This document shows, one piece after another, positions 1 through 64,000 of a DNA stretch of 64,000 bases (its first letter is position 1; each line of letters opens with the position of its first letter). A program made the translations under genes and the position numbers. The stretch is from Ruegeria sp. ANG-R (GTDB lineage Bacteria > Pseudomonadota > Alphaproteobacteria > Rhodobacterales > Rhodobacteraceae), in NCBI RefSeq assembly GCF_000813985.1, contig NZ_JWLJ01000001.1, forward strand, positions 1,290,453 to 1,354,452, in the 5' to 3' direction. The notes below the pieces were generated by a model, which saw only the letters and a list, made by a program, of their open reading frames with translations, searched no databases and was not told the DNA's origin.

Positions 1-1102
<1,102 letters not shown>

Positions 1103-1156
1103 TTACCGACCTTTAGGGCTAACAGCTTGCTGTTTGCGCCAACAGAGCGTGCGGGC

Positions 1157-2035
1157 TCAGGCCACCGCCGTCGCACGCGCGAGCTGGCGCTCTCGTACGA
1201 AGGTATACAGACCCGACCCGATGATCAGACCGGCACCGGCCAACGTCATGCTGTCGGGGCGTTCGCCAAACATCAGCATCCCCGCCGTGATCGAGAACAC
1301 CAGCCGGGTATACCGAAACGGCGTCAACGCCGAGGCTTCGCCAATCCGCATTGCGGTGACGATGCCGTAATATCCCAAAACACCAAATCCAATGGCACCC
1401 AGATAAGGTCCGATCTGTGAAGGCTGCAACGGCGCAACAGGCTGCGCGAAAAACAGCATCAGGGCCACGCCAGCCAGAGCCACCCCGATATAAGCCTGCA
1501 ACGCGACAACCGACGAGGCCACCCGGGCATCCAACTTGCGCGTGATCAGATCGCGCGCGGCGATCGCGATGACCGAAACCAAGACAAACAGCGATTCCGG
1601 CTGGAACCCCTCGAGCCCGGGGCGAATGATCATGAGGACGCCGACAAAACCGATTCCGATGGCGCTCCAGCGGCGCCAGCCGACCTGCTCGCCCAGAAAC
1701 AGCGCCGCCCCCATTGTCACGAATAGCGGCATCGCCTGAAACACCGCGGCCACGGTCGACAGATCGACAAGCGACAAGGCGGTCACAAAGCTGAGCGCTC
1801 CGAAAGCCTCGGCCCCGGCCCGGATCAACGGCAGCGTTTTCCACGCGACAGGGTCGAAAATACGTTTACGCGTGACCAGCGACAGGATCGTAAAGACGGC
1901 CCCACAGACGAGGCCAAGAACGATCATGATCTGCCCGGTCGCAACACTGACCGAGAGATACTTGATGAACATATCCTCAAGCGCGAAGGCTGCCATCGAG
2001 CCGATGATCAGCAAAATGCCGTTTACGTTGTTCAT
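1157..2035 (-). CDS. EamA/DMT-family permease
   Basis: A 292-residue inner-membrane protein with about ten hydrophobic segments arranged as two EamA repeats, typical of the drug/metabolite transporter superfamily. The start MNNVNGILLIIGSMAAFALED at 2035 is preceded by a TGGAAA stretch. An ATG four codons upstream at 2047 (METRMNNV) is an alternative. The family exports amino acids, nucleobases or other small metabolites; the substrate cannot be read from the sequence. It lies downstream of the Fur-family gene on the same strand, with about 136 bases between, so co-transcription is possible but not shown. Confidence 0.88.
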   Translation of the reverse strand: MNNVNGILLIIGSMAAFALEDMFIKYLSVSVATGQIMIVLGLVCGAVFTILSLVTRKRIFDPVAWKTLPLIRAGAEAFGALSFVTALSLVDLSTVAAVFQAMPLFVTMGAALFLGEQVGWRRWSAIGIGFVGVLMIIRPGLEGFQPESLFVLVSVIAIAARDLITRKLDARVASSVVALQAYIGVALAGVALMLFFAQPVAPLQPSQIGPYLGAIGFGVLGYYGIVTAMRIGEASALTPFRYTRLVFSITAGMLMFGERPDSMTLAGAGLIIGSGLYTFVRERQLARATAVA

Positions 2036-2171
2036 GCGCGTTTCCATTGGAATAGGCCGATAACAGGCCGAGCCTGCCAGCACCAAAACCGCAACCACAC
2101 CGACGTCGCAAGCCGTATTGCGACATGTTCGATGAATTCCCGTGCGCTGATCAATCGCGTTTCGTGATAGG

Positions 2172-2585
2172 TCAGTCCTTTTCCAACGGTACGCCGTACA
2201 GTTCCAGCCGGTGGCCTTTGAGCCTGTACCCAAGCTTGGCTGCGATCTTCTCCTGCAGCGCCTCGATCTCGGGGTCGACGAACTCGATCACCTCACCTGA
2301 CTGCATGTCGATGAGGTGATCGTGGTGATCGCGCTCGGCATCTTCATATCGTGCGCGGCCATCACCGAATTCCAGCCGCTCAAGTATCCCGGCCTCTTCG
2401 AACAGCTTCACGGTGCGATAGACGGTGGCGATCGAAATGCCCGAATCCTCGGCCGAGGCACGGGCATAAAGCTCCTCCACATCCGGGTGATCCTCGCTCT
2501 GCTGCAGGACCTGAGCGATGGTCCGGCGCTGGCCGGTCATACGCAGGCCCTTGGCTTCGCAACGGGCGATAATCGTGTCGGACAT
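2172..2585 (-). CDS. Fur-family metalloregulator (Fur/Mur type)
   Basis: A 137-residue Fur-superfamily repressor with an N-terminal winged helix (ISIATVYRTVKLFEEAGI, residues 50-67) and a metal-binding HHDH at residues 87-90 followed by the dimerisation domain. The HHDHLI motif fits the Fur/Mur branch rather than Irr. The C-terminal CxxC pairs of Zn-type Fur are absent. In alphaproteobacteria such proteins often sense manganese (Mur) instead of iron; the sequence alone does not decide this. It starts at an ATG facing a 71-bp gap to the next gene. Confidence 0.9.
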   Translation of the reverse strand: MSDTIIARCEAKGLRMTGQRRTIAQVLQQSEDHPDVEELYARASAEDSGISIATVYRTVKLFEEAGILERLEFGDGRARYEDAERDHHDHLIDMQSGEVIEFVDPEIEALQEKIAAKLGYRLKGHRLELYGVPLEKD

Positions 2586-2656
2586 AGTGACCCCCGGAAC
2601 TGTTCGGAATTCTGTCTTAATATGTCCGCGCGCCCTACGCCACAGACGATTTCGCC

Positions 2657-3361
2657 TCAGGCCGCGCGGCGCAGGTCCGCCCAGATCGGCAAATGGTCCG
2701 AGGCGATATGCGCAGGCCGCGCGTCATGCACCCCGTGCAGGGTCGCCTCAAGCCCTTGTCCCAGCGCGATTCTGTCCAGCGCGCCCAATGGTTGCGCCGC
2801 GGGAAAACTGGGAACCGGAGGCAGAAATTGCATATCCGGGGCCAGATGATCGAGGATGGGCTGACGAGACCATTCGTTGAAATCCCCGGCCCAGACCGTA
2901 GGCATCTGCCCGAGATCAGAATCACAGCGCCGGATATGGCTGATCTGCTGCCGTCTCGATGCCGGCAAAAGCCCCAGATGCATCCCCATCACACGCAGAG
3001 GCCCGATCTGCGTATCAAACTCCACCCGCACGGCGCCCCGAGGCTCCAGCCCCGGCAATTCATGATGCCCTGTCTGGCGCACCCGAATGGCATCGCCCCG
3101 CCAGATCACCGCGTTGCCGTGCCAGCCAAGACTACCCGCGCCCCCCAGATCAACGATCTGCCACCCGGCCTCATCCAGCATGAAATGCGGCAACGCGGCT
3201 GGGCGCGGCGGCAGGCGCTTGTCGGCCTCCTGCAGCACAACAATGTCGGCCTGTATGCTGTCGATAACCTGCAAAACCCGCTGCGGCTGCCGCCGGAAAT
3301 CAAGGCCCACGCATTTCTGAATGTTGTAACTGGCAAGGCGCAGGGTCGAGCGTTTGGTCAT
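2657..3361 (-). CDS. Endonuclease/exonuclease/phosphatase-family protein
   Basis: A 234-residue member of the EEP (DNase I-like) superfamily. Family marks are RLASYNIQKCVG near the N-terminus (metal-binding Asn), VVLQEAD (metal-binding Glu), WAGDFNEW (Asp-x-Asn) and the C-terminal ASDHLPIWAD (general-base His). The start MTKRSTLRLASYNIQ at 3361 is chosen because the longer frame adds an unconserved 40 residues. No signal peptide is visible. The substrate is unknown: phosphodiester, nucleic-acid or phospholipid hydrolysis are all possible in this superfamily. Confidence 0.87.
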   Translation of the reverse strand: MTKRSTLRLASYNIQKCVGLDFRRQPQRVLQVIDSIQADIVVLQEADKRLPPRPAALPHFMLDEAGWQIVDLGGAGSLGWHGNAVIWRGDAIRVRQTGHHELPGLEPRGAVRVEFDTQIGPLRVMGMHLGLLPASRRQQISHIRRCDSDLGQMPTVWAGDFNEWSRQPILDHLAPDMQFLPPVPSFPAAQPLGALDRIALGQGLEATLHGVHDARPAHIASDHLPIWADLRRAA

Positions 3362-3425
3362 CGGTACACTTAATCTGATTTGGGCCAAGATCGCCAACTG
3401 GCCGCAAAAGTGCAAGCCAAGGCTT

Positions 3426-4028
3426 CTAGGGACAATTCTCAAACGCCGAACTATCAGGTGCCTCATCGCTCCAAATTGCACTTAGCTCCCAATCTGGTGA
3501 ATTTCCAGACGGCGGCGATACCGTCAAGCTCTGCGTATCAAGAACGCGGCACACAGCAAAGATTTCAACCCCCGACACTTCAGAGCGCACAAGACTGAGG
3601 ATTTCCGGATCGTCACGGAGGTCACCAGATAGCGCCTCAAACTGCGAATGCAGATCGGCCTCGTCGATGGCTCTTACATTGTCCCAAAGGCTGCCGACAT
3701 TGACCTCACCATTTGCCCAAACGAAGGTTCTACGGGAGGTGTCGGCGTGTCCAACTGTGCATGTCCTGCGATCCGGTCCCCTTTCGATCGTGCTAACATA
3801 GAAGGGGAATCTGGTATTCACGCGGATCGAGAGTTGCCCATTATTAAATTTGGTTCCGGCAACAATCTCATTCCAATCTTTTGAAAAAACATCACTTTGA
3901 CCCGACAAGGTCCATTGCCTGCATTCTTCAAAGGCCATTCGAACAGGTGAATTGTCTGTTTCTGAATGGGCAGCAGCCGCACAGGAAACAATCGACAACG
4001 CGGAGAATAGAAAGAGTTTCTTAAGCAT
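3426..4028 (-). CDS. Secreted hypothetical protein
   Basis: About 200 residues from the ATG at 4028 (MLKKLFLFSALSIVSCAAAA). The N-terminus is a good export signal and contains IVSC, a possible lipobox, so it may be a lipoprotein; cleavage after AAA is the alternative. The mature part has several cysteines (EECRQW, RRTCTVG, VCRVL, ENCP) that could form disulphides in the periplasm. I do not recognise the family. The DNA is visibly less G+C-rich than the neighbours, suggesting an accessory gene. It ends about 64 bases before the EEP gene on the same strand. Confidence 0.65.
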   Translation of the reverse strand: MLKKLFLFSALSIVSCAAAAHSETDNSPVRMAFEECRQWTLSGQSDVFSKDWNEIVAGTKFNNGQLSIRVNTRFPFYVSTIERGPDRRTCTVGHADTSRRTFVWANGEVNVGSLWDNVRAIDEADLHSQFEALSGDLRDDPEILSLVRSEVSGVEIFAVCRVLDTQSLTVSPPSGNSPDWELSAIWSDEAPDSSAFENCP

Positions 4029-4291
4029 CCCAGGAACTTGATCCATCTGGTTAGAGCCTGAAAGGCTATTAACTATGAATTGTTTTACCGACAATTATTC
4101 AATTTTAAAGCATGAACTTGCAGCTAATTTGCATTCCGATTGGTGCTGGTGCTGGCAAACAAAACACCTTTGGTCGCAGCTCACCTGGAAAGAAAAAACA
4201 CGCTACTGACAAGGCATAGGGCTTATTGGCGATAAGGGCCACTTTTACAGCCATGTTCACAAGGTGCGTGCACCCAACTAGGATTGTTGAC

Positions 4292-4646
4292 ATGGACGTG
4301 CGCAAGGGTTTCTTCTGCGCTGCTTACAACCTGTACGACACCGCACCTCTGGACCAATACACGCTTGACCGAATTGAGGTTCGTCTGGGTTGGTTCCGTG
4401 AAAACCCCGAGATTCCCTGTCGGTTCAATCGAACAAGATCCAAGGGTGCATTTCAGCGCAATACGAAAGGTTCCAGCCCGAGGTAAAAGAGGTTTTCGGC
4501 AAGTCTCATAAATCGGTCGCCGAGCTAAGAGAAATCGGATACGAGATCGAGACCCTCCGATCTGACCGGATCGGCTATTTCATCTATGAAGTTGCCAATC
4601 AGGTGATCGCAATATCTTTTGCTGACACACCCCAGTATTTCGGAGA
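4292..4646 (+). pseudogene. Frameshifted conserved hypothetical gene
   Basis: From the ATG at 4292 one frame encodes MDVRKGFFCAAYNLYDTAPL, continues through RFNRTRSKGAFQRNTKG and stops at 4484-4486. From about 4444 a second frame carries the rest: FQPEVKEVFGKSHKSVAELREI, then RSDRIGYFIYEVANQVIA and FADT. The joint resembles a widespread uncharacterised family in which I recall a TKGISWF stretch where this copy jumps from TKG to FQP. A small deletion near 4466-4475 explains this. The original stop is unclear: the second frame stays open to 4782, into selO on the other strand. A sequencing error is the alternative. Confidence 0.6.
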
Positions 4647-4692
4647 CCTGAAACTTTCAAAGTTTCAGGGCCGGTTTCTTTCAAGAAACCGG
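4647..4692. repeat. Two tandem perfect hairpins between convergent genes
   Basis: Two adjacent perfect inverted repeats. The first has 11-bp arms around a single base (4647-4657 and 4659-4669, CCTGAAACTTT). The second has 10-bp arms around two bases (4671-4680 and 4683-4692, CCGGTTTCTT). They sit between the pseudogene and the 3' end of selO, where transcription converges. A bidirectional terminator is the simplest reading, but neither stem has a strong T-run. Confidence 0.7.
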
Positions 4693-4706
4693 TCGTCGCA
4701 CACCCC

Positions 4707-6125
4707 TTACGTCCCGCAAAACGTCGCACGCACGACCTCGCTCTCTGTCGGGGGCCGCTGCAGGTCGGCCGCGTCCGGCTGATCTTCGTAAGGCCGTGAC
4801 AGCACGTCATTCAGACGATGGAACGGCGCATAGTCTCCTTGCACCGCAGCCTGAATCATCTGCTCAACCCTATGATTGCGCGGAATGAAAGCCGGGTTTG
4901 TGGCAGCCATCACCTCTGCGGGCGATTCCTCGCGCGTCAGCCGTGTCTGCCATCCTTTGGACCATTCCTCATAGGCCGTCGGGTCGGTAAACTGATCCCG
5001 CGCGCGGTCGCTGCCCAGCGCCCGGAACGTGTTGGTGAAATCCGCCTGATTCTGCGCCATACGTGTCAGCAGATCCGAGATCATCTCCAGATCGTCCTCC
5101 TCGGCCCGGATCAATCCGATCTTGGCCCTGAACCGTTCCAGCCACTGCTCCTGCATCAGCGCGGGCATGGCATGGACGATCTCGGTGGCCTCTTCTACGG
5201 CGGCATCCTTGTCCTCGAACTGCTGAATCAGGGCGGTCGCCAGCTGCGCAAGGTTCCACACCGCGATCTCGGGCTGGTTGGAGTACGCATACCGGCCCAT
5301 CCGGTCGATCGAACTGTAGACCGTATTCGGGTGATAGCTGTCCATGAAGGCGCAAGGGCCGTAATCGATGGTCTCACCCGCGATCGAGCTGTTGTCGGTA
5401 TTCATGACCCCGTGAATGAAACCTACGCTCATCCATTGGGCGATCAGCTGTGCTTGCGCATCCCGGACCGCGCGCAGCAAGCCCATTGGCCCGCCCGCCT
5501 CGGGATAGTGACGCTGAATGGCATAGTCCGTCAGTTGGCGAAGGTTCTCTAACTGCCCGCGCGCCGCAAATACCTGGAAGGTGCCCACCCGCAGATGGCT
5601 CCGGGCCACGCGGGTCAATACCGCGCCGGGCATCGGGCCTTCGCGCAGTACGACCTCTCCGGTCTCAACCGCAGCCAGAGCCCGCGTGGTGGGGATGCCC
5701 AGCGCCTGCATCGCCTCGGAAACGACGTACTCGCGCAGCACGGGCCCCAACCAGGCGCGCCCGTCGCCCTGCCGCGAAAACGGGGTCTGCCCCGAGCCTT
5801 TCAGCTGGATGTCCCGCCGGATACCGTCCGTGCCGACAGTCTCGCCCAGCAGAACCGCACGTCCGTCGCCAAGCTGCGGGTTATAGGTGCCAAACTGATG
5901 CCCTGAATAGAGTTGCGCCAACGGCTGCGCGCCGTCAGGCACGGTATTGCCCGCAAAAGCCTGCGCCATCTCTTCCAAGTCACCGGGCGAAATCCGCAGC
6001 AGCCGGGCCAGATCGGCGTTGAACGCAACCAAACTCGGAGCGCGCACGGGTACAGGCGCCTGCCGCGCAAAGAACGTATCCGGCAGGCGTGCATAACTGT
6101 TGTCAAACGGGATCATCAGGGTCAT
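4707..6125 (-). CDS. selO: Protein adenylyltransferase SelO (YdiU)
   Basis: A 472-residue SelO/YdiU pseudokinase-fold enzyme that transfers AMP from ATP to Ser/Thr/Tyr of proteins. Family marks are the N-terminal [13 protein letters not shown], the [20 protein letters not shown] block, [20 protein letters not shown] (nucleotide-binding region), [20 protein letters not shown] (metal site, DYGP) and [12 protein letters not shown] near the C-terminus. The start is the ATG at 6125 (MTLMIPFDN); MIPFDN at 6116 is also possible. Length is near the family norm. The human homologue carries a C-terminal selenocysteine, and this protein ends ATFCGT with a cysteine near the end. Divergent from the cupin gene. 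Confidence 0.94.
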
Positions 6126-6211
6126 GCGGCAAACATATGCCCTGCATACACAATTGCCATAGCAGATCGTGCGCCACCGTGCATAATATGCGCAATCCGA
6201 TTGGGGCCTCC

Positions 6212-6631
6212 ATGACCGCACAAGACATCATCAAGCATCTGAACCTGCAACAACACCCCGAAGGCGGCTGGTTCAAGGAAACCTGGCGCGCCGACAATCC
6301 CGGCCGCGCCACCGGCACATGCATCTATTTCCTCCTGGCCGAGGGAGAGCGCAGCCACTGGCACAAGGTCGACGCCACCGAGATCTGGCTATACCATTCC
6401 GGTGCCCCTCTGGTTCTGTCTCTCAGCGCGACCGACGAGGGACCTGCCGACCACCATATGCTGACGCCTGACCTCAACCAAGGCGCGCCACAGATCATTG
6501 TGCCCAAAGGCCACTGGCAGGCGGCCCGCAGCGCCGAAGATTATACTCTGGTCAGTTGCACCGTGTCGCCGGGATTCGAGTTTGCGGGGTTCGAACTGGC
6601 GCCCCCCGCTTTCGATATCCCGAGCAGGTAA
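6212..6631 (+). CDS. Cupin-fold protein of the DUF985 family
   Basis: A 139-residue protein with the DUF985/cupin_5 signature: [17 protein letters not shown] at the N-terminus, [22 protein letters not shown] carrying the candidate metal-binding His and Glu residues, VPKGHWQAA, then [14 protein letters not shown]. Function is not established for the family; the fold suggests a small-molecule or metal-binding enzyme. The start is taken at the ATG 6212 (MTAQDIIKH). An in-frame ATG at 6188 lengthens it by eight residues. It is followed after four bases by the desaturase gene, so the two are probably co-transcribed. Confidence 0.85.
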
Positions 6632-6635
6632 TCAC

Positions 6636-7526
6636 ATGGATCATCGCACCCTGATCGCATCGATCCCGCCCGAGACCAAGGACGAGCTGCAGCAGCGCTC
6701 TGACATCGCGGGCCTCAAACATCTTGCGATCTATATCGGCGCCCTGACGGCAACCAGCACCGGGATTGTCCTGCAAATCCCGCTGTGGCCGCTGCTGATC
6801 CTGCCACAGGGCCTCTTGCTGGTCTTCCTGTTTACGCTCAGCCACGAATGCACGCACAAGACGCCGTTCAGATCCGGTTGGATAAACGAAGCTGTCGGTC
6901 ACCTCGTCTCAGTTCCCATCTGCCTGCCGTTCACTTGGTTTCGTTATTTTCACCTCGCCCACCACAAATGGACGAACCACCCGACCAAAGACCCGGAACT
7001 TGACGGCAAACCGCGCCCCGACAACTGGCGTAGTCTGGCGGTCTATCTCAGCGGCTGGCCCTATTGGGCGGGGATGGCACGCGTACTGGTGAACAACGCC
7101 CGCGGACGGAACGGCGCGGCCTACCTGCCAGCCCGCCAGCACCGCGCAATCCGGCTCGAAGCTTGTATACTATCTGCATTGTATCTGATGGCCGGACTAA
7201 GCCTGTTTTTCACACCCTTGATGTTCTGGATCTGGCTGCTGCCAGCCCTCTTAGGCCAACCGTTCCTGCGCCTCTACCTGCTTGCTGAACACGGCCTCTG
7301 CCCGCCGGTGGCCAATATGCTCGAGAACTCCCGCACGACCTTTACCAACCGACTGATCCGGTTTCTGGCCTGGAACATGCCCTTTCATGCAGAGCACCAC
7401 GCCTTTCCGAACGTGCCCTTTCACCAGCTCCCGGCCTTCCACCACTGGACACAGGCCCACCTGAAATCCACCTCAGACGGCTATACCCGCTTCACGGCGG
7501 ATTACACCCGCGCAATTCATCGCTGA
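6636..7526 (+). CDS. Membrane fatty acid desaturase-family protein
   Basis: A 296-residue integral membrane di-iron enzyme. The three histidine boxes are intact: HECTH at residues 70-74, HLAHH at 106-110 and HAEHH near residue 252. They are separated by hydrophobic pairs as in the acyl-lipid desaturase/hydroxylase superfamily. It would use O2 and electrons to desaturate or hydroxylate a lipid or related hydrophobic substrate, which cannot be specified from sequence. The start is the ATG at 6636 (MDHRTLIASIP), directly after the cupin gene. Confidence 0.9.
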   Translation: MDHRTLIASIPPETKDELQQRSDIAGLKHLAIYIGALTATSTGIVLQIPLWPLLILPQGLLLVFLFTLSHECTHKTPFRSGWINEAVGHLVSVPICLPFTWFRYFHLAHHKWTNHPTKDPELDGKPRPDNWRSLAVYLSGWPYWAGMARVLVNNARGRNGAAYLPARQHRAIRLEACILSALYLMAGLSLFFTPLMFWIWLLPALLGQPFLRLYLLAEHGLCPPVANMLENSRTTFTNRLIRFLAWNMPFHAEHHAFPNVPFHQLPAFHHWTQAHLKSTSDGYTRFTADYTRAIHR

Positions 7527-7533
7527 CTCCGCG

Positions 7534-7593
7534 GCTTCATCTGGCCCCAAATATCCCGGGGGAGTCGCGCAGCGGCGGGGGCAGCGCCCCCTA
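7534..7593 (-). repeat. Stop-proximal hairpin plus GCCAGATGAAG element, copy 1
   Basis: Read on the minus strand, the anmK stop is followed at once by a GGGGGC/GCCCCC hairpin, a C-rich spacer, then CCCCCGGGATATTTGGGG and GCCAGATGAAG (ending at 7534). The same arrangement recurs at 40461-40513, 40625-40676 and 49107-49164. Its place directly after a stop codon suggests a transcription terminator or mRNA 3'-end signal. Confidence 0.75.
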
Positions 7594-8718
7594 CCCGCTG
7601 ATCACAGCACCCCGCGCCGGCGACGAGACAACACCACCCCCTACCAGCGCGCTGACCCCGGTCGTGCCCGGGCATGAGGTCGGCAAGCCCCGCGCCACCC
7701 GAACGGCAAGATAGGCAAAAGCCTGCGCTTCAAGCATATCGCCATTCAATCCGACCGCCTCGACCGGTTCTACCGGACAATCCAGCGAAACGCGAAGCAT
7801 CTCCATCAGTACCGGGTTATGACGCCCGCCACCGGTGACCAGAACGCGGGCCGGTGGTTTCGGGCAATGCTCCATCCCCTGCACCACACCGGCGGCGCAC
7901 ATTCCCGTCAGCGTCGCGACTGCATCAGCGTCGCCAAGCTCCTTCACCAGACCGATCATCTCGGCAAAGTCATTCCGGTCCAAAGACTTGGGCGGCATTC
8001 GGTTAAAATACGGCTCGGCCAGAAAAAGCTCCAGCGCGCCGGTCTCAACGGTGCCGTCGCGGGCAAGCGTCCCGTCCCGATCCATCGGCAGACCCAACCG
8101 CGCCTGCACCAGATCATCCACCGGAGCGTTGGCAGGACCGGTGTCGAATGCCAGCAACGCTCCGGGCGCTTCGGGTCCGTCAAACGACGGATCAACATAG
8201 GTCAGATTGCCGACCCCACCGAGATTGAGGAAACACAATGGCTCCTGCGCCCCGATCCATTTGGCACAGGCGAAATGAAAGAACGGGGCCAGAGGCGCGC
8301 CCTCGCCGCCCAGCGCCACATCATCACTGCGGAAATCCCAGACCACCGAAACGCCCAGCGCCTGCGACAGGCCGAGCCCATCCCCCACCTGCAAGGTGCC
8401 GCGCCCGCGCGGCTCATGCGCCAGCGTCTGCCCATGGAACCCAATGAGGTCCACGCCTTCGAACTCCGCCAGCGCCTCGGCATGGGCACGGGTTATCAGA
8501 TCATGCGCCGCCTCGACCTCCGGCCCGTGCCATTGGCCCAACGCGGCGCGCAACACGTTCCGCTCACTGTCGGAAAACGCGCGATACCCGCAGTCCCCAA
8601 AACCAAGAATGCGCTGACCGTCGGTTTCGACCACAGCCGCATCCACCCCGTCCAGCGAGGTGCCGGACATCGCCCCAAGGGCCATCAGGGGTCCCGTCTT
8701 TCCAGTGATCCGGCTCAC
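7591..8718 (-). CDS. anmK: Anhydro-N-acetylmuramic acid kinase
   Basis: A 375-residue kinase of peptidoglycan recycling: it opens and phosphorylates 1,6-anhydro-MurNAc to MurNAc-6-phosphate. The N-terminal [19 protein letters not shown] is the family signature and ATP-binding region. [37 protein letters not shown] and VTGGGRHNP follow in the expected order, and the length is typical. It is divergent from tyrS. nagZ, acting earlier in the same recycling route, lies elsewhere in the window at 34353-35360. Confidence 0.95.
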
Positions 8719-9043
8719 GCATCTCTCCTGCTCTTATGGCGTTGGGTTGCCTCAGCCCGGGCGAGCGCACTCAACCTGACGATGCAACTTGCTCAACCTG
8801 CCTCCAGAGCCAAGCCAGTGGCAAGACGTCCGATCATCGATCCGTGGATTTTTCGCCGTTGGGTCACAGGATCGACACGCTTAACCACGCCCCAAACGCC
8901 GTTTCTGCGTTTTCTCTGTCTCGCTCTTGGCGCGCCCACCTTCGTCACCGGACTGCTGCTCCCCGTTGTCGGCACTGCGCGCCTGACCGCTGAAATCTTT
9001 ACCTCTCTCCTTGTAGATCGAGTAACCTGCGCCAAGCTGCCGG
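8719..9043. other. Intergenic stretch without a recognisable gene
   Basis: About 325 bases between the anmK start and a small possible membrane-protein ORF. Open frames exist on both strands, but none has a recognisable domain, a good ribosome binding site or a plausible composition. It presumably contains the anmK promoter. Confidence 0.5.
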
Positions 9044-9232
9044 GTGTATAGTGCAAACATCCTGACCGGTGCGATCCTGTCGATTGTCGCCTTATTCGCC
9101 ACCAAGCCGCCGCAACTGATGGTCGTTCTGCTGTTCCTGACCACGGCGCTGATTTTCACGCTGATGCGATATGCCCAGAACGCCTGGTTCTACGTGTCGG
9201 TGATTCTGCTTCTTTCGCTGGGCGGCATTTGA
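9044..9232 (+). CDS. Possible small membrane protein
   Basis: A 62-residue frame with GTG start encodes ILTGAILSIVALFA, then LMVVLLFLTTALIFTLM and FYVSVILLLSLGGI, giving two or three hydrophobic helices. No ribosome binding site is obvious. I do not recognise the family. The hydrophobic pattern over its whole length favours a real gene, but a chance frame cannot be excluded. Confidence 0.4.
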   Translation: MYSANILTGAILSIVALFATKPPQLMVVLLFLTTALIFTLMRYAQNAWFYVSVILLLSLGGI

Positions 9233-9314
9233 ACGGCAATGACGTCATCCACAGGTGTGACCCGTATCTCATCCGGATGACCAATAAAGACGAGCGTCTC
9301 TAAAGCCGATGCAA

Positions 9315-9377
9315 CAGGCACCTGTAAAACGCACCCGGAAAAAAAGCGGCGCAATTCCGGGAAAAGGTGCCTTTTCC
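9315..9377 (+). promoter_or_regulatory. Mutually exclusive hairpins upstream of tyrS
   Basis: An 8-bp outer stem (AGGCACCT 9316-9323 with AGGTGCCT 9365-9372) encloses a 7-bp inner stem (CCCGGAA 9334-9340 with TTCCGGG 9355-9361). A competing perfect hairpin (GGAAAAGG 9360-9367 with CCTTTTCC 9370-9377) and a small one (CAGG/CCTG 9315-9324) use the same bases. A possible -10 (TATACA, 9395-9400) lies downstream, so this could be either a leader or a region upstream of the promoter. Confidence 0.4.
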
Positions 9378-9430
9378 TTACCCATTCCGCCGCCTATACA
9401 GTGCCCCGCAACATCAACCCGAGGCATATC

Positions 9431-10675
9431 ATGACCTACCACCCCAAATCGGATTTCATCGCCACGATGATCGAGCGCGGCTTTCTCGCCGACTGCACCG
9501 ATTATCAGGGCCTTGACGACGCGCTGATCTCTGGGGTGCAGACGGCTTATATCGGCTATGACGCCACGGCGCAGTCGCTGCACGTGGGTCACCTGATGAA
9601 CATCATGGTGCTGCGCTGGCTGCAAAAAACCGGTCACAAGCCGATCACTCTGATGGGTGGCGGCACAACCAAGGTGGGCGATCCGTCATTCCGCTCGGAC
9701 GAACGCCCCCTGCTGGGACCTGAACAGATCGACGCCAATATTGCGGGCATGAAGCAGGTGTTCTCGAAATACCTGTCCTATGACGACAGCGAGACCGGCG
9801 CGCTGATGCTGAATAATGCCGAATGGCTGGACAGCCTGAACTACCTCGATTTCCTACGCGATATCGGGCGGCATTTCTCGGTCAACCGGATGCTGAGCTT
9901 TGAATCCGTGAAATCGCGGCTGGATCGTGAACAGTCGCTGAGCTTCCTCGAATTCAACTACATGATCCTGCAGGCCTATGACTTCTTGGAACTGAACCGC
10001 CGTTATGGCTGTGTTCTGCAGATGGGCGGCTCGGACCAGTGGGGCAACATCGTCAACGGTATCGACCTGACCCGCCGCGTGCTGGACCACGAAATCTACG
10101 GCCTGACCACACCCCTGCTGACCACCAGCGATGGCCGCAAGATGGGCAAATCGCAAGGCGGAGCCGTCTGGCTGAACGGCGACATGCTGTCGCCTTATGA
10201 GTTCTGGCAATTCTGGCGCAACACCACCGACGCCGATGTGGGCCGGTTCCTGAAAATCTTCACCGAACTGCCTGTCGACGAATGCGACCGCATGGGCGCG
10301 CTGCAAGGGTCTGAGATCAACGAGGCCAAGGTGCGCCTCGCGAACGAAGTCACGACCCTGCTGCACGGGGCCGACGCGGCTGCAACCGCCGAGGCGACCG
10401 CCCGCGAAGTGTTCGAAAAAGGCGGCGTTGGCGGAGACCTCCCGACCCTGACCCTCAGCGCCGCTGATCTGCCCGCCTCGATCGTGCAACTGATCGTCAA
10501 ATCCGGCCTCGCCAAATCCGGCAAAGAGGCCAAACGCCTGATCGCCGAAAACGGCGCCAAGCTGGATGATGCTCCGCTGACCGACGCGGGCCTGATGATC
10601 GACGCGGGCGCGCTGTCCTCACCAATCAAACTGAGCGCGGGTAAGAAACGCCATGCGCTGGTGCAATTGGGCTGA
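9431..10675 (+). CDS. tyrS: Tyrosyl-tRNA synthetase
   Basis: A 414-residue class I aminoacyl-tRNA synthetase that charges tRNA-Tyr. The HIGH-like HVGH is at residues 51-54, and the KMSKS-like KMGKS at 237-241. GGSDQWGNI and the tyrosine pocket [10 protein letters not shown]-type segment (here [11 protein letters not shown]) are present. The C-terminus carries an S4 RNA-binding domain ([20 protein letters not shown]). The start is the ATG at 9431 (MTYHPKSDF) rather than the longer frame. Length is normal. Confidence 0.97.
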
Positions 10676-10713
10676 TACAATCGGATGGCTGCTTTTTGGG
10701 CGCGAGTTCAATA

Positions 10714-10756
10714 TTGAAATGTTACAGATCGCAAAGCTCAATCCGTAACATTTCAA
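10714..10756. repeat. 12-bp perfect inverted repeat
   Basis: TTGAAATGTTAC at 10714-10725 is repeated inverted at 10745-10756 with a 19-base loop, 46 bases before the start of the orphan gene at 10803. There is no T-run, so a terminator for tyrS is less likely than an operator or an RNA hairpin. Confidence 0.6.
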
Positions 10757-10802
10757 GCCCGCCTCCCAATGACTACTGAAGTTTCGCGGAATAACAAACT
10801 CC

Positions 10803-11648
10803 ATGTCATCTGACCTACACGCTCCCGGCACCGAAAATTCAGCATTAGATATTCCACCAGCGTATGTGCCTCCGCGTCCACCCCCTAAGCCGAAATTTCC
10901 CATCCTGCTAATACTTATCTGGGGTGCCCTTTTTCTGACACTGATTTTGGCGAAAGAATTCCTTTGGGACAACCAAACCTCAGGTCGGGCAGGACTAAAA
11001 TACACCAGCGGCGATATGACTTGGCAGAGTATTGATCCAACGTGGTCTGAGATGTGGGGAGAATATGCGCTCGACATGTCGGTAAACCCCGTAAGCATAA
11101 GAAATTCTTCGGATGGGACCTTCCACATCAACGGCACCATTCTTCGTTCTCTGTGCGGTTCGGTTTTGACGAAATTGCCCGATCCGCCAGAAGGCGTTTC
11201 ACGCAAAGATATTTATCGCCTCGGTTTCAGATTCTATAACGCCAATGACCAAACGCCCACGGACGTTTTTCCAGTGCAAGTTCAGGACGGTGCTTGCGTC
11301 GCATACGACGATCAAGTGATATTTGACTGGAGCTATCCAGGGGCACTAGCCGGATGGTCCCCTGTGCGCTCCGAAGGTTCAAGTAAAGAAAAGCAAATCA
11401 TCTTTTTTGGCCGAAGAGGTGACGTGAAAGTTCCTTATGATCAAATTGATCTAATGCTTGCGTGCGAAGCGCTCTTTCTGGATTCTAGCGACAAAATGCG
11501 CGAAGTTTTATCGGAGGTGAAAGAATTGGAAATCCGCGCGGTGAAGGGGGTTGTTTCCGCCGTTTTTTGGGCGGGAATTTACCAATCACAGCACTTTCAG
11601 ATAATAAACGGTAGTTGCCTCGTACCGGGCGAAATCACCGACGGTTAA
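10803..11648 (+). CDS. Hypothetical single-pass membrane protein
   Basis: A 281-residue protein with a proline-rich cytoplasmic N-terminus (residues 1-31, ending PPRPPPKPKF), one membrane helix (PILLILIWGALFLTLIL, about 33-49) and a large C-terminal domain predicted outside the membrane. That domain has a few cysteines (SLCGSV, GACVAYDD, LACEAL, GSCLVPG). I do not recognise a family. Composition is AT-richer than the flanking tyrS and mttB-like genes, so it is probably an accessory gene. It appears monocistronic, with a terminator-like hairpin at 11784-11816. Confidence 0.7.
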   Translation: MSSDLHAPGTENSALDIPPAYVPPRPPPKPKFPILLILIWGALFLTLILAKEFLWDNQTSGRAGLKYTSGDMTWQSIDPTWSEMWGEYALDMSVNPVSIRNSSDGTFHINGTILRSLCGSVLTKLPDPPEGVSRKDIYRLGFRFYNANDQTPTDVFPVQVQDGACVAYDDQVIFDWSYPGALAGWSPVRSEGSSKEKQIIFFGRRGDVKVPYDQIDLMLACEALFLDSSDKMREVLSEVKELEIRAVKGVVSAVFWAGIYQSQHFQIINGSCLVPGEITDG

Positions 11649-11783
11649 GCAAGGATTCACAGTGCTTGCCATTGAATCCTGCTAGTTGAGAGTTAGCACT
11701 AGGGACGTGTCGAATTGGCCCAGATGTATCGACTAAGAACTAGCGGTTTGTCCCGCTTCTCAGCTATCGAGTGGTGATAGTAG

Positions 11784-11816
11784 AAAAACTCACCAAGATT
11801 TTTGGGGAGTTTTTTT
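11784..11816 (+). terminator. Rho-independent terminator
   Basis: AAAAACTC (11784-11791) pairs with GAGTTTTT (11807-11814) and runs into seven T residues. It separates the orphan membrane-protein gene from the catabolic island. Confidence 0.7.
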
Positions 11817-11831
11817 GATTTGAACCTGCTG

Positions 11832-11841
11832 CTGTATACTT
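11832..11841. promoter_or_regulatory. Candidate GntR operator (CTGTATACTT)
   Basis: The core GTATAC (11834-11839) matches the centre of the TTGTATACAA-type operators of FadR-subfamily GntR repressors. A better copy lies upstream of the island's own gntR at 20770-20779. It would allow the GntR protein to control the mttB-like gene. Confidence 0.35.
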
Positions 11842-12010
11842 GGTCGCAAGACTGTCGAATGTGAATCTTCAAAGCACGAAACAACCAGCCGCCTTCGGGC
11901 AACCGTACTCCCCCTCAGAATGGCAACGTCGCATTTCGCAACAGGTTTTCGCATTCCTGCATGTGGGCCCCACCCTTTCCGTTCCACACTGAACCGGAAG
12001 GAGGCACCAT

Positions 12011-13561
12011 ATGACCAGAACTGCCACTGCCACACGTACCGGAGGGCGCTCGGCCCGTCGCGCCATGCGCACCGCACCAAACTTCGAGATGTTGCCGGGC
12101 CTGACCCGCGGCATTCCGTTATGCGAGGTTATGGACGGCGCACAGGTTGAGCGCATCGATGCAGCCTCGATGGATATTCTGGAAAACGTGGGTGTCCAGT
12201 TCCGCGACCCCATCGCGCTGGAAGACTGGAAGAAGGCCGGCGCCAAGGTCGAAGGCGAGCTCGTCTATCTGGACCGCGGTCTAGTGCGCGGGCTGATCGC
12301 GACTATCCCGTCAGATTTCACCTACCACGCGCGCGATCCGAAAAAGAATGTCCGGCTTGGCGGCAGACATTCGATCTTCGTGCCGATGACCGGCGCGCCG
12401 TTCCTGCGTGATCTGGACGATGTGCGCCGCAACCCGACGCTGGACGATCTGGCGATGTTCCACAAGCTCAGCCATATGCTGCCTGCGCTGCATTCCTCAG
12501 CGCATCACATTGTCGAGCCGTATGACCACCCAATCAGCCAGCGGCACCTACGGATCACCTATTCGTCGATGAAGCACTCAGACAAAACCTTCATGGGCAT
12601 GACCACCTCGCCTAAGAATGCCGAGGATGTCATGGAGATGTGCGCCATCCTGTTTGGCGAGGAATTCCTTGAAGATCACCCGGTCACCACAGGCAATTGC
12701 AACGGCAATTCGCCGCTGGTCTGGGATGAAACCATGCTGGGCGCAATGCGCGCATTCTGTCGTCGTAAACAACCCGTGCTGTGCTCGCCCTTCGTGCTGG
12801 GCGGGGCCAATACGCCCGCCAGCGTACCCGCTACCGTGGCGCAACTGAACGCGGAAGCACTCAGTGCGCTGGCCTATACGCAGGTAATCCGCAAGGGCGC
12901 GCCTGCGATCTACGGGCACTACCTGTCGACCGTTTCTATGAAATCCGGCGCGCCTATGGCAGGCACGCCCGAGATCAGCCTGATGAACTTTATGATCGGT
13001 CAGATGGCCCGGTATTACGAAGTGCCATGGCGCACTTCGAACACACTGGGCGGGGCAAAAACCTTTGACGCGCAGGCAGGCTATGAATCCGCGACCACTC
13101 TGCAGGCGGTGATCCATGCGGGTGCTAATTATATCTGGCACTCGGCAGGCTGGAACGAGGCCGGGATGCACTGCTCGACCGCCAAGTTCATCGTCGATGC
13201 GGAACAATGTGCCATGGCCTATCGCATGGCCGAGGGTCCAAAGTGGCACGATTTTGATCAGGCGGTTTCTGCTGTTGGCGATATCGGCCCCGGCGGGCAT
13301 TATCTGGGGCACCCCCACACGCAGGACAATTTTCAGAACGCGTTCTTCATGCCCGACATGTTCGACAATAACTCGATCGAGCAATGGCAGGCCGAGGGCT
13401 GTGTCGAAATCACCGAACGCGCCCTCAAACACGCCCGCAAGCTGCTGGCCGAATATCAGGAGCCGACGCTGGACACCGCCAAGAACGAGGAACTGTTGGA
13501 CTACATCGCCCGACGCGAACGAGAAATCCCGGCAGCGGATGAGCTGAATCAGACCTATTGA
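12011..13561 (+). CDS. MttB-superfamily (trimethylamine methyltransferase family) protein
   Basis: A 516-residue member of the trimethylamine-corrinoid methyltransferase superfamily (COG5598). Recognisable stretches are the N-terminal LPGLTRGIPLCEVMDGAQVERI and ILENVGVQFRDP, then GNCNGNSPLVWDETMLGAM and the C-terminal FFMPDMFDNNSIEQWQAEG. There is no in-frame amber codon, so it is a non-pyrrolysine member. Characterised ones (MtgB, MtpB and relatives) demethylate quaternary amines such as glycine betaine and proline betaine. A strong ribosome binding site precedes the ATG. It is followed by a terminator and then an hpbD-like gene, which points to a betaine substrate. No corrinoid-binding partner protein is encoded nearby, so the methyl acceptor is unknown. 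Confidence 0.9.
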   Translation: MTRTATATRTGGRSARRAMRTAPNFEMLPGLTRGIPLCEVMDGAQVERIDAASMDILENVGVQFRDPIALEDWKKAGAKVEGELVYLDRGLVRGLIATIPSDFTYHARDPKKNVRLGGRHSIFVPMTGAPFLRDLDDVRRNPTLDDLAMFHKLSHMLPALHSSAHHIVEPYDHPISQRHLRITYSSMKHSDKTFMGMTTSPKNAEDVMEMCAILFGEEFLEDHPVTTGNCNGNSPLVWDETMLGAMRAFCRRKQPVLCSPFVLGGANTPASVPATVAQLNAEALSALAYTQVIRKGAPAIYGHYLSTVSMKSGAPMAGTPEISLMNFMIGQMARYYEVPWRTSNTLGGAKTFDAQAGYESATTLQAVIHAGANYIWHSAGWNEAGMHCSTAKFIVDAEQCAMAYRMAEGPKWHDFDQAVSAVGDIGPGGHYLGHPHTQDNFQNAFFMPDMFDNNSIEQWQAEGCVEITERALKHARKLLAEYQEPTLDTAKNEELLDYIARREREIPAADELNQTY

Positions 13562-13581
13562 GATACTCTCCCCTGAAACTC

Positions 13582-13610
13582 ACCCGCCCGAATCACCGGG
13601 CGGGTCTTTT
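13582..13610 (+). terminator. Rho-independent terminator between mttB-like gene and hpbD
   Basis: ACCCGCCCG (13582-13590) and CGGGCGGGT (13597-13605) form a perfect 9-bp stem with a 6-base loop, followed by CTTTT. It should make the mttB-like gene largely monocistronic, or lower expression of the following genes. Confidence 0.85.
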
Positions 13611-13639
13611 CCATTCAGAGACATCGGGAAACGCACATA

Positions 13640-14743
13640 GTGAAAATCGCGGAAATCCACATCTACAGCCACGATCTGCCTGTCAAAAACGGCCCCTATA
13701 CGATGGCCCGTGCTCAGGTATGGGCGCTGGATACCACTCTGGTCAAACTGGTCGGCGACAATGGCCTCGTGGGATGGGGCGAGACCTGCCCGGTTGGTCC
13801 CACCTACGCCGAAGCGCACGCCACCGGTGCCCGCGCCGCGCTGGCGCAGATGGCCCCCGATCTGATCGGGGCCGAGGTGTCGCCGCTGGGTCTGCATCGG
13901 CGCATGGACAGCCTGCTGAACGGTCACAACTATGCCAAGGCCGCGATTGATATCGCAGCGCATGATCTGCTGGGCAAACACCACGGGGTCAGCGTGTCGA
14001 CACTGCTGGGCGGTGCTGTAACGGACAATGTGCCCTCGTATTACGCAACCGGCGTTGGTGCGCCGGACGACATCGCGCGATTGGCGGCGGACAAACGGGC
14101 CGAAGGTTACCCTCGCCTGCAGATCAAGGTCGGCGGTCGCCCGGTCGAATTGGACATCGAAACCATCCGCAAGGTTTGGGAAGTTATCGGCGGTTCGGAC
14201 ATGCGCCTTGCGGTGGATGGCAACCGTGGCTGGACAACCCGCGACGCGCTGCGCGTCAGCCGCGAATGTCCCGACATTCCGTTCATCATGGAGCAACCCT
14301 GCAACACGATGGAAGATCTGCAAAAGATCCGGGCACAGATTGGCCACGCGATCTACATGGACGAAAACAGCACCAGTCTGAACACCGTCATCACCGCCGC
14401 AGGGACCGGGCTGGTGGACGGGTTTGGCATGAAAGTTACGCGTATCGGAGGCCTGCACCCGATGCGCACCTTCCGCGATCTATGCGAGGCTCGTAACCTG
14501 CCCCATACCTGCGACGACAGCTGGGGCGGCGACATCATCGCTGCGGCCTGTACCCATATTGGTGCGACGGTAAAGCCCGAGTTGCTCGAAGGCGTCTGGC
14601 TGGCGGCCCCCTATATCGAAGGCAACTATGATCCGAAAAACGGTATCCGGATTGAGGGCGGCCATATCCGCGTTCCCACCGGACCGGGGCTTGGCATTAC
14701 GCCCGACGAAAGCCGATTTGGTGCGCCGGTCGCATCGTTCTGA
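13640..14743 (+). CDS. hpbD: HpbD-like 4-hydroxyproline betaine 2-epimerase / proline betaine racemase
   Basis: A 367-residue enolase-superfamily enzyme of the muconate-lactonising/racemase branch. Catalytic Lys163 (RLQIKVGG) and Lys265 ([11 protein letters not shown]) sit on opposite sides of the site as expected for 1,1-proton transfer. Metal ligands are Asp193 (AVDGNRGW), Glu219 (EQP) and the acidic pair at 241-242 (MDEN). The sequence closely resembles the Pelagibaca bermudensis HpbD as I remember it (MKIAEIH start, [20 protein letters not shown], [11 protein letters not shown]); no alignment was run. HpbD epimerises trans-4-hydroxy-L-proline betaine and racemises proline betaine, the entry step of osmolyte catabolism. 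A ribosome binding site is weak. It is followed closely by two SDR genes. Confidence 0.87.
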
Positions 14744-14755
14744 TTGGAGGCGATC

Positions 14756-15487
14756 ATGGATTTCCACGGAAAAACAGCGCTGGTGACCGGTGCCGCCGGG
14801 GGTATTGGAGCCTCTCTCGTACAGCGCCTGCGCGCCGCAGGCGCGCGTGTGGCGGTTGCAGACCGTTCTGTCGACGGGATCGAAGCCGAGGCACACTTGC
14901 CCGGCGACCTGCTGGACCCAGCCTATGCCGACGCGTTGCCCTCGAATGCGGCAGAAGCGCTGAGCGGTCTCGATATCGTCGTCAACAACGCAGGCGTGAT
15001 CACGCGCGGGGCCGTGACCGCAACCTCGGACGAGGATTGGGCCTTGTCGCTGGGCGTGAATGTCGAGGCGCCGTTCCGCATCTGCCGCGCCGCCATTCCG
15101 ATCATGGCTGAGGCAGGCGGCGGCTCGATCGTGAACACCGCGTCCTGCTGGGGCCTCCGGCCCGGGCCGGATCATGCGCTTTACTGCATGACAAAAGCGG
15201 CCATTGCCAGCCTGACGCAATGCATGGGGCAGGATCACGCCCATCAGGGCATCCGCATCAACGCCGTCTGCCCGAACGAGGTGAACACGCCGATGCTGCG
15301 CTCGGGCTTTGCCAAACGCGGGTTTGATCCTGATACTGCCGTTGCCGAACTTGGAAAATCAGTGCCGCTGGGTCGGATCGCCGAGCCTGCGGATATCGCG
15401 GACGTGATCCTGTTTTTGGCCTCGGACGCCGCACGTTACATGTGCGGTGCACTGGTCGAAGTTAACGGAGGCAAGCCGGTCCAATGA
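14756..15487 (+). CDS. Short-chain dehydrogenase/reductase (first of pair)
   Basis: A 243-residue classical SDR. The NAD(P)-binding TGAAGGIG, the NNAG motif (VVNNAGVI) and the catalytic Ser plus YxxxK (YCMTK) are all present. The start is the ATG at 14756, placed 5 bases after a TTGGAGG ribosome binding site; the longer frame adds four residues. It overlaps the next SDR gene by four bases (ATGA), so the two are translationally coupled. The substrate is unknown; the position after hpbD suggests oxidation of a hydroxyl on the betaine or a degradation product. Confidence 0.92.
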   Translation: MDFHGKTALVTGAAGGIGASLVQRLRAAGARVAVADRSVDGIEAEAHLPGDLLDPAYADALPSNAAEALSGLDIVVNNAGVITRGAVTATSDEDWALSLGVNVEAPFRICRAAIPIMAEAGGGSIVNTASCWGLRPGPDHALYCMTKAAIASLTQCMGQDHAHQGIRINAVCPNEVNTPMLRSGFAKRGFDPDTAVAELGKSVPLGRIAEPADIADVILFLASDAARYMCGALVEVNGGKPVQ

Positions 15488-16218
15488 ACAGATTCGCCGG
15501 AAAAACCGCCCTTGTGACCGGTGGGCGCAGCGGTATCGGACGCGCCATCGCGCAACGCCTGCGCGACGAAGGGGCCAATGTTTTCACCGCGCAGCGTGGA
15601 ACGGATGACGAGTTTCCCTCCTTCCCTGCGGATTTCTCTGACCCGAACAGCCCCGCAGAGATCATCCAGCAGGCCATTGCTCAAGCTGGCCAGCTGGATG
15701 TGCTGATCAACAACGCGGGCATGATGCAGGAAGCATCGGTCGACGACATGTCTCTGGCGGATTGGCAGCGCAATCTGGCCGTCAACCTGACCGCCCCTTT
15801 CCTGCTGATCCAGGCCGCTTTGCCGCATCTGCGCAGAACCAGAGGCAGCATCGTCAACATCGGGTCGGTCGAAGGCTTGGGCAGCAATCCCGGCCATGCC
15901 GCCTATTGCGCTTCAAAAGCCGGGTTGCATGGGCTGACCCGCGCGGTTGCCGTTGACCACGGCGCGGAAGGCATCCGCTGTAATGCGGTGGCTCCGGGCT
16001 GGATCGACACCGATCTCAACCTCGATTTCATCGAAAGCATGGACGACCCGGGCGCCTTCCGCCGGGACATTGCCCGTATTCACCCGGTAGGCCGCACGGG
16101 CGATCCCAAAGAGGTCGCCGCGCTGGTCGCCTTCCTCGCTGCCGAGGAATCAGGCTTTGTCACTGGTCAGATCTATACGGTCGATGGCGGGCGGATGGCG
16201 AAGCTCAGCCTGCCATAA
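15484..16218 (+). CDS. Short-chain dehydrogenase/reductase (second of pair)
   Basis: A 244-residue classical SDR with TGGRSGIG cofactor loop, INNAGMM, the catalytic Ser of NIGSVEG and YCASK. It overlaps the preceding SDR by ATGA. The protein is only moderately like its neighbour, so this is not a recent tandem duplication. It ends the plus-strand arm of the island, convergent with the FAD oxidoreductase gene. Substrate unknown. Confidence 0.92.
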   Translation: MNRFAGKTALVTGGRSGIGRAIAQRLRDEGANVFTAQRGTDDEFPSFPADFSDPNSPAEIIQQAIAQAGQLDVLINNAGMMQEASVDDMSLADWQRNLAVNLTAPFLLIQAALPHLRRTRGSIVNIGSVEGLGSNPGHAAYCASKAGLHGLTRAVAVDHGAEGIRCNAVAPGWIDTDLNLDFIESMDDPGAFRRDIARIHPVGRTGDPKEVAALVAFLAAEESGFVTGQIYTVDGGRMAKLSLP

Positions 16219-16235
16219 ATAGCCCTAAGGCTATT
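16218..16235. terminator. Short hairpin over convergent stop codons
   Basis: AATAGCC (16218-16224) and GGCTATT (16229-16235) form a perfect 7-bp stem with a CTAA loop, spanning the end of the SDR gene and the stop of the FAD gene. No T-run, so only a weak bidirectional terminator. Confidence 0.4.
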
Positions 16236-17571
16236 CGGCACCGGATCGCCACTCTTTCCAGCGCAGATACGCATTGGCACCCACCGATGCGAAAGGCTCG
16301 GGCGGCAATCGCGGTGGCATTGGCTGCGCCAGGAAATGATCTGCGATTGGTGATGCCTTCTGCAGCACAAGCTCCGCCGCGCCCATTCCCTGCAAGGTAC
16401 CTCGGGCAATGCCCAGTCCATTCTGGCAACAGGCGGCATAAACCCCCTGCTCGATCTCACCAAACGCGGCCGAACCATTGCGGCTGAGGCACAGCATCCC
16501 GGCCCAGCGATGTTCCATCCGCACATCCGGCAGGTTCGGAAACCGTTCCCGAAACTTGCGGTCATGCACCCTGCCCGCCCTTTTCAAATGGCGGTCGCTG
16601 CTGTGGATCGAAGGATGAAAGCTGGAACAGGTTCGGATCAGAATACGATTCCCACAGCCGCCGGAAATCCGCCGGACCGAGGTGCCCATCGGGTCCGCAG
16701 GCGTCACCGACCAGCGCGGTTGCCCGCCCAGCGTCGCGATCTGTGCTGCATTCAACGGTTCCGTTATCGACGCGTAAAGACAGATGTGCATCAGACGGCG
16801 CTGATAAAAGCCAAAGCTTTCGATGTGCCCGTTATTGGCCAAGACAATGCGTCCGGTCGACACTCTGGCTTTTTTGGTTTCGACCTCCCAGCCGCTGCCT
16901 TTCTTGCTGAAACCGGTCACGGGTGAATTCTCGAATACCCCGACCTGTCCTGCCAGATGCGCGGACAGGGCCCGGACGTAGGCGGCAGGCTGTATCATCA
17001 CCGTTCCCGGCGCGAACAGGCCCGAGGTGTAATGCGGACTGCCCGTCAGCGCCTGCATCTGGTGTGCGTCATACTGCTCACAAGGTTCTCCGAGCTGCGC
17101 CAGATGTGCTGCGTAATCTGCGTTGTGCCGGTCCCCGTCTGGTGTCGCCGCAGCATTGATCTTGCCGCAGGGATCGAACATCTCGGGCGATAGCTCACAT
17201 TGCGCCGCAACCTCTGTCGCAAAGGCAATCGCCTGCCGGTTCAGCGCAATACTGGCCCGATCCGCCTCCAACCCGTCGCTCGCATAATTGTCCGAGGCCA
17301 GATCATGCGGCAGATCGATCATAAAACCCGAATTGCGCCCGGCGGACCCTTCGGCAAATCGCCCGGCCTCCAACACCACGACCTTCAGCCCCGGATCAAG
17401 CTGATGCAGCCGCCGGGCCGCCGACAACCCGGCAAACCCACCGCCGATGATGGTCACATCTGCGGTCTGGTTCTGTTCAAGTCGAGGCAGGTCTTGCTGC
17501 GGCGGCAAGATGGCATTCCACCCCGCCGCGCCGGTCTGCCGGGGCAGACGTTTGGCGGTATAGACCGTCAA
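16231..17571 (-). CDS. FAD-dependent amine/amino acid oxidoreductase (DAO family)
   Basis: A 446-residue DAO-superfamily flavoprotein. VTIIGGGFAGLSAARRL (GxGxxG at residues 43-48) binds the ADP part of FAD; GSAGRNSGFMID and the C-terminal YAACCQNGLGIARGTLQG resemble gamma-glutamylputrescine oxidase (PuuB) and related enzymes that oxidise amines or N-methyl amino acids to imines or demethylated products. It overlaps the aldehyde dehydrogenase gene by four bases, in the order GntR-DapA family-ALDH-FAD. In a betaine route it could oxidise N-methylproline or D-/cis-hydroxyproline. PuuB-like polyamine degradation is the alternative. Confidence 0.88.
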   Translation of the reverse strand: MTVYTAKRLPRQTGAAGWNAILPPQQDLPRLEQNQTADVTIIGGGFAGLSAARRLHQLDPGLKVVVLEAGRFAEGSAGRNSGFMIDLPHDLASDNYASDGLEADRASIALNRQAIAFATEVAAQCELSPEMFDPCGKINAAATPDGDRHNADYAAHLAQLGEPCEQYDAHQMQALTGSPHYTSGLFAPGTVMIQPAAYVRALSAHLAGQVGVFENSPVTGFSKKGSGWEVETKKARVSTGRIVLANNGHIESFGFYQRRLMHICLYASITEPLNAAQIATLGGQPRWSVTPADPMGTSVRRISGGCGNRILIRTCSSFHPSIHSSDRHLKRAGRVHDRKFRERFPNLPDVRMEHRWAGMLCLSRNGSAAFGEIEQGVYAACCQNGLGIARGTLQGMGAAELVLQKASPIADHFLAQPMPPRLPPEPFASVGANAYLRWKEWRSGAE

Positions 17572-19064
17572 TCCACCGCCTCGTCTTCGTCGTCGGCCAG
17601 ATCAATCCAGATGGTTTTCAGCTGGGTATACTGATCATGCGCGTGGACCGAGTTATCACGTCCGCCAAACCCGGACTGCTTGTAACCGCCAAAAGGCGTG
17701 GTGATGTCGCCTTCACCGAAGCTGTTGACCGTGACGGTCCCTGCCCGGATCGCCCGCGCACCCCGAATGGCGCGTTTGGCGTTGGCCGTAAAGATCGAGG
17801 CACACAGGCCATACTCGGTGTCATTGGCGATGCTGATCGCCTCGTCAAAGCCCGAGACTTCGATCACCGAAAGGACCGGGCCAAAGATTTCCTCGCGCGC
17901 CAAAGTGGCGTCGTTTCCGGGCACTTCGACCACCGTGGCCTCGACAAAGCCCTTGTCCGCCTTGCCACCGATCAGCACGTTTTCGGCCTGTTCCAGATAT
18001 CCGCAGACCTTGATGTAATGCCCCTCGCTGACCAGCGCGCCCATGCGGGTTTCAGGGTCCAGCGGATCGCCGACATTCCAATGTTTGGCGTGATGGGCAA
18101 TACGCTCCAACAGTTCCGCCTTCACGTCCTTATGCACGATCAACCGCGACGAGGCCGAGCAATTCTCGCCCATGTTCCAGAACGCGCCATTGACGATATG
18201 CGCCGCCACGCGGTCCAGGTTTTCCGCATCGTCCATCACAATGGCCGGGTTCTTGCCGCCCATCTCAAGCACCACTTCCTTGGCGTTGCTTTCGGCGGAA
18301 TAGCTCAGGAATTTCTTGCCCGTCATGGTCGAGCCGGTGAACGAAACCATGTCGATATCCATATGCCGCCCGATGGGTTCACCGACCTCGGCCCCGCCCC
18401 CCGGTACGACGTTCAGTACACCGCGCGGCAAACCTGCCTCTGCAGCCAATTCCGCCACCTTCAGCGCCGTCAACGATGTCTCGGTTGCCGGTTTAATCAC
18501 CACGGAACAACCTGCCGCCAGCGCAGGCCCGATCTTCCATGCCAACATCAGCAGAGGGAAGTTCCACGGCAATACCAGCCCAACCACACCGATGGGTTCA
18601 CGCACCACCATGGCGATATGGTCATCACTGGCCGGTGAGACCTGATCGTAAATCTTGTCGATCGCCTCGGCGTGCCATTTCAGGCAGTGGATCGTCTCGG
18701 GCACATCCACGGTTTCGCAATCATAAATCGTCTTGCCACTATCGATGCTCTCCATCACCGCCAGTTCCCGCGCGTTGCGGGTAATCAGCTTGCACAGGCG
18801 GATCAGAACGTCCTTGCGATCCGACGGGTGCATCTTTGACCAACGCCCATCGTCAAACGCCTCACGCGCCTTTTCGACGGCGAAATCCACATCCTCGGCG
18901 CCACAGGCCGCGATGCTGGTCAGCACCGCCCCTGTGGCCGGATTGACAGTCTCGAACACCTGTCCCGAGTTTGCCGGGCGATAGCCGCCATCAATGAACG
19001 CACCCGTCGGCAAATCCAGATGCGCGGCGATGGATTCGTATTCGTCTTTCGTCAGCAAGCTCAT
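17568..19064 (-). CDS. Aldehyde dehydrogenase (PuuC/semialdehyde type)
   Basis: A 498-residue NAD(P)-dependent ALDH of normal length. Catalytic Cys302 (GENCSASSR), general-base Glu267 (LEMGGKNP), the oxyanion Asn in LPWNFP and the cofactor loop FTGSTMTGK are all present. Family resemblance is to PuuC and related broad-range semialdehyde dehydrogenases. Between the DapA-family and FAD genes, a role as 2-oxoglutarate semialdehyde dehydrogenase of hydroxyproline breakdown is attractive, but the specificity is inferred only from context. It overlaps the FAD gene by ATGA and starts 3 bases after the DapA-family stop. Confidence 0.92.
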   Translation of the reverse strand: MSLLTKDEYESIAAHLDLPTGAFIDGGYRPANSGQVFETVNPATGAVLTSIAACGAEDVDFAVEKAREAFDDGRWSKMHPSDRKDVLIRLCKLITRNARELAVMESIDSGKTIYDCETVDVPETIHCLKWHAEAIDKIYDQVSPASDDHIAMVVREPIGVVGLVLPWNFPLLMLAWKIGPALAAGCSVVIKPATETSLTALKVAELAAEAGLPRGVLNVVPGGGAEVGEPIGRHMDIDMVSFTGSTMTGKKFLSYSAESNAKEVVLEMGGKNPAIVMDDAENLDRVAAHIVNGAFWNMGENCSASSRLIVHKDVKAELLERIAHHAKHWNVGDPLDPETRMGALVSEGHYIKVCGYLEQAENVLIGGKADKGFVEATVVEVPGNDATLAREEIFGPVLSVIEVSGFDEAISIANDTEYGLCASIFTANAKRAIRGARAIRAGTVTVNSFGEGDITTPFGGYKQSGFGGRDNSVHAHDQYTQLKTIWIDLADDEDEAVD

Positions 19065-19067
19065 GCC

Positions 19068-19985
19068 TCAATCCTCCGCCACAATATCTGCGATTTTGCG
19101 TTTCAGAACGCGCGTCACCTGTTCCAGCGCGCGTTTGTCATCCTTGTTCAGGCCTTTGAGCGGAGGCCGCACAGGACCCGCATCAATCCCATTCATGGTC
19201 ACCCCATGTTTGATCGTCTGGATGAATTTGCCCCCCTGCTCCAGCACCCGCATCAGCGGCATCAGCGCGCTCATGATGCGGCGGCCTTTGGCAAAGTCGC
19301 CCTCGATCACGCAGGCCTGATACAGCGCCACATGCTCGGCGGGCAGAAAGTTCGATCCGCCGCAGACCCAGAACGGTGCACCCCAGGCGAAGAACTCCAG
19401 CGCCTGATCGTCCATGCCGCAGCCCAGCTGAATATGCGGATAATCCCGCGCCAACAGGTGTACCCGGTTGATATCGCCTGAGCTTTCCTTGATGCCGCAG
19501 AAATTCCGGCTGCGGCCAACGCGGTCCAGGAACTCCTCGCCCATCATCGTGCCGGTCCGGTGCGGATAGTTGTACAGCATCACCGGCAGATCAGCCGCCT
19601 TGTCGATCGCCAGAGCGTTCAGCGCATTCTCACGGTCTGTCGGCACCGAATACGGCGGGCTGGCCAACAGGATCGAATCCGCGCCCAGTTCCCGCGCGCC
19701 CGAGGCCAGCGCAACGGAATCGTCGGTCAGCATCGCGCCCGTGCCAACGACCAACGGCACCCGCCCTTTCAAACGTTCATGAGTAAACCGCGCCAGTTCC
19801 AGTCGTTCCTCAACGGTTTGGGCATAATTCTCACCCGTCGACCCGCCCGAGATCAGCCCGTGCACGCCCTGTTCGACCAGATAGTCGATCACCTCGGCCA
19901 ACGCGTCCCAGTTCACGCTGCCATCCGCCAGATACGGCGTCACCACCGGCGTATAGATACCCTCAAATCTGAAGATCGGAGTCAT
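19068..19985 (-). CDS. Dihydrodipicolinate synthase-family (DapA/NAL) enzyme
   Basis: A 305-residue (beta/alpha)8 Schiff-base enzyme. Lys166 (FCGIKESSGD) would form the imine; GGSTGE (47-52) and Tyr138/Tyr140 (LYNYPHRTG) complete the active site. The family includes DapA, sialate lyase, KdgD and the 1-pyrroline-4-hydroxy-2-carboxylate deaminase of hydroxyproline breakdown (HypD/LhpC). It is not a clear biosynthetic DapA, and its position with hpbD, FAD oxidase and ALDH favours the deaminase role. The gene starts 7 bases downstream of gntR and lies in the same operon. Confidence 0.9.
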   Translation of the reverse strand: MTPIFRFEGIYTPVVTPYLADGSVNWDALAEVIDYLVEQGVHGLISGGSTGENYAQTVEERLELARFTHERLKGRVPLVVGTGAMLTDDSVALASGARELGADSILLASPPYSVPTDRENALNALAIDKAADLPVMLYNYPHRTGTMMGEEFLDRVGRSRNFCGIKESSGDINRVHLLARDYPHIQLGCGMDDQALEFFAWGAPFWVCGGSNFLPAEHVALYQACVIEGDFAKGRRIMSALMPLMRVLEQGGKFIQTIKHGVTMNGIDAGPVRPPLKGLNKDDKRALEQVTRVLKRKIADIVAED

Positions 19986-19992
19986 GTGTCCC

Positions 19993-20703
19993 TCATGCAG
20001 ATGTCTTGCCGGGGACCTGCCCCAGCGGAAAATCCAACCCCTCAGGCATCACGAACAGCTCGATCTGATCGCGTGACAGGGTCCAGTGGTCGTCAGCAAG
20101 CTGCGCAGCAGCCGCTTCATCGCCCGCCTCGATGGCGGCGATGATGGCGTCGTGCTGATGACTGGCTTGCGACAGGTTCTCGGTCATCTGTACGGTCTGC
20201 GGGCGATAAAATGTCATCCCGATGCGCGCATGATCGATCAGCAGCCGGTTGAATGAAGGGGATAAATAGACATTCCCCGCCATCTCACCGGTCACCTCGT
20301 GAAACCGCGTGTTAGCCAGTGTCCGCTCCTCGGCCGAGCCCGTACGCAGGGCCTGTCGGAACACCTCCTGCGCCGCTTTCAGCTGATCAATCTGATCGGA
20401 CGTCGCATTGGCCGCGGCCAGCCGCAGCACCGCGCCATAGACCATTGGCGCGACCAGAAAGAAATCCCGCAACGTGGTATGAGACATCTCGGATACCCGT
20501 GCCCCGCGATGGGTCCGCAGGTCCAAGTACCCCTCACCGGCCAACTGCCGGAACACTTCGCGCAACGGCGTGCGCGACAACCCAAAGGCCTGCGACAACT
20601 GCGCCTCGTCCAGATCCTCTCCGGGACGCAGACGCAGGGTCAGAACCGACATCTTCAAATGCTCGGCCAACGCCTCTTTTGGTGATCTGCCCTCGTCCCT
20701 CAT
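19993..20703 (-). CDS. GntR-family regulator (FadR/FCD type)
   Basis: A 236-residue regulator with an N-terminal winged helix (DEAQLSQAFGLSRTPLREVFRQLAGEGYL, about residues 31-60) and a C-terminal all-helical FCD ligand domain with candidate metal-binding residues in RFHEVTGEMAG and SHQHDAII. FCD regulators usually repress a catabolic operon and are released by its substrate or an intermediate. It is the first gene of the minus-strand operon, and a TTGTATACAG palindrome lies 66 bases upstream, the best candidate for its own operator. Confidence 0.92.
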   Translation of the reverse strand: MRDEGRSPKEALAEHLKMSVLTLRLRPGEDLDEAQLSQAFGLSRTPLREVFRQLAGEGYLDLRTHRGARVSEMSHTTLRDFFLVAPMVYGAVLRLAAANATSDQIDQLKAAQEVFRQALRTGSAEERTLANTRFHEVTGEMAGNVYLSPSFNRLLIDHARIGMTFYRPQTVQMTENLSQASHQHDAIIAAIEAGDEAAAAQLADDHWTLSRDQIELFVMPEGLDFPLGQVPGKTSA

Positions 20704-20769
20704 TCGCTCCCTTTCATCGCGTTCCTGCGAATCGATACCTCGTTCTCTCGTACCGCATAAAAATACATG

Positions 20770-20779
20770 TTGTATACAG
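20770..20779. promoter_or_regulatory. Candidate GntR operator (TTGTATACAG)
   Basis: A near-perfect palindrome of the TTGTATACAA kind known for FadR-subfamily GntR proteins, in the divergent region between gntR and the GlxA-type gene, so it could regulate both. A weaker match precedes the mttB-like gene (11832-11841). Confidence 0.45.
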
Positions 20780-20836
20780 ATAGTTTTCGTGCAGCATGAC
20801 CGAAGCCAACAGCACTCCCTGATTCAGGTCCCATCG

Positions 20837-21787
20837 ATGAGCCAAACACAGCACTTCGCTTTCATACTGGTCGAGGAATTCTCGCATCTCGCCTTCTCTT
20901 GCGCGGTGGAGCCGTTGAGGATCGCAAATTTGCTGGCCGAGGATGACCTCTACAGGTGGTCCTTCCTGTCCGAGCACGCTGAGCAGGCAGTCTGTTCAAA
21001 CGGATCGGTCACTCTGGTGCATGGCGGCCTGAGTTCCGTCCCGAAATGCGACCAACTGTTTGTTCTGTCAGGTATAAACATGCGCAACCACGTCTCGCGC
21101 CCGTTGCTCGCCACCTTGCGCCGGGAACGTGCGCGGGGCACGAATATCGGCGCCTTGTGTTCCGGTGCATGGCTGCTGGCCGAGGCCGGGTTTCTGGACG
21201 GGATGCAAGCCGCAATACACTGGGAATATCACGATTCCTTTATGGAGGCTTTTCCTGAAACAAATCTCGTCCGCAGCGTCTTTGTCGCCGACGAAAAACA
21301 CATGACCGCCTCGGGTGGTACCGCGACCGCAGATCTGATGCTGCACCTGATCGAACGCGACCATGGCCACGATCTGTCAGTCGCTGTGGCCGATCAGATG
21401 GTCTATAACGCCGTCCGCAACGCCACCGCCGATCAGCGCGTCTCGCTGCAATCGCGCAACGGGATGCGGAACACGCATCTGGCCAAGGCGATCCACATCA
21501 TGACCGACAATATCCAAAGCCCGCTGTCGCCCTCGGTCATTGCCAGCGATATCGGCATCTCAACCCGGCAACTGGAGCGTCTGTTTGGGAAATTCCTCAA
21601 CACCTCGCCCAAGAAATACTTCATGGAGCTACGGCTGGATCGCGCCCGCAACCTGCTGCTGCAGACCGAATCCTCCGTGACCGAAGTCGCCTTTGCCTGC
21701 GGCTTCGAAAGCGCCGGTCACTTCTCGCGCGTATACCGGGCTGCCTTTGGTGTCACGCCGATGCAGCAGCGCAGCAGGCTCGATTGA
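20837..21787 (+). CDS. GlxA-type AraC-family regulator (GATase1-like plus AraC HTH)
   Basis: A 316-residue protein with an N-terminal class I glutamine-amidotransferase-like domain (residues about 5-170, with GALCSGAWLLAEAG at the nucleophile elbow) and a C-terminal AraC DNA-binding domain (two HTH motifs, SDIGISTRQLERLFGKFL and VAFACGFESAGHFSRVYRAAFG). This architecture is shared with the Pseudomonas regulators of glycine betaine (GbdR), carnitine (CdhR) and dimethylglycine (SouR) catabolism, which fits the neighbouring betaine genes. It is divergent from gntR. The start is the ATG at 20837 (MSQTQHFAF); the longer frame upstream is not protein-like. Confidence 0.92.
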   Translation: MSQTQHFAFILVEEFSHLAFSCAVEPLRIANLLAEDDLYRWSFLSEHAEQAVCSNGSVTLVHGGLSSVPKCDQLFVLSGINMRNHVSRPLLATLRRERARGTNIGALCSGAWLLAEAGFLDGMQAAIHWEYHDSFMEAFPETNLVRSVFVADEKHMTASGGTATADLMLHLIERDHGHDLSVAVADQMVYNAVRNATADQRVSLQSRNGMRNTHLAKAIHIMTDNIQSPLSPSVIASDIGISTRQLERLFGKFLNTSPKKYFMELRLDRARNLLLQTESSVTEVAFACGFESAGHFSRVYRAAFGVTPMQQRSRLD

Positions 21788-21825
21788 TCAAAGCTGTGAC
21801 TGGACAGGAGGCCATGGTTGGGATT

Positions 21826-21845
21826 ATCTGAACAAGTGTTCAGAT
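21826..21845. promoter_or_regulatory. Palindrome ATCTGAAC-AAGT-GTTCAGAT
   Basis: Perfect 8-bp arms around four bases, ending 15 bases before the start codon of the SDR gene at 21861. The TGAAC-N4-GTTCA core is like operators of TetR-family regulators. It could also be an mRNA hairpin just before the ribosome binding site. Confidence 0.55.
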
Positions 21846-21860
21846 CAGGAAGGACCCGCC

Positions 21861-22616
21861 ATGCAACTCTCAACCACAGCTGCGGTGATCACCGGCGGAG
21901 CCTCCGGCCTGGGTGAGGCCACTGCCCGCCACTTTGCCGAAAACGGCGCGCAGGTCACCATCCTTGATCGTGACGCCGAGCGTGGCCCACAAGTCGCCGC
22001 CGAAATCGGAGGGCATTTCGCGCAAACTGATGTGACGGATGAGGCCTCGGTCGCTGCAGCGATTGCACATGCGATGGACAAGATGGGTCGCATCACCGCC
22101 GCGGTGAACTGCGCAGGGATCGCGATTGGGGCCAAAACCGTCGGCAAAGACGGCCCGCACCCCCTGGGCGCGTTCCAACGTACCATCGACATCAATCTGG
22201 TCGGCTCTTTCAACGTCTCACGTCTTGCCGCTGTCGAGATGGCCAAGAACGATCCCGAACCGGATGGTGCGCGTGGCGTGATTATCAACACCGCCTCCAT
22301 CGCCGCCTTTGACGGGCAAAAGGGTCAGGCGGCATACGCGGCCTCGAAAGGCGGCGTGGTTGGCATGACCCTACCCATGGCGCGCGACTTGGCCTCGACC
22401 GGTATCCGCGTGATGGCCATCGCACCGGGCATCTTCATGACCCCGATGCTGGCTGGTCTGCCCGAAGAGGTGCAGCAACAGCTTGCGGCGGACGTCCCTA
22501 ACCCCGCCCGCCTCGGCGACCCGCGCGAATACGGCCGTCTGGCTGGGTTCATCGTCGAGATGGGTTACCTGAACGGAGAGGTCATCCGCATCGACGGTGC
22601 CCTGCGGATGCGCTAA
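21861..22616 (+). CDS. SDR, 3-hydroxyacyl-CoA dehydrogenase type 2-like
   Basis: A 251-residue SDR. The cofactor loop TGGASGLG, NCAG, catalytic Ser (NTASIAAFDGQ) and YAASK are present. The ASIAAFDGQKGQAAYAASKGGVVGMTLPMARDLA-type region (cited here only by its position, about residues 143-175) and the C-terminal GYLNGEVIRIDGALRMR resemble the HSD10/3-hydroxy-2-methylbutyryl-CoA dehydrogenase branch, which oxidises short-chain 3-hydroxyacyl-CoA. GGAAGGA precedes the ATG. It follows the GlxA-type gene by 73 bases and may or may not belong to the betaine island. Confidence 0.9.
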   Translation: MQLSTTAAVITGGASGLGEATARHFAENGAQVTILDRDAERGPQVAAEIGGHFAQTDVTDEASVAAAIAHAMDKMGRITAAVNCAGIAIGAKTVGKDGPHPLGAFQRTIDINLVGSFNVSRLAAVEMAKNDPEPDGARGVIINTASIAAFDGQKGQAAYAASKGGVVGMTLPMARDLASTGIRVMAIAPGIFMTPMLAGLPEEVQQQLAADVPNPARLGDPREYGRLAGFIVEMGYLNGEVIRIDGALRMR

Positions 22617-22626
22617 ACCGGGTTTC

Positions 22627-23181
22627 ATGACCGAGCGGCAGAAAATGGCGGCAGGCGAGTGGTATTGCTGCCTCGACCCCGAACTGGAAGTGCTTCGCAT
22701 GAAAGCACGCCGCGCGGTTCATGCCCACAACACCTGCCCACCCGATGACAGAGGGTCAATAGCGCCCGAATTGGCGGCGCTCTTTGCGGGGATCGGGCAA
22801 GACTGCTATGTCGAGGCCCCGTTCCACTGCGCCTATGGGATGAACCTGTCGCTGGGCGACCGGGTGTATCTGAACGCTGGCTGTGTCATTCTCGACACCG
22901 CGCCTGTTTGCATCGGCAGCGACTCGATGCTTGGGCCCACGGTGCAGATTTACTGTGCACAACACGCCAAGGACCCAACCCTGCGCGCCCAGGGTCTGGA
23001 AATCGACCACCCGGTGACAATCGGAGAAAATGTCTGGATCGGCGGCGGAGCGATCATCATGCCCGGCGTCACCATCGGAGACCGCGCCATTGTCGGCGCG
23101 GGTAGCGTTGTTACCAAAGACGTCCTGCCCGGAGAGACAGTTGTCGGCAACCCCGCCCGGTCTATCCGGCCTGACCCATAG
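22627..23181 (+). CDS. Maltose/sugar O-acetyltransferase family protein
   Basis: A 184-residue left-handed beta-helix acetyltransferase of the Maa/NodL/LacA group. MTERQKMAAGEWYCCLDPEL is the Mac domain at the N-terminus; hexapeptide repeats run from about residue 60 (NLSLGDRVYLNAGCVILD) to the end (VTIGENVWIGGGAIIMPGVTIGDRAIVGAGSVVTKDV). The catalytic His in CAQHAKD is present. It would transfer acetyl from acetyl-CoA to a sugar hydroxyl. The ATG at 22627 lies 10 bases after the SDR gene; its 3' end overlaps the convergent HxlR gene by 20 bases. Confidence 0.92.
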   Translation: MTERQKMAAGEWYCCLDPELEVLRMKARRAVHAHNTCPPDDRGSIAPELAALFAGIGQDCYVEAPFHCAYGMNLSLGDRVYLNAGCVILDTAPVCIGSDSMLGPTVQIYCAQHAKDPTLRAQGLEIDHPVTIGENVWIGGGAIIMPGVTIGDRAIVGAGSVVTKDVLPGETVVGNPARSIRPDP

Positions 23182-23500
23182 CCCGATCCCGACCCCAATC
23201 CGCCAGTGCCTCGATCACCGGGCGCAACGCTTGACCCTTATCGGTTAGGCTGTATTCCACTCTGGGTGGCACCTCGGCAAATATTTTACGATGCACGATC
23301 CCGTCCGCCTCAAGCTCTCGCAACTGCTTGGTCAGGCTGCGTTGAGTCACAGTGCCCAATGCGCGCGATAGGGCGTTGAAACGCATGGTTCCACCCAGAA
23401 GATGATAGATCACCAGCCCTTTCCATTTGCCCGAGATCTGTTCCAGCCCGGCTTCAACCGGGCAGCCCCCGCTACAGTCATATCTGTCGAACCGATCCAT
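23162..23500 (-). CDS. HxlR-family transcriptional regulator
   Basis: A 112-residue winged-helix protein with CPVEAGLEQISGKWKGLVIYHL, the signature HxlR beginning with the conserved Cys, followed by RFNALSRALGTVTQRSLTKQLRELEADGIV. I chose the ATG at 23500 (MDRFDRYDC) because AGGAGG sits five bases upstream of it; an ATG at 23515 is in frame. Members often sense reactive electrophiles or redox change through the conserved Cys. It is divergent from a small quinol-monooxygenase-like gene, the likely target. Confidence 0.92.
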   Translation of the reverse strand: MDRFDRYDCSGGCPVEAGLEQISGKWKGLVIYHLLGGTMRFNALSRALGTVTQRSLTKQLRELEADGIVHRKIFAEVPPRVEYSLTDKGQALRPVIEALADWGRDRAMGQAG

Positions 23501-23624
23501 CCCGACCTCCTGCATCAAGCAGTATACAAATGGTACCTACCTGCATAGATAGTGCGTACTTGCTAATCTGATATGTGTGTCACATATCCCGGTTCATCGC
23601 AACTGAACCCCAAAAGGACACGCC

Positions 23625-23912
23625 ATGGCCCTGACCATTCTCGCCCAGATCACCGCTCATCCCGGCAAGGAATCTCTTGTTCGCGCCGAACTGGAAAAGC
23701 TGGTTCCAATCACCCGCGCCGAAGAAGGCTGCATCCAATACGACTTGCACGTCGACACCACTAATCCCGGTGTCTTTGTGTTCTACGAAAACTGGGAAAA
23801 TCGGGACCTGTGGCAAACGCATATGGGCGCCCCGCATCTCGCCGCCTACATGGAAGCGACCGAGGGGGCAGTCGCCGAGTTCACGTTGAATGAAATGACG
23901 CGGATTGATTAA
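23625..23912 (+). CDS. Antibiotic biosynthesis monooxygenase (ABM/YgiN-like) protein
   Basis: A 95-residue ferredoxin-like-fold protein with the ABM pattern: ILAQITAHPGKESLVRAELEKL, the AEEGCIQYDLHVD strand, VFVFYENWENRDLWQTHM and the C-terminal beta strand. YgiN-type members act on quinols or handle reactive quinones; others are cofactor-free oxygenases. It is divergent from hxlR with a 124-bp regulatory region and is followed by a clear terminator, so it is monocistronic. Confidence 0.9.
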   Translation: MALTILAQITAHPGKESLVRAELEKLVPITRAEEGCIQYDLHVDTTNPGVFVFYENWENRDLWQTHMGAPHLAAYMEATEGAVAEFTLNEMTRID

Positions 23913-23926
23913 CAAGCGATTTGCAC

Positions 23927-23955
23927 AACCGGGGTAGGATCACTGCCCCGGTTTT
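23927..23955 (+). terminator. Rho-independent terminator after the ABM gene
   Basis: AACCGGGG (23927-23934) pairs with CCCCGGTT (23946-23953), followed by a short T-run (TTTT ending at 23955). Confidence 0.85.
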
Positions 23956-24000
23956 GTACAAGTCAGACAATTCGATCCTTTGAGTGGGTACAACTCGGAC

Positions 24001-25809
24001 TCAACCGATTTCGGCCTTCTCTTCCAGCATCAGCCATTCTTCTTCAGCCGCTGAAAGCTTTTCCTGCCGTTCAACCAACGCATCGGTTGCCTTTTTGAAT
24101 TTGACCGGCTCACGGGTGAACAACTCCGGGTCCGACATCAATTCCTCAAGCTTGGCAATCTCGGCCTCAAGGCGCGCGATCTCGGCAGGCAGCTTTTCAA
24201 GCCGGTGTTTCTCCGAGAATGACAGCCCTGTCTTGAGCTTCGCTTCTTGCTTTACCTTCGTCTTTGAAGGTTTTGTTTTGTCTTCTTTTTTCTGGTCCAA
24301 CTCACCACGCTGCGCAACGTAATCGGACCACCCCCCGGCGTAAACGGTTGCGCGCCCATTGCCTTCCATCGCAATGGTTGTGGTCGCGACTCGATCCAGA
24401 AAATCCCGATCATGGCTGACCAGCAGCACCGTGCCATCGTAATCGTCCAGCAATTCCTGCAACAGATCGAGCGTTTCAACATCCAGATCATTCGTCGGCT
24501 CATCCAGCACCAACAGATTCGAGGTTTTTGCCATCAACTTTGCCAACAGCAATCGGGCTTTTTCACCACCAGACAAGGATTTAACAGCCGCTCTTGCCTG
24601 CGCATCATCGAACAGAAACTCTTTGAGATAGCCCACTACATGTTTGGGTTGTCCGCCCACCATCACCTGATCGGCCTTGCCTGAAACCCGCATCTCGGGG
24701 TCACCTGTCAGGCTGTCCCACAAGCTCATTTCCGGGTCCAGCTGCGCACGCGCCTGATCGAACACTGCGATTTCCAGATTGGTACCGAGGGCCACCGAAC
24801 CCTCATCCGGCTCGACCTGACCCAGTAGCATTTTCAACAATGTGGTCTTGCCCACACCATTGGGGCCGACAAAAGCCACACGATCCCCACGCTGCACCAG
24901 AAGATCGAAATTGCGCACAATCTGCTGAGCCCCGAACGCCTTGGAAACGCCAGTAGACTCGATCACCTTACGTCCAGATTTTGGGCCTGATTCCAACGTC
25001 ATAGCAGCAGAACCCTGACGTTTGATCTGCGCCGCTCGCTCAGCGCGCAGCGCCTGCAGCGCACGCACCCGGCCCTGATTGCGCTTACGCCGCGCACTGA
25101 TGCCTTCGACGGCCCATCGTGCCTCGGACTTGATCAGTCGGTTCAGCTTGTGCCGCTGCTGATCTTCCTCTTCCCAGACCTTGTCGCGCCAGCCTTCAAA
25201 GGCTTCAAAGCCCTGCTCCTGCCGTCGTACCATTCCGCGATCGATCCACAGCGTCGCGCGGGTCAGCGCCCTCAGAAAGGCCCTGTCATGCGAAATCAGA
25301 ACAAAGGCCGCGCGGGTCGATCCCAACTCGCGTTCAAGCCATGCGATCGCTTCGATATCCAAATGGTTCGTCGGCTCGTCCAGCAGCATCAGGTCCGGCG
25401 CCTCGGCCATCAGCTTGGCCAATGCCGCGCGCCGCCTTTCCCCGCCCGAAGCGGTTTCGACCGCGCGAGCGGGATCGAATTTCAGACCCTCGGCTGCGCG
25501 CTCGACCTTATAAAGTTCTCCCGGCTCCAATCCGCTGGACGCATAATCCCCAAGCGTCGCAAATCCCTCCATACCGGGGTCCTGCTCCATATACCCCACG
25601 GACTTGCCCGGAGGGATAACGATATCCCCCTGATCGGCCTCAACCAATCCGGCCATCACTTTCATCAAAGTCGACTTACCCGACCCATTCCGCCCGACCA
25701 ACGCCACGCGATCACCGGGCTGAACCACAAGATCCAAACCGGAAAACACCGGATCACCTCCGAACGTCAGAGAGATACCGGACATCTGCAACAAAGGAAT
25801 TCTCGCCAT
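24001..25809 (-). CDS. uup: ABC-F ATPase of the Uup family
   Basis: A 602-residue soluble protein with two ABC ATPase domains: Walker A GRNGSGKST and GPNGVGKTT, signatures ASGGERRR and LSGGEKAR, Walker B LMLLDEPTNHLD and LLVLDEPTNDLD. It has no membrane segments. The linker between the domains and the lysine-rich C-terminal coiled coil (about residues 520-600, EKHRLEKLPAEIARLEAEIAKL) define the Uup branch, which binds DNA or ribosomes and affects transposon excision, Holliday-junction metabolism and ribosome assembly. Confidence 0.93.
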   Translation of the reverse strand: MARIPLLQMSGISLTFGGDPVFSGLDLVVQPGDRVALVGRNGSGKSTLMKVMAGLVEADQGDIVIPPGKSVGYMEQDPGMEGFATLGDYASSGLEPGELYKVERAAEGLKFDPARAVETASGGERRRAALAKLMAEAPDLMLLDEPTNHLDIEAIAWLERELGSTRAAFVLISHDRAFLRALTRATLWIDRGMVRRQEQGFEAFEGWRDKVWEEEDQQRHKLNRLIKSEARWAVEGISARRKRNQGRVRALQALRAERAAQIKRQGSAAMTLESGPKSGRKVIESTGVSKAFGAQQIVRNFDLLVQRGDRVAFVGPNGVGKTTLLKMLLGQVEPDEGSVALGTNLEIAVFDQARAQLDPEMSLWDSLTGDPEMRVSGKADQVMVGGQPKHVVGYLKEFLFDDAQARAAVKSLSGGEKARLLLAKLMAKTSNLLVLDEPTNDLDVETLDLLQELLDDYDGTVLLVSHDRDFLDRVATTTIAMEGNGRATVYAGGWSDYVAQRGELDQKKEDKTKPSKTKVKQEAKLKTGLSFSEKHRLEKLPAEIARLEAEIAKLEELMSDPELFTREPVKFKKATDALVERQEKLSAAEEEWLMLEEKAEIG

Positions 25810-25877
25810 GCCCGCCAGCTAAACCGGCAAAAGCAAAGCGTCAACGCCCCCGCTTCACCTTTTGCAAAATACTCAAA

Positions 25878-26612
25878 TCACCCGGCAACCGAACGCAGCA
25901 GACGTTTGCGTTCGGCGGGAATAGCCCCGATCTCGAGGCCGGTGAACACGTGCAGGGTATTCATATGCCGATCAACGACGGCATGATCGCTGACCCAGCC
26001 CCCCATCATCAGATAGGTGCGCAGCAATGGCGGCATTCGCAGCATCGCCTGTTTCACGTTCGGACGCCGACGTAGCCGGGCCGCGAACCGAAAGACATCC
26101 GGTGCCTTCACCCGAGGCAGCCAGCGCTTCGGTGCCAGATGCCGATGCTTGAGCATGGCAAATGCGTCAAGATACTCGGCCGTCTCGGTCCCCGCGAAAG
26201 ACGAGCATCCGAACAGCATCTCGACCCCGTTCTGATCGACATAAGCCGTCATCGCCCCCCACGCGACGCGCAGGATATCCGGATCTTTCCACGCGGGATG
26301 AATACAGAACCGGCCCATCTCGACCATCGGTCCCGAGAATTCGTTCAACGCGGACAGATCGTAGAACTGAGACGAATAACTCAGCCCTATTTCAGCACCG
26401 TTCTGCATTGTGAGCATTCGAAAACAGCAGACCAATCTTCCGTCGGAGTGCATATCTTCCACCAGAACGTGCGAACATCGTTCGTCAAATCGGTCACAAT
26501 CCAATCGCTCTGTCCCGAAGGCCAGTGTCCGCAGCGCCTGCGCTGCCGCCACGTCCCGCTCGGACTGCGCCAGGCGAGCGCGATAGTGGCCCTTGCTCAA
26601 CAAAACAGCCAT
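25878..26612 (-). CDS. OlsB/GlsB-type acyl-ACP-dependent aminolipid N-acyltransferase
   Basis: A 244-residue GNAT-fold acyltransferase of the OlsB family, which acylates the amino group of ornithine (OlsB) or glutamine (GlsB) with a 3-hydroxyacyl-ACP as the first step of aminolipid synthesis. Recognisable stretches are RARLAQSERDVAAAQALR, EMGRFCIHPAWKDPDILR and LFGCSSFAGTE. The start at 26612 has AGGAGG upstream. olsA, the second acyltransferase often adjacent to olsB, is not here; uup follows instead. That makes the glutamine-lipid paralogue of roseobacters (glsB) a serious alternative, so no symbol is given. Confidence 0.85.
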   Translation of the reverse strand: MAVLLSKGHYRARLAQSERDVAAAQALRTLAFGTERLDCDRFDERCSHVLVEDMHSDGRLVCCFRMLTMQNGAEIGLSYSSQFYDLSALNEFSGPMVEMGRFCIHPAWKDPDILRVAWGAMTAYVDQNGVEMLFGCSSFAGTETAEYLDAFAMLKHRHLAPKRWLPRVKAPDVFRFAARLRRRPNVKQAMLRMPPLLRTYLMMGGWVSDHAVVDRHMNTLHVFTGLEIGAIPAERKRLLRSVAG

Positions 26613-26710
26613 GGTCGCATCCTCCTGCGGTTGCCGACCGATCACATCTGTCTGGTCCTTACCACAGTATGTGTGACTGTCCTGTGACCACCGCAAGGGG
26701 ACCGGGCGGC

Positions 26711-27187
26711 TTAGTTGCTCGCGCCGGGAATATTCGCCGGATTGAAGTTACCGATATTGCCCAGCAGCTGACGTAGGAAGCCTTTGTCTTCCACGTTGGA
26801 ATCAGTCACACGGCGATCGAGCACGATGACATATCCGTCTTCCAGACCGAACCGCTCGATATTGCGCACTACGCCACGCTGGTCAAAGCTGATCGCCACC
26901 AGTTCACGCGAAACAACCTTGGGCCGTTTGGGGCCGTAATGACGTATGCGGGATGTGACATAATAAAAGCCCGAATCCCGTACGACCCCCGATGCGGTAG
27001 GCGCTCCGATGGTCTCTTCCACGCTGTCGCGATTATCGACGCCAACCTTGATCTTGGCCAGGTCCTCTGGCGGGGGCACGTATCCGTGATTCTTGAAGAC
27101 AGGCGTGCACGCGCCGACGGCCGCCAGACAGGCAGCAAAGACAAGCGTTTTCGATGCCGGTTTCAACCTGTTCACAACCTTCAACAT
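26711..27187 (-). CDS. bamE: Outer membrane protein assembly factor BamE (SmpA/OmlA)
   Basis: A 158-residue lipoprotein. The signal peptide ends LAAVGAC with the lipidated Cys27, followed by HGYVPPPEDLAKIKVGVDNRDSVEETIGAPTA, the SmpA/OmlA fold that in the BAM complex helps insert outer-membrane proteins. It is longer than E. coli BamE, with a C-terminal extension (DRRVTDSNVEDKGFLRQLL) as in other Rhodobacteraceae. It is divergent from yceD across an 85-bp promoter region and lies 98 bases before the aminolipid gene. Confidence 0.92.
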   Translation of the reverse strand: MLKVVNRLKPASKTLVFAACLAAVGACTPVFKNHGYVPPPEDLAKIKVGVDNRDSVEETIGAPTASGVVRDSGFYYVTSRIRHYGPKRPKVVSRELVAISFDQRGVVRNIERFGLEDGYVIVLDRRVTDSNVEDKGFLRQLLGNIGNFNPANIPGASN

Positions 27188-27272
27188 TCACACCCTCTTG
27201 CCTTGGCCCGTCGCGGACCCTATCCGATTACAGAAACCGGCGCTCCGGTTCAACACAGGAAAGACTCAACAT

Positions 27273-27809
27273 ATGAGTAACCAGACATCTTTGCGCGTGG
27301 CGGACCTGCCACAGAATGCCCCCACCCCGTTCGAACTGCGCCCCACCAGCAGCGTGCTCGACGCAATCAAGCAGGATCTCGGACTGCTGGGGCTGCGCAA
27401 GCTGAGCTTCGTCGGAGAGCTTCGTGCGCAGGGCAAACGCGACTGGACGTTGACCGGAAAGCTGGGGGCGACGGTTATCCAGCCTTGTGTCATCACGCTT
27501 GAACCGGTGACGACGCGGATCGATACCCCCGTCACCCGTGTATTTCTCGCCGACTGGACAGATCCGGACGAACCAGAGTTCGAAATTCCCGAGGGTGACG
27601 AGACCGAACCGCTGGGCGCAGAAATCGATCCCGCGCTGGTCATGGTCGAGGCTCTGTCGCTTGCGTTGCCGCAATACCCCCGCAAGGACGGTGCCGAGCT
27701 TGCGCAGGCAGACTATACCGAACCGGGGAAACAGGCCCTGACCGACGAGGATGTGAAACCCTTTGCGGGGCTGGCCGGATTGCGGGATGCGATGAAAAAA
27801 GACGAGTGA
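27273..27809 (+). CDS. yceD: YceD (DUF177) protein
   Basis: A 178-residue DUF177 protein (Rhodobacteraceae type). The pattern of an N-terminal RVADLP, a central WTLTGKLGATVIQPCVITLEPVTT with a conserved Cys, and an acidic C-terminal half matches the family. YceD is linked to 23S rRNA accumulation and is conserved upstream of rpmF-plsX-fabH, exactly as here. The start is the ATG at 27273 (MSNQTSLRV). About 205 bases separate it from rpmF; no clear terminator is visible in that gap. Confidence 0.9.
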   Translation: MSNQTSLRVADLPQNAPTPFELRPTSSVLDAIKQDLGLLGLRKLSFVGELRAQGKRDWTLTGKLGATVIQPCVITLEPVTTRIDTPVTRVFLADWTDPDEPEFEIPEGDETEPLGAEIDPALVMVEALSLALPQYPRKDGAELAQADYTEPGKQALTDEDVKPFAGLAGLRDAMKKDE

Positions 27810-28014
27810 CAGGCGCAGGATTTCCTGTCATAGCAGGCCGTCAGAAAAACCGCTTGAACATGACGAGAATCGCAGTATTTTCGCGCGCTCATCGGATTTA
27901 GGGTTGGACATTGCGGGGCGAGCCCCTTAAACGCGCGTCAAACCACGAGAAAACAAAGTACGTAACCCGGCTGGCGGCGAATCTGCTAGCCCTTATCAGA
28001 CAAAGGTTGAGACC

Positions 28015-28221
28015 ATGGCCGTCCAACAGAACAAAGTTTCCAAGTCGCGTCGCAACAACCGTCGCGCACACGACGCTCTGGTTGCTGCAAACCCGAACGA
28101 ATGCCCGAACTGCGGCGAGCTGAAGCGCCCGCACCACGTTTGTGCGTCCTGCGGCCACTATGATGACCGTGAAGTCGTCGCTCAGGCCGACGAAATCGAC
28201 CTGGACGAAGACGCGGCCTAA
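28015..28221 (+). CDS. rpmF: Ribosomal protein bL32
   Basis: A 68-residue ribosomal protein with the family start [20 protein letters not shown] and a zinc-binding set Cys30, Cys33, Cys43, Cys46 (CPNC and CASC). It has an acidic C-terminal tail ([10 protein letters not shown]) typical of alphaproteobacteria. It is followed by plsX after 24 bases. Confidence 0.98.
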
Positions 28222-28245
28222 GCCTGATTGGACGCAGGCCAAGGC

Positions 28246-29331
28246 ATGACGGATCAGCCCACGCAAACCGGACGGATCATCATCTCGGTTGACGCTATGG
28301 GCGGAGATTCGGGCCCTGCCGTCGTTGTGGCGGGCATTGCAAAGTCTGCGGACAAGAACCCGAAGATCGGGTTCATCCTGCACGGGCCCGAACAGGTACT
28401 GCGTAAACTTGTAGCAAAACGGCGTGTCCTTGATGGGCGCGTCGTTTTTCGTGATTGCCCCGATGTGGTCACGATGGAAGACAAGCCCAGTCAGGTTGTA
28501 CGCAGCGGCAAGAACACATCGATGTGGTCGGCGCTGGAAGCGGTGCGCGCAGGCGAAGCGCACGGCGCGGTGTCCTGCGGCAATACCGGCGCGCTCATGG
28601 CGATGTCGATGCTGCGGCTGCGTAAACTGCCCGGCGTAAACCGGCCTGCCATTGCGATCCTGTGGCCGTCACGAAACCCCCATGGGTTCAACGTGATGCT
28701 GGATGTGGGCGCGGATGTGCGTGCCGACGCCAAAGACCTGCTGCAATACGCGCTGATGGGGGCATCCTACGCGCGCAACGGTATGGCCCTCAGCCGGCCA
28801 CGTATCGGGTTGCTGAATGTCGGCACCGAAGAACACAAGGGGCGCGCCGAACTGAAAGAGGCGCACGCCATGATCTCGGACTTTGCGGATCAGGCGAATT
28901 TTGAGTTCGTGGGCTTTGTCGAAGGCAGCGATATTCCCGGCGACAAGGCTGACGTGATTGTCACGGACGGGTTCACCGGCAATGTCGCGATCAAGACCGG
29001 CGAAGGCACAGCGAACCTGATCGGAGACCTGCTGCGGCAGGCATTCAAGTATTCGCCGCTCTCACGGCTGGCTTCGATACTGGCGATCACATCGCTGAAC
29101 CGTCTGAAAAAGCGGATCGACCCGCGGCGCGTAAACGGTGGTGTGTTTCTTGGCCTCAACGGTACTGTGGTCAAATCCCATGGCGGAGCGGACGCGACCG
29201 GCGTTTCAGCGGCGGTCAAACTGGCCTTCACGCTGGCCGAATCCGGGTTTGCCGAAAAATTGGCAGCACGGGTTGCATCAACAGCCGCACTTGCACAAGA
29301 TGCGGCCCATTCCGCGTCTCAATCGGAATAA
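28246..29331 (+). CDS. plsX: Phosphate acyltransferase PlsX
   Basis: A 361-residue cytoplasmic enzyme that makes acyl-phosphate from acyl-ACP to start phospholipid synthesis with PlsY. IISVDAMGGDSGP at the N-terminus, HGAVSCGNTGALMA, ADVIVTDGFTGNVAIKTGEG and HGGADATG are all family signatures. The start is the ATG at 28246 (MTDQPTQTG); an in-frame TTG at 28228 is less likely. It is followed by fabH after 24 bases. Confidence 0.97.
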   Translation: MTDQPTQTGRIIISVDAMGGDSGPAVVVAGIAKSADKNPKIGFILHGPEQVLRKLVAKRRVLDGRVVFRDCPDVVTMEDKPSQVVRSGKNTSMWSALEAVRAGEAHGAVSCGNTGALMAMSMLRLRKLPGVNRPAIAILWPSRNPHGFNVMLDVGADVRADAKDLLQYALMGASYARNGMALSRPRIGLLNVGTEEHKGRAELKEAHAMISDFADQANFEFVGFVEGSDIPGDKADVIVTDGFTGNVAIKTGEGTANLIGDLLRQAFKYSPLSRLASILAITSLNRLKKRIDPRRVNGGVFLGLNGTVVKSHGGADATGVSAAVKLAFTLAESGFAEKLAARVASTAALAQDAAHSASQSE

Positions 29332-29355
29332 TAACAAAAAAGGCAGTACCCCAGC

Positions 29356-30327
29356 ATGGCAGGCCGCTCAGTTGTTGTAGGTGTCGGGCATTATTTGCCG
29401 GAACGCGTCGTACCGAACGCCGAGTTCGAGAAAACGCTGGATACGACGGATGAATGGATTCGCACCCGATCCGGCATCGAACGGCGGCATTTCGCGGCTG
29501 AGGACGAGACCACCTCCGATCTGGCCACCAAAGCCGCCAAGGCCGCGCTGGCCGATGCCGGGTTAACCGCTGACGATATCGATGCAATTGTTCTGGCAAC
29601 CTCGACCGCCGATCTGACCTTTCCTTCGGCGGCAACCATGGTGCAGGCCCGGTTGGGCATGACCCGAGGGTTTGCCTTTGACGTACAGGCCGTCTGCGCC
29701 GGGTTTGTCTTTGCGCTCAGCAACGCTAACGCGCTGATCCTGTCGGGCCAGGCCAAGCGCGTGCTGGTGATCGGGGCCGAGACATTCTCGCGAATCATGG
29801 ATTGGACCGATCGCTCGACCTGCGTGCTGTTCGGCGACGGCGCAGGTGCTTTGGTGCTTGAAGAACAAGAGGGACAGGGCACCGCGCAGGATCGCGGCAT
29901 CCTCGCAACTGATCTGAATTCGGACGGGCGCTATAAGGACCTGCTTTATGTCGATGGCGGCGTGTCCACGCAGTCCACCGGCCATCTTCGGATGCAGGGC
30001 AATCAGGTCTTCCGCCACGCGGTCGAAAAACTGGCAAGAACGGCCGAGGTTGCGCTGGAGCGCGCAGGTCTGACCGGCGATGATGTGGACTGGATCGTAC
30101 CGCATCAGGCCAATATTCGAATCATCCAGGGCACCGCCAAGAAAATGGGCCTGCCGATGGATAATGTCGTTGTCACGGTGCAAGACCATGGCAACACATC
30201 TGCCGCATCGATTCCCCTCGCGCTGTCGGTGGGCAAGCAACGCGGGCAGATCAAACCCGGCGATCTAATCGTCACCGAGGCGATTGGCGGCGGCCTGGCT
30301 TGGGGCGCGGTTGCACTGCGCTGGTAA
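29356..30327 (+). CDS. fabH: 3-oxoacyl-ACP synthase III
   Basis: A 323-residue ketoacyl synthase that condenses acetyl-CoA with malonyl-ACP to start fatty acid synthesis. The catalytic triad is Cys114 (DVQAVCAGFVFAL), His (VPHQANIRI) and Asn (DHGNTSAASIP), all present and in order. Length is normal. It is in the plsX operon; ihfA follows about 96 bases later, so that gene probably has an additional promoter. Confidence 0.97.
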   Translation: MAGRSVVVGVGHYLPERVVPNAEFEKTLDTTDEWIRTRSGIERRHFAAEDETTSDLATKAAKAALADAGLTADDIDAIVLATSTADLTFPSAATMVQARLGMTRGFAFDVQAVCAGFVFALSNANALILSGQAKRVLVIGAETFSRIMDWTDRSTCVLFGDGAGALVLEEQEGQGTAQDRGILATDLNSDGRYKDLLYVDGGVSTQSTGHLRMQGNQVFRHAVEKLARTAEVALERAGLTGDDVDWIVPHQANIRIIQGTAKKMGLPMDNVVVTVQDHGNTSAASIPLALSVGKQRGQIKPGDLIVTEAIGGGLAWGAVALRW

Positions 30328-30423
30328 GTGGCACAATCCGGCTTACAAAGCCGCCTGCAATTCATTGATATTGACAGCGATTTTCGCATCGCCCTATGCT
30401 TTGTCATCAACAGGGGAAAAAAC

Positions 30424-30726
30424 ATGGGCGACAAAACACTGACCCGAATGGATCTGAGCGAGGCCGTCTTTCGTGAGGTTGGCCTGTCACGCAACGAAAG
30501 TGCGCAGCTGGTCGAAAGCGTTCTGAACCACATGTCCGACGCACTGGTGCGGGGCGAACAGGTCAAGATTTCGTCTTTCGGCACATTCAGCGTTCGGGAC
30601 AAAACCGCCCGTATCGGACGCAACCCCAAGACCGGTGAAGAGGTTCCAATCCAGCCACGCCGCGTGCTGACCTTCCGCCCGTCGCATCTGATGAAGGATC
30701 GTGTCGCTGCAGGGAACCGCAAGTAA
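30424..30726 (+). CDS. ihfA: Integration host factor alpha subunit
   Basis: A 100-residue HU/IHF protein with the signature [28 protein letters not shown], in which the proline of the DNA-intercalating arm is intact. The N-terminal [20 protein letters not shown] is typical of the alpha subunit. The ATG at 30424 is preceded by GGGGAAAAAAC. It bends DNA at specific sites with the beta subunit (not in this window). Confidence 0.96.
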
Positions 30727-30744
30727 GTTCAGGACAGTTTTGTT

Positions 30745-31338
30745 ATGAGTAAGTCCCCCGATGCCTTTCGCACCATAAGTGAAGTTGCGGACTGGCTCGG
30801 AGTTCAGGCTCATGTCCTGCGCTTCTGGGAAAGCCGGTTCACGCAGGTCAAACCCGTCAAACGGGCCGGTGGGCGGCGTTACTATCGCCCCAATGACATG
30901 CGACTGCTGGGTGGCATCAAGAAACTTCTGCACGAGGACGGTATCACCATCAAAGGCGTTCAGCGCATCCTGCGCGAACAAGGCGTTGCGCATGTCGCGT
31001 CGCTGTCGCCCAGCCTGGACGAAAGCGCACCCGAGCCGATGACCGACGACGATACCGTCGTTCCGTTCACCGCGGCGGCGGAGGTGCCTGCAAACCAGAT
31101 CGACATGGATTTGGGCGACTCTGTCCAATCGCCCAGTGCTGAAACCCCGAAACCTGCCATAGCTGAACAGCCCAAGCGGCAACCGGATGAGTTGGATGCC
31201 GCTCCGCTGATGGGGGGAATCGCCTCGTTGGCGTGGAATCGGTCGGAATATGACGATGCGCTGCTGCACCGGATCGCGCCGATAGCGAAAGACCTGCGCA
31301 GGTGGCTCGATCGCGTTGAAAACCACGCGGCGGGATAG
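30745..31338 (+). CDS. MerR-family regulator of the ihfA locus
   Basis: A 197-residue MerR-like protein: the N-terminal helix-turn-helix with [45 protein letters not shown]-type pattern (about residues 8-52), then an acidic, probably flexible region (95-160) and a short C-terminal helix ([19 protein letters not shown]). It lacks the cysteines of metal- or redox-sensing MerR proteins. It is conserved directly after ihfA in many alphaproteobacteria; its target is unknown. Confidence 0.92.
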
Positions 31339-31399
31339 CAAAAAAGGCGATGATTTCCTCTTGCCCCTGCCGGGAAAGTCTTTATGAACACCTCAACGT

Positions 31400-31476
31400 C
31401 GGGCTATGGCGCAGCCTGGTAGCGCGTCCGTCTGGGGGACGGAAGGTCGCAGGTTCGAGTCCTGCTAGCCCGACCA
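31400..31476 (+). tRNA. tRNA-Pro (anticodon GGG)
   Basis: A complete 77-base cloverleaf with encoded CCA. The acceptor CGGGCTA pairs with TAGCCCG; the D arm is GCGCAGCCTGGTAGCGC; the anticodon stem is TCCGT/ACGGA with loop CTGGGGG, reading GGG; the T arm has GGTTCGAGTCC. No integrase or att-like duplication is visible beside it. Confidence 0.97.
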
Positions 31477-31537
31477 AATCACACCGACGTTTATGGCACA
31501 TAGGCCAGATCCCGCTCTGGCAGCAGAGGGGATCGAG

Positions 31538-32617
31538 ATGACAGGTGTTTGTCCAAACCAGCAGCTTGAGGCGATGATTGCGCGCGGTGAGATCAATGCA
31601 AGCCCCGATATTCTGGCTGCCCAGATACAACCTGCCAGCCTTGATTTACGCTTAGGAACAGTCGCTTACCGCGTCCGCGCTTCTTTTCTGGCAGGCGAAG
31701 GACGTACCGTGGCGGATCGGCTGGCCGAGTTCGAGATGCACCGCATAGACATCACCGATGGTGCGGTTCTGGAAAAAGGCTGCGTCTATCTGGTGCCGCT
31801 GATGGAATCGCTGGCCCTGCCCGATGATGTGAGCGCCGTGGCCAATGCCAAAAGCTCGACCGGGCGGCTGGACCTGTTGACCCGCACCATCACAGATGGC
31901 GGGGCCGAGTTCGACCGAGTGCCCTCAGGGTATACCGGGCCGCTATACGCTGAAATATGCCCGCGTTCGTTCTCGGTTCTTGTTCGACCAGGTATGCGAT
32001 TGAACCAGATCAGGTTCCGCAAGGGTCAGGCGGTGCTGAGCGATGCGGAGCTGACCGCGTTACATGGCACGTCGCCGCTGGTCGACGGCCCGGCAGTGAT
32101 CCATGACGGGTTAGGGTTTTCGGTCGATCTGCAATTGCCGGATACCGATCTGGTCGGTTATCGCGCCAAACCCCATACCGGTGTGATCGATCTGGACCGG
32201 ATCGGCGAATACGATCCGCAGGAGTACTGGGAAGAAGTGCGCACCAAAGATGGGCGCATCATCCTCGATCCCGGCGCGTTCTATATTCTCGTCAGCCGCG
32301 AAGCTGTGCACATTCCGCCCATGTACGCTGCCGAAATGGCCCCCTATCTGGCTATGGTAGGCGAGTTCCGCGTGCATTACGCCGGTTTCTTCGATCCCGG
32401 CTTCGGACATGCCGAAGCGGGCGGGGCCGGATCACGTGGCGTGCTGGAAGTGCGCTGCCACGAGGCGCCCTTTGTGCTGGAGCATGGGCAGGTTGTCGGG
32501 CGTCTGGTCTATGAAAAGATGGCCGAGATGCCGACGCAGCTATACGGCGCGGGCATTGCCTCGAACTATCAGGGGCAAGGCCTGAAACTGTCCAAGCATT
32601 TCAAAGCTGTGGGCTGA
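31538..32617 (+). CDS. dcd: 2'-deoxycytidine 5'-triphosphate deaminase, long alphaproteobacterial form
   Basis: A 359-residue dUTPase/DCD-fold enzyme. Motif-like segments include QIQPASLDLRLG near the N-terminus, NAKSSTGRLDL, YAEICPRSFSVLVRPGMRLNQIRF, and a second, related set in the C-terminal half (AMVGEFRVHYAGFFDPGFGH, LEVRCHEAPFVLEHGQ). Thus it looks like two DCD domains in one chain, about twice the length of E. coli Dcd. It would deaminate dCTP to dUTP for thymidylate supply. GAGGGGATCGAG precedes the ATG at 31538. Confidence 0.9.
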   Translation: MTGVCPNQQLEAMIARGEINASPDILAAQIQPASLDLRLGTVAYRVRASFLAGEGRTVADRLAEFEMHRIDITDGAVLEKGCVYLVPLMESLALPDDVSAVANAKSSTGRLDLLTRTITDGGAEFDRVPSGYTGPLYAEICPRSFSVLVRPGMRLNQIRFRKGQAVLSDAELTALHGTSPLVDGPAVIHDGLGFSVDLQLPDTDLVGYRAKPHTGVIDLDRIGEYDPQEYWEEVRTKDGRIILDPGAFYILVSREAVHIPPMYAAEMAPYLAMVGEFRVHYAGFFDPGFGHAEAGGAGSRGVLEVRCHEAPFVLEHGQVVGRLVYEKMAEMPTQLYGAGIASNYQGQGLKLSKHFKAVG

Positions 32618-32620
32618 CCC

Positions 32621-32860
32621 TCAAAACTTCATGAACCGGCGCATCTGACGCGTGACCTGCTTCATCTGCTTAGCACCCTGCTTCTGGCGCGCAGCCGTGT
32701 CGCGCATTTGACGATCCGCTTCGGGGCTGTTCCGAGCCTCGGATTGGCCTTGCTTGCGCCCCACCCGGCTGGCCATGTCGATCCCCTTGTCGACCCCATG
32801 ATTCACGAGGCGGCGCATGACCTGGCGTACGATCATGTCGATGATCCGATTGGCATTCAT
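32621..32860 (-). CDS. Small basic hypothetical protein
   Basis: A 79-residue, highly basic and methionine/glutamine-rich protein (MNANRIIDMIVRQVMRRLVN at the start and QVTRQMRRFMKF at the end). It has no recognisable domain. It begins with an amphipathic helix that could contact membranes or nucleic acid. It is convergent with dcd, separated by three bases. I recall similar short proteins in roseobacters, but cannot name a family. Confidence 0.65.
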   Translation of the reverse strand: MNANRIIDMIVRQVMRRLVNHGVDKGIDMASRVGRKQGQSEARNSPEADRQMRDTAARQKQGAKQMKQVTRQMRRFMKF

Positions 32861-32925
32861 TGGCTCAACTCCGTTTCCTGCACTCTAAAATAGACGCGTT
32901 CTGCGGCAACAAAAGGGCGGTTCGA

Positions 32926-33576
32926 TCACTCTTCCTCGAACAGCTCGGTCTGATCTTCGTCCTCGTCCTGATCCTGCCCTTCGCCCAACGGTACCGCACC
33001 GGGCGGGGGCCTGTTCTCCAGCAGTCCCGCAGCACGCAGCTCTTTCAGGCCCGGCAGGTCGCGCGCATTTTCCAGCCCGAAGTGATCCAGAAACTCGGGC
33101 GTCACGACAAAGGTCACCGGGCGGCCCGGCGTCATGCGGCGGCGCCCCAGTCTGATCCACTCCATCTCGAGCAGTTGGTCGATTGTCCCGCGCGAAACCG
33201 AAACCCCGCGGATTTCCTCGATCTCGGCGCGCGTACAGGGCTGATGATAAGCAACGATGGCCAGCGTTTCGATGGCCGCCCGGCTGAGTTTACGGGTCTC
33301 GACCGTCTCTTTCTGCATCAGGAAGCCCAGATCGGGGGCAGTGCGGATTGCCCAAGCCTCACCCACGCGCACCACACGCACGCCGCGCCCTTCGTATCGT
33401 TTCTGCAACAATTCAACGGCTTGCGCGGCATTGCTGCCGTGGGGCATCCGAGCCTCAAGATCACCAATCGTCACTGGCTCGGCGCTGGCAAACAACACGG
33501 CCTCGACCATACGTTCCTGTTCGGCCAAAGGCGGCGCTTCAAATAGGGTGCCGGTCTCTTCTGGGGCGTCAGTCAC
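32926..33576 (-). CDS. scpB: Segregation and condensation protein B
   Basis: A 216-residue SMC-complex partner with two winged helices: LAEQERMVEAVLFASAEPVTI and LSRAAIETLAIVAYHQPCTRAEIEEIRGV are typical. The C-terminus is acidic (EGQDQDEDEDQTELFEEE). I place the start at a GTG at 33576 overlapping the scpA stop (GTGACTGA) with AGAGGA upstream, which implies translational coupling to scpA; the longer frame is not conserved-looking. With ScpA and SMC it condenses and separates chromosomes. Confidence 0.93.
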   Translation of the reverse strand: MTDAPEETGTLFEAPPLAEQERMVEAVLFASAEPVTIGDLEARMPHGSNAAQAVELLQKRYEGRGVRVVRVGEAWAIRTAPDLGFLMQKETVETRKLSRAAIETLAIVAYHQPCTRAEIEEIRGVSVSRGTIDQLLEMEWIRLGRRRMTPGRPVTFVVTPEFLDHFGLENARDLPGLKELRAAGLLENRPPPGAVPLGEGQDQDEDEDQTELFEEE

Positions 33577-34363
33577 GTGTTTCAGTCCTCTTACGCAGAT
33601 GGATCGGTGCAAAGGTCTCGCTCTGCTTGATCTCCATATGTCCTTCTTTCACCAGCTCCAGCGAGGCCGCAAAGGTCGCAGCCGTGGCAGACCTGCGGCG
33701 CACCGGATCGGCGTCCCAGCCTTCGGGCAAATAGGTTTCCATATCCGTCCAGGCACCGGCAAAACCGATCAGCGGGCGCATTCGTTCCAACGCCTGTTCC
33801 ATGGTGAAGACGGCATCGCGATCCATCACGAAGGGGCGGAATTCGTCGCGGGTGCGGATGCGTGCATAGCCCTGCATCAGGTCCAGAAGCGTGGCAGAAT
33901 AGGTCACAGTGCGGATGCGCGTGACATCCTCGCCCTGCCCGCGTTTGAAAAAATCGCGACCCAATTGATCACGCGCCATCAGCCGCGCCGCGACATCGCG
34001 CATGGCCTGCAGACGCTCAAGCTGGAACGCGAGGTGTGCGGCCAGTTCTTCACCGGATGGGCCTTCGTCATCCGGGTCAGGCGGAAGCAGCAGGCGGGAT
34101 TTCAGGAAAGCCAGCCAGGCCGCCATCACCAGATAATCTGCGGCCAGTTCAATCCGCAACTGACGCGCCTTTTCAACAAAGGTCAAATACTGCTGCGCCA
34201 GTGCCAGGACCGAGATTTTGCGCAAATCCACCTTTTGCGTGCGCGACAGAGTCAGCAGCACGTCCAATGGCCCTTCGAACCCGTCGACGTCGACAATCAG
34301 CGCCTCGGCGGCAAGCCGATCCGCGACCGAGACCGGGTCTTCGCTAAAAAGGTTATCCTGCAT
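33569..34363 (-). CDS. scpA: Segregation and condensation protein A
   Basis: A 264-residue kleisin. VDGFEGPLDVLLTLSRTQKVDLRKISV at the N-terminus and YLVMAAWLAFLKSRLLLP are the family signatures; the C-terminal winged helix ends ...VKEGHMEIKQSETFAPI. It overlaps nagZ upstream by 11 bases and scpB downstream by 8 bases, so the three are tightly coupled in one operon. Confidence 0.95.
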   Translation of the reverse strand: MQDNLFSEDPVSVADRLAAEALIVDVDGFEGPLDVLLTLSRTQKVDLRKISVLALAQQYLTFVEKARQLRIELAADYLVMAAWLAFLKSRLLLPPDPDDEGPSGEELAAHLAFQLERLQAMRDVAARLMARDQLGRDFFKRGQGEDVTRIRTVTYSATLLDLMQGYARIRTRDEFRPFVMDRDAVFTMEQALERMRPLIGFAGAWTDMETYLPEGWDADPVRRRSATAATFAASLELVKEGHMEIKQSETFAPIHLRKRTETRD

Positions 34364-35360
34364 ATACCTGCCCGCCCATTAGGGCAGATAGTTCCGCCTC
34401 GGCGGCTTGGATGTCAAGTTCCTGCGGTGGCTGACGGGTGGCCAGCGCCCGATCTGCGCGGGCTTGCGCCGCATCCGACATCTCACCAGCGGCTTCGAGC
34501 ACCAGCGCACGTTCTTCAAAGGTGCCATTGCAGTGCAAAGCCACATCGCATCCGGCGTCCAACGCCCGACGGGCCAATTCAGCGGGCGTGCCCTGCAGCG
34601 CCTTCATTGTGATATCGTCGGTCATGATCAGACCATCAAACCCGATCCGGTCTCGGATAAGGGTCATCATTCCAGCCGAGATCGTCGCGGGGCGAGGGTC
34701 AATCTGGTCATAAACCAGATGCGCTGTCATCCCCATTGGCAAGTCGTTCAGCGCGCGGAAAGGTGCAAAATCTGCGTCTTCCAGCGCCTCCAGCGAAAGG
34801 TCCACATGCGGCAGGTCGTGATGACTGTCGAGCGTCGACAGACCATGACCCGGCATGTGTTTCACAACCGGCAGCACGCCACCGTCCAAATGCCCGTTGG
34901 CGACAGCCCGGCCAATCGCGGAAACCTGCATTGGGTCAGAGGCATAGCAACGGTTCTTCAGAAACGCATGTGTCTCGGCGCGGGCCAGATCGACCATTGG
35001 GGCGCAGTTGCTGTCGATCCCAAGGGCTAGCAGTTCCTGCGCAATCAGCCGATAGCGCAGATACATCGCACGCTCGGCCTGATCCCCGGCACGCGCGACA
35101 TGATCCAGCGGCGGCATCCATTCGCGGGCTAAAGGTGCGCGCAGGCGCTGCACGCGGCCCCCCTCCTGATCTACAGTGATCAGGCAGTTTCGACCAACGG
35201 CCTCGCGGAAATCCTCGCATAGGGCGCGGGTCTGGTCGGCGGATTCGATGTTGCGGGCAAACAGAATGAACCCGAACGGGTTTATCTCTTTGAACAAAGC
35301 TTTCTCATCCGGCGTCAGGCGCAGGCCTTCGGCATCGGTGATAACCGCGCCAAATCTCAC
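34353..35360 (-). CDS. nagZ: Beta-N-acetylhexosaminidase (family GH3)
   Basis: A 335-residue GH3 enzyme of cytoplasmic peptidoglycan recycling that removes GlcNAc from GlcNAc-anhydroMurNAc-peptides. The signature KHMPGHGLSTLDSHHDLP contains the catalytic-loop His and Asp, and the nucleophile Asp lies in IMTDDITM. DQEGGRVQRL is also present. Length fits the single-domain NagZ. It overlaps the SPOR gene by four bases. anmK at 7591 handles a later substrate of the same pathway. Confidence 0.95.
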   Translation of the reverse strand: MRFGAVITDAEGLRLTPDEKALFKEINPFGFILFARNIESADQTRALCEDFREAVGRNCLITVDQEGGRVQRLRAPLAREWMPPLDHVARAGDQAERAMYLRYRLIAQELLALGIDSNCAPMVDLARAETHAFLKNRCYASDPMQVSAIGRAVANGHLDGGVLPVVKHMPGHGLSTLDSHHDLPHVDLSLEALEDADFAPFRALNDLPMGMTAHLVYDQIDPRPATISAGMMTLIRDRIGFDGLIMTDDITMKALQGTPAELARRALDAGCDVALHCNGTFEERALVLEAAGEMSDAAQARADRALATRQPPQELDIQAAEAELSALMGGQVYAG

Positions 35361-36400
35361 CGGACGGCGACCGGGATACAGTCTGCACCCTGCGCAACCA
35401 ATGCGGCGCAGAACTGGCGTGAGTCGCTCAGATCATCAAACCCCATGACACGCAGGCGATAGAAGGTGCGTCCACCACTTGAGGTTTTCTGGATAATGCG
35501 TTGTTTTCCATCCATATACTCGCCAAATCGACCATTCAATCGCGCCCATTCGGCCTGGGCTACATCGGCACTTTCATAGGCACCAAGCTGCGCCAGCCGT
35601 GTCCCTTTGGCCAAAGTGTCGGGGTCCACATCCTGACCAACGGCAGCCTTTACGGCCGCGTTGATCGCCGCCTCGGTGGCGCTGTTTGACGTGATGGAAC
35701 TGGGCGTGGCACGGGCCGGGCGCACCTGCGGGCGCAGCGATCGGCGCACGCCAGGCAGGGCGGCAATCTTCGGGTCAGGTTGTTGCGCGGCGTAGTCAGC
35801 CGGATCGATTGCAGGTTCTTCCTCGGGCGCGACCAGCGAGGCCAATTGCACGCCCTGCTCTGGCGTCTGTTCAGGCTGAGCTTCGGCACTGAGCCCTTCG
35901 GCCAAAGCGTTCACGATGGCCTGATCAGTGGCGGGTTCTTCGATCACCTGCACGGCGTTTGTAGCCTCAAACGCGGCCATGGGCGTGTCTTCATCGGTCA
36001 ATGACACAGGGCGCGGCGCAAGGATCAGACGATCCGCCGGAGGCGCGGCAGTCCCAACCGCCGCAACTGCATTAACCGCAAGGCCCTGATGATCGGCAGG
36101 CGTACCACCTGGGTTTTCGGGTTGCACACGCATCGGCCCCTCAGCAGCGCGCACGACCGGCACTCCGCTGACGTCGCGCATGATCAGCTGGTAACCCCAA
36201 ACGCCGACACCGGCGACCAGCGCCAGGGATGCAACCGCCCCAAGCACGTTGACAATGCGGCCCAATCCAGCGCCTGCGCGCGGGGCCTCATCATAGCCAT
36301 AGCTTTCATCGGGATAATCATACGCATCTTCAGAATGCGATTGATTCGAGTAATGAATCTGCCCGGGGCTGTGCTGCCCCGAGTAATCGTAACGTGCCAT
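35357..36400 (-). CDS. SPOR-domain membrane protein
   Basis: A 347-residue bitopic protein: a Tyr/Ser-rich cytoplasmic N-terminus (residues 1-45), one membrane helix (NVLGAVASLALVAGVGVWGYQL, about 51-72), a long proline/alanine/glutamate-rich periplasmic linker, and a C-terminal SPOR domain (RLAQLGAYESADVAQAEWARL, about 265-347) that binds denuded peptidoglycan at the septum. It lies between argS and nagZ in a conserved operon; a role at the division site is inferred from the domain. Confidence 0.93.
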   Translation of the reverse strand: MARYDYSGQHSPGQIHYSNQSHSEDAYDYPDESYGYDEAPRAGAGLGRIVNVLGAVASLALVAGVGVWGYQLIMRDVSGVPVVRAAEGPMRVQPENPGGTPADHQGLAVNAVAAVGTAAPPADRLILAPRPVSLTDEDTPMAAFEATNAVQVIEEPATDQAIVNALAEGLSAEAQPEQTPEQGVQLASLVAPEEEPAIDPADYAAQQPDPKIAALPGVRRSLRPQVRPARATPSSITSNSATEAAINAAVKAAVGQDVDPDTLAKGTRLAQLGAYESADVAQAEWARLNGRFGEYMDGKQRIIQKTSSGGRTFYRLRVMGFDDLSDSRQFCAALVAQGADCIPVAVR

Positions 36401-36488
36401 TTCCGCCTCACCGCCCGATTGCGCCGTAAAAATGTGGCGCGCGGGTCATTTCTTGTCTGCCTCAGACCGGCGGTTCGGGCGATATTGG

Positions 36489-38234
36489 TTACCGCATCTC
36501 CTGCGCCGGGGTAACGCCAAGAATACCCAAGCCCGCTGAAATCACAACAGAAACGGACCGGGCCAGCGCGATTTTCGACTGGCTTGTGGCAACATCGCCA
36601 TCCTGAATGAACCTCAGCTGGGTTTCTTCATTGCCCTTGTTCCATAAAGCGTGGAAATCCCCTGCAAGTTCATACAGATAGAAGGCAACCCGGTGCGGTT
36701 CGTTGGTACGTGCGGCGATTTCAACCAAGCGTGGCCATTCAGCCAGTTTCTTGGCAACCGTCAGTTCCGAGGTATGGTCGTTCTTGCCCAGATCAGCCCC
36801 GGCGAGCGTCGCATCATCGGTGGCAATACCGGCCTCGGCGGCGCGCCGCAGCACGCTCATGACACGGGCATGGGCATATTGCACGTAGAAAACCGGGTTC
36901 TCACGGCTCTGCTCCAGCACCTTGTCGAAATCGAAATCCAGCGGCGCGTCGTTCTTGCGCGTCAGCATCACGAACCGGGTGACATCAGGCCCGACCTGAT
37001 CGACCACATCGCGCAGGGTGACAAAGTTCCCGGCCCGTTTGGACATCTTGAATGGCTCGCCATTTTTCCACAGTTTCACCAACTGGGTCAGCTTGATATC
37101 CAGCGGCACCTTGCCATCAGACAGCGCGGACACAGCCGCCTTCATCCGCTTGACATAGCCACCATGATCCGCGCCGAACACGTCGATCAGCGCGTCAAAG
37201 CCACGGCTCACCTTATCGTAGTGATAGGCGATATCCGGGGCAAAATAGGTCCACGAGCCGTCCGATTTCTTCACCGGACGGTCGACGTCATCCCCATGCT
37301 CGGTCGATTTGAACAGGGTCTGCTCACGCGGTTCCCAATCCTCGGGCTTTTTGCCTTTTGGCGGTTCCAACACGCCCTCATAGATCAGGCCCTTGTCGGT
37401 CAGCGACTGCAGCGCGGCCTCGATCCGGCCAGTGCCATAGAGGGATTTCTCCGAGAAGAACACGTCCATCTCGACGCCCAGCGCTTTCAGGTCGGCGCGG
37501 ATCAGGTCCATCATCGCGTCGGTCGAAAACTCGCGCAGGTCTTCCAGCCATTCGGCCTCAGGCTTGTCGATCAGGCTGTCACCGTATTTCTCTTTCAGCG
37601 CCTCACCGATCGGGATCAGGTAGTCGCCCGGATAGAGCCCCTCGGCAATCTCGGGGCTCAGCCCATTGGCCTCGCGATACCGCTCATAAGCGGACCGTGC
37701 CAGCACATCCACCTGCGCGCCGCCATCGTTGATGTAGTACTCGCGCGTTACGTCATGGCCCGAATAGGCCAGCAGGCTCGCCAGAGCGTCCCCGAACACA
37801 GCCCCCCGCGTATGGCCCACATGTAGCGGACCGGTCGGATTGGCCGAGACATACTCCACGTTAACTTTCTGGCCCTGCCCCATGGTTGAACGGCCATAGT
37901 CGGTACCCTGCCCTAGCACCGCTGCAAACACGCCCTGCCACACCGAGGGCGCAAGCCGCAGGTTCAGGAAGCCAGGTCCAGCGACTTCGGCACTTGCGAT
38001 CCGGTCATCCGAAGCCAGTTTTTCTGCCAGGACATCGGCAATGTCGCGCGGTTTCATCTTGGCCGACTTCGCCAGCACCATCGCAGCGTTTGTTGCCATA
38101 TCGCCATGCGCAGCGTCGCGCGGTGGTTCGACCGCTACGTTATCAAAGCTCAGCCCCTCGGGCAGAGCGCCCTCGGACTGCATCTGCGCCAGCGAGTCGA
38201 GTACGAGGCCGCGGATCTCGGAAAACAGGTTCAT
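36489..38234 (-). CDS. argS: Arginyl-tRNA synthetase
   Basis: A 581-residue class I synthetase. The HIGH-like HVGH lies in [14 protein letters not shown], and the KMSKS-like KMSKR in [13 protein letters not shown]. The N-terminal Add-1 domain ([17 protein letters not shown]) and C-terminal anticodon-binding domain ([16 protein letters not shown]) are complete. The start at 38234 (MNLFSEIRG) is chosen over a longer frame. It is the first gene of the argS-SPOR-nagZ-scpA-scpB operon. Confidence 0.97.
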
Positions 38235-38365
38235 TTCGGATGTCCTTATGCTTGCCCGGCGGTTTACCACGCAAAGCAGCAAGGTCAATGCAAGCACGCA
38301 GTTTAGGCTTGGAATAGCCATAAACGGGGCTAGTGTCACAAAAACTGCCAACCGGAGACCGATCT

Positions 38366-38917
38366 ATGCGCCTTGCCCTGCCCCTTGCCTTTGTCCTGAC
38401 CACGTCTTTGCCAGCCTGGGCCGAGATGCCTGAGCCGCAGGGTCATGTCCTTCTTACATTGGGTGGAGCTGTGACAGAAACAAACCTGCCCGCTCGGGAC
38501 GAAGGCGACGGCGGTCTGCTGGGTTATCTCGAAGTCCAGCACTCTGGCGCAGCCGGGTTTGATGCTGCCATGCTTGATCGGCTGGAGCAGGTCGAGATTA
38601 CAATCCCTTACGGCCCCGAAGGCAATCAACGCGATATTGCCTTTTCCGGCCCTCGCCTGTCGGACCTGATGATCATGGCCGGCGCCGAGGGGAAAACCGC
38701 AAAACCCATGGCGATGGATGGGTATCAGTCCGAAATTCCCTGGAACAGCATCGCGGCGCACCAACCCATCGTCGCGACCCACGCGGATGGCAGCCCGATG
38801 GGTATTGGCGGCTATGGCCCAACGATGATCGTTTTCCCTCCGGCTGACGATCCGGAACTGGCGCAGGAACAATCCGGCCAACAGGTCTGGGCGCTGGCAT
38901 ATATCGGGGTCGAGTGA
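38366..38917 (+). CDS. Periplasmic sulfite-oxidase-like (molybdopterin-binding fold) small protein
   Basis: A 183-residue protein with a signal peptide (MRLALPLAFVLTTSLPAWA). The body has the pattern of the oxidoreductase molybdopterin-binding (SUOX-like) fold: PRLSDLMIMAGAEGKTAKPMAMDGYQ, EIPWNSIAAHQPIVATHADG, GGYGPTMIVFPPAD. The cysteine ligand of true sulfite oxidases is not visible, so it may bind no cofactor or a different ligand. Divergent from argS. Its stop abuts the convergent dgt gene without a gap. Confidence 0.7.
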   Translation: MRLALPLAFVLTTSLPAWAEMPEPQGHVLLTLGGAVTETNLPARDEGDGGLLGYLEVQHSGAAGFDAAMLDRLEQVEITIPYGPEGNQRDIAFSGPRLSDLMIMAGAEGKTAKPMAMDGYQSEIPWNSIAAHQPIVATHADGSPMGIGGYGPTMIVFPPADDPELAQEQSGQQVWALAYIGVE

Positions 38918-40090
38918 TTACCCGCCCGTCAGCCTTTTGTGATCCTGCAGGGCGAACCGGTCGGTCATTCCGGCGATATAATCCGAGACAATCCGCGCCA
39001 ACGCCGTCTTGTCACGTGCGGCCTCGATATCGCCGTGCCAGCGTGCAGGCATCTGCCTGGGGTCGTTGAGATAGATCGGGAACAGGTCTTCCACGACCGC
39101 ACCGACCTCGGCCCGAACCGCCATGACGCTGGGCGCGCGGTACATCCGGGCGAAGAGAAAGCCACGGATCTCCTTAAGCTGTGCCCAAAGACCGGTCGAG
39201 AACTGGATCACGGGATAGCCAAGATGCCGGATGTCTTCGACGGATTGCGCGCCTGAACCGGCAATCCGCGCGCGTGAGGTGTCGATCACGTCCGACACCA
39301 TGACGCCGAAGACACGCCGCAAGGCTTCGTGCCTGCGGCGGTACGGGTCCAGACCGGGATACTTGCGGTCTACCTCAGCATAACACTCACCGACGACGGG
39401 TAATTCCTGGATTTCGCTATCCGAGAATAGGTCCGCCCGCAGCCCATCCAGCAGATCGTGGTTGTTATACGCGATATCATCGGACAGTGCGGCCACCTGC
39501 GCCTCGGCGCTGGCATGGGTGTGCAGTTCCAGATCGAAACCCGCGTTGCACTCGGCCAGCGCCCAGGGCAACGCACCAGTGACCGGCCCGTTATGCTTGG
39601 CAATCCCTTCGAGGCACTCCCATGTCAGGTTGCAGCCATCGAACTCGGCGTAGTGCCGCTCGAGCCTTGTGACGATACGGATGGCCTGAGCGTTGTGGTC
39701 AAAGCCGCCATAGGGCGCCATCAACGCGTGCAGCGCATCCTCGCCGGTATGCCCAAACGGCGTATGTCCAAGGTCGTGCGCCAACGCGACCGCCTCTGTC
39801 AGTTCGCCGTTCAAACCCAAAGCACCGGCAATCGTCCGCGCCACCTGTGCCACCTCGATGGAATGTGTCAGGCGGGTCCGGTAACTATCACCTTCGTGCT
39901 CAACAAAAACCTGTGTCTTATGTTTGAGCCGCCGGAACGCACTGGCATGAATAATCCTGTCCCGGTCGCGCTGAAAGCATGACCGGAAACTGCTTTCCTC
40001 CTCAGGCACAAGCCGCCCTCTTGCGCGGCCTGGGTCCGAGGCAAAACCCGCTCTGTCCAAAGGTCTTGTCCTTGTCGCCTGTCCTTGCAC
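38918..40090 (-). CDS. dgt: dGTP triphosphohydrolase-like (HD domain) protein
   Basis: A 390-residue HD-superfamily enzyme of the Dgt type-2 group that hydrolyses dNTPs to deoxynucleosides and triphosphate. The metal-binding set is visible: RTRLTHSIEVAQVARTI, LAHDLGHTPFGHTGE and the distal Asp in SDDIAYNNHD. FRSCFQRDRDRIIHASAFRRL is another signature. The start is a GTG at 40090. It is divergent from the iron-sulphur carrier gene. Confidence 0.93.
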   Translation of the reverse strand: MQGQATRTRPLDRAGFASDPGRARGRLVPEEESSFRSCFQRDRDRIIHASAFRRLKHKTQVFVEHEGDSYRTRLTHSIEVAQVARTIAGALGLNGELTEAVALAHDLGHTPFGHTGEDALHALMAPYGGFDHNAQAIRIVTRLERHYAEFDGCNLTWECLEGIAKHNGPVTGALPWALAECNAGFDLELHTHASAEAQVAALSDDIAYNNHDLLDGLRADLFSDSEIQELPVVGECYAEVDRKYPGLDPYRRRHEALRRVFGVMVSDVIDTSRARIAGSGAQSVEDIRHLGYPVIQFSTGLWAQLKEIRGFLFARMYRAPSVMAVRAEVGAVVEDLFPIYLNDPRQMPARWHGDIEAARDKTALARIVSDYIAGMTDRFALQDHKRLTGG

Positions 40091-40100
40091 TTTCTATATT
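40072..40100 (+). promoter_or_regulatory. Promoter candidate for the ErpA/IscA-type gene
   Basis: TTGTCG (40072-40077) and TATATT (40095-40100) are separated by 17 bases, and the start codon follows 36 bases later with TTGGAG as ribosome binding site. A sigma-70-type promoter. The divergent dgt start codon (40090) overlaps it. Confidence 0.5.
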
Positions 40101-40136
40101 GTAAGGCGTAAAGGAAATAAACCTTTGGAGCCCGGC

Positions 40137-40460
40137 ATGAATCTGCCCCCAACAGTCACAGAACGCGCCTTTGAACGCCTGGCTGAGATCGGCGCTGCGG
40201 ATCAGGGCCAGGCCCTGCGTGTTGCAGTTGAAGGCGGCGGATGTTCCGGTTTTCAATACGAAGTCGCGCTGGATGAGCCGAAAGAAGACGACCTGATACT
40301 GGAAGGTAAAGGCCAGAAAGTCATCGTCGACTCGATCTCTTTGCCATTCTTGGAAAACGCGGTGATTGATTTTACGCAGGAACTGATCGGAGCACGGTTT
40401 GTGATACAGAACCCCAATGCCACCTCTTCCTGCGGATGCGGCACGTCATTCTCAATGTAG
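40137..40460 (+). CDS. erpA: A-type iron-sulphur cluster carrier (ErpA/IscA-like)
   Basis: A 107-residue HesB/IscA-family protein with the three cluster-binding cysteines: GGGCSGFQY in the middle and SSCGCGTSFSM at the C-terminus. It delivers Fe-S clusters to apo-proteins. The start is the ATG at 40137, seven bases after TTGGAG. It stands alone, without isc or suf genes, which favours ErpA over IscA. Its stop is followed directly by the hairpin plus GCCAGATGAAG element. Confidence 0.88.
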   Translation: MNLPPTVTERAFERLAEIGAADQGQALRVAVEGGGCSGFQYEVALDEPKEDDLILEGKGQKVIVDSISLPFLENAVIDFTQELIGARFVIQNPNATSSCGCGTSFSM

Positions 40461-40513
40461 CCAAGGTGGGGGCTTTGCCCCCACACCCCCAGGATATTTT
40501 CAGCCAGATGAAG
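40461..40513 (+). repeat. Stop-proximal hairpin plus GCCAGATGAAG element, copy 2
   Basis: Directly after the erpA stop: GTGGGGGC-TTT-GCCCCCAC hairpin, ACCCCC, AGGATATTTTCA, GCCAGATGAAG (ending 40513). A second hairpin (GCTCTCTG/CAGAGAGC) follows at about 40521-40549. Confidence 0.75.
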
Positions 40514-40624
40514 AGGGGTCCGCTCTCTGACTCTAAAAGCCAGAGAGCTTCACTTGGCGCGGTCATCGGCGTCCCCGCCTGTACCGCTCGATCAGTTTTC
40601 AATAATATGGTTAAAGATCCGTTT

Positions 40625-40676
40625 CTTCATCTGGCTAAGAACATCCCGGAGCGCGAGGCAAAGCCTCGCAAACCCG
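40625..40676 (-). repeat. Hairpin plus GCCAGATGAAG element, inverted copy 3
   Basis: On the minus strand: GCGAGGC-TTT-GCCTCGC hairpin, GCTCCGGGATGTTCTTA, GCCAGATGAAG (ending at 40625). It faces copy 2 across about 110 bases, upstream of xthA. No minus-strand gene ends here, unlike the other copies. Confidence 0.7.
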
Positions 40677-40740
40677 TTCTGTTCCTTGCCGTTGGGTGTA
40701 TTCTGCGCGATAGGTGGCCAATGGCACCGGAGGATCGCGC

Positions 40741-41520
40741 ATGAAAATCGCCACATTCAACATCAATGGCATCAAGGCTCGGGCCGAAGCGCTGCCACGC
40801 TGGCTTGATGAGGCGCAGCCGGATGTTGCGCTGTTGCAGGAAATCAAATCGATCGACGAAAATTTCCCGCGCGAGATGTTCGAAGAACGTGGGTATAACG
40901 TCGAAACCCATGGACAAAAGAGTTTCAACGGCGTCGCGATCCTGTCGAAACTGCCGCTTGAAGATGTCTCCCGAGGGTTGCCGGGTGATGACACGGATGA
41001 GCAGGCGCGCTGGATTGAAGCGACGGTCATAGGGAAGCAGGCGCTGCGTATTTGCGGGCTCTACCTGCCCAATGGCAATCCGGTTCCGGGTCCGAAATAC
41101 GACTATAAACTCGCCTGGATGGAGCGTCTTTATGATCGTGCGCGCGATTTGCTCGCGTCCGAGGAGCCCGCACTTATGGCGGGGGACTACAACATCATTC
41201 CGCAGGCCGAAGATGCAAAACGACCAGACGCCTGGCGCGAGGATGCGCTGTTTCGACCCGAAAGCCGTGCGGCGTTTCGGAAAATCCTGAATCTGGGGTT
41301 CACGGAAGCGTTCCGCGCTCGCACGCAAGGACCGGGGCACTATTCATTCTGGGATTATCAGGCGGGTGCGTGGAACCGAAATGACGGAATTCGCATTGAT
41401 CACTTCCTGTTGACCCCGCAGGCCGCCGACCTGATGCGTGATTGCCGGATTGATAGCGAAATTCGAGGGCACGAGAAACCATCAGACCATGTACCGGTCT
41501 GGGTCGACCTCGATCTGTGA
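40741..41520 (+). CDS. xthA: Exodeoxyribonuclease III
   Basis: A 259-residue EEP-fold AP endonuclease/3' exonuclease of base-excision repair. MKIATFNINGIKAR (metal-binding Asn), LLQEIKSID (metal-binding Glu), AGDYNIIPQAED (Asp, Asn) and the C-terminal SDHVPVWVDL (His) are all present. The start is the ATG at 40741; the longer frame adds nine residues. It abuts the convergent FAD monooxygenase gene (4 bases). Confidence 0.95.
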   Translation: MKIATFNINGIKARAEALPRWLDEAQPDVALLQEIKSIDENFPREMFEERGYNVETHGQKSFNGVAILSKLPLEDVSRGLPGDDTDEQARWIEATVIGKQALRICGLYLPNGNPVPGPKYDYKLAWMERLYDRARDLLASEEPALMAGDYNIIPQAEDAKRPDAWREDALFRPESRAAFRKILNLGFTEAFRARTQGPGHYSFWDYQAGAWNRNDGIRIDHFLLTPQAADLMRDCRIDSEIRGHEKPSDHVPVWVDLDL

Positions 41521-41524
41521 GGTT

Positions 41525-42676
41525 TCAGGCTGTCGCGTCGTAACTGTAGATCCATTCGTACCGCCGCGCCAATCGTGGGCCGATGGCCATCAAAGCGGCC
41601 TGCGCTGCGAACCTCATAGGACCACGCAGGTGGAAGTTGCGCGCATTTGCTCCGGCGGCTGCAACCACCTGTCGGGCGCGGGGACGCCGGGCGGCCTCAT
41701 ACGCTGCCAATGCGCGGGTCACGCCAGAATGATCCTGAAGTGAGCGGATCAAAATCCAAGCATCTTCCAGCGCAAGACAAGCGCCCTGTGCCATGAAGGG
41801 TAACGTCGGGTGGGCCGCGTCCCCCAACAAAGCCAGCCGTCCGTTTTGCCATTTCTGCGCCACTGGCCGCAGGAACAAGGCCCACAGGTGTACGTCTTCA
41901 ACCTTTGAAAGAATGTCGCGCACCGGCCCGCCAAAATCTGCGAACCGGGTTCGCAGATCATCTGGATCGCCCTGACGCCGCCAGCCCTCCTCCTGCCAAT
42001 CGGAACGCTCTTCGATCGCCACGATGTTCATCAGGCTCTGATCCCGCAGAGGATAGGAGACAACATGCCGTCCCGGCCCCATCGTCAGAGAAGCACGTGG
42101 TACATCCTCTTGATGCTCCCAAGGGATCGTTGCGCGCCAGGCGACCTGATGGGTGAACTCAGGTGCCTCGGCCCCGTTCAGGATCGGGCGGATTGCGCTG
42201 CGTCCGCCATCTGCCGCGATTGCACATTCGGCACGCAGCCGCTCACCGTTCTGCAGAACGATTTCCGCTTCGCCCGGGTGTTTGCGGACTTTTTCCACAC
42301 GCGCGCCCAACCGAACATCTACGCCGGCACGCAAGGCGGCCTGATGCAGCAGATCCAGCAGATCGGCACGATGATAGTAATAGGTCGGCCCCACCGCGGG
42401 GGGGGCGATCCGGCTGATGACCCGCCCCTTTCGGTAGTCGCGCAAAACAGTTCCGCCAGAGAGCTGGCCCGCCTCAGGTACGTCACTTGCAACACCCAGT
42501 GCGCGCAGAACGGCCATCCCGTTGGCGCTGATCTGCAATCCGGCACCGACTTCGGTCAGAGCGGGCGCCTGTTCAAGTACGGTCACCCTGCCGCCACGAG
42601 TGCGCAGCGCCAGCGCCGCCGCCAAACCGCCGAGGCCACCACCGATGACACAGAATTTCAGCCCATTGATATTCAT
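41525..42676 (-). CDS. FAD-dependent aromatic monooxygenase (salicylate hydroxylase-like)
   Basis: A 383-residue group A flavoprotein monooxygenase. FCVIGGGLGGLAAALALR (GxGxxG), the DG-type segment AIAADGGRSAIRP and LLGDAAHPTLPFMAQGACLALEDAW (FAD-binding GD motif) are all in place. Relatives hydroxylate salicylate, 3-hydroxybenzoate or 6-hydroxynicotinate with NAD(P)H and O2. No ring-cleavage or transport genes are nearby to name the substrate. The start is the ATG at 42676 (MNINGLKFC). It lies downstream of the dksA terminator and so has its own promoter. Confidence 0.9.
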   Translation of the reverse strand: MNINGLKFCVIGGGLGGLAAALALRTRGGRVTVLEQAPALTEVGAGLQISANGMAVLRALGVASDVPEAGQLSGGTVLRDYRKGRVISRIAPPAVGPTYYYHRADLLDLLHQAALRAGVDVRLGARVEKVRKHPGEAEIVLQNGERLRAECAIAADGGRSAIRPILNGAEAPEFTHQVAWRATIPWEHQEDVPRASLTMGPGRHVVSYPLRDQSLMNIVAIEERSDWQEEGWRRQGDPDDLRTRFADFGGPVRDILSKVEDVHLWALFLRPVAQKWQNGRLALLGDAAHPTLPFMAQGACLALEDAWILIRSLQDHSGVTRALAAYEAARRPRARQVVAAAGANARNFHLRGPMRFAAQAALMAIGPRLARRYEWIYSYDATA

Positions 42677-42692
42677 GGCACTGCCATAACGC

Positions 42693-42721
42693 AAAAACGC
42701 CGGGGCGACAGGCCCCGGCGT
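42693..42721 (-). terminator. Rho-independent terminator of dksA
   Basis: On the minus strand ACGCCGGGG (42721-42713) pairs with CCCCGGCGT (42705-42697) around a 7-base loop, followed by five T residues. It ends the dksA transcript before the FAD monooxygenase gene. Confidence 0.9.
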
Positions 42722-42748
42722 CATTGTTTTATCGTGATTTTCCAGCGA

Positions 42749-43171
42749 TCAATCGTCGCGGTGGACCTTTTCGCGGCGCTCGTGACGTTCTTGCGCCTCC
42801 AGCGTCATAGTCGCGATCGGACGTGCATCCAGACGCTTGAGCGAGATCGGATCACCGGTTTTCTCACAATACCCGTACTCACCCTCGTCGATCCGGCGCA
42901 GGGCCGAGTCGATCTTGGCGACCAGCTTGCGCTGGCGATCCCGGGTGCGCAGTTCCAGCGCACGGTCGGTCTCTTCGCTTGCGCGGTCGGCGACATCGGG
43001 AATGTTACGGGTGTTGTCCTGCAGACCTTCGATCGTGTCCCGGCTGCCTGCGAGTAGTTCTGTCTTCCAATCCATCAGCTTGCGGCGAAAATACTCAAGC
43101 TGTCGATCATTCATGAAAGGTTCATCTTCGGCCGGGCGATAATCTTCCGGCAGAAAAACTTCCTGCTTCAT
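42749..43171 (-). CDS. dksA: RNA polymerase-binding regulator DksA, cysteine-poor type
   Basis: A 140-residue DksA. The coiled coil and its tip are conserved (IPDVADRAS; tip Asp59, Asp62, Ala64), so the RNA polymerase secondary-channel activity with ppGpp should be intact. In the zinc-finger region only Cys102 remains (YGYCEKTGDPISLKRLDARP); the other three cysteine positions hold Thr, Thr and Ala, so zinc cannot be bound in the usual way. The start is the ATG at 43171 (MKQEVFLPEDY) with GGGAGC upstream; an in-frame ATG at 43225 would add 18 residues. Confidence 0.93.
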   Translation of the reverse strand: MKQEVFLPEDYRPAEDEPFMNDRQLEYFRRKLMDWKTELLAGSRDTIEGLQDNTRNIPDVADRASEETDRALELRTRDRQRKLVAKIDSALRRIDEGEYGYCEKTGDPISLKRLDARPIATMTLEAQERHERREKVHRDD

Positions 43172-43547
43172 ATTTGCTCCCTCGGTATGGCCTGAAACGT
43201 CGGTCGCTGTTGTATTACCTGACATTCGGCACCCCCTTCTGCGGAGCGTGTATCCGACGGCGCTGAGATTGTCACTACACAAACGTGCCGCTCGTCGCCG
43301 CGTCACTCCGCCTGCTCTAACATTGAGACTCATAACAACAAAACCTTGTTTTTCTGTGGTTAACGCAAGGCAATTTTCAGGCAACCTCAACCAACGAGGT
43401 ATCTCATCCCGGACGAATCGCCCGAACGGGGCCGGACTCTGGCCAGAATTCACCGATTTACGACGCAGCGGCCCCGCTTGTAAAAAAGGTTGCCCCTCTG
43501 TAACCCGTGCAAAGCAAACCCAGCCCGCACATCACATGAGGGGTCCC
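43172..43547. other. Long regulatory gap between dksA and moxR
   Basis: About 375 bases between divergent genes. Long frames cross it on both strands but none has protein-like composition or a family match. It must contain the dksA and moxR promoters; the AT-rich piece near 43322-43370 is the likeliest site. I cannot place -35/-10 boxes with confidence. Confidence 0.5.
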
Positions 43548-44393
43548 ATGACCGCACGTTTTCAAGGCACCGCAGAATATGTTGCCACCGACGATCTGAA
43601 CATTGCCGTGAACGCCGCCGTCACGCTGGAACGCCCGCTGCTGGTCAAGGGCGAGCCCGGAACCGGCAAGACCGAGCTGGCCAAGCAGGTCGCCGGCGCG
43701 TTGGGGCTGACGATGATCGAATGGAATGTGAAATCCACAACGCGTGCGCAGCAGGGCCTCTATGAATACGATGCGGTCAGCCGTCTGCGCGACAGCCAGC
43801 TTGGCGATGAGCGCGTGCATGACGTCTCGAACTACATCCGCAAGGGTAAACTGTGGCAGGCGTTTGACGCCGATGAGAAGGTCGTTCTGCTGATCGACGA
43901 GATCGACAAGGCGGATATCGAGTTTCCCAACGACCTCTTGCAGGAACTCGATAAGATGGAGTTCCACGTCTACGAAACGGGTGAGACCATCCGGGCCAAG
44001 CACCGCCCGATCGTGATCATCACCTCGAACAACGAAAAAGAATTGCCCGATGCGTTCCTGCGCCGCTGCTTCTTCCACTATATCCGTTTCCCGGATGAGG
44101 CCACGATGCGCCGGATCGTCGAGGTGCATCACCCCGGCATCAAAGATGCGCTGCTGACCACCGCACTGACCCAGTTCTACGAAATCCGCGAGACGCAGGG
44201 GTTGAAGAAAAAGCCCTCGACCTCGGAAGTGTTGGACTGGCTGAAGCTGCTCTTGGCCGAGGACCTGAGTGCCGAGGATCTCAAGCGTGGCGGCGTCAAC
44301 GCACTGCCGAAACTGCATGGCGCGCTGCTGAAAAATGAGCAGGACGTGCACCTGTTTGAACGCCTGGCCTTCATGGCGCGCAGTAAGCGGTGA
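43548..44393 (+). CDS. MoxR-type AAA ATPase
   Basis: A 281-residue MoxR/CoxD-like ATPase with Walker A GEPGTGKT (35-42), Walker B VVLLIDEIDKAD (near 112-122), sensor-1 VIITSNNEKELPDAFLRRC and the C-terminal lid. Such proteins remodel or activate partner complexes together with a VWA protein. A CoxE-like VWA protein is encoded 2.1 kb downstream in the same direction (46473). The start is the ATG at 43548, following GAGGGG. Confidence 0.93.
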   Translation: MTARFQGTAEYVATDDLNIAVNAAVTLERPLLVKGEPGTGKTELAKQVAGALGLTMIEWNVKSTTRAQQGLYEYDAVSRLRDSQLGDERVHDVSNYIRKGKLWQAFDADEKVVLLIDEIDKADIEFPNDLLQELDKMEFHVYETGETIRAKHRPIVIITSNNEKELPDAFLRRCFFHYIRFPDEATMRRIVEVHHPGIKDALLTTALTQFYEIRETQGLKKKPSTSEVLDWLKLLLAEDLSAEDLKRGGVNALPKLHGALLKNEQDVHLFERLAFMARSKR

Positions 44394-44483
44394 TCACGGC
44401 TTGTCATCGGTACGGTCGGATGTCAGCATTGCGTTAAAGAATGACCCCGCGCCAACCGGGCCTCCAGAGCAGGAAATCACAGA

Positions 44484-44933
44484 ATGTCTAACGCCCCCAC
44501 AATCCGTCCTTTGCGACCAGAGGACCGGGACCAATGGGCCGAGATGTGGCGCGACTACCTTGCATTTTATGAAACCGAGGTACCGGATTCGACGTATGAA
44601 AGTACCTTCGCACGCCTCTTAGGCAATGATCCGAATGACTTTTCCTGCTTTATCGCAGAACTGGATGAGCGCCTGGTCGGGCTGACCCATTACCTGTTTC
44701 ACCGTCACGCTTGGAAAGAGGAACGGGTCTGCTACCTGCAGGACCTTTATGCCCGCCCTCAGGCACGTGGCACTGGCGTTGGACGCGCGTTGATTCAGGC
44801 TGTTTATGACGAGGCAGACAGGCAAGAGGCGCCCTCGGTCTACTGGCTGACACAGGAAAACAACCATACCGCGCGGAAACTCTATGACCGCATCGGCAAG
44901 TTGTCGCCGTTCCTGAAGTACCAGCGCCCATGA
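44484..44933 (+). CDS. GNAT-family N-acetyltransferase
   Basis: A 149-residue GNAT protein: MSNAPTIRPLRPEDRDQWAEMWRDYL, then LQDLYARPQARGTGVGRALI with the acetyl-CoA-binding R/Q-x-x-G-x-G/A motif (ARGTGVG), and the C-terminal TARKLYDRIGKLSPFLKYQR. The substrate is unknown. Its stop overlaps the start of the DUF2927 gene (ATGATG), so the two are coupled. Confidence 0.9.
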   Translation: MSNAPTIRPLRPEDRDQWAEMWRDYLAFYETEVPDSTYESTFARLLGNDPNDFSCFIAELDERLVGLTHYLFHRHAWKEERVCYLQDLYARPQARGTGVGRALIQAVYDEADRQEAPSVYWLTQENNHTARKLYDRIGKLSPFLKYQRP

Positions 44934-46294
44934 TGCGTTTGCCCGCAGCCCTCCTTCTGGCGGCTCTGTCCGCCTGTACCACGGTCGACCGGATCGAGGT
45001 CCCGACCCGTACCAAGGTGATCGAAGCCTCGCTGCCGCCCTCCAAAACATTCGGCCCCGCCCGCCCCATCCCGCCTGCCCGTTCGAACCGGAACATTGCG
45101 GACGATTTCCTCTCGCTGCATTTCGCACTTGAAAGCGGTGCGGAACTGTCGGTCTTTACCCGGTTCGATGGGCCAATCACGGTGCGGCTGACGGGAACAC
45201 CCTCGGCATCGATGCAGACCGACCTCAGCCGGTTGCTGGACCGGCTGCAACGTGAGGCGCAGATCGACATACGTCAGATTCCGGAAGGTCAGGCGAACAT
45301 CACCATCCAGGCGGTAAGCCAGAAACAGATCCGCCGCATCCTGCCTCAGGCTGCCTGTTTCGTCGTCCCGAACTCTTCGAGCCTTGAGGAATACCGCCGG
45401 GACAGGCGCAAAAGCAAAAGCAACTGGACCGAACTGCGCAGTCGCGAACGGATAGGTATTTTCATCCCCTACGATGCCAGCCCGCAGGAAATCCGGGACT
45501 GCCTGCACGAAGAATTGGCCCAGGCGCTTGGGCCGCTGAACGATCTATATCGCCTGCCCGATTCAGTATTCAACGACGACAATTTCCACACGGTTCTGAC
45601 CGGGTTCGATATGCTGATCCTGCGCGCCGCCTATGCGCCCGAGTTGCAAAACGGCATGACACGCGAACAGGTGGCAGCTGTTCTGCCCGACGTGCTCAGC
45701 CGCTTGAACCCGCGTGGCGACCACGTCTCAGCGCAACCGGTGACCGAGACACCCCGCGCGTGGATCAATGCAGTTCAGCGTGCCCTGGGGGCTGGTGCAG
45801 GCTCGGCCAAACGGGTCAACGCCGCAAAGGAGGCCGCGCGGATCGGACAACAGCAAGGCTGGACGGACCATCGCCGCGCCTATCCGCATTACCTGTTGGG
45901 ACGAATGGGGCAGTTCGATGATCCCGAAGCGGCGCAGCAGCAATATGACATTGCCATGAAGTACCTGAAAGCCACCCCCGGCACCGAGGTCCAGCGCGCT
46001 CATATCACGGCACAGACTGCAGCTTTTGCATTGGCGCAAGGCCGGGGCGCGGATGCGTTGCCCGAGCTGAACAATGCGATTGATGTCATGACACGGTCCG
46101 AGAACGCCGCCCTTCTGGCCACCCTGCTGCTGCTCAAATCCGAGGCGCTGCGGCAATCCGGTCAAATCGATCAGGCACGCAGCGTTCGGCTGGACAGTAT
46201 CGGATGGGCGCGTTACGGCTTCGGCTCGGATTTGGTGGTGCGTTCGGTTACACAGGACATAGCGCAGTCAGCCGCCACAAACACGGGTGGATAA
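44930..46294 (+). CDS. DUF2927 lipoprotein
   Basis: A 454-residue secreted protein. The lipobox is LSAC with Cys16 as the lipid-attachment site. The central part (about residues 55-250) has the DUF2927 pattern, with DCLHEELAQALGPLNDLYRLPDSVFNDDN as a peptidase-like or structural core; the C-terminal part (about 310-440) looks helical and repeat-like, resembling TPRs (AYPHYLLGRMGQFDDPEAAQQQYDIAMKYL, LLKSEALRQSGQIDQARSV). Function is not known. It overlaps the GNAT gene and is followed by a short membrane protein and the VWA gene. Confidence 0.82.
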   Translation: MMRLPAALLLAALSACTTVDRIEVPTRTKVIEASLPPSKTFGPARPIPPARSNRNIADDFLSLHFALESGAELSVFTRFDGPITVRLTGTPSASMQTDLSRLLDRLQREAQIDIRQIPEGQANITIQAVSQKQIRRILPQAACFVVPNSSSLEEYRRDRRKSKSNWTELRSRERIGIFIPYDASPQEIRDCLHEELAQALGPLNDLYRLPDSVFNDDNFHTVLTGFDMLILRAAYAPELQNGMTREQVAAVLPDVLSRLNPRGDHVSAQPVTETPRAWINAVQRALGAGAGSAKRVNAAKEAARIGQQQGWTDHRRAYPHYLLGRMGQFDDPEAAQQQYDIAMKYLKATPGTEVQRAHITAQTAAFALAQGRGADALPELNNAIDVMTRSENAALLATLLLLKSEALRQSGQIDQARSVRLDSIGWARYGFGSDLVVRSVTQDIAQSAATNTGG

Positions 46295-46300
46295 CGTCAC

Positions 46301-46468
46301 ATGATAGTGGTTTTGGGCATGGCGATTCTGGGCGCTGTTCTGGGCGCCCTGACGGCACGCAAACGTAATGGCAGCGGCGCAGACATGGCACAATACGCCG
46401 CAGGATACGGCATCGCCTTTGCCCTGGTCGGGCTGGTGATTTCGCTGGTTCTGGTCCGTCTGGTCTAA
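46301..46468 (+). CDS. Small two-helix membrane protein
   Basis: A 55-residue frame, MIVVLGMAILGAVLGALTARKR then YAAGYGIAFALVGLVISLVLVRLV, that is two membrane helices with a short charged loop. It starts 6 bases after the DUF2927 stop and ends 4 bases before the VWA start, and the reading frame fills the gap exactly, so I take it as a real gene of this operon. Function unknown. Confidence 0.75.
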   Translation: MIVVLGMAILGAVLGALTARKRNGSGADMAQYAAGYGIAFALVGLVISLVLVRLV

Positions 46469-46472
46469 AGCG

Positions 46473-47657
46473 ATGTTTCTGCCCTTTTTCGAAAACCTCC
46501 GAAACGCCGGCATTCCCGTTTCCCTGCGCGAATACCTGACCTTTCTGGAGGGGATGAAAAAGGGTCTGGCAACCTACGATATCGAAGCCTTCTACTATCT
46601 CGCCCGCGTGTCGATGGTGAAGGACGAGCGCAACATCGACAAGTTCGACCGCGCCTTTGCCGCCAGTTTCGAGGGGCTGGGCGAAATCAGTTTCGAACAG
46701 GTACTTGAGGCCGTCGATATTCCTGCTGAATGGCTGGAGAAGATGGCCGAAAAGCACCTGACCGCCGAAGAGAAGGCCGAGATCGAGGCGCTTGGTGGTT
46801 TTGAGAAACTGATGGAGACGCTGCGCGAGCGCCTGAAGGATCAGCAGGGCCGCCATCAGGGCGGCAACAAATGGATCGGGACAGCCGGAACCTCGCCTTT
46901 CGGGGCCTATGGCTATAACCCCGAAGGCGTACGCATCGGACAGAAAGAAAGCCGCCACCAGCGTGCCGTCAAAGTCTGGGACAAGCGTGAATTCAGGAAT
47001 CTGGACGACACGGTCGAACTGGGCACGCGCAACATCAAGGTTGCCCTGAAACGCCTGCGCCGTTGGGCACGCGAGGGCGCCGCGGAAGAGCTGGATCTGG
47101 ACGGCACGATCCGTGCCACAGCCGAGCACGGCTATCTGGACGTCAAAACCCGCCCCGAGCGTCACAACGCCGTCAAAGTGCTGTTGTTTCTCGACGTGGG
47201 CGGCTCAATGGACCCTCATATCAAGGTGGTTGAGGAGCTGTTCTCGGCCGCGCGGACCGAATTCAAGCATCTGGAATACTACTACTTTCACAATTGTCTC
47301 TATGAAGGCGTTTGGCGTGACAATCGCCGTCGCTGGGATCAGCAAACGCCAACGCACGAGGTGCTGCGCACCTACGGGCCGGATTATAAATGTATCTTCG
47401 TCGGCGACGCCTCGATGAGCCCCTATGAGATCGCCTATCCCGGTGGCGCGAATGAGCATTGGAACCAGGAGGCCGGACAGGTCTGGCTGCAGCGTGCGCG
47501 CGAACAATGGACCTCGAACCTGTGGATCAATCCGGTTCCCGAGAAGTATTGGGAATACACCCACTCGATCGGCATGATCCGCGAGATCTTCGACGATTGC
47601 ATGGTGCCAATGACGCTGGCAGGGCTGGAAAAAGGAATGCGGGAACTGACGCGTTAG
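46473..47657 (+). CDS. VWA-domain protein (CoxE-like)
   Basis: A 394-residue CoxE-type protein. The N-terminal half is helical (MFLPFFENLRNAGIPVSLREYLTFLEGM); the C-terminal half is a von Willebrand A domain with the MIDAS start LLFLDVGGSMD (DxGxS) and the later Thr/Asp of the site. Together with MoxR ATPases it forms chaperone-like pairs that insert metals or activate protein complexes. The moxR gene is at 43548. It is the last gene of the cluster. Confidence 0.92.
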   Translation: MFLPFFENLRNAGIPVSLREYLTFLEGMKKGLATYDIEAFYYLARVSMVKDERNIDKFDRAFAASFEGLGEISFEQVLEAVDIPAEWLEKMAEKHLTAEEKAEIEALGGFEKLMETLRERLKDQQGRHQGGNKWIGTAGTSPFGAYGYNPEGVRIGQKESRHQRAVKVWDKREFRNLDDTVELGTRNIKVALKRLRRWAREGAAEELDLDGTIRATAEHGYLDVKTRPERHNAVKVLLFLDVGGSMDPHIKVVEELFSAARTEFKHLEYYYFHNCLYEGVWRDNRRRWDQQTPTHEVLRTYGPDYKCIFVGDASMSPYEIAYPGGANEHWNQEAGQVWLQRAREQWTSNLWINPVPEKYWEYTHSIGMIREIFDDCMVPMTLAGLEKGMRELTR

Positions 47658-47691
47658 CGCAGGTCCGCTCTGGCACTGCGTAGAGTTCCCC

Positions 47692-47722
47692 TTGACCTAA
47701 AGTTACCTTGAGCTTTCACAGT
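47692..47722 (+). promoter_or_regulatory. SoxR/MerR-type promoter box
   Basis: TTGACC (47692-47697), a 19-base spacer, then CACAGT (47717-47722). Inside lies CCTAAAGTTACCTTGAGC, which differs from the SoxR consensus dyad CCTCAAGTTAACTTGAGG at three positions, in the same register to the -35 as the E. coli soxS promoter. The 19-base spacing is typical of MerR-family activation. It lies 37 bases before the quinone reductase start. Confidence 0.55.
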
Positions 47723-47758
47723 GTCTCTGCTCCTATCAGAAACGCCTAAAGGTCTCAC

Positions 47759-48349
47759 GTGCACTTACTGACAGTTATAGATCATCCGGACCCAAACTCC
47801 TTCACTGCTGCAGTTGCCGCGCAATTCAACAATGGTGCCGAAGCAGCAGGCCACACCACCGAAATTGCGGATTTACACTCCGAAGGCTTTGATCCGCGCT
47901 GGTCCATGGCGGATATCGAAAGTGACAGGAATTCGAAGACACCACCAGACATATTGGCCGAGCAACAGCGAATAGCCCGAGCCGATGCCATCTGCCTTGC
48001 CTTCCCCCTGTTCTGGTGGGGAATGCCATCGATGATGAAGGGTTGGGTTGATCGCGTGTGGGCATGGGGCTGGGCTTATGACCAGTTGGACAACCCGGAA
48101 AAATCGCTTCAGAAACCTCGGACCGGAGTTCTGCTGGTACCAGCCGGGGCGCGATCTGATGAAATGGAAACCGCCGGGTACCTTCAAGCGCTTGAGACGG
48201 CCTGGACCAAGGGCACCTTCGGTTATTTTGGGCTCTCGCCGCGGAAGATCGAGTTGCTTCACGGCTCGACCGGATCGGCAAAGCGACGGCGAGCGCTTTT
48301 GGAGCGGAGCTATGCTATCGGATTTTCGTTGCCGCAACCCGGGGGATGA
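47759..48349 (+). CDS. NAD(P)H:quinone reductase-like flavodoxin-fold protein
   Basis: A 196-residue flavodoxin-fold protein: MHLLTVIDHPDPNSFTAAVAAQF at the start (FMN/FAD loop), then CLAFPLFWWGMPSMMKGWVDRVWAWGWAY, the signature of the MdaB/NQO1/WrbA-like NAD(P)H dehydrogenase (quinone) family. It would reduce quinones or xenobiotics by two electrons. GTG start at 47759. The SoxR-like promoter box upstream fits a redox-stress gene. Monocistronic, with the M48 gene about 67 bases downstream. Confidence 0.88.
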   Translation: MHLLTVIDHPDPNSFTAAVAAQFNNGAEAAGHTTEIADLHSEGFDPRWSMADIESDRNSKTPPDILAEQQRIARADAICLAFPLFWWGMPSMMKGWVDRVWAWGWAYDQLDNPEKSLQKPRTGVLLVPAGARSDEMETAGYLQALETAWTKGTFGYFGLSPRKIELLHGSTGSAKRRRALLERSYAIGFSLPQPGG

Positions 48350-48416
48350 ACAGGTTCCACGGGGCGCGCCCAACATTCCAGTTGCTCTCGCGGCGCTGCA
48401 CCCCCATATCTAACCT

Positions 48417-49106
48417 ATGCTTCGTCTAACCCCGATCCTGCTGGCGATAGCCTATGCCGTTGTGATGTACCGGATTTCCGTCTGGCGCACGCATCGTGAG
48501 CTGGATGCAAAGTCGACCGAGCTGGCCGATCCTGCGCTGAAACGGATGACTGACCGGCTGGCGGCGGCGCTCGAAATCGATCGGGTACCGGTCTATATTT
48601 ATGAGATCGATCCGGTGAACGGGTTGGCTGCTCCGGACGGGCGTATCTTCATTACGCGCGGATTCTATCGCAAATTCGGCAATGGCGAGGTCTCCGCCGA
48701 AGAGATGGCCAGCGTGATCGCGCATGAGCTGGGTCACGTCGCCCTTGGCCACGCGCGGCGGCGGATGATTGATTTCTCGGGTCAGAATGCAATGCGGGCG
48801 GCTTTGATGATGGTGTTGAACCGTTTCATCCCCTTCATCGGTGCGTGGATCGCAAATATGCTGACGCATCTGTTGGCCTCCCGCCTGTCGCGGAGCGATG
48901 AATATGAGGCAGATGAATATGCAGCCGCCCTTCTGACCAAGGCCGGGATCGGGATCGGGCCGCAGAAGTCGCTGTTTCACAAGCTTGAGGACCTGACCCA
49001 GCAAAGGGCTGGTGTGGTCCCGGCCTGGTTGATGAGCCATCCCAAGACCGATGAACGGATCGCCGCGCTGGAAGTATTGGAACAAAGGTGGAGCTCTGAT
49101 GGGTAG
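48417..49106 (+). CDS. M48-family zinc metalloprotease
   Basis: A 229-residue M48 peptidase. An N-terminal membrane anchor (MLRLTPILLAIAYAVVMYRI), the zinc-binding HELGH at residues 103-107 and the distal Glu region SRSDEYEADEYAAALL are present. It lacks the two extra helices of HtpX but has a hydrophobic stretch (FIPFIGAWIANMLTHLL). Probably acts in envelope quality control, on the periplasmic or cytoplasmic side as its topology allows. Its stop is followed by copy 4 of the hairpin element. Confidence 0.9.
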   Translation: MLRLTPILLAIAYAVVMYRISVWRTHRELDAKSTELADPALKRMTDRLAAALEIDRVPVYIYEIDPVNGLAAPDGRIFITRGFYRKFGNGEVSAEEMASVIAHELGHVALGHARRRMIDFSGQNAMRAALMMVLNRFIPFIGAWIANMLTHLLASRLSRSDEYEADEYAAALLTKAGIGIGPQKSLFHKLEDLTQQRAGVVPAWLMSHPKTDERIAALEVLEQRWSSDG

Positions 49107-49164
49107 GTTCGGGAGCGAGGGGCCCGCCCCTCGCGCACCCCGGAGTATTTATGGCCAGATGAAG
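49107..49164 (+). repeat. Stop-proximal hairpin plus GCCAGATGAAG element, copy 4
   Basis: Immediately after the M48 stop: GCGAGGGGC-cc-GCCCCTCGC hairpin, GCACCCCGGAGTATTTATG, GCCAGATGAAG (ending 49164). Confidence 0.75.
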
Positions 49165-49175
49165 ACGATCCAGCG

Positions 49176-49718
49176 CTATTTCATGAGGGCTTTGCCCAGA
49201 CGCGGCAGTCGGGCTTTTTTCATCAAGCCGCGTTGACTCCATTGACCGCCGGAGAGGCGGTTGGCTTCGGTCAACACGGTGGCAGCGATACGTGCAATCC
49301 CTGCGGGATCGGAGAGCCAGAACTCGTATAGGAGCCCGTCGGGATCGCGCCGCTCGAGGCCCTCTTCGGCAAGGATATTCCTGGGAAAATCCTTGGCATT
49401 GACCGTCACGATCACATCTGCCGAGCTTGCAACTGCGGTCGCCAGAACGTGAACATCGGCTGCATCCGGCAACCACAAACGCTGTTCCACGCCCGGCGCG
49501 GCAGGATGCTGTGCGGCAGGCCAGTTCGCCTGTGCCAAAGCGGTTTCGGCACGGGCCTGCGCCTCTCCCTCGGGGCCGAGTTTGCGCGCGGCGCGGGCCC
49601 ATTCCTCGAGAATGCGGGCGGACCAGACAGGGGTGAAATGGCCGAGTTTGGCGGCCCCCAAAAGCATTTCACGCATCACCGTGGGGTAGATGACGCAGGT
49701 GTCGAGGACCGCTTTCAC
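49176..49718 (-). CDS. PIN-domain protein
   Basis: A 180-residue PIN-fold putative ribonuclease: MKAVLDTCVIYPTVMREMLL carries the first acidic residue, LPDAADVHVLATAVASSADVIVTVNAKDF the others. It resembles chromosomal PIN proteins of Rhodobacteraceae rather than a VapC with a paired antitoxin: no antitoxin-like gene lies beside it. It overlaps the methyltransferase gene by four bases. Confidence 0.85.
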   Translation of the reverse strand: MKAVLDTCVIYPTVMREMLLGAAKLGHFTPVWSARILEEWARAARKLGPEGEAQARAETALAQANWPAAQHPAAPGVEQRLWLPDAADVHVLATAVASSADVIVTVNAKDFPRNILAEEGLERRDPDGLLYEFWLSDPAGIARIAATVLTEANRLSGGQWSQRGLMKKARLPRLGKALMK

Positions 49719-50917
49719 AACCGATAGAACACAGCTTTGAGGTAACCGCTTTCTGCCAGTTGCGGCAGTTGCGGGTGATCCGGGCCGGCAAAGCCGGTAT
49801 GGATCAGTTGCGCCTGCCGCCCAGCACGTCCGATGCCCCGGGAAGATGCATCACGGAACCGACCCAGATCCGCTGCGTGCGAACACGAGCAGAGGCCAAG
49901 ATATCCCGCCGGTTTGACCAGCGGTGCTGCAAGGCGCGCAATGCGTTCATAAGCGCGCAAGCCCGCGTCCAACGCCTGCTTTGACGGTGCAAAAGCCGGA
50001 GGGTCGCAGATGACCACGTCGAATGTAGCACCCTCTTCACCCAGTTTGGTCAGCACGTCGAACGCATCGCCCTGACGGGTCCGGAAACGGGCGGCGTGTC
50101 CCGATGCTTCGGCGCCTTTGACCGCAAGCTCCAGCGCTGCAGCCGAGCCGTCGACCGACAGAGCCTGCGCCGCGCCGCCGGCCAGCATGGCCAGGCCAAA
50201 GCCGCCGACGTGACTGAACACGTCCAGCACATGCGCCCCGGGGTGAACCAGCCTGGCAGCAAAGGCGTGATTGGGGCGCTGATCATAAAACAGGCCTGTT
50301 TTTTGCCCGCCGGTCAGATCAGCCATATACGTTGCGCCATTCATGGGCACGGGCAGAGGCTCCTCGGGTGCAGTGCCCCTTAAGGTCAGGCTCACATCAT
50401 CCAGCCCCTCCAGCCCGCGCGTGCGACCTGAGGCGTTCTTCAATACGGTGGCTACCCCGGTCACCTTGACCAGAGCCTCCGTCAGTGCGTCGAGATGCGC
50501 CTCGGCCCATGCCGCGTTCGGCTGGATCACGCAGGCATCCCCAAAACGGTCGATGATAACGCCCGGAAATCCGTCCGCTTCTGCATGGATCAGGCGGTAG
50601 TATGGTGCGTCGAACAGTCGTTCGCGCATCTCAAGCGCACGGTGTATCCGTGTTTCGAACCACTCTGCGTTCAGTCGCGCCTCAGTATCGCGATCCAGTA
50701 CCCGGCACATGATTTTCGAAGCCGGATTCACCGCAACCAAAGCGATGGCGGTGCGTTTGTCATCTTCCAGCACCACCAGAGCACCTGCCTCGATTTTACG
50801 CGTCCGGCGGTCGGTGACGATGTCATTGGCGTAGACCCAGGGAAACCCATGGCGCAGGCCACGGGCGTTGGCCTTGGGTTTCAAACGGATACGGGGGCGA
50901 TCGGATGAGGCTGTCAT
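49715..50917 (-). CDS. Class I rRNA (cytosine-5)-type methyltransferase, RlmI-like
   Basis: A 400-residue SAM-dependent methyltransferase with an N-terminal PUA-like domain (RLKPKANARGLRHGFPWVYANDI, about residues 11-75), then the RlmI/RlmK-type core: LTGGQKTGLFYDQRPNH, VLDVFSHVGGFGLAMLAGGA (SAM loop) and VVICDPPAFAPSKQALDAGLRAY (motif IV DPPAF). Closest relatives methylate 23S rRNA. The start is the ATG at 50917 (MTASSDRPRIRLK); the longer frame upstream is antisense noise. Confidence 0.92.
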   Translation of the reverse strand: MTASSDRPRIRLKPKANARGLRHGFPWVYANDIVTDRRTRKIEAGALVVLEDDKRTAIALVAVNPASKIMCRVLDRDTEARLNAEWFETRIHRALEMRERLFDAPYYRLIHAEADGFPGVIIDRFGDACVIQPNAAWAEAHLDALTEALVKVTGVATVLKNASGRTRGLEGLDDVSLTLRGTAPEEPLPVPMNGATYMADLTGGQKTGLFYDQRPNHAFAARLVHPGAHVLDVFSHVGGFGLAMLAGGAAQALSVDGSAAALELAVKGAEASGHAARFRTRQGDAFDVLTKLGEEGATFDVVICDPPAFAPSKQALDAGLRAYERIARLAAPLVKPAGYLGLCSCSHAADLGRFRDASSRGIGRAGRQAQLIHTGFAGPDHPQLPQLAESGYLKAVFYRL

Positions 50918-50958
50918 GGCGCCCTCATAGTCGTGAATGCGCGCAGGCGAAAGCCCTG

Positions 50959-51231
50959 TTAACGGTTGCGGTTTCGCCAGCCGCCCCGCCGCCTGGGAGC
51001 CTGAGCGGTCTGCAACCCTTCGGCCAGAACCTGCGTCATCGGATGATCCGCGGCCTGCGCGGCGTAGATCCCGTGCAGATCGGTCAGGGCCTGTTTCTGA
51101 TCCCGATCCTCTGGCAGGCTCAGCGCCCAGTCCAGAAAGATGCTGCGGCATTCGGGCAAGGTGATGCCTTCGATGCGATAAGCCTCGCGGATCAGCCCCT
51201 TGTGGTCATTCGGATCATCACTGCGTGCCAT
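50959..51231 (-). CDS. Small conserved hypothetical protein
   Basis: A 90-residue protein, MARSDDPNDHKGLIREAYRIEGITLPECRSIFLDWALSLPEDRDQKQAL-type sequence (shown here by its first features: LIREAYRIEG and CRSIFLDWALSLPE), ending in a basic RRRGGWRNRNR tail. I recognise it as a short protein seen beside glnE in Rhodobacteraceae but know no function. It overlaps the 3' end of glnE by 14 bases, with AGAGGT upstream of the ATG at 51231. Confidence 0.72.
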   Translation of the reverse strand: MARSDDPNDHKGLIREAYRIEGITLPECRSIFLDWALSLPEDRDQKQALTDLHGIYAAQAADHPMTQVLAEGLQTAQAPRRRGGWRNRNR

Positions 51232-54010
51232 CTTCAACCTCTCTGACCACTCCGCCAATCAGTTCGGCGGCAACGACGTAACTGTCCTGCAATGCGGTCT
51301 GTAGCTGTTCGACCCGGTCGAACCCGGTGGCCCGACACAGAAAGGCTGTACCTCCCTCACCGATCTTGTCGGCCTCTATGGTCTTTCCCGATAGCAGCCG
51401 CGCCGCGCATTGCACCGACCAGCATAAGTCGTAACAGTCTTTGAGAGTTTGCGCCTGCGCGACATCCAGTAGCCCGGCAGCGACCGCCCCATCCAGACCT
51501 GAGGGAACGTCGCGCCCAGGGGAGCCGGCCAGCAATGCGCCGGTTTCAGCCAGCAGTTCGATATCCATCATCCGGCCCGGCCCGTTCTTGGCATCCCAGA
51601 CCCCGGCTGGCGCTTTGGCTGCCGCCAGCCTGTCGCGCATATCTGCGACCCCCTTCAGGACCTTCGCCCGGTCTCGTGAACGCGACAGAAACCCGGCGCG
51701 GAAGCTCTCGATATCCTCGGCCAGATCAGCATTCCCTGCGACGACGTGGGCCCGGGTCAGGGCGAGGTGTTCCCATACCCAGGCCTCATTCTGCTGATAG
51801 TTGGTGAAGCTGGCCCAACTGGTGGCAACCGGCCCCTGATTGCCCGAGGGGCGCAGACGCATGTCGACCTCATAAAGACGCCCCTGTGACATCGGCGCGC
51901 TGAGCGCCGTAATCAGAGCCTGTGTGAAACGGGCGTAATACGTCCGGGTGGCCAGCGGACGGGGGCCATCTGACATGTCCTGATCCAGAGGATCGTAGAT
52001 GACGATCATGTCCAGATCGGATTGCGAGTTGATCCGCCCTGCCCCCAGCGACCCCATGCCCAGTACAGCAGCGCCACGCCCCGGCGCCGGGCCATGTTTT
52101 TTCGCGAACTGTTCAACAACACAAGGCAGCACCGCGGCAATAACGGCCTGCGCCAATTCGGCATATTGCTGCCCGGCCTGCGCCCCGTCGATCAATCCAC
52201 GCAGGTGGTGCACGCCGATGCGGAAGTTCCATTCCTTGCACCAGCGACGTGCGAAATCGAGCTGCGTTTCATAGTCGCTTTCTTCCGACAAAGCCTGCAT
52301 CAGCTCGGCCTGCAATACCGCCTGTCCCGGCCAGTCACTGAAGAAGCTGCCGCCAATAACCGCATCGAACACCGAAGCATTGCGCGACAGGTGCGTAGCC
52401 AAGGCGTGCGACGTGCCGACGATATCGACCAGCAGATCGATCAGTTGCGGGTTCGCCTCGAATAGTGAGAACAACTGTACCCCTGCGGGCAGTCCGGCCA
52501 GAAATCCGTCCAACGCAAGCAGCGCTTCTTCGGGTTTCGCGGTCTTCGCCAACCGCGACAACAGCTCGGGCCTGAGACGTTCAAATATCCGTGCACCCCG
52601 TTGCGAGCGAAGCGCCGGATAGGTGGGCCAGCGGGCCAGGACGCCCCTGTCAAACTCGACCTCTTCTACCCGCGCGGGCGAGGCGCCCGGCCCGGGGGCA
52701 AAAAACCCTTCGGTCAGTTCGTGCACTTCGGTCAGACGGCGGGTCAGGTCAGTCGTCAGCTCCTCGCTGCTGATCCCCATCAGGCAGGCGACCCGTTCGA
52801 TCCCGTCTTCTGAGTTTGGAACTTTATGGGTTTGCGCATCATGCACCATCTGGATGCGATGCTCGACTTCGCGATGAGCGCGGTAGTGATCTGTTAGCTT
52901 TTCGGCCACGTCATCAGGCACCCAACCTTTCGATGCCAGAGCCGCCAGACCGGGCACGGTGCCACGCACTCGCAGGTCGGGATCACGCCCTCCCGCGATC
53001 AACTGGCGGGTCTGGGTGAAAAACTCGATCTCCCGAATACCACCCTGCCCCAGCTTCATATCGTGACCGGGGATCGAAAGGCTGCCACCTGTCCCCTTGT
53101 TCTCACGAATGCGCAGCCGCATATCGTGGGCGTCCTGAATGGCGGCAAAATCCAGATGCCGCCGCCAGACGAACGGGCGCAACGCATCCAGAAACCGCTG
53201 CCCTGCGGCGATATCCCCGGCGCAGGGGCGCGCCTTGATATAGGCCGCGCGCTCCCATGTGCGCCCAAGGCTTTCATAGTAACGCTCGGCCGCCTCCATC
53301 GCCAGACACACGGGCGTCACCGCCGGATCGGGACGCAAGCGCAGATCGGTGCGGAACACATACCCATCCGCTGTTTTGTCGCTGAGAGTGGCGCAGAAAT
53401 TCCGCGTCGCCCGCACCATCCCCTGTCGCGCTTCGTAGAAATCATCGGGGTCAAATCGCGTCTCATCGAACAGCACGATCAAATCGATATCCGAGCTGTA
53501 GTTCAGCTCATGCGCCCCCATTTTACCCATCGCCAGAATGACCATCCCGCCGGCGGTTTCGATGTCATCCTCGGTCATGCCCGGCAGTTTCCCGCGCCGG
53601 ATCAAAGCCGCAATCTCGGCCTTTGCTGCCACATCAGCCGCCAAAGCCCCGAAATCGGTCAGCGCAGCGGTCACCTTTTCCAGCGGCCACGCGCCCGCCA
53701 AATCCGCAAGCGCCGTCAGCAGAGCCATGCGCCGCTTGGCCCGCCGCAGACCGGATTTCAACTGATCCGATGGCAGCTTTCGTGCCGCCTCCATCACGTC
53801 GTAGAGCGCCTGATCCGGGTGCTGCAGCGCTTGCGGCAACCAGTCCCTCTCTTGATCGATCAACCCTTTGAGATAGGGGCTGGACCCCGCGGTTCCCTCA
53901 ATCAGTTCGCCCTGTTCAGATGTCAGATCGGGCAAAGCCTCGCGTGTTTCCTGCCCCAGCCCGGCGTGAAAAGCGCGCGGCAGGCGGTGAATGGCGAGGG
54001 GCTGGCTCAT
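51218..54010 (-). CDS. glnE: Bifunctional glutamine synthetase adenylyltransferase/deadenylase
   Basis: A 930-residue protein with two nucleotidyltransferase domains: the N-terminal deadenylase half with GKMGAHELNYSSDIDLIVLFD, and the C-terminal adenylyltransferase half with GMGSLGAGRINSQSDLDMIVIYD. It adds or removes AMP on glutamine synthetase in response to PII, controlling nitrogen assimilation. Length is normal. It overlaps the upstream SnoaL-like gene by four bases (ATGA) and the short gene downstream by 14 bases. Confidence 0.95.
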   Translation of the reverse strand: MSQPLAIHRLPRAFHAGLGQETREALPDLTSEQGELIEGTAGSSPYLKGLIDQERDWLPQALQHPDQALYDVMEAARKLPSDQLKSGLRRAKRRMALLTALADLAGAWPLEKVTAALTDFGALAADVAAKAEIAALIRRGKLPGMTEDDIETAGGMVILAMGKMGAHELNYSSDIDLIVLFDETRFDPDDFYEARQGMVRATRNFCATLSDKTADGYVFRTDLRLRPDPAVTPVCLAMEAAERYYESLGRTWERAAYIKARPCAGDIAAGQRFLDALRPFVWRRHLDFAAIQDAHDMRLRIRENKGTGGSLSIPGHDMKLGQGGIREIEFFTQTRQLIAGGRDPDLRVRGTVPGLAALASKGWVPDDVAEKLTDHYRAHREVEHRIQMVHDAQTHKVPNSEDGIERVACLMGISSEELTTDLTRRLTEVHELTEGFFAPGPGASPARVEEVEFDRGVLARWPTYPALRSQRGARIFERLRPELLSRLAKTAKPEEALLALDGFLAGLPAGVQLFSLFEANPQLIDLLVDIVGTSHALATHLSRNASVFDAVIGGSFFSDWPGQAVLQAELMQALSEESDYETQLDFARRWCKEWNFRIGVHHLRGLIDGAQAGQQYAELAQAVIAAVLPCVVEQFAKKHGPAPGRGAAVLGMGSLGAGRINSQSDLDMIVIYDPLDQDMSDGPRPLATRTYYARFTQALITALSAPMSQGRLYEVDMRLRPSGNQGPVATSWASFTNYQQNEAWVWEHLALTRAHVVAGNADLAEDIESFRAGFLSRSRDRAKVLKGVADMRDRLAAAKAPAGVWDAKNGPGRMMDIELLAETGALLAGSPGRDVPSGLDGAVAAGLLDVAQAQTLKDCYDLCWSVQCAARLLSGKTIEADKIGEGGTAFLCRATGFDRVEQLQTALQDSYVVAAELIGGVVREVEDGTQ

Positions 54011-54396
54011 GTACGCTCCAACGGTGTGTCCTGGCTGAAACTATTGATCCACACATCATGCCGCCGCTCCCAAAGGGAAGAGATCAGCATCGCCTCCCAC
54101 TCTGATGCGTCAGGCCGCAGGTAGTCTGCGCGATAGGAAAGCAAAACCACATCCGCTGATAACACGCGCAGTCTGGTGTCGCTGAGTTCATACTGTGCCA
54201 TCGTTGGCGCATCGGCAAACTGCCCCACGTGATCGTCGCGATTGGCAAAGCCAGATGGATAGACGCCCAGAAAATCGGGGCTCAGTAATGCGCGGTCTGC
54301 CTGAGCATTTCCCTCAACCAGCGCCGTCCACACCTGTTTTTCCAGCGAAAGTATCTGATCAAGCGTCGGGGCGGATTTGTTTTCAATATCTTGCAT
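54007..54396 (-). CDS. SnoaL/DUF4440-like small protein
   Basis: A 129-residue NTF2-fold protein of the DUF4440/SnoaL type: ILSLEKQVWTALVEGNAQADRALLSPDFLGVYPSG at the N-terminus and LSDTRLRVLSADVVLLSYRADY, LISSLWERRHDVWINSFSQDTPL in the core. Function unknown; such folds bind small molecules. The start is the ATG at 54396 (MQDIENKSAP); a TTG 13 codons upstream is possible. Coupled to glnE by an ATGA overlap. Confidence 0.75.
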   Translation of the reverse strand: MQDIENKSAPTLDQILSLEKQVWTALVEGNAQADRALLSPDFLGVYPSGFANRDDHVGQFADAPTMAQYELSDTRLRVLSADVVLLSYRADYLRPDASEWEAMLISSLWERRHDVWINSFSQDTPLERT

Positions 54397-54456
54397 AGGT
54401 GGAAATTGCGCCTGTTCCGTGACCGCGTCAACCAATCAGCTGCATTAACAAACAAA

Positions 54457-54534
54457 ATGTAAATCTTTTTCACATTGACCCCTTGCATTGCAGATTACCC
54501 TCTCCCATCTAGGAAATGTGAAAAGCATTTACAT
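54457..54534. promoter_or_regulatory. Inverted pair of 20-bp operator-like sites
   Basis: The 20-base site at 54457-54476 recurs inverted at 54515-54534 with two mismatches, 38 bases apart. Each contains TGTnAA-n-TTnACA symmetry (TGT-N11-ACA). They flank a TTGACC (-35-like, 54475-54480) and reach to 19 bases before the start of the DUF2852 gene, so they bracket its promoter region. Confidence 0.65.
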
Positions 54535-54553
54535 CCTAACTGGAGAGAGCAAA

Positions 54554-54979
54554 ATGACCGCATTGTCCGACCACGCCGTTCCCCAAAACCCGGGGTGGCT
54601 GCACCGAAGCGAAGCCTGGCTTGACAGCAAGGGCAAAGGCGCCTGGATCGCCGCAATGGTCCTTGGCTTTATCTTCTTCTGGCCGATCGGCCTGGCCTTT
54701 CTTGCCTATATGATCTGGAGCAAACGTATGTTCAGCAAATCCTGCAGCCGCCGTTCGTCGTGGAACAGTCACATGAGCGCGATGAAACCGTCGGGCAACA
54801 GCGCCTTTGACGCCTACAAGGCCGACACGCTGGCCCGGTTGGAGCGCGAACAGAAAGACTTTGAAGCCTTCCTGCACCGTCTGCGCGAAGCGAAGGACAA
54901 GGCTGAATTCGACGAGTTCATGGATGAACGCGCCCGCGACAACCGTGACGACAGCGAAAATGGCGAACAACCTGCTTAA
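54554..54979 (+). CDS. DUF2852 membrane protein
   Basis: A 141-residue protein with a Trp/Ser-rich N-terminus, one membrane helix pair (GAWIAAMVLGFIFFWPIGLAFLAYMIW, about 30-56) and a charged helical C-terminus rich in Arg/Glu (DTLARLEREQKDFEAFLHRLREAKDKAEFDEFMDERARD-type coiled coil, about 95-135). This is the DUF2852 pattern. Function unknown. GGAGAGAGC precedes the ATG at 54554. Upstream lies an unusual duplicated operator; downstream a clear terminator, so it is monocistronic and apparently tightly controlled. Confidence 0.85.
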   Translation: MTALSDHAVPQNPGWLHRSEAWLDSKGKGAWIAAMVLGFIFFWPIGLAFLAYMIWSKRMFSKSCSRRSSWNSHMSAMKPSGNSAFDAYKADTLARLEREQKDFEAFLHRLREAKDKAEFDEFMDERARDNRDDSENGEQPA

Positions 54980-54989
54980 TCGCAGCTTG

Positions 54990-55020
54990 CCCTGTCCCGC
55001 CCCTCGGGACAGGGTGTTTT
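54990..55020 (+). terminator. Rho-independent terminator of the DUF2852 gene
   Basis: CCCTGTCCCG (54990-54999) and CGGGACAGGG (55005-55014), 5-base loop, then TGTTTT. Confidence 0.92.
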
Positions 55021-55044
55021 CGCACAAGACCCGGACCACAGTAT

Positions 55045-55476
55045 ATGTCTCATCTGCCTGACCCCGACAGCCAACCCGAATTCTACCAATCCGTAGCGAC
55101 CAAGCGTTTCTTAGCGTGGCTGTTCGACATCGCCTTTATCTCATTGCTCTGTACGGTTGCGATCCTGCTGACCTTTGGCATGGGTTTTTTCATCCTGGCC
55201 CTGATCTACGCCGTGGTCAGCTTCGTCTACCGCGTCGTTACAATCGCCAACGGCTCGGCCACGCTGGGGATGCGTTTCATGGGAATCGAGCTGCGCGACG
55301 CGTTCGGCGCGCGGATGGATACCGGCAAGGCGATTGCGCACACGGCGGGATATTTCGTCAGCATGGCGTTTCCTGTTCTGCAGATCATCTCGGTCATCAT
55401 GATGATGACCAGCGCCCGCTGTCAGGGGCTGACCGATGCTTTCCTTGGCACCGTAATGATCAACCGACGCGCCTGA
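55045..55476 (+). CDS. RDD-family membrane protein
   Basis: A 143-residue protein with three membrane segments and the RDD hallmarks: ATKRFLAWLFDIAFISLL (Arg and Asp residues) and the central ANGSATLGMRFMGIELRDAFGARM. Some RDD proteins are sodium/proton antiporters; for most the role is unknown. It follows the DUF2852 terminator by 25 bases and is followed by the aminoacyl-transferase gene 75 bases downstream. Confidence 0.9.
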   Translation: MSHLPDPDSQPEFYQSVATKRFLAWLFDIAFISLLCTVAILLTFGMGFFILALIYAVVSFVYRVVTIANGSATLGMRFMGIELRDAFGARMDTGKAIAHTAGYFVSMAFPVLQIISVIMMMTSARCQGLTDAFLGTVMINRRA

Positions 55477-55551
55477 AAAACACCTGAGTGAAACACTTGG
55501 CGGCACCAAAAACCGTTGTTATCATCGGTCCCGAGGAAATGCGGGACCTTC

Positions 55552-56376
55552 ATGCGACACACGCTGCCAATCGCGCCACAATTCTATGTGACGGCACCCC
55601 AGCCCTGCCCTTATCTTGAGGGCAGGATGGAGCGTAAGCTGTTCACCGCCCTTCAGGGGGAAGGTGCAGACCAGCTGAACAATTGTCTTTCACAACAAGG
55701 GTTTCGCCGCTCGCAAAACGTCCTCTATCGCCCGTCCTGCACCGATTGCGCCGCGTGCCTGTCTGCCCGCATAGATGTTTCGAGTTTTCGACCAAGCAAG
55801 AGTCAAAAACGGGCGTATAAACGCAACTCCTACCTGACCAGACGCGCCACTTCGCCCTGGGCGACGGATGAGCAGTTCGATCTGTTTCGTCGCTATCTTG
55901 ATGCGCGTCACGCCGATGGCGGCATGGCCGATATGGATGTCTTCGAATTTGCCGCGATGATCGAGGAAACCCCGATTCGCAGCCGCGTTGTCGAATACGC
56001 CGACTCCGAAACGGGTGAGTTGATCGCCGTCAGCCTGACAGATGTCCTCGATGACGGGCTGAGCATGGTCTACTCGTTCTACGATCCACAGTTTCAGCAG
56101 AACTCGCTGGGCACCTACATGATCCTGGATCATATCGAGATCGCACGAGAGGCCGGGCTGCCCTACATCTATCTGGGCTATTGGGTGCCCGGCAGTCCCA
56201 AGATGGGCTATAAGGCCAAGTTTTCGGGCTTGCAGGTTTATCTTCAAGGCGCTTGGCAGCGGATCGAAAATCCCGAACAATATGCCCAGACGGCCCATCA
56301 TCCCCTTTCATCGGCCCCCATCGCCGAGCAGGTGGCCAATATCCAACTACCCGACCGACACCCCACCAAGGGCTGA
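55552..56376 (+). CDS. bpt: Aspartate/glutamate leucyl/arginyltransferase (Bpt/Ate family)
   Basis: A 274-residue aminoacyl-tRNA-protein transferase that adds a destabilising residue to N-terminal Asp/Glu (N-end rule). [20 protein letters not shown] with its cysteine cluster, SQKRAYKRN, and the GNAT-like core [44 protein letters not shown] are family signatures. Alphaproteobacterial members are usually annotated as arginyltransferase (Ate) or Bpt; which aminoacyl-tRNA it uses is not decided by sequence. The start is the ATG at 55552. Confidence 0.93.
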
Positions 56377-56382
56377 ACAATC

Positions 56383-56790
56383 ATGCGGCAAAGTCTTCAC
56401 GCGGTGACGCTGGTCGTACCGGACTATGATGACGCAATCGACTTCTACACTCAGACGCTGAATTTCACGCTCACGCAGGATATCGATCTGGGCGACGGCA
56501 AACGCTGGGTGCGCGTAACACCGCCGGGTTCGGCTGACTCCTCGTTGTTACTGGCCAAGGCGGACGGTCCCCAGCAGATGGCTTCGGTCGGGAACCAGAC
56601 CGGCGGGCGTGTTGGGTTTTTCCTCGAAACCGATGACTTCTACCGTGATCATGCAGAAATGCTGGAATCCGGCGTCGGTTTCGAAGAACGCCCACGCCAC
56701 GAACCTTATGGAATTGTCGCCGTGTGGCGCGATCCGTTCGGAAACCGTTGGGACCTGATCGAATTCTCGACATCGGCATCCGCCAAATAA
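56383..56790 (+). CDS. VOC-family (glyoxalase-like) protein
   Basis: A 135-residue glyoxalase/bleomycin-resistance-fold protein with two beta-alpha-beta-beta-beta modules: MRQSLHAVTLVVPDYDDAIDFYTQTL and GRVGFFLETDDFYRDHAEMLESGV, with candidate metal-binding His6 and a C-terminal Glu in RWDLIEFS. Substrate unknown. It starts 7 bases after the bpt stop, probably in the same transcript. Confidence 0.9.
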   Translation: MRQSLHAVTLVVPDYDDAIDFYTQTLNFTLTQDIDLGDGKRWVRVTPPGSADSSLLLAKADGPQQMASVGNQTGGRVGFFLETDDFYRDHAEMLESGVGFEERPRHEPYGIVAVWRDPFGNRWDLIEFSTSASAK

Positions 56791-56887
56791 ACACATGAAT
56801 TTCATTAAGTTATGCATGGATCACACGTGCAACAGGCAATCATTAAGCATTTTTAATCAGGCTCCCCGCATTCTGGCAATTGAAAGC

Positions 56888-56983
56888 TGACGTAACGTCA
56901 CCAGATTGACCCCGCTTCTTAATGCTCAGTCCAGACCTGAGACCCACAGCCAGCCAACGCGCTGCTTGGGCTGGCTTTTTTTT
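56888..56983 (+). promoter_or_regulatory. Structured leader with terminator before the symporter gene
   Basis: The palindrome TGACGTAACGTCA (56888-56900) is followed by a small hairpin (CTCAG 56925-56929 with CTGAG 56937-56941) and a strong intrinsic terminator (AGCCAGCC 56948-56955 with GGCTGGCT 56969-56976 and an eight-T run to 56983). The terminator lies 50 bases before the symporter start and 158 bases after the VOC gene. It either ends a small RNA or the VOC transcript, or works as an attenuator of the symporter. Confidence 0.7.
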
Positions 56984-57032
56984 GCTGTGACAGGCCCCCT
57001 GCCTGGTCGCAGAGGTTCTGAAGGAGGGGAAA

Positions 57033-58391
57033 ATGGTAAATGCCGCACGACGGCTGGTCTCGGCCAGTCTGACGACCCAGATTCTGATCGCACTGGCCCT
57101 TGGGTCGGTCTTTGGACTGGTGCTGAATTATCTCGACATCACTGCGCTCAACATCACTCTTGTTCAAGGGGTGCTGTCGATGCTTGGGCAGATGTTCCTC
57201 AACGCTCTGCAAATGCTTGTTGTTCCGCTGGTCGTGTTCTCACTGCTTTGCGGTGTGGTCGGCATCGGCGACGTCAAACTGCTTGGCCGCGTCGGAGGGT
57301 TGACCTTCGTCACCTATCTGGCCACCACGGCGCTGGCGGTAACCACCGCTTTGATCTTTGCCAGCCTGATCGGTCCGGGCACGGGCTTTGAAAGCATGTA
57401 TCTGGCTGGCGACGGCGTGAGTGTCGCCAACCCGCAGACGACGTGGGAGATTCTGGCGAACATCATTCCCAGAAACCCGATCAACGCGCTGGCCAATGGC
57501 GAGATGTTGCAGATCATCTTTTACGTCATGGTCGTCGGCATTGCAGTTCTGATGATGGGCAATCGCGCCAGAGCTTTTGTCGAAGGTTGTGAATTCATGA
57601 ATGAACTGGCGATGAAAATCGTCAAGATCGTCATGGCCTTTGCCCCTATCGGGGTGTTCAGTCTGATTGCCAAGACCTTTGCGATGGAGGGGTTCGGGCT
57701 GTTCGGCCCGGTGATCGGATATCTGACAACGATCAGCCTGACGCTGGTGTTCCACCTGTGTGTCACACTGATGGCGCTGCTCTATTTCACCACGGGTCTG
57801 AGCCCTCGGATGTTCCTGCGCAAGATGCGCTCGGCTCAGGTATTCGCCTTCTCGACCTCCAGCTCGAACGCGACAATTCCCGCCAGTATGCAGTGCGTCA
57901 CGCAGCGCATCGGTGTGGACCGCTCGGTTGCCTCGTTCGGTATTCCGCTGGGTGCGACGATCAACATGGACGGGACCGCGATCATGCACGGCGTGGCGAC
58001 GGTATTCCTGGCCAACGCCTATGGCATCGATCTGGGGTTGAGCGGGTATCTGACTATCATCTCGATCTCGGTTCTGGCCTCGATCGGCACGGCGGGCGTT
58101 CCGGGCGTGGGGATCGTGATGCTGGCAATGGTACTGAACCAATTGGGTATGCCGCTTGAGGGTATCGGGATCATACTGGCCGTTGACCGGATTCTCGACA
58201 TGATGCGGACGGTCGTGAATGTCACCGGTGACGCCGTTGTAACGACCATCGTCGGGCAAAGGGTCGGTAAGCTGGACAAGGCCGTCTTCGACGACCCGGA
58301 TGCCGGAGTGCTTGGGTCCACGGACCTGACAATCGACCACGCAGCGGAACAGGAGTTCGCGAAGCTGACCCATCCACATCCGCAATCCTGA
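57033..58391 (+). CDS. Dicarboxylate/amino acid:cation symporter (DAACS family)
   Basis: A 452-residue GltP/DctA-type symporter with eight or so membrane segments. The hairpin HP1 region FSTSSSNATIP and the transmembrane-7 motif INMDGTAIMHG are clear; the C-terminal TAGVPGVGIVMLAMVLNQLGMP and DRILDMMRTVVNVTGDA complete the substrate and sodium sites. The conserved DRxxDMxRT and NMDGT point to glutamate/aspartate or C4-dicarboxylate uptake with Na+ or H+. A strong ribosome binding site (GAAGGAGGGG) precedes the ATG. A terminator follows at 58398. Confidence 0.93.
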   Translation: MVNAARRLVSASLTTQILIALALGSVFGLVLNYLDITALNITLVQGVLSMLGQMFLNALQMLVVPLVVFSLLCGVVGIGDVKLLGRVGGLTFVTYLATTALAVTTALIFASLIGPGTGFESMYLAGDGVSVANPQTTWEILANIIPRNPINALANGEMLQIIFYVMVVGIAVLMMGNRARAFVEGCEFMNELAMKIVKIVMAFAPIGVFSLIAKTFAMEGFGLFGPVIGYLTTISLTLVFHLCVTLMALLYFTTGLSPRMFLRKMRSAQVFAFSTSSSNATIPASMQCVTQRIGVDRSVASFGIPLGATINMDGTAIMHGVATVFLANAYGIDLGLSGYLTIISISVLASIGTAGVPGVGIVMLAMVLNQLGMPLEGIGIILAVDRILDMMRTVVNVTGDAVVTTIVGQRVGKLDKAVFDDPDAGVLGSTDLTIDHAAEQEFAKLTHPHPQS

Positions 58392-58397
58392 CATGAA

Positions 58398-58425
58398 AAA
58401 CGGAGGCCCGGATGGGCCTCCGTTT
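58398..58425. terminator. Bidirectional terminator between symporter and TRAP genes
   Basis: AAACGGAGGCCC (58398-58409) and GGGCCTCCGTTT (58414-58425), a perfect 12-bp stem with a 4-base loop; A-rich on one side and T-rich on the other, so it can stop both convergent transcripts. Confidence 0.92.
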
Positions 58426-58445
58426 CCGCTGTCAGGCAATTCGGA

Positions 58446-60800
58446 TCAGTTCGGTATCAGATCCGGCACGATCGTCACGATCGACGGGAAGAACCACAAG
58501 ATCCCGATCCCAACAACCTGAATGATCACGAATGGTATGATCCCCCGGTAAATATGACCGGTTGTAACCTCTTTCGGTGCAACCCCGCGCAGATAGAACA
58601 ACGCGAACCCGAAAGGTGGCGTCAGGAACGAGGTCTGCAGGTTCACCGCCACCATGATGGTCACCCATTTCGGATCGAACGACCCGCCATAGATCACCGG
58701 CCCCACTATTGGGATCACGATGTAGATGATCTCGAGGAAATCCAGCACGAAGCCCAGGAAGAACAACACCAGCATCACGATCAGGAAAACCGTGAACTCG
58801 TTGTCGAAGCTTTTGAGGAACTGCTGGATGTAATGCTCTCCGCCGAACGAGATCACCACCAGGTTCAGCAGTTGCGATCCGATCAGAATGGTGAAGACCA
58901 TCGAGGTCACCTTGGCCGTCTCGCGCACCACCGGGGTCAATACTCCGCTGGCAAACAGAACCCAGCAGGCGAACAACAGTCCGAACAGCGCATAGAGGTA
59001 AGCCGCATAGGCGATGATGAACGCGATCCAGGTATCGACCGAGACATGGCCCTGATTGACGCGCAGATCAAAGTTCACACCCATCAGCAGGGCGATGATC
59101 ACAGCGAAGGTCGACCAGATGATCACCTTGCCCGACCGGCCCTGATCCTGAAGCTTGCGGTAGGCAGCCAGCATGATAGCCCCGCCCGCCCCCAATGCGG
59201 CGGCCGGCGTCGGGTTGGTCACGCCGCCAAGGATCGAACCCAGCACCGCAATGATCAGAACCAGCGGTGGGAAAACCACACGGATCAAGTCATTTGTGGC
59301 GCAGCGCGCTGCCGCCTCCTTGCAGCCATAGATCGCTATTGCAAAGGGTATGGCCAGCAACAGGAAGGTCGACCCCGATGAGGTCGTCGGCGCAACCAGC
59401 AGCACATCGACCAACAGCATCAGCAACAAACCGATGGCTCCGACGATCAGCGGCTGCGGCGACCGCGATGGTGCGATGCCGCGCCCCAGAACCAGCGTCA
59501 GGCCCAGCAGCACCACCATCACGGCCACGCCGCTTCCAATCGGTGCAGCCGCCGCGATCTTGGCTTCTTTTGCCGCGGCCAGTTCCTCTTCGCTCAGACG
59601 ATGGGACTCCGAGGCCCCCCCGGCGGCGTCAATCGCCTCCTGCTCGGCCACGGCTTGATCCCAGACAGACTGCCCATGCAGTTCGATCATCGAGGCCTTA
59701 CACTCTTCGGACACGTTCGTGCGCAAAGACGCGCTTTGCCCGATATCCGAAAATGCCGAGACCGAGATGTTCTGGCTGCCGATTACACCCGCGCTGCCCA
59801 GCAGCACGGCGCCTACGATCAGGGCGACCGGAGCACCCAGCAACCAGGTCAGACCTTCGGACCGCGTGATGGTCTCGCCGGAACCGCCCGCCAACTCGAC
59901 CGCTGGCGCCTTTTCCGGGTTCAGCAGCGCGTAGCCAAAGGCATAGAGCGCATAGAGCAATGCCAGCAGTATCCCCGGCAGCAGCGCCGCCTGAAACAGC
60001 GTACCGACCGAAACCACCGCAGGCTCACCCAGATAGGTCAGCGCGTCGGTACACCCGGCCTCGACCGCGCGGGTTTCCTGAGCGGTCGAATAGAGATCGC
60101 CCGCCAGTGTGCCCAGCAAAACGATCACGATCGAGGGCGGAATGATCTGCCCCAACGTGCCCGAGGCCGCGATGACACCCGTCGCCAGTTCCGGCGAATA
60201 GTTGTTCCGCAGCATGGTCGGCAGCGCCAGCAAGCCCATGGTCACCACGGTTGCGCCAACGATCCCGGTCGACGCTGCAAGAAACGCGCCCACGACCACA
60301 ATCGACACCGCCAGACCACCGGGCAGCGGGCCAAAGACGCGTGCCATGGTGGTCAGCAGATCGTTTGCGATCTTGGAGCGCTCAAGCGTGATGCCCATCA
60401 GAACGAACATCAGCACCGCAAGCAGCGTTTCGATGGATTGCCCGGCCAGAACACGTTCGTTCATGCGGTTCACAATGAACGAGACATTCCGGTCAAGAGC
60501 GGTCTCCCAGCCCTGCACAAAGACAGGTTCCGCGATCCGCGGCAAATCCGGGTATCGGAACACCGATATGATGTCAGGTTTGACCCCCGAATTCACAAGA
60601 TCCCGATAGGCCTGCGATCCGGTATCGATCGCCTGGTGTACCAGCAGCCCGGCACTGTCCAGCGCGGCGATAATCCCGAACGAGATTATACCGGCACCAG
60701 CGATTGCGAATGCCACGGGGAAGCCTGAAAGAATGCCTCCGAAAAGGCAGAAAAATACGATAATGAGGCCTATCTCGACGCCATCAAGTCCGAATAGCAT
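58446..60800 (-). CDS. TRAP transporter large permease (DctM-like), extra-long type
   Basis: A 784-residue integral membrane protein of the DctM family with two extra soluble segments, roughly residues 56-120 and 341-418, which make it nearly twice as long as a typical DctM (about 430). The conserved core is visible: LAVLMFVLMGITLERS, FLAASTGIVGATVVTMGLLALPTMLRNNYSPELATGVIAASGTLGQIIPPSIVI and the C-terminal DFLEIIYIVIPIVGPVI, TSFLTPPFGFALFYLRG. It belongs to the mannitol/chloroaromatic (2-oxoacid, TakM-like) branch. It couples sodium flow to uptake of the solute presented by the binding protein at 61802. Confidence 0.92.
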   Translation of the reverse strand: MLFGLDGVEIGLIIVFFCLFGGILSGFPVAFAIAGAGIISFGIIAALDSAGLLVHQAIDTGSQAYRDLVNSGVKPDIISVFRYPDLPRIAEPVFVQGWETALDRNVSFIVNRMNERVLAGQSIETLLAVLMFVLMGITLERSKIANDLLTTMARVFGPLPGGLAVSIVVVGAFLAASTGIVGATVVTMGLLALPTMLRNNYSPELATGVIAASGTLGQIIPPSIVIVLLGTLAGDLYSTAQETRAVEAGCTDALTYLGEPAVVSVGTLFQAALLPGILLALLYALYAFGYALLNPEKAPAVELAGGSGETITRSEGLTWLLGAPVALIVGAVLLGSAGVIGSQNISVSAFSDIGQSASLRTNVSEECKASMIELHGQSVWDQAVAEQEAIDAAGGASESHRLSEEELAAAKEAKIAAAAPIGSGVAVMVVLLGLTLVLGRGIAPSRSPQPLIVGAIGLLLMLLVDVLLVAPTTSSGSTFLLLAIPFAIAIYGCKEAAARCATNDLIRVVFPPLVLIIAVLGSILGGVTNPTPAAALGAGGAIMLAAYRKLQDQGRSGKVIIWSTFAVIIALLMGVNFDLRVNQGHVSVDTWIAFIIAYAAYLYALFGLLFACWVLFASGVLTPVVRETAKVTSMVFTILIGSQLLNLVVISFGGEHYIQQFLKSFDNEFTVFLIVMLVLFFLGFVLDFLEIIYIVIPIVGPVIYGGSFDPKWVTIMVAVNLQTSFLTPPFGFALFYLRGVAPKEVTTGHIYRGIIPFVIIQVVGIGILWFFPSIVTIVPDLIPN

Positions 60801-60817
60801 TGTCTGGGTCTCCGTCC

Positions 60818-61708
60818 TTAATGCGTGCCTTCGTAGGCTTCTTCACCCTCACCAAGGCTGTCCTTGTCGAGGTATTTTCCGGCGCTTTCCGGCCCTTCCA
60901 CATATTCCAGATACGAGCGGTACAGGAACGCGATGGCGTGCAGGAACACCATGGCGGCAAAGGCCACCAGCAGAATCTTGAACAGGAAGTAAGCGTTGAA
61001 CCCATTTGGGCTGAACCCGATGGTTTCCACGTTCCACCGCAACGCGCGCGACTTGGCAAGCAGCCGGTCCAGCGTGTCACTGGCCGAGGGTTTCGGCACG
61101 ATCAGGTGACGCCACATGAAGTACCAGCCATACATCCAGGTCAGCACGGCCATCGGCATCATGAACAGGACCGCACCGCACATATCGACGACGCGCTTGG
61201 CACGATGGCTGATGCCTGCATAGATCAAATCGACGCGGACGTGGCCTCCTTGCACGAAGGTATAGGTGCAGCACAGGCACACGACCATCGCGTTATAAAG
61301 CTTCAGTTCCTCAGCCCACCAGCTGACATCCATCTGCAGCGGGATACCGAAACCGAACGAGATATCCGGTCTGGTGAAAACGCGCTGCATAAAGACGATA
61401 ACGATCTGTTGCAGCACCATGAGCAGACCGGCCCATGCGAAGAAACGTCCGAACGTATTGGCAAAGGCTTCAAGCCCGCGAACACATCCCCACAGGAACT
61501 GGTTCTTCCAGATCCCCACTGCGGTTACGATCAGAAACAGCGTGAAGACGACAAAGAAAAACTCGACCGAGCCGCCGTAATAGACAAATCGCATGATGGC
61601 CTGTTTGTCCGACCAGTCCAGCCACAGGGCGGGATGAGTGACGGCGTATCCGAAGTTATAGAACGCCTGAGCGATGTTCTGGAAAAACCAGACGATTGCG
61701 TCCAGCAT
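60818..61708 (-). CDS. TRAP transporter small permease (DctQ-like), long type
   Basis: A 296-residue DctQ-family protein with about five membrane segments, longer than the usual 160-190 residues, matching the long TRAP subfamily of its partner. GFGIPLQMDVSWWAEELKLYNAMVVCLCCTYTFVQGGHVRVDLIY is the DctQ signature; an acidic cytoplasmic tail follows (YLDKDSLGEGEEAYEG). It lies between dctP-like and dctM-like genes, 17 bases before the latter. Confidence 0.92.
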   Translation of the reverse strand: MLDAIVWFFQNIAQAFYNFGYAVTHPALWLDWSDKQAIMRFVYYGGSVEFFFVVFTLFLIVTAVGIWKNQFLWGCVRGLEAFANTFGRFFAWAGLLMVLQQIVIVFMQRVFTRPDISFGFGIPLQMDVSWWAEELKLYNAMVVCLCCTYTFVQGGHVRVDLIYAGISHRAKRVVDMCGAVLFMMPMAVLTWMYGWYFMWRHLIVPKPSASDTLDRLLAKSRALRWNVETIGFSPNGFNAYFLFKILLVAFAAMVFLHAIAFLYRSYLEYVEGPESAGKYLDKDSLGEGEEAYEGTH

Positions 61709-61751
61709 AGTTCCCTCGTTCTTTCAGGCCGCCAACGTGTCGGTGGCCCGC

Positions 61752-61786
61752 AAAATAGAAACCGGGCCCCGAAAAGCGGAGCCCGG
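61752..61786 (-). terminator. Hairpin between the dctP- and dctQ-like genes
   Basis: On the minus strand CCGGGC (61786-61781) and GCCCGG (61767-61762) with an extra inner stem, followed by a U-rich stretch (TTTCTATTTTG). It can partially terminate transcription so that the binding protein is made in excess of the membrane subunits, as commonly seen in such operons. Confidence 0.75.
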
Positions 61787-61801
61787 ACATGTGTGTGAAA
61801 T

Positions 61802-62884
61802 TTAGCCGAAGACGCGGTCGCGCTGCGAACGGTAGGCTGTGATCGAGTCCGAAATCCAACCCGACGAGGCACGCATCGAGCCCATGTAATCGTTGAAGAT
61901 TTCGGCAAACAGCTCGTCGCCCATGAACTCGTCGAACACCTTCTGCGACGCGGCACCGAAGCCATCCCAGACCGAGTCGGGGAACTCCAGAACCTTGACG
62001 CCGCCGGCTTTCAGGCGCTCCAGCGCCGCACCGTTGTTCATCAGGTACTGAGACAGGTTCCAGACATTCGCATCGCCTGCCGAGATCTCCACCGCTTTCT
62101 GCTGCGTCGGTGTCAGGCTGTCAAAGACGTCACGGTTCATTGCCAGCGTCAGACCGGCGGAAGGCTCGTGGAAGCCCGCAGCATAGTAGGTCTTGGTGAT
62201 CTCCTGGAAGCCTGCTTTTTCATCTGCCCAGGGGCCGATCCACTCGGTCGCATCAATCGCACCCGAAGCCAGCGCCTGATACACCTCGGCACCGGGGATG
62301 TTCTGAACCGACGCGCCCATATAGCCAAGCGCTTTGCCGCCCAGACCGGGCATCCGGATTTTCAGACCGTTGAAATCTTCGGGGCTGTTGATCTCTTTCT
62401 TGTACCAACCGCCCGCCTGCGTACCGGTGTTCCCGGCCAGGAAGGATTTCAGGCCAAAGATCTGACCCAGCTGATCATAGAGTTCGATCCCGTTGCCGTG
62501 ATAGTACCAGTTGTTCAGTTCGATCGCGGTCATGCCGAACGGCACACCGGTGAAGAACGCAAAACCGGGATGCTGGTTCACAAAGTAGTAGTCGGCGGCG
62601 TGATACATGTCGGCCTGGCCCGAGGTCACGGCGTCGAACACTTCGAACGCGCCAACCAGTTCACCTGCCGCCTTGACATCGATGGTCAGCGAGCCATCGC
62701 TGACCGCGTTGATGTTGTCCGCTGTCTTTTGTGCTGCATCAAAAACACCTGCAAGGCCGCGGCCCCACGATGTCACCATGGTCAGCGTGCGCTTGCCCTG
62801 CGCATAGGCCGGTGCCGCCAGCGCAGTTGTTGCTGCTGCCGAGCCGCCCAGTGCCGACGTTTTCAGAAACTTACGACGATCCAT
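61802..62884 (-). CDS. TRAP substrate-binding protein (DctP/TakP-like)
   Basis: A 360-residue periplasmic protein with a twin-arginine signal (MDRRKFLKTSALGGSAAAT, cleavage near APAYAQ), followed by the DctP fold: VTSWGRGLAGVFDAAQKTADNI, GQADMYHAADYYFVNQHPGFAFFTGVPFGM, and GLKIRMPGLGGKALGYMGA (the conserved Arg that binds a carboxylate). It resembles the 2-oxoacid-binding TakP group. The substrate is likely an organic acid; identity is not resolved. Divergent from a Cache-domain sensor kinase. Confidence 0.93.
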   Translation of the reverse strand: MDRRKFLKTSALGGSAAATTALAAPAYAQGKRTLTMVTSWGRGLAGVFDAAQKTADNINAVSDGSLTIDVKAAGELVGAFEVFDAVTSGQADMYHAADYYFVNQHPGFAFFTGVPFGMTAIELNNWYYHGNGIELYDQLGQIFGLKSFLAGNTGTQAGGWYKKEINSPEDFNGLKIRMPGLGGKALGYMGASVQNIPGAEVYQALASGAIDATEWIGPWADEKAGFQEITKTYYAAGFHEPSAGLTLAMNRDVFDSLTPTQQKAVEISAGDANVWNLSQYLMNNGAALERLKAGGVKVLEFPDSVWDGFGAASQKVFDEFMGDELFAEIFNDYMGSMRASSGWISDSITAYRSQRDRVFG

Positions 62885-62913
62885 ATGAGTGATCCTCCCC
62901 TACATATTCATTA

Positions 62914-62998
62914 CCCGGGTGTGCCCGGGCCGATCGTTTCCAGTGCGCGCCAGCCTAGTTACGCACGCATGAATGTGAATACCTATTACTACGTAGCA
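62914..62998. promoter_or_regulatory. Operator and leader elements of the TRAP operon
   Basis: CCCGGG-TGTG-CCCGGG (62914-62929) forms a hairpin in the 5' leader of the dctP-like gene. TACTACGTAGCA (62987-62998), with the palindrome CTACGTAG, resembles LuxR-type response regulator sites and may be bound by the partner of the divergent sensor kinase. Confidence 0.4.
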
Positions 62999-63131
62999 GG
63001 GCCGGTTTTTCGGTGGGACATGCCGGAAATCGAACGGATTCGCCTCGCTTACCATCAAAACTCGATGTCTGATCCCTTCAATCGCCCAATCTTTTTGCAA
63101 TTTCTCCGCAGCTTGCGTATCGATTCGACCA

Positions 63132-64000
63132 TGCGAGGAGTCCGAAATCTCATCTCACTGACATATGCGCAGAAACTGTCGCTTGTCGCTGCAATCCCGC
63201 TGATCGCAGCAGTTGCAGCGATTGCGTTGGTGGTCGCTTATGAATCCCGCGCAACTGCCGAAAGCGAGATTCAGGCCCTCGAACGCCGCCTGATCGAAGC
63301 CAAGAAGGACGAGCTGCGCAACTATGTGACCCAGGCACGCAACGGGTTTGCCTATATTTACGGGCGCGCATCGCCCGATGACGAGATCGCGAAAAACCTC
63401 GTGGCCCAGATTTTGTCGGCGATGATCTACGGCAAAGACGGGTTCTTTTTCGTCTACGACTACGATGGCAACAATCTCGTCTCTCCACGCCAGACCGAAT
63501 TCATCAACCGCAACTGGGTGGGTCTGACCGACAGCGACGGCACGCCAATCGTGGACGAGTTCATCAGCCTTGCGCGTCAGGGCGCCGGCTGGCACAGCTT
63601 CATGTGGCAAAAGCCCTCGACCGGGGAAGAGGCGCAGATGATCGCCTATGTGGTCGGCCTGCAGGACTGGCGCTGGGTTGTTGGCACCGGCGTCTTCATC
63701 GACGACATCGTTGCCACCGTCGCCAATGCACGCGCCGAGGTCGAAGCGCGCGTGCAACGGACGTTTATGTATATCGGCGGTATCGTTCTGGCTGCTGTGC
63801 TGATCGTCTTCGCCTCCGGTATGCTGCTGAACTTCCGCGAACGCAGGTTGGCGGATGCCAAACTCAAGGAACTGACGCAGCGGGTACTGGACGCCCAGGA
63901 GGAGGAGCGCGGACGTGTCGCCCGCGAATTGCATGACGGCATCAGCCAGATTCTTGTCGGCGTACGCTATGCGCTGGACAACGCCCGCCGGCGTCTGATT
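63132..64000 (+). CDS. Cache-domain sensor histidine kinase (HisKA_3), 3' end outside the window
   Basis: The frame from the ATG at 63132 (MRGVRNLISLTYAQKLSLVA) is open to the window edge, about 289 residues visible. It has a membrane helix (residues 16-36), a single Cache_2 sensing domain outside the membrane (GKDGFFFVYDYDGNNLVSP, WVGLTDSDGTPIVDEFI, WRWVVGTGVFIDDI), a second helix (MYIGGIVLAAVLIVFASGML) and the start of a HisKA_3 dimerisation domain with the phospho-acceptor His in EERGRVARELHDGISQIL. The ATPase domain lies beyond the window. Such kinases sense small carboxylates and pair with NarL/LuxR-type response regulators. Divergent from the TRAP genes, probably regulating them. Confidence 0.92.

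Follow-up and report, generated by a model that had tools for sequence, protein, structure and literature searches.

A gene island in Ruegeria sp. ANG-R linking an MttB-family methyltransferase to HpbD, a putative catabolic unit for proline-type betaines

Results

We analysed a 64,000-nucleotide stretch of Ruegeria sp. ANG-R contig NZ_JWLJ01000001.1 (the window), in which all genes of the island open where the first-pass annotation had placed its MttB, HpbD-like, SDR, FAD, ALDH, DapA, GntR and GlxA/AraC frames, the two SDRs following the HpbD-like gene (Table 1). They form two runs facing each other, and since the gaps within both runs measure -4 to 78 bases, these look like two convergent operons. 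The grouping is not due to chance, because the same gene set is found again, rearranged, in other genera. Judging by its kinship, the alphaproteobacterial host is aerobic. As already annotated, the window lacks a visible betaine transporter: tblastn with ProV, ProW, ProX, two other binding proteins and one BCCT protein returned only an ABC ATPase similarity at 24.4-25.7 kb, where the ORF reads as ABC-F type. No hpb-type Rieske match was found in the window at 1e-5, and the locus holds no oxygenase and reductase pair of the Rieske-type Hpb pathway.

Table 1 Genes and candidate operator of the island, in window positions
Feature	Position	Strand	Basis
MttB-superfamily non-pyrrolysine cobalamin-dependent methyltransferase, proposed (hydroxy)proline betaine demethylase	12011..13561	+	PF06253, PDB matches, orthologues
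HpbD, 4-hydroxyproline betaine 2-epimerase / proline betaine racemase (activity predicted)	13640..14743	+	PDB matches, identity, catalytic lysines
SDR1, NAD(H)-type short-chain dehydrogenase, proposed oxidation of ring 4-hydroxyl	14756..15487	+	PF13561; PDB 3uxy, 417 bits
SDR2, NADP(H)-type short-chain dehydrogenase, proposed reduction to other 4-epimer	15484..16218	+	PF13561
DAO-family FAD oxidoreductase, proposed oxidase of N-methylated ring amino acid	16231..17571	-	PF01266; predicted fold
Aldehyde dehydrogenase (ALDH), PuuC/BADH/KauB-like	17568..19064	-	NCBIfam scores; PDB 7uyy, 4lih, KauB 6b4r
DapA-family class I aldolase, proposed 4-hydroxy-2-oxo-acid retro-aldolase, not HypD	19068..19985	-	residues; fold closest to DHDPS
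GntR/FCD regulator, proposed repressor of DapA-ALDH-FAD operon	19993..20703	-	PF00392 + PF07729; adjoins operon in same run
Candidate GntR operator TTGTATACAG, between gntR and glxA	20770..20779		exact TTGTATACA at 20770
GlxA/AraC-family regulator, GbdR-like	20837..21787	+	best NCBIfam match GbdR

The HpbD frame starts with GTG, carries Pfam domains PF13378 and PF02746, and matches PDB 4e8g (614 bits, 71.9% identity to Paracoccus 4E8G) and 2pmq/4h2h (581 bits, about 67.9%); we take entries 4e8g and 2pmq to be HpbD. Both catalytic lysines, annotated as 163 and 265, were found (Lys163, Lys265), and Asp193, Glu218 and Asp241 presumably sit at the metal-ligand places of the superfamily. By sequence, the gene is HpbD, with predicted epimerase activity. 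The row nearest to 4E8G is the Rieske-linked HpbD of P. pantotrophus (96% identity), followed by the MttB-linked HpbD of C. sphaeroides. Among the 76 alignment rows of each SDR, Asp36, Ser130, Tyr143 and Lys147 of SDR1 and Gln37, Arg38, Ser128 and Tyr141 of SDR2 are invariant, with Lys145 of SDR2 in 75/76.

The MttB protein matches PF06253 over 500/500 positions (710 bits), and its full-length frame has no in-frame stop, hence no in-frame TAG, as a non-pyrrolysine member should. Its match to PDB 4yyc reaches 487 bits; the nearest characterised betaine enzyme among solved structures is MtgB (2qne/9yce), at 344 bits, a point against the proposed proline-type betaine substrate.

Of the two regulators, the GlxA/AraC protein scores 313.8 bits with NCBIfam GbdR, its best match, under the cut-off of 480, so that the annotated likeness to GbdR stands at that level; its orthologue in C. 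sphaeroides (63%) sits downstream of ProX. The operator motif set lies upstream of gntR in 36/84 loci, as against 46/4200 random windows.

The convergent operon had been annotated as the end of hydroxyproline breakdown, with a HypD/LhpC step and a semialdehyde dehydrogenase, and neither assignment found support. The predicted fold of the FAD protein (mean pLDDT 81.6) resembles glycine oxidase, dimethylglycine dehydrogenase and sarcosine oxidase beta. The ALDH scores best with PuuC (513.6 bits) and betaine-aldehyde (BADH, 436 bits) models, ahead of 2-oxoglutarate semialdehyde dehydrogenase (NF042993, 356 bits against a cut-off of 770), and falls under the cut-off for all of the best 25 of 44 families. 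The DapA-family protein is 24-25% identical to HypD, and its Lys166, Tyr138, Tyr112, Thr50, Arg143 and Ser168 each occupy 91/91 rows, whereas HypD has Met, Leu, Tyr and Phe at the places of Thr50, Tyr112, Arg143 and Ser168. A separate HypD orthologue lies outside the island (72% to S. meliloti HypD). Because this second gene exists, and because the DapA protein keeps the serine of 4-hydroxy-2-oxo-acid aldolase, the HypD and semialdehyde-dehydrogenase steps are unsupported.

That serine, which the available part of PMC3188589 describes as modelled on the 4-hydroxyl in human HOGA, corresponds to Ser168 (91/91 rows) by the residues given there, and argues for an aldolase. Like HOGA (PMC3188589, same part), the DapA protein has the Schiff-base Lys, the Tyr, the G-X-X-G-E loop and Ser at Lys+2, but it has Arg for Asn173 and Thr for Asn78, the second X of the loop (Thr50 in 91/91). 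Ser at Lys+2 is not diagnostic alone, since S. meliloti has a further, dissimilar DapA-family protein that carries it too.

A rather unlikely alternative is that the three proteins are non-orthologous versions of HypD, HypO and HypH: the DapA protein a pyrroline-4-hydroxy-2-carboxylate deaminase, the FAD protein a cis-4-hydroxy-D-proline dehydrogenase and the ALDH a 2-oxoglutarate semialdehyde dehydrogenase, with betaine-derived hydroxyproline ending as 2-oxoglutarate. As far as the text seen of PMC4113996 goes, the known 4-hydroxyproline route uses the same superfamily trio (DAAO, DHDPS, ALDH), and our trio lies next to 4-hydroxyproline epimerase or proline racemase-family genes in some genomes. 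HypD is missing from 45/52 MttB-positive genomes, and therefore the trio could serve a HypD-type route there. The DapA residues and identity and the ALDH scores speak against it, as does HypD at 71-73% in the window genome and six others of the 52. The S. meliloti hydroxyproline operon, whose genes we take to be HypR-HypD-HypH-HypO, likewise groups GntR, DapA-family, ALDH and DAO-family genes, but it differs in its DapA-family member (24-27% identity) and in the window genome having its own HypD outside the island; a tblastn search of 48 kb from the S. meliloti Hyp region at 1e-8 gave no match longer than 100 residues for either the ALDH or the FAD protein.

Gene neighbourhoods place MttB where a Rieske demethylase stands elsewhere, as first annotated. 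HpbD loci carry the island-type MttB in 51/80 cases and an hpb-type Rieske gene in 3/80, in a sample weighted to relatives; a betaine ABC marker occurs in 17 of the 51. In Paracoccus sp. MA, a Rieske and reductase pair precedes the same GntR-GlxA-HpbD-SDR-SDR set, where MttB would be, and at one locus (L090) both Rieske and MttB genes are found. The annotated betaine substrate is supported by the homologous island of Cereibacter sphaeroides 2.4.1, inside which lies a ProVWX betaine ABC transporter. Across 198 family genomes, MttB has an orthologue in 52 and HpbD in 12, MttB being found in 11/12 HpbD-positive and 41/186 HpbD-negative genomes (Fisher p 1.7e-6, relatedness not corrected). As HpbD is absent, at the cut-off used, from 41/52 MttB-positive genomes, it does not alone decide what the entire MttB clade acts on.

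The usual core is MttB with the DapA, ALDH and FAD genes (41/49 MttB loci), to which HpbD and the SDR pair are add-ons. The conserved unit is broader than first described. Two of the 49 MttB loci (L105 and L115) have none of the neighbours expected. In 6/49, the stretch fetched includes an HpbA-type gene, for N-methylproline demethylase, within about 3 kb of MttB in five loci and about 7 kb away in L132, and three of these six are without the DapA/ALDH/FAD set. The trio also adjoins betaine ABC genes together with a gene annotated 4-hydroxyproline epimerase; elsewhere glyA and a betaine ABC transporter; and, in a rhizobial cluster, an HpbA-like gene, formaldehyde-oxidising genes and putA. On Acinetobacter and Klebsiella plasmids, relatives of the DapA and ALDH genes occur with no betaine genes in the stretches seen.

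It is improbable, in our view, that MttB and the trio act on a different methylated amine, with HpbD and the SDR pair as a separate cassette merely sharing regulation or neighbourhood. Consistent with such a split, 25/41 core loci lack both HpbD and the SDRs, and HpbD is much the rarer gene (12/198 genomes, against 52 with MttB); yet several branches of the MttB tree show a link to HpbD or the SDR pair arising (the best tree needs 10 and 14 label changes, respectively, and starred branches force fewer), and the HpbA-type genes near MttB and the 4-hydroxyproline epimerase beside the trio also tell against it. On the MttB tree, the SDR-HpbD association was not significant among independent pairs only (median p 0.25), and the 'core plus SDR' label clustered no more than shuffles.

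The complete route first proposed is not supported, since the partners that MttB would need are encoded outside the island and HpbD belongs to the unit only optionally, rather than as its start. One MtgC gene (C1:1166464-1167165), with a DUF1638 gene immediately 3', scores under the NCBIfam MtgC cut-offs, which presumably derive from anaerobes; an MtgD candidate (C1:1105606-1106295) scores above the PRK07535 cut-off, and no sign of MetH was found in the window genome. A corrinoid protein and a candidate folate methyltransferase are thus present at genome level, and we infer that they serve the island MttB. MtgC is found in 50/52 MttB-positive genomes, but in 184/198 overall. The genome also has an HpbA orthologue (69%) and five Rieske alpha genes; Rieske genes elsewhere had been named as a possible objection, and they do exist, but none exceeds 34% identity to the hpb-type Rieske of P. 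pantotrophus.

That MttB is just another MtgBCD-type glycine betaine methyltransferase with unrelated neighbours is very unlikely: MtgC and an MtgD candidate are at hand and two PF06253 proteins go up in R. pomeroyi, but the genome's eight full-length MttB-family genes include seven other paralogues, the nearest 43% identical, and the island clade, with neighbours of its own, is single in 52/52 genomes (at the cut-off used, with up to seven candidates scored per genome).

Discussion

We consider it fairly likely that the island breaks down proline-type betaines in a cobalamin-dependent way, with 4-hydroxyproline betaine the most probable substrate. The analysis shows gene identity, linkage, partner genes, residue conservation and motif enrichment, from which both substrate and ring cleavage are deduced. 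MttB would transfer a single N-methyl group onto MtgC, the shared corrinoid protein of the genome, from which MtgD, by analogy with the Ruegeria pomeroyi system, would hand it to tetrahydrofolate. HpbD would swap the C2 epimers of the betaine, and inversion at C4, via a 4-oxo intermediate, probably falls to SDR1 (NAD type) and SDR2 (NADP type). Oxidation of the N-methylated ring by the FAD enzyme would come next, leaving the DapA-family enzyme and ALDH to complete carbon-chain breakdown. The finish we prefer, less certain than the other steps, is one in which a 4-hydroxy-2-oxo acid is split by retro-aldol cleavage into pyruvate and an aminoaldehyde, the latter of which the ALDH might oxidise to sarcosine or glycine. 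GntR probably represses the DapA operon at the candidate operator TTGTATACA, and the GbdR-like regulator may sense betaine.

A more specific form of this proposal, possible though somewhat unlikely, is an unrecorded aerobic hydroxyproline betaine route: after B12-dependent removal of the first methyl, two epimerising modules (HpbD at C2, the NAD-type and NADP-type SDRs at C4) would channel every stereoisomer into one, a sarcosine-oxidase-like flavoenzyme would open the N-methylated ring, the DapA-family aldolase would yield pyruvate and methylaminoacetaldehyde, and an aminoaldehyde dehydrogenase would form sarcosine. If true, no carbon would pass through 2-oxoglutarate, all of it going to pyruvate, glycine or folate C1 metabolism.

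An HpbD pathway for proline betaine and hydroxyproline betaine with a Rieske demethylase has reportedly been described in Paracoccus and Pelagibaca, by Zhao in 2013 and Kumar in 2014, both cited in PMC4113996. The island resembles it in its 72% HpbD homologue, the HpbA orthologue of the genome and the betaine ABC genes of homologous islands, but has MttB for the Rieske enzyme, plus the SDR pair and a non-HypD DapA-ALDH-FAD set. Going by an excerpt of PMC11337228, Kumar 2014 reportedly concerned proline betaine breakdown in C. sphaeroides, and may already be relevant to the island there.

In Eubacterium limosum, MtpB is an MttB-superfamily enzyme acting on proline betaine. The island MttB shares that superfamily, but E. 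limosum is an anaerobic acetogen. MtpB of E. limosum is named in the portion seen of PMC12478193, which also reports MttB-type glycine betaine demethylation by MtgBCD in Ruegeria pomeroyi, which means that such a demethylase is not in itself new for an aerobe. The same portion gives up to seven MttB-family genes per roseobacter genome and suggests other methylated substrates for the further paralogues, assigning none (PMC12478193); most have no proven substrate. As in R. pomeroyi, a PF06253 protein, MtgC and an MtgD candidate occur in a roseobacter, with no sign of MetH; the island MttB differs in its link to proline-type betaine genes. Of the first-pass interpretation, HpbD by sequence, MttB in place of Rieske, a betaine substrate and a GbdR-like regulator were supported, and the HypD step, the semialdehyde dehydrogenase and completeness were not.

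Because this MttB clade is repeatedly linked to HpbD, HpbA-type genes and betaine transporters, it now has a testable substrate, and the copy in C. sphaeroides 2.4.1, a standard laboratory strain, makes the island hypothesis testable. The neighbourhoods suggest that an oxygenase and a B12 enzyme have been swapped non-homologously at the same step. Should the DapA-family enzyme prove to be an aldolase, the hydroxyproline skeleton would be broken in a second way. Taken together, a B12 enzyme probably replaces an oxygen-using one in demethylating proline-like osmoprotectants, and the subsequent route of ring breakdown may be new.

Layout and conservation of the island

The island proves genuine, conserved and coherent in function. 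Window gene calls resolve it into two convergent operons and a divergent regulator gene (Table), with neighbours in both runs overlapping or at most 78 bases apart. Its nearest named records come from two Ruegeria species, R. halocynthiae and R. conchae (92-93% for HpbD, 96-97% for MttB), and it is on this kinship that we call the host, whose genome comprises 4.68 Mb in 41 contigs, aerobic. No match to a cobalamin or other known riboswitch was obtained at the Rfam gathering score in 11000-23500. The third SDR beyond GlxA is the best marker match in only two (L015 and L016) of 80 HpbD loci (best 80 of 212).

Table. Features of the island and of the host genome (plain coordinates, window; C12 and C41, contigs of the same genome)
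Feature	Position	Strand	Content
Convergent operons	12011-20703		two operons, then a divergent regulator gene
Forward operon		+	MttB, HpbD, SDR1, SDR2
Reverse operon		-	GntR, DapA family, ALDH, FAD/DAO; GlxA/AraC gene next
TTGTATACA	20770		between gntR and glxA
Third SDR	21855-23181		3' of GlxA, with an acetyltransferase-like gene
HpbA orthologue	C12:60575-62599		69%
HpbA surroundings	C12 about 60.5-65.4 kb (L163:8861-13690)		dipeptide-type ABC transporter
MttB-family fragment	C41:52668-53123		ninth copy, one internal TAG; eight full-length copies besides
ProX relative	C41:73962-74882		45%; far from island

HpbD is linked to MttB more often than to a Rieske gene

The first-pass annotation had described an HpbD-like protein with both catalytic lysines, and this identification stands: Lys163 and Lys265 are in place, and the protein shares 71.9% identity with PDB 4e8g (614 bits) and about 67.9% with 2pmq and 4h2h (581 bits). 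We take 4e8g and 2pmq/4h2h to be the Paracoccus and Pelagibaca HpbD structures; a P. pantotrophus gene annotated 'hpbD' is 96% identical to 4E8G, in agreement with 4E8G being HpbD.

MttB-HpbD linkage without Rieske genes, as had been proposed, was borne out by the neighbourhood survey. Among the best 80 of 212 confirmed HpbD loci, some on short contigs, island-type MttB (at least 65% identity) was found in 51, an hpb-type Rieske gene (at least 45%) in three, one of them also with MttB, and neither in 27; a fourth Rieske candidate (L043), at 43%, fell below the threshold. Because best matches were kept, this sample is weighted to Ruegeria and Leisingera. Across 198 family genomes from 197 genera, with scoring limited to the top 7 to 10 candidates in each, HpbD (E 1e-120) occurred in 12 and the MttB orthologue (E 1e-200) in 52, MttB being present in 11 of the 12 HpbD-positive genomes.

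The surroundings of MttB were fetched for 49 of the 51 genomes besides the window's own (G102 and G078 were left out). A complete trio of DapA-family, ALDH and FAD genes was found in 41 loci, SDR1 and SDR2 together in 16, HpbD (at least 45%) in seven and a gene of the HpbA, or N-methylproline demethylase, type in six. Of the 41 core loci, 25 lack both HpbD and the SDRs, six have both, ten have SDR genes without HpbD (one of these SDR2 only) and none has HpbD alone; tested on independent pairs, the association of SDR with HpbD did not reach significance. One locus from the HpbD sample (L087) is an exception, with HpbD and the trio and no SDRs. Where the trio is incomplete, HpbA-type genes are present in L117, L135 and L143, HpbD and SDRs in L136, and DapA, ALDH, GntR and SDR1 in L139, which has no FAD match over threshold; GntR is the sole expected neighbour of MttB in L134, and all expected neighbours are absent from the fetched surroundings in L105 and L115. 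Further recurrent neighbours that might point to the substrate were sought among five genes to each side of the 41 core loci, as predicted by a simple gene caller; recurrence in at least four loci was limited to an ABC ATPase family (6/41) and an HpbA-type family (4/41).

A quick-method HpbD tree of 105 rows, three outgroup and two reference rows included, carries 59 MttB-linked, five Rieske-linked and one doubly linked row, and 35 with neither, a label that short contigs can also produce. The MttB label requires 17 changes, at least seven of them forced by starred branches, and the five Rieske-linked rows take five changes; such label changes would agree with repeated exchange or loss of the HpbD partner. 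The P. pantotrophus gene is the row nearest to 4E8G, followed by two MttB-linked copies from C. sphaeroides (a single plasmid, seen twice).

Homologous islands and substrate class

The substrate class of the island is supported by independent neighbours. Plasmid pB of C. sphaeroides 2.4.1 carries the full gene set with ProV, ProW and ProX inserted between GntR and GlxA, and pSymA of S. meliloti AK57 the full set with ProVWX; in this latter copy the ALDH, FAD, MttB, HpbD and GlxA genes are broken into frames, by decay or sequencing errors. In Paracoccus sp. MA, a Rieske gene (61% to its P. pantotrophus counterpart) and a reductase gene (64%) precede GntR, GlxA, HpbD (77%), an unannotated SDR1 (78% over 167 residues) and SDR2 (81%), and the fetched stretch holds no MttB match; the glycine betaine monooxygenase model gives this Rieske protein a score of 488.5, under the cut-off of 670. 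In Halomonas (L080) and Larsenimonas (L086), HpbD and the SDR pair adjoin DapA, FAD, ALDH and an hpb-type reductase; HpbA is present at 70%, and neither stretch yielded a Rieske oxygenase. The transporter between the gene groups, checked in L080 alone, is of the BCCT type.

The trio without MttB adjoins a betaine ABC transporter in P. alcaliphilus, where its neighbours also include a gene annotated 4-hydroxyproline epimerase; in Peteryoungia, where HpbA (74%) and proline racemase-family genes are adjacent as well; and on a Burkholderia plasmid, where it is next to glyA. A rhizobial cluster combines the trio with HpbA (71% over the part within the stretch), formaldehyde-oxidising genes and putA. 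Plasmids of Acinetobacter and Klebsiella also carry related DapA and ALDH genes (56-62%), with GntR and an FAD oxidoreductase gene that reaches 35% in Acinetobacter and is present by annotation, at less than 35%, in Klebsiella; the Klebsiella cluster is near IS26-family elements. As the 17.5 kb examined around these plasmid copies contain no annotated betaine gene, the DapA-ALDH substrate need not always be a betaine.

Other arrangements were also seen. A Rhodobacter kunshanensis cluster (L090) holds hpb-type Rieske and reductase genes and MttB together, along with HpbD, SDRs, a proline racemase-family gene, the trio and ProVW. A zinc alcohol dehydrogenase gene (ADHfam) adjoins HpbD in L111, L079, L150 and L147, the first three also having a second HpbD-like enolase-superfamily gene (32-34%).

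In the open-licence literature, no paper was found on HpbD with proline betaine or on trimethylamine methyltransferase together with mandelate racemase, and among the matches listed for hydroxyproline betaine, no entry named MttB. For MttB, proline betaine and Alphaproteobacteria, the one match was the Ruegeria paper (PMC12478193).

Partner proteins encoded elsewhere in the genome

The use of MttB in this roseobacter is a variant of the MtgBCD system. A single PF02607 protein is encoded in the genome, the corrinoid protein MtgC of 234 residues, with DUF1638 directly downstream. A classical MetH would give a second PF02607 match, and none was obtained in this genome. Of two proteins matching PF00809, the first is a probable dihydropteroate synthase, and the second, over its matched part, exceeds the methyltetrahydrofolate:corrinoid methyltransferase cut-off. 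In R. pomeroyi, MtgC is SPO2160 and DUF1638 is SPO2162, according to PMC12478193. MtgC was found in 184 of the 198 family genomes and in 50 of the 52 with MttB; it is nearly universal, so its presence in the MttB genomes is necessary without being discriminating.

The HpbA orthologue on C12 also lies near an S15 X-Pro dipeptidyl-peptidase-like gene, with a second ORF that looks similar by its start, and a locus of another genus (L117) brings HpbA and the MttB orthologue together with an S15 gene. The S15, HpbA and transporter grouping perhaps reflects use of peptides capped by methylated proline.

Regulation

A motif set of three 8-base words was sought from 300 bases upstream of gntR through its first 60 bases. 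It is present at 36 of 84 gntR loci (at 15 of 36 when one locus per genus is sampled), against 46 of 4200 random windows of 360 bases, and most gntR genes lack it. It also lies upstream of the GlxA gene in 18/48. Within the window, near-matches are no more numerous than expected by chance. A GntR operator shared with mttB was rejected, as the set precedes this gene at 1 of 83 loci; upstream of hpbD it was found in 0 of 51.

The SDR pair and the putative ring-breaking half

Asp36 closes the second strand of SDR1, and SDR2 carries Gln37-Arg38, each in 76/76 rows; by the usual SDR cofactor rule, the first pattern suits NAD(H) and the second NADP(H). Oxidation by SDR1 and reduction by SDR2 at one carbon would invert that carbon. 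The closest solved structure to SDR1, 3uxy, is named only as an SDR.

The DapA-family gene had been read as HypD/LhpC, an assignment that we reject. Lys166, Tyr138, Tyr112, Thr50, Arg143 and Ser168 are each present in 91/91 rows of an alignment that includes the window and some genomes twice, and in 10/10 further trio members checked. HypD of S. meliloti and of the window genome, where it is encoded separately, has Phe in place of Ser168 and Met, Leu and Tyr at three of the others; HypD was found in 7 of the 52 MttB genomes, the window's included. According to PMC3188589, the serine two residues after the lysine of human HOGA was modelled on the substrate 4-hydroxyl, with alanine at this position in DHDPS. 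Ser168 alone is not diagnostic, since S. meliloti encodes another DapA-family protein with this serine, and Foldseek with the DapA model matched generic DHDPS relatives, with no split between aldolase and deaminase.

The predicted FAD fold is nearest to glycine oxidase, dimethylglycine dehydrogenase and sarcosine oxidase beta (TM-scores by query length about 0.61-0.68; identity 14-20%), and the best matches of the window ALDH are the PuuC and betaine aldehyde models. A retro-aldol finish fits the DapA residues, the FAD fold and the ALDH matches, without these amounting to proof. Bacterial hydroxyproline catabolism via aminoacetaldehyde, retro-aldol or betonicine did not appear in the titles and abstracts of the matches listed from the open-licence literature. 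Judged by its sequence, the putative ring-breaking half differs from the textbook hydroxyproline route, and this half of the island deserves assays.
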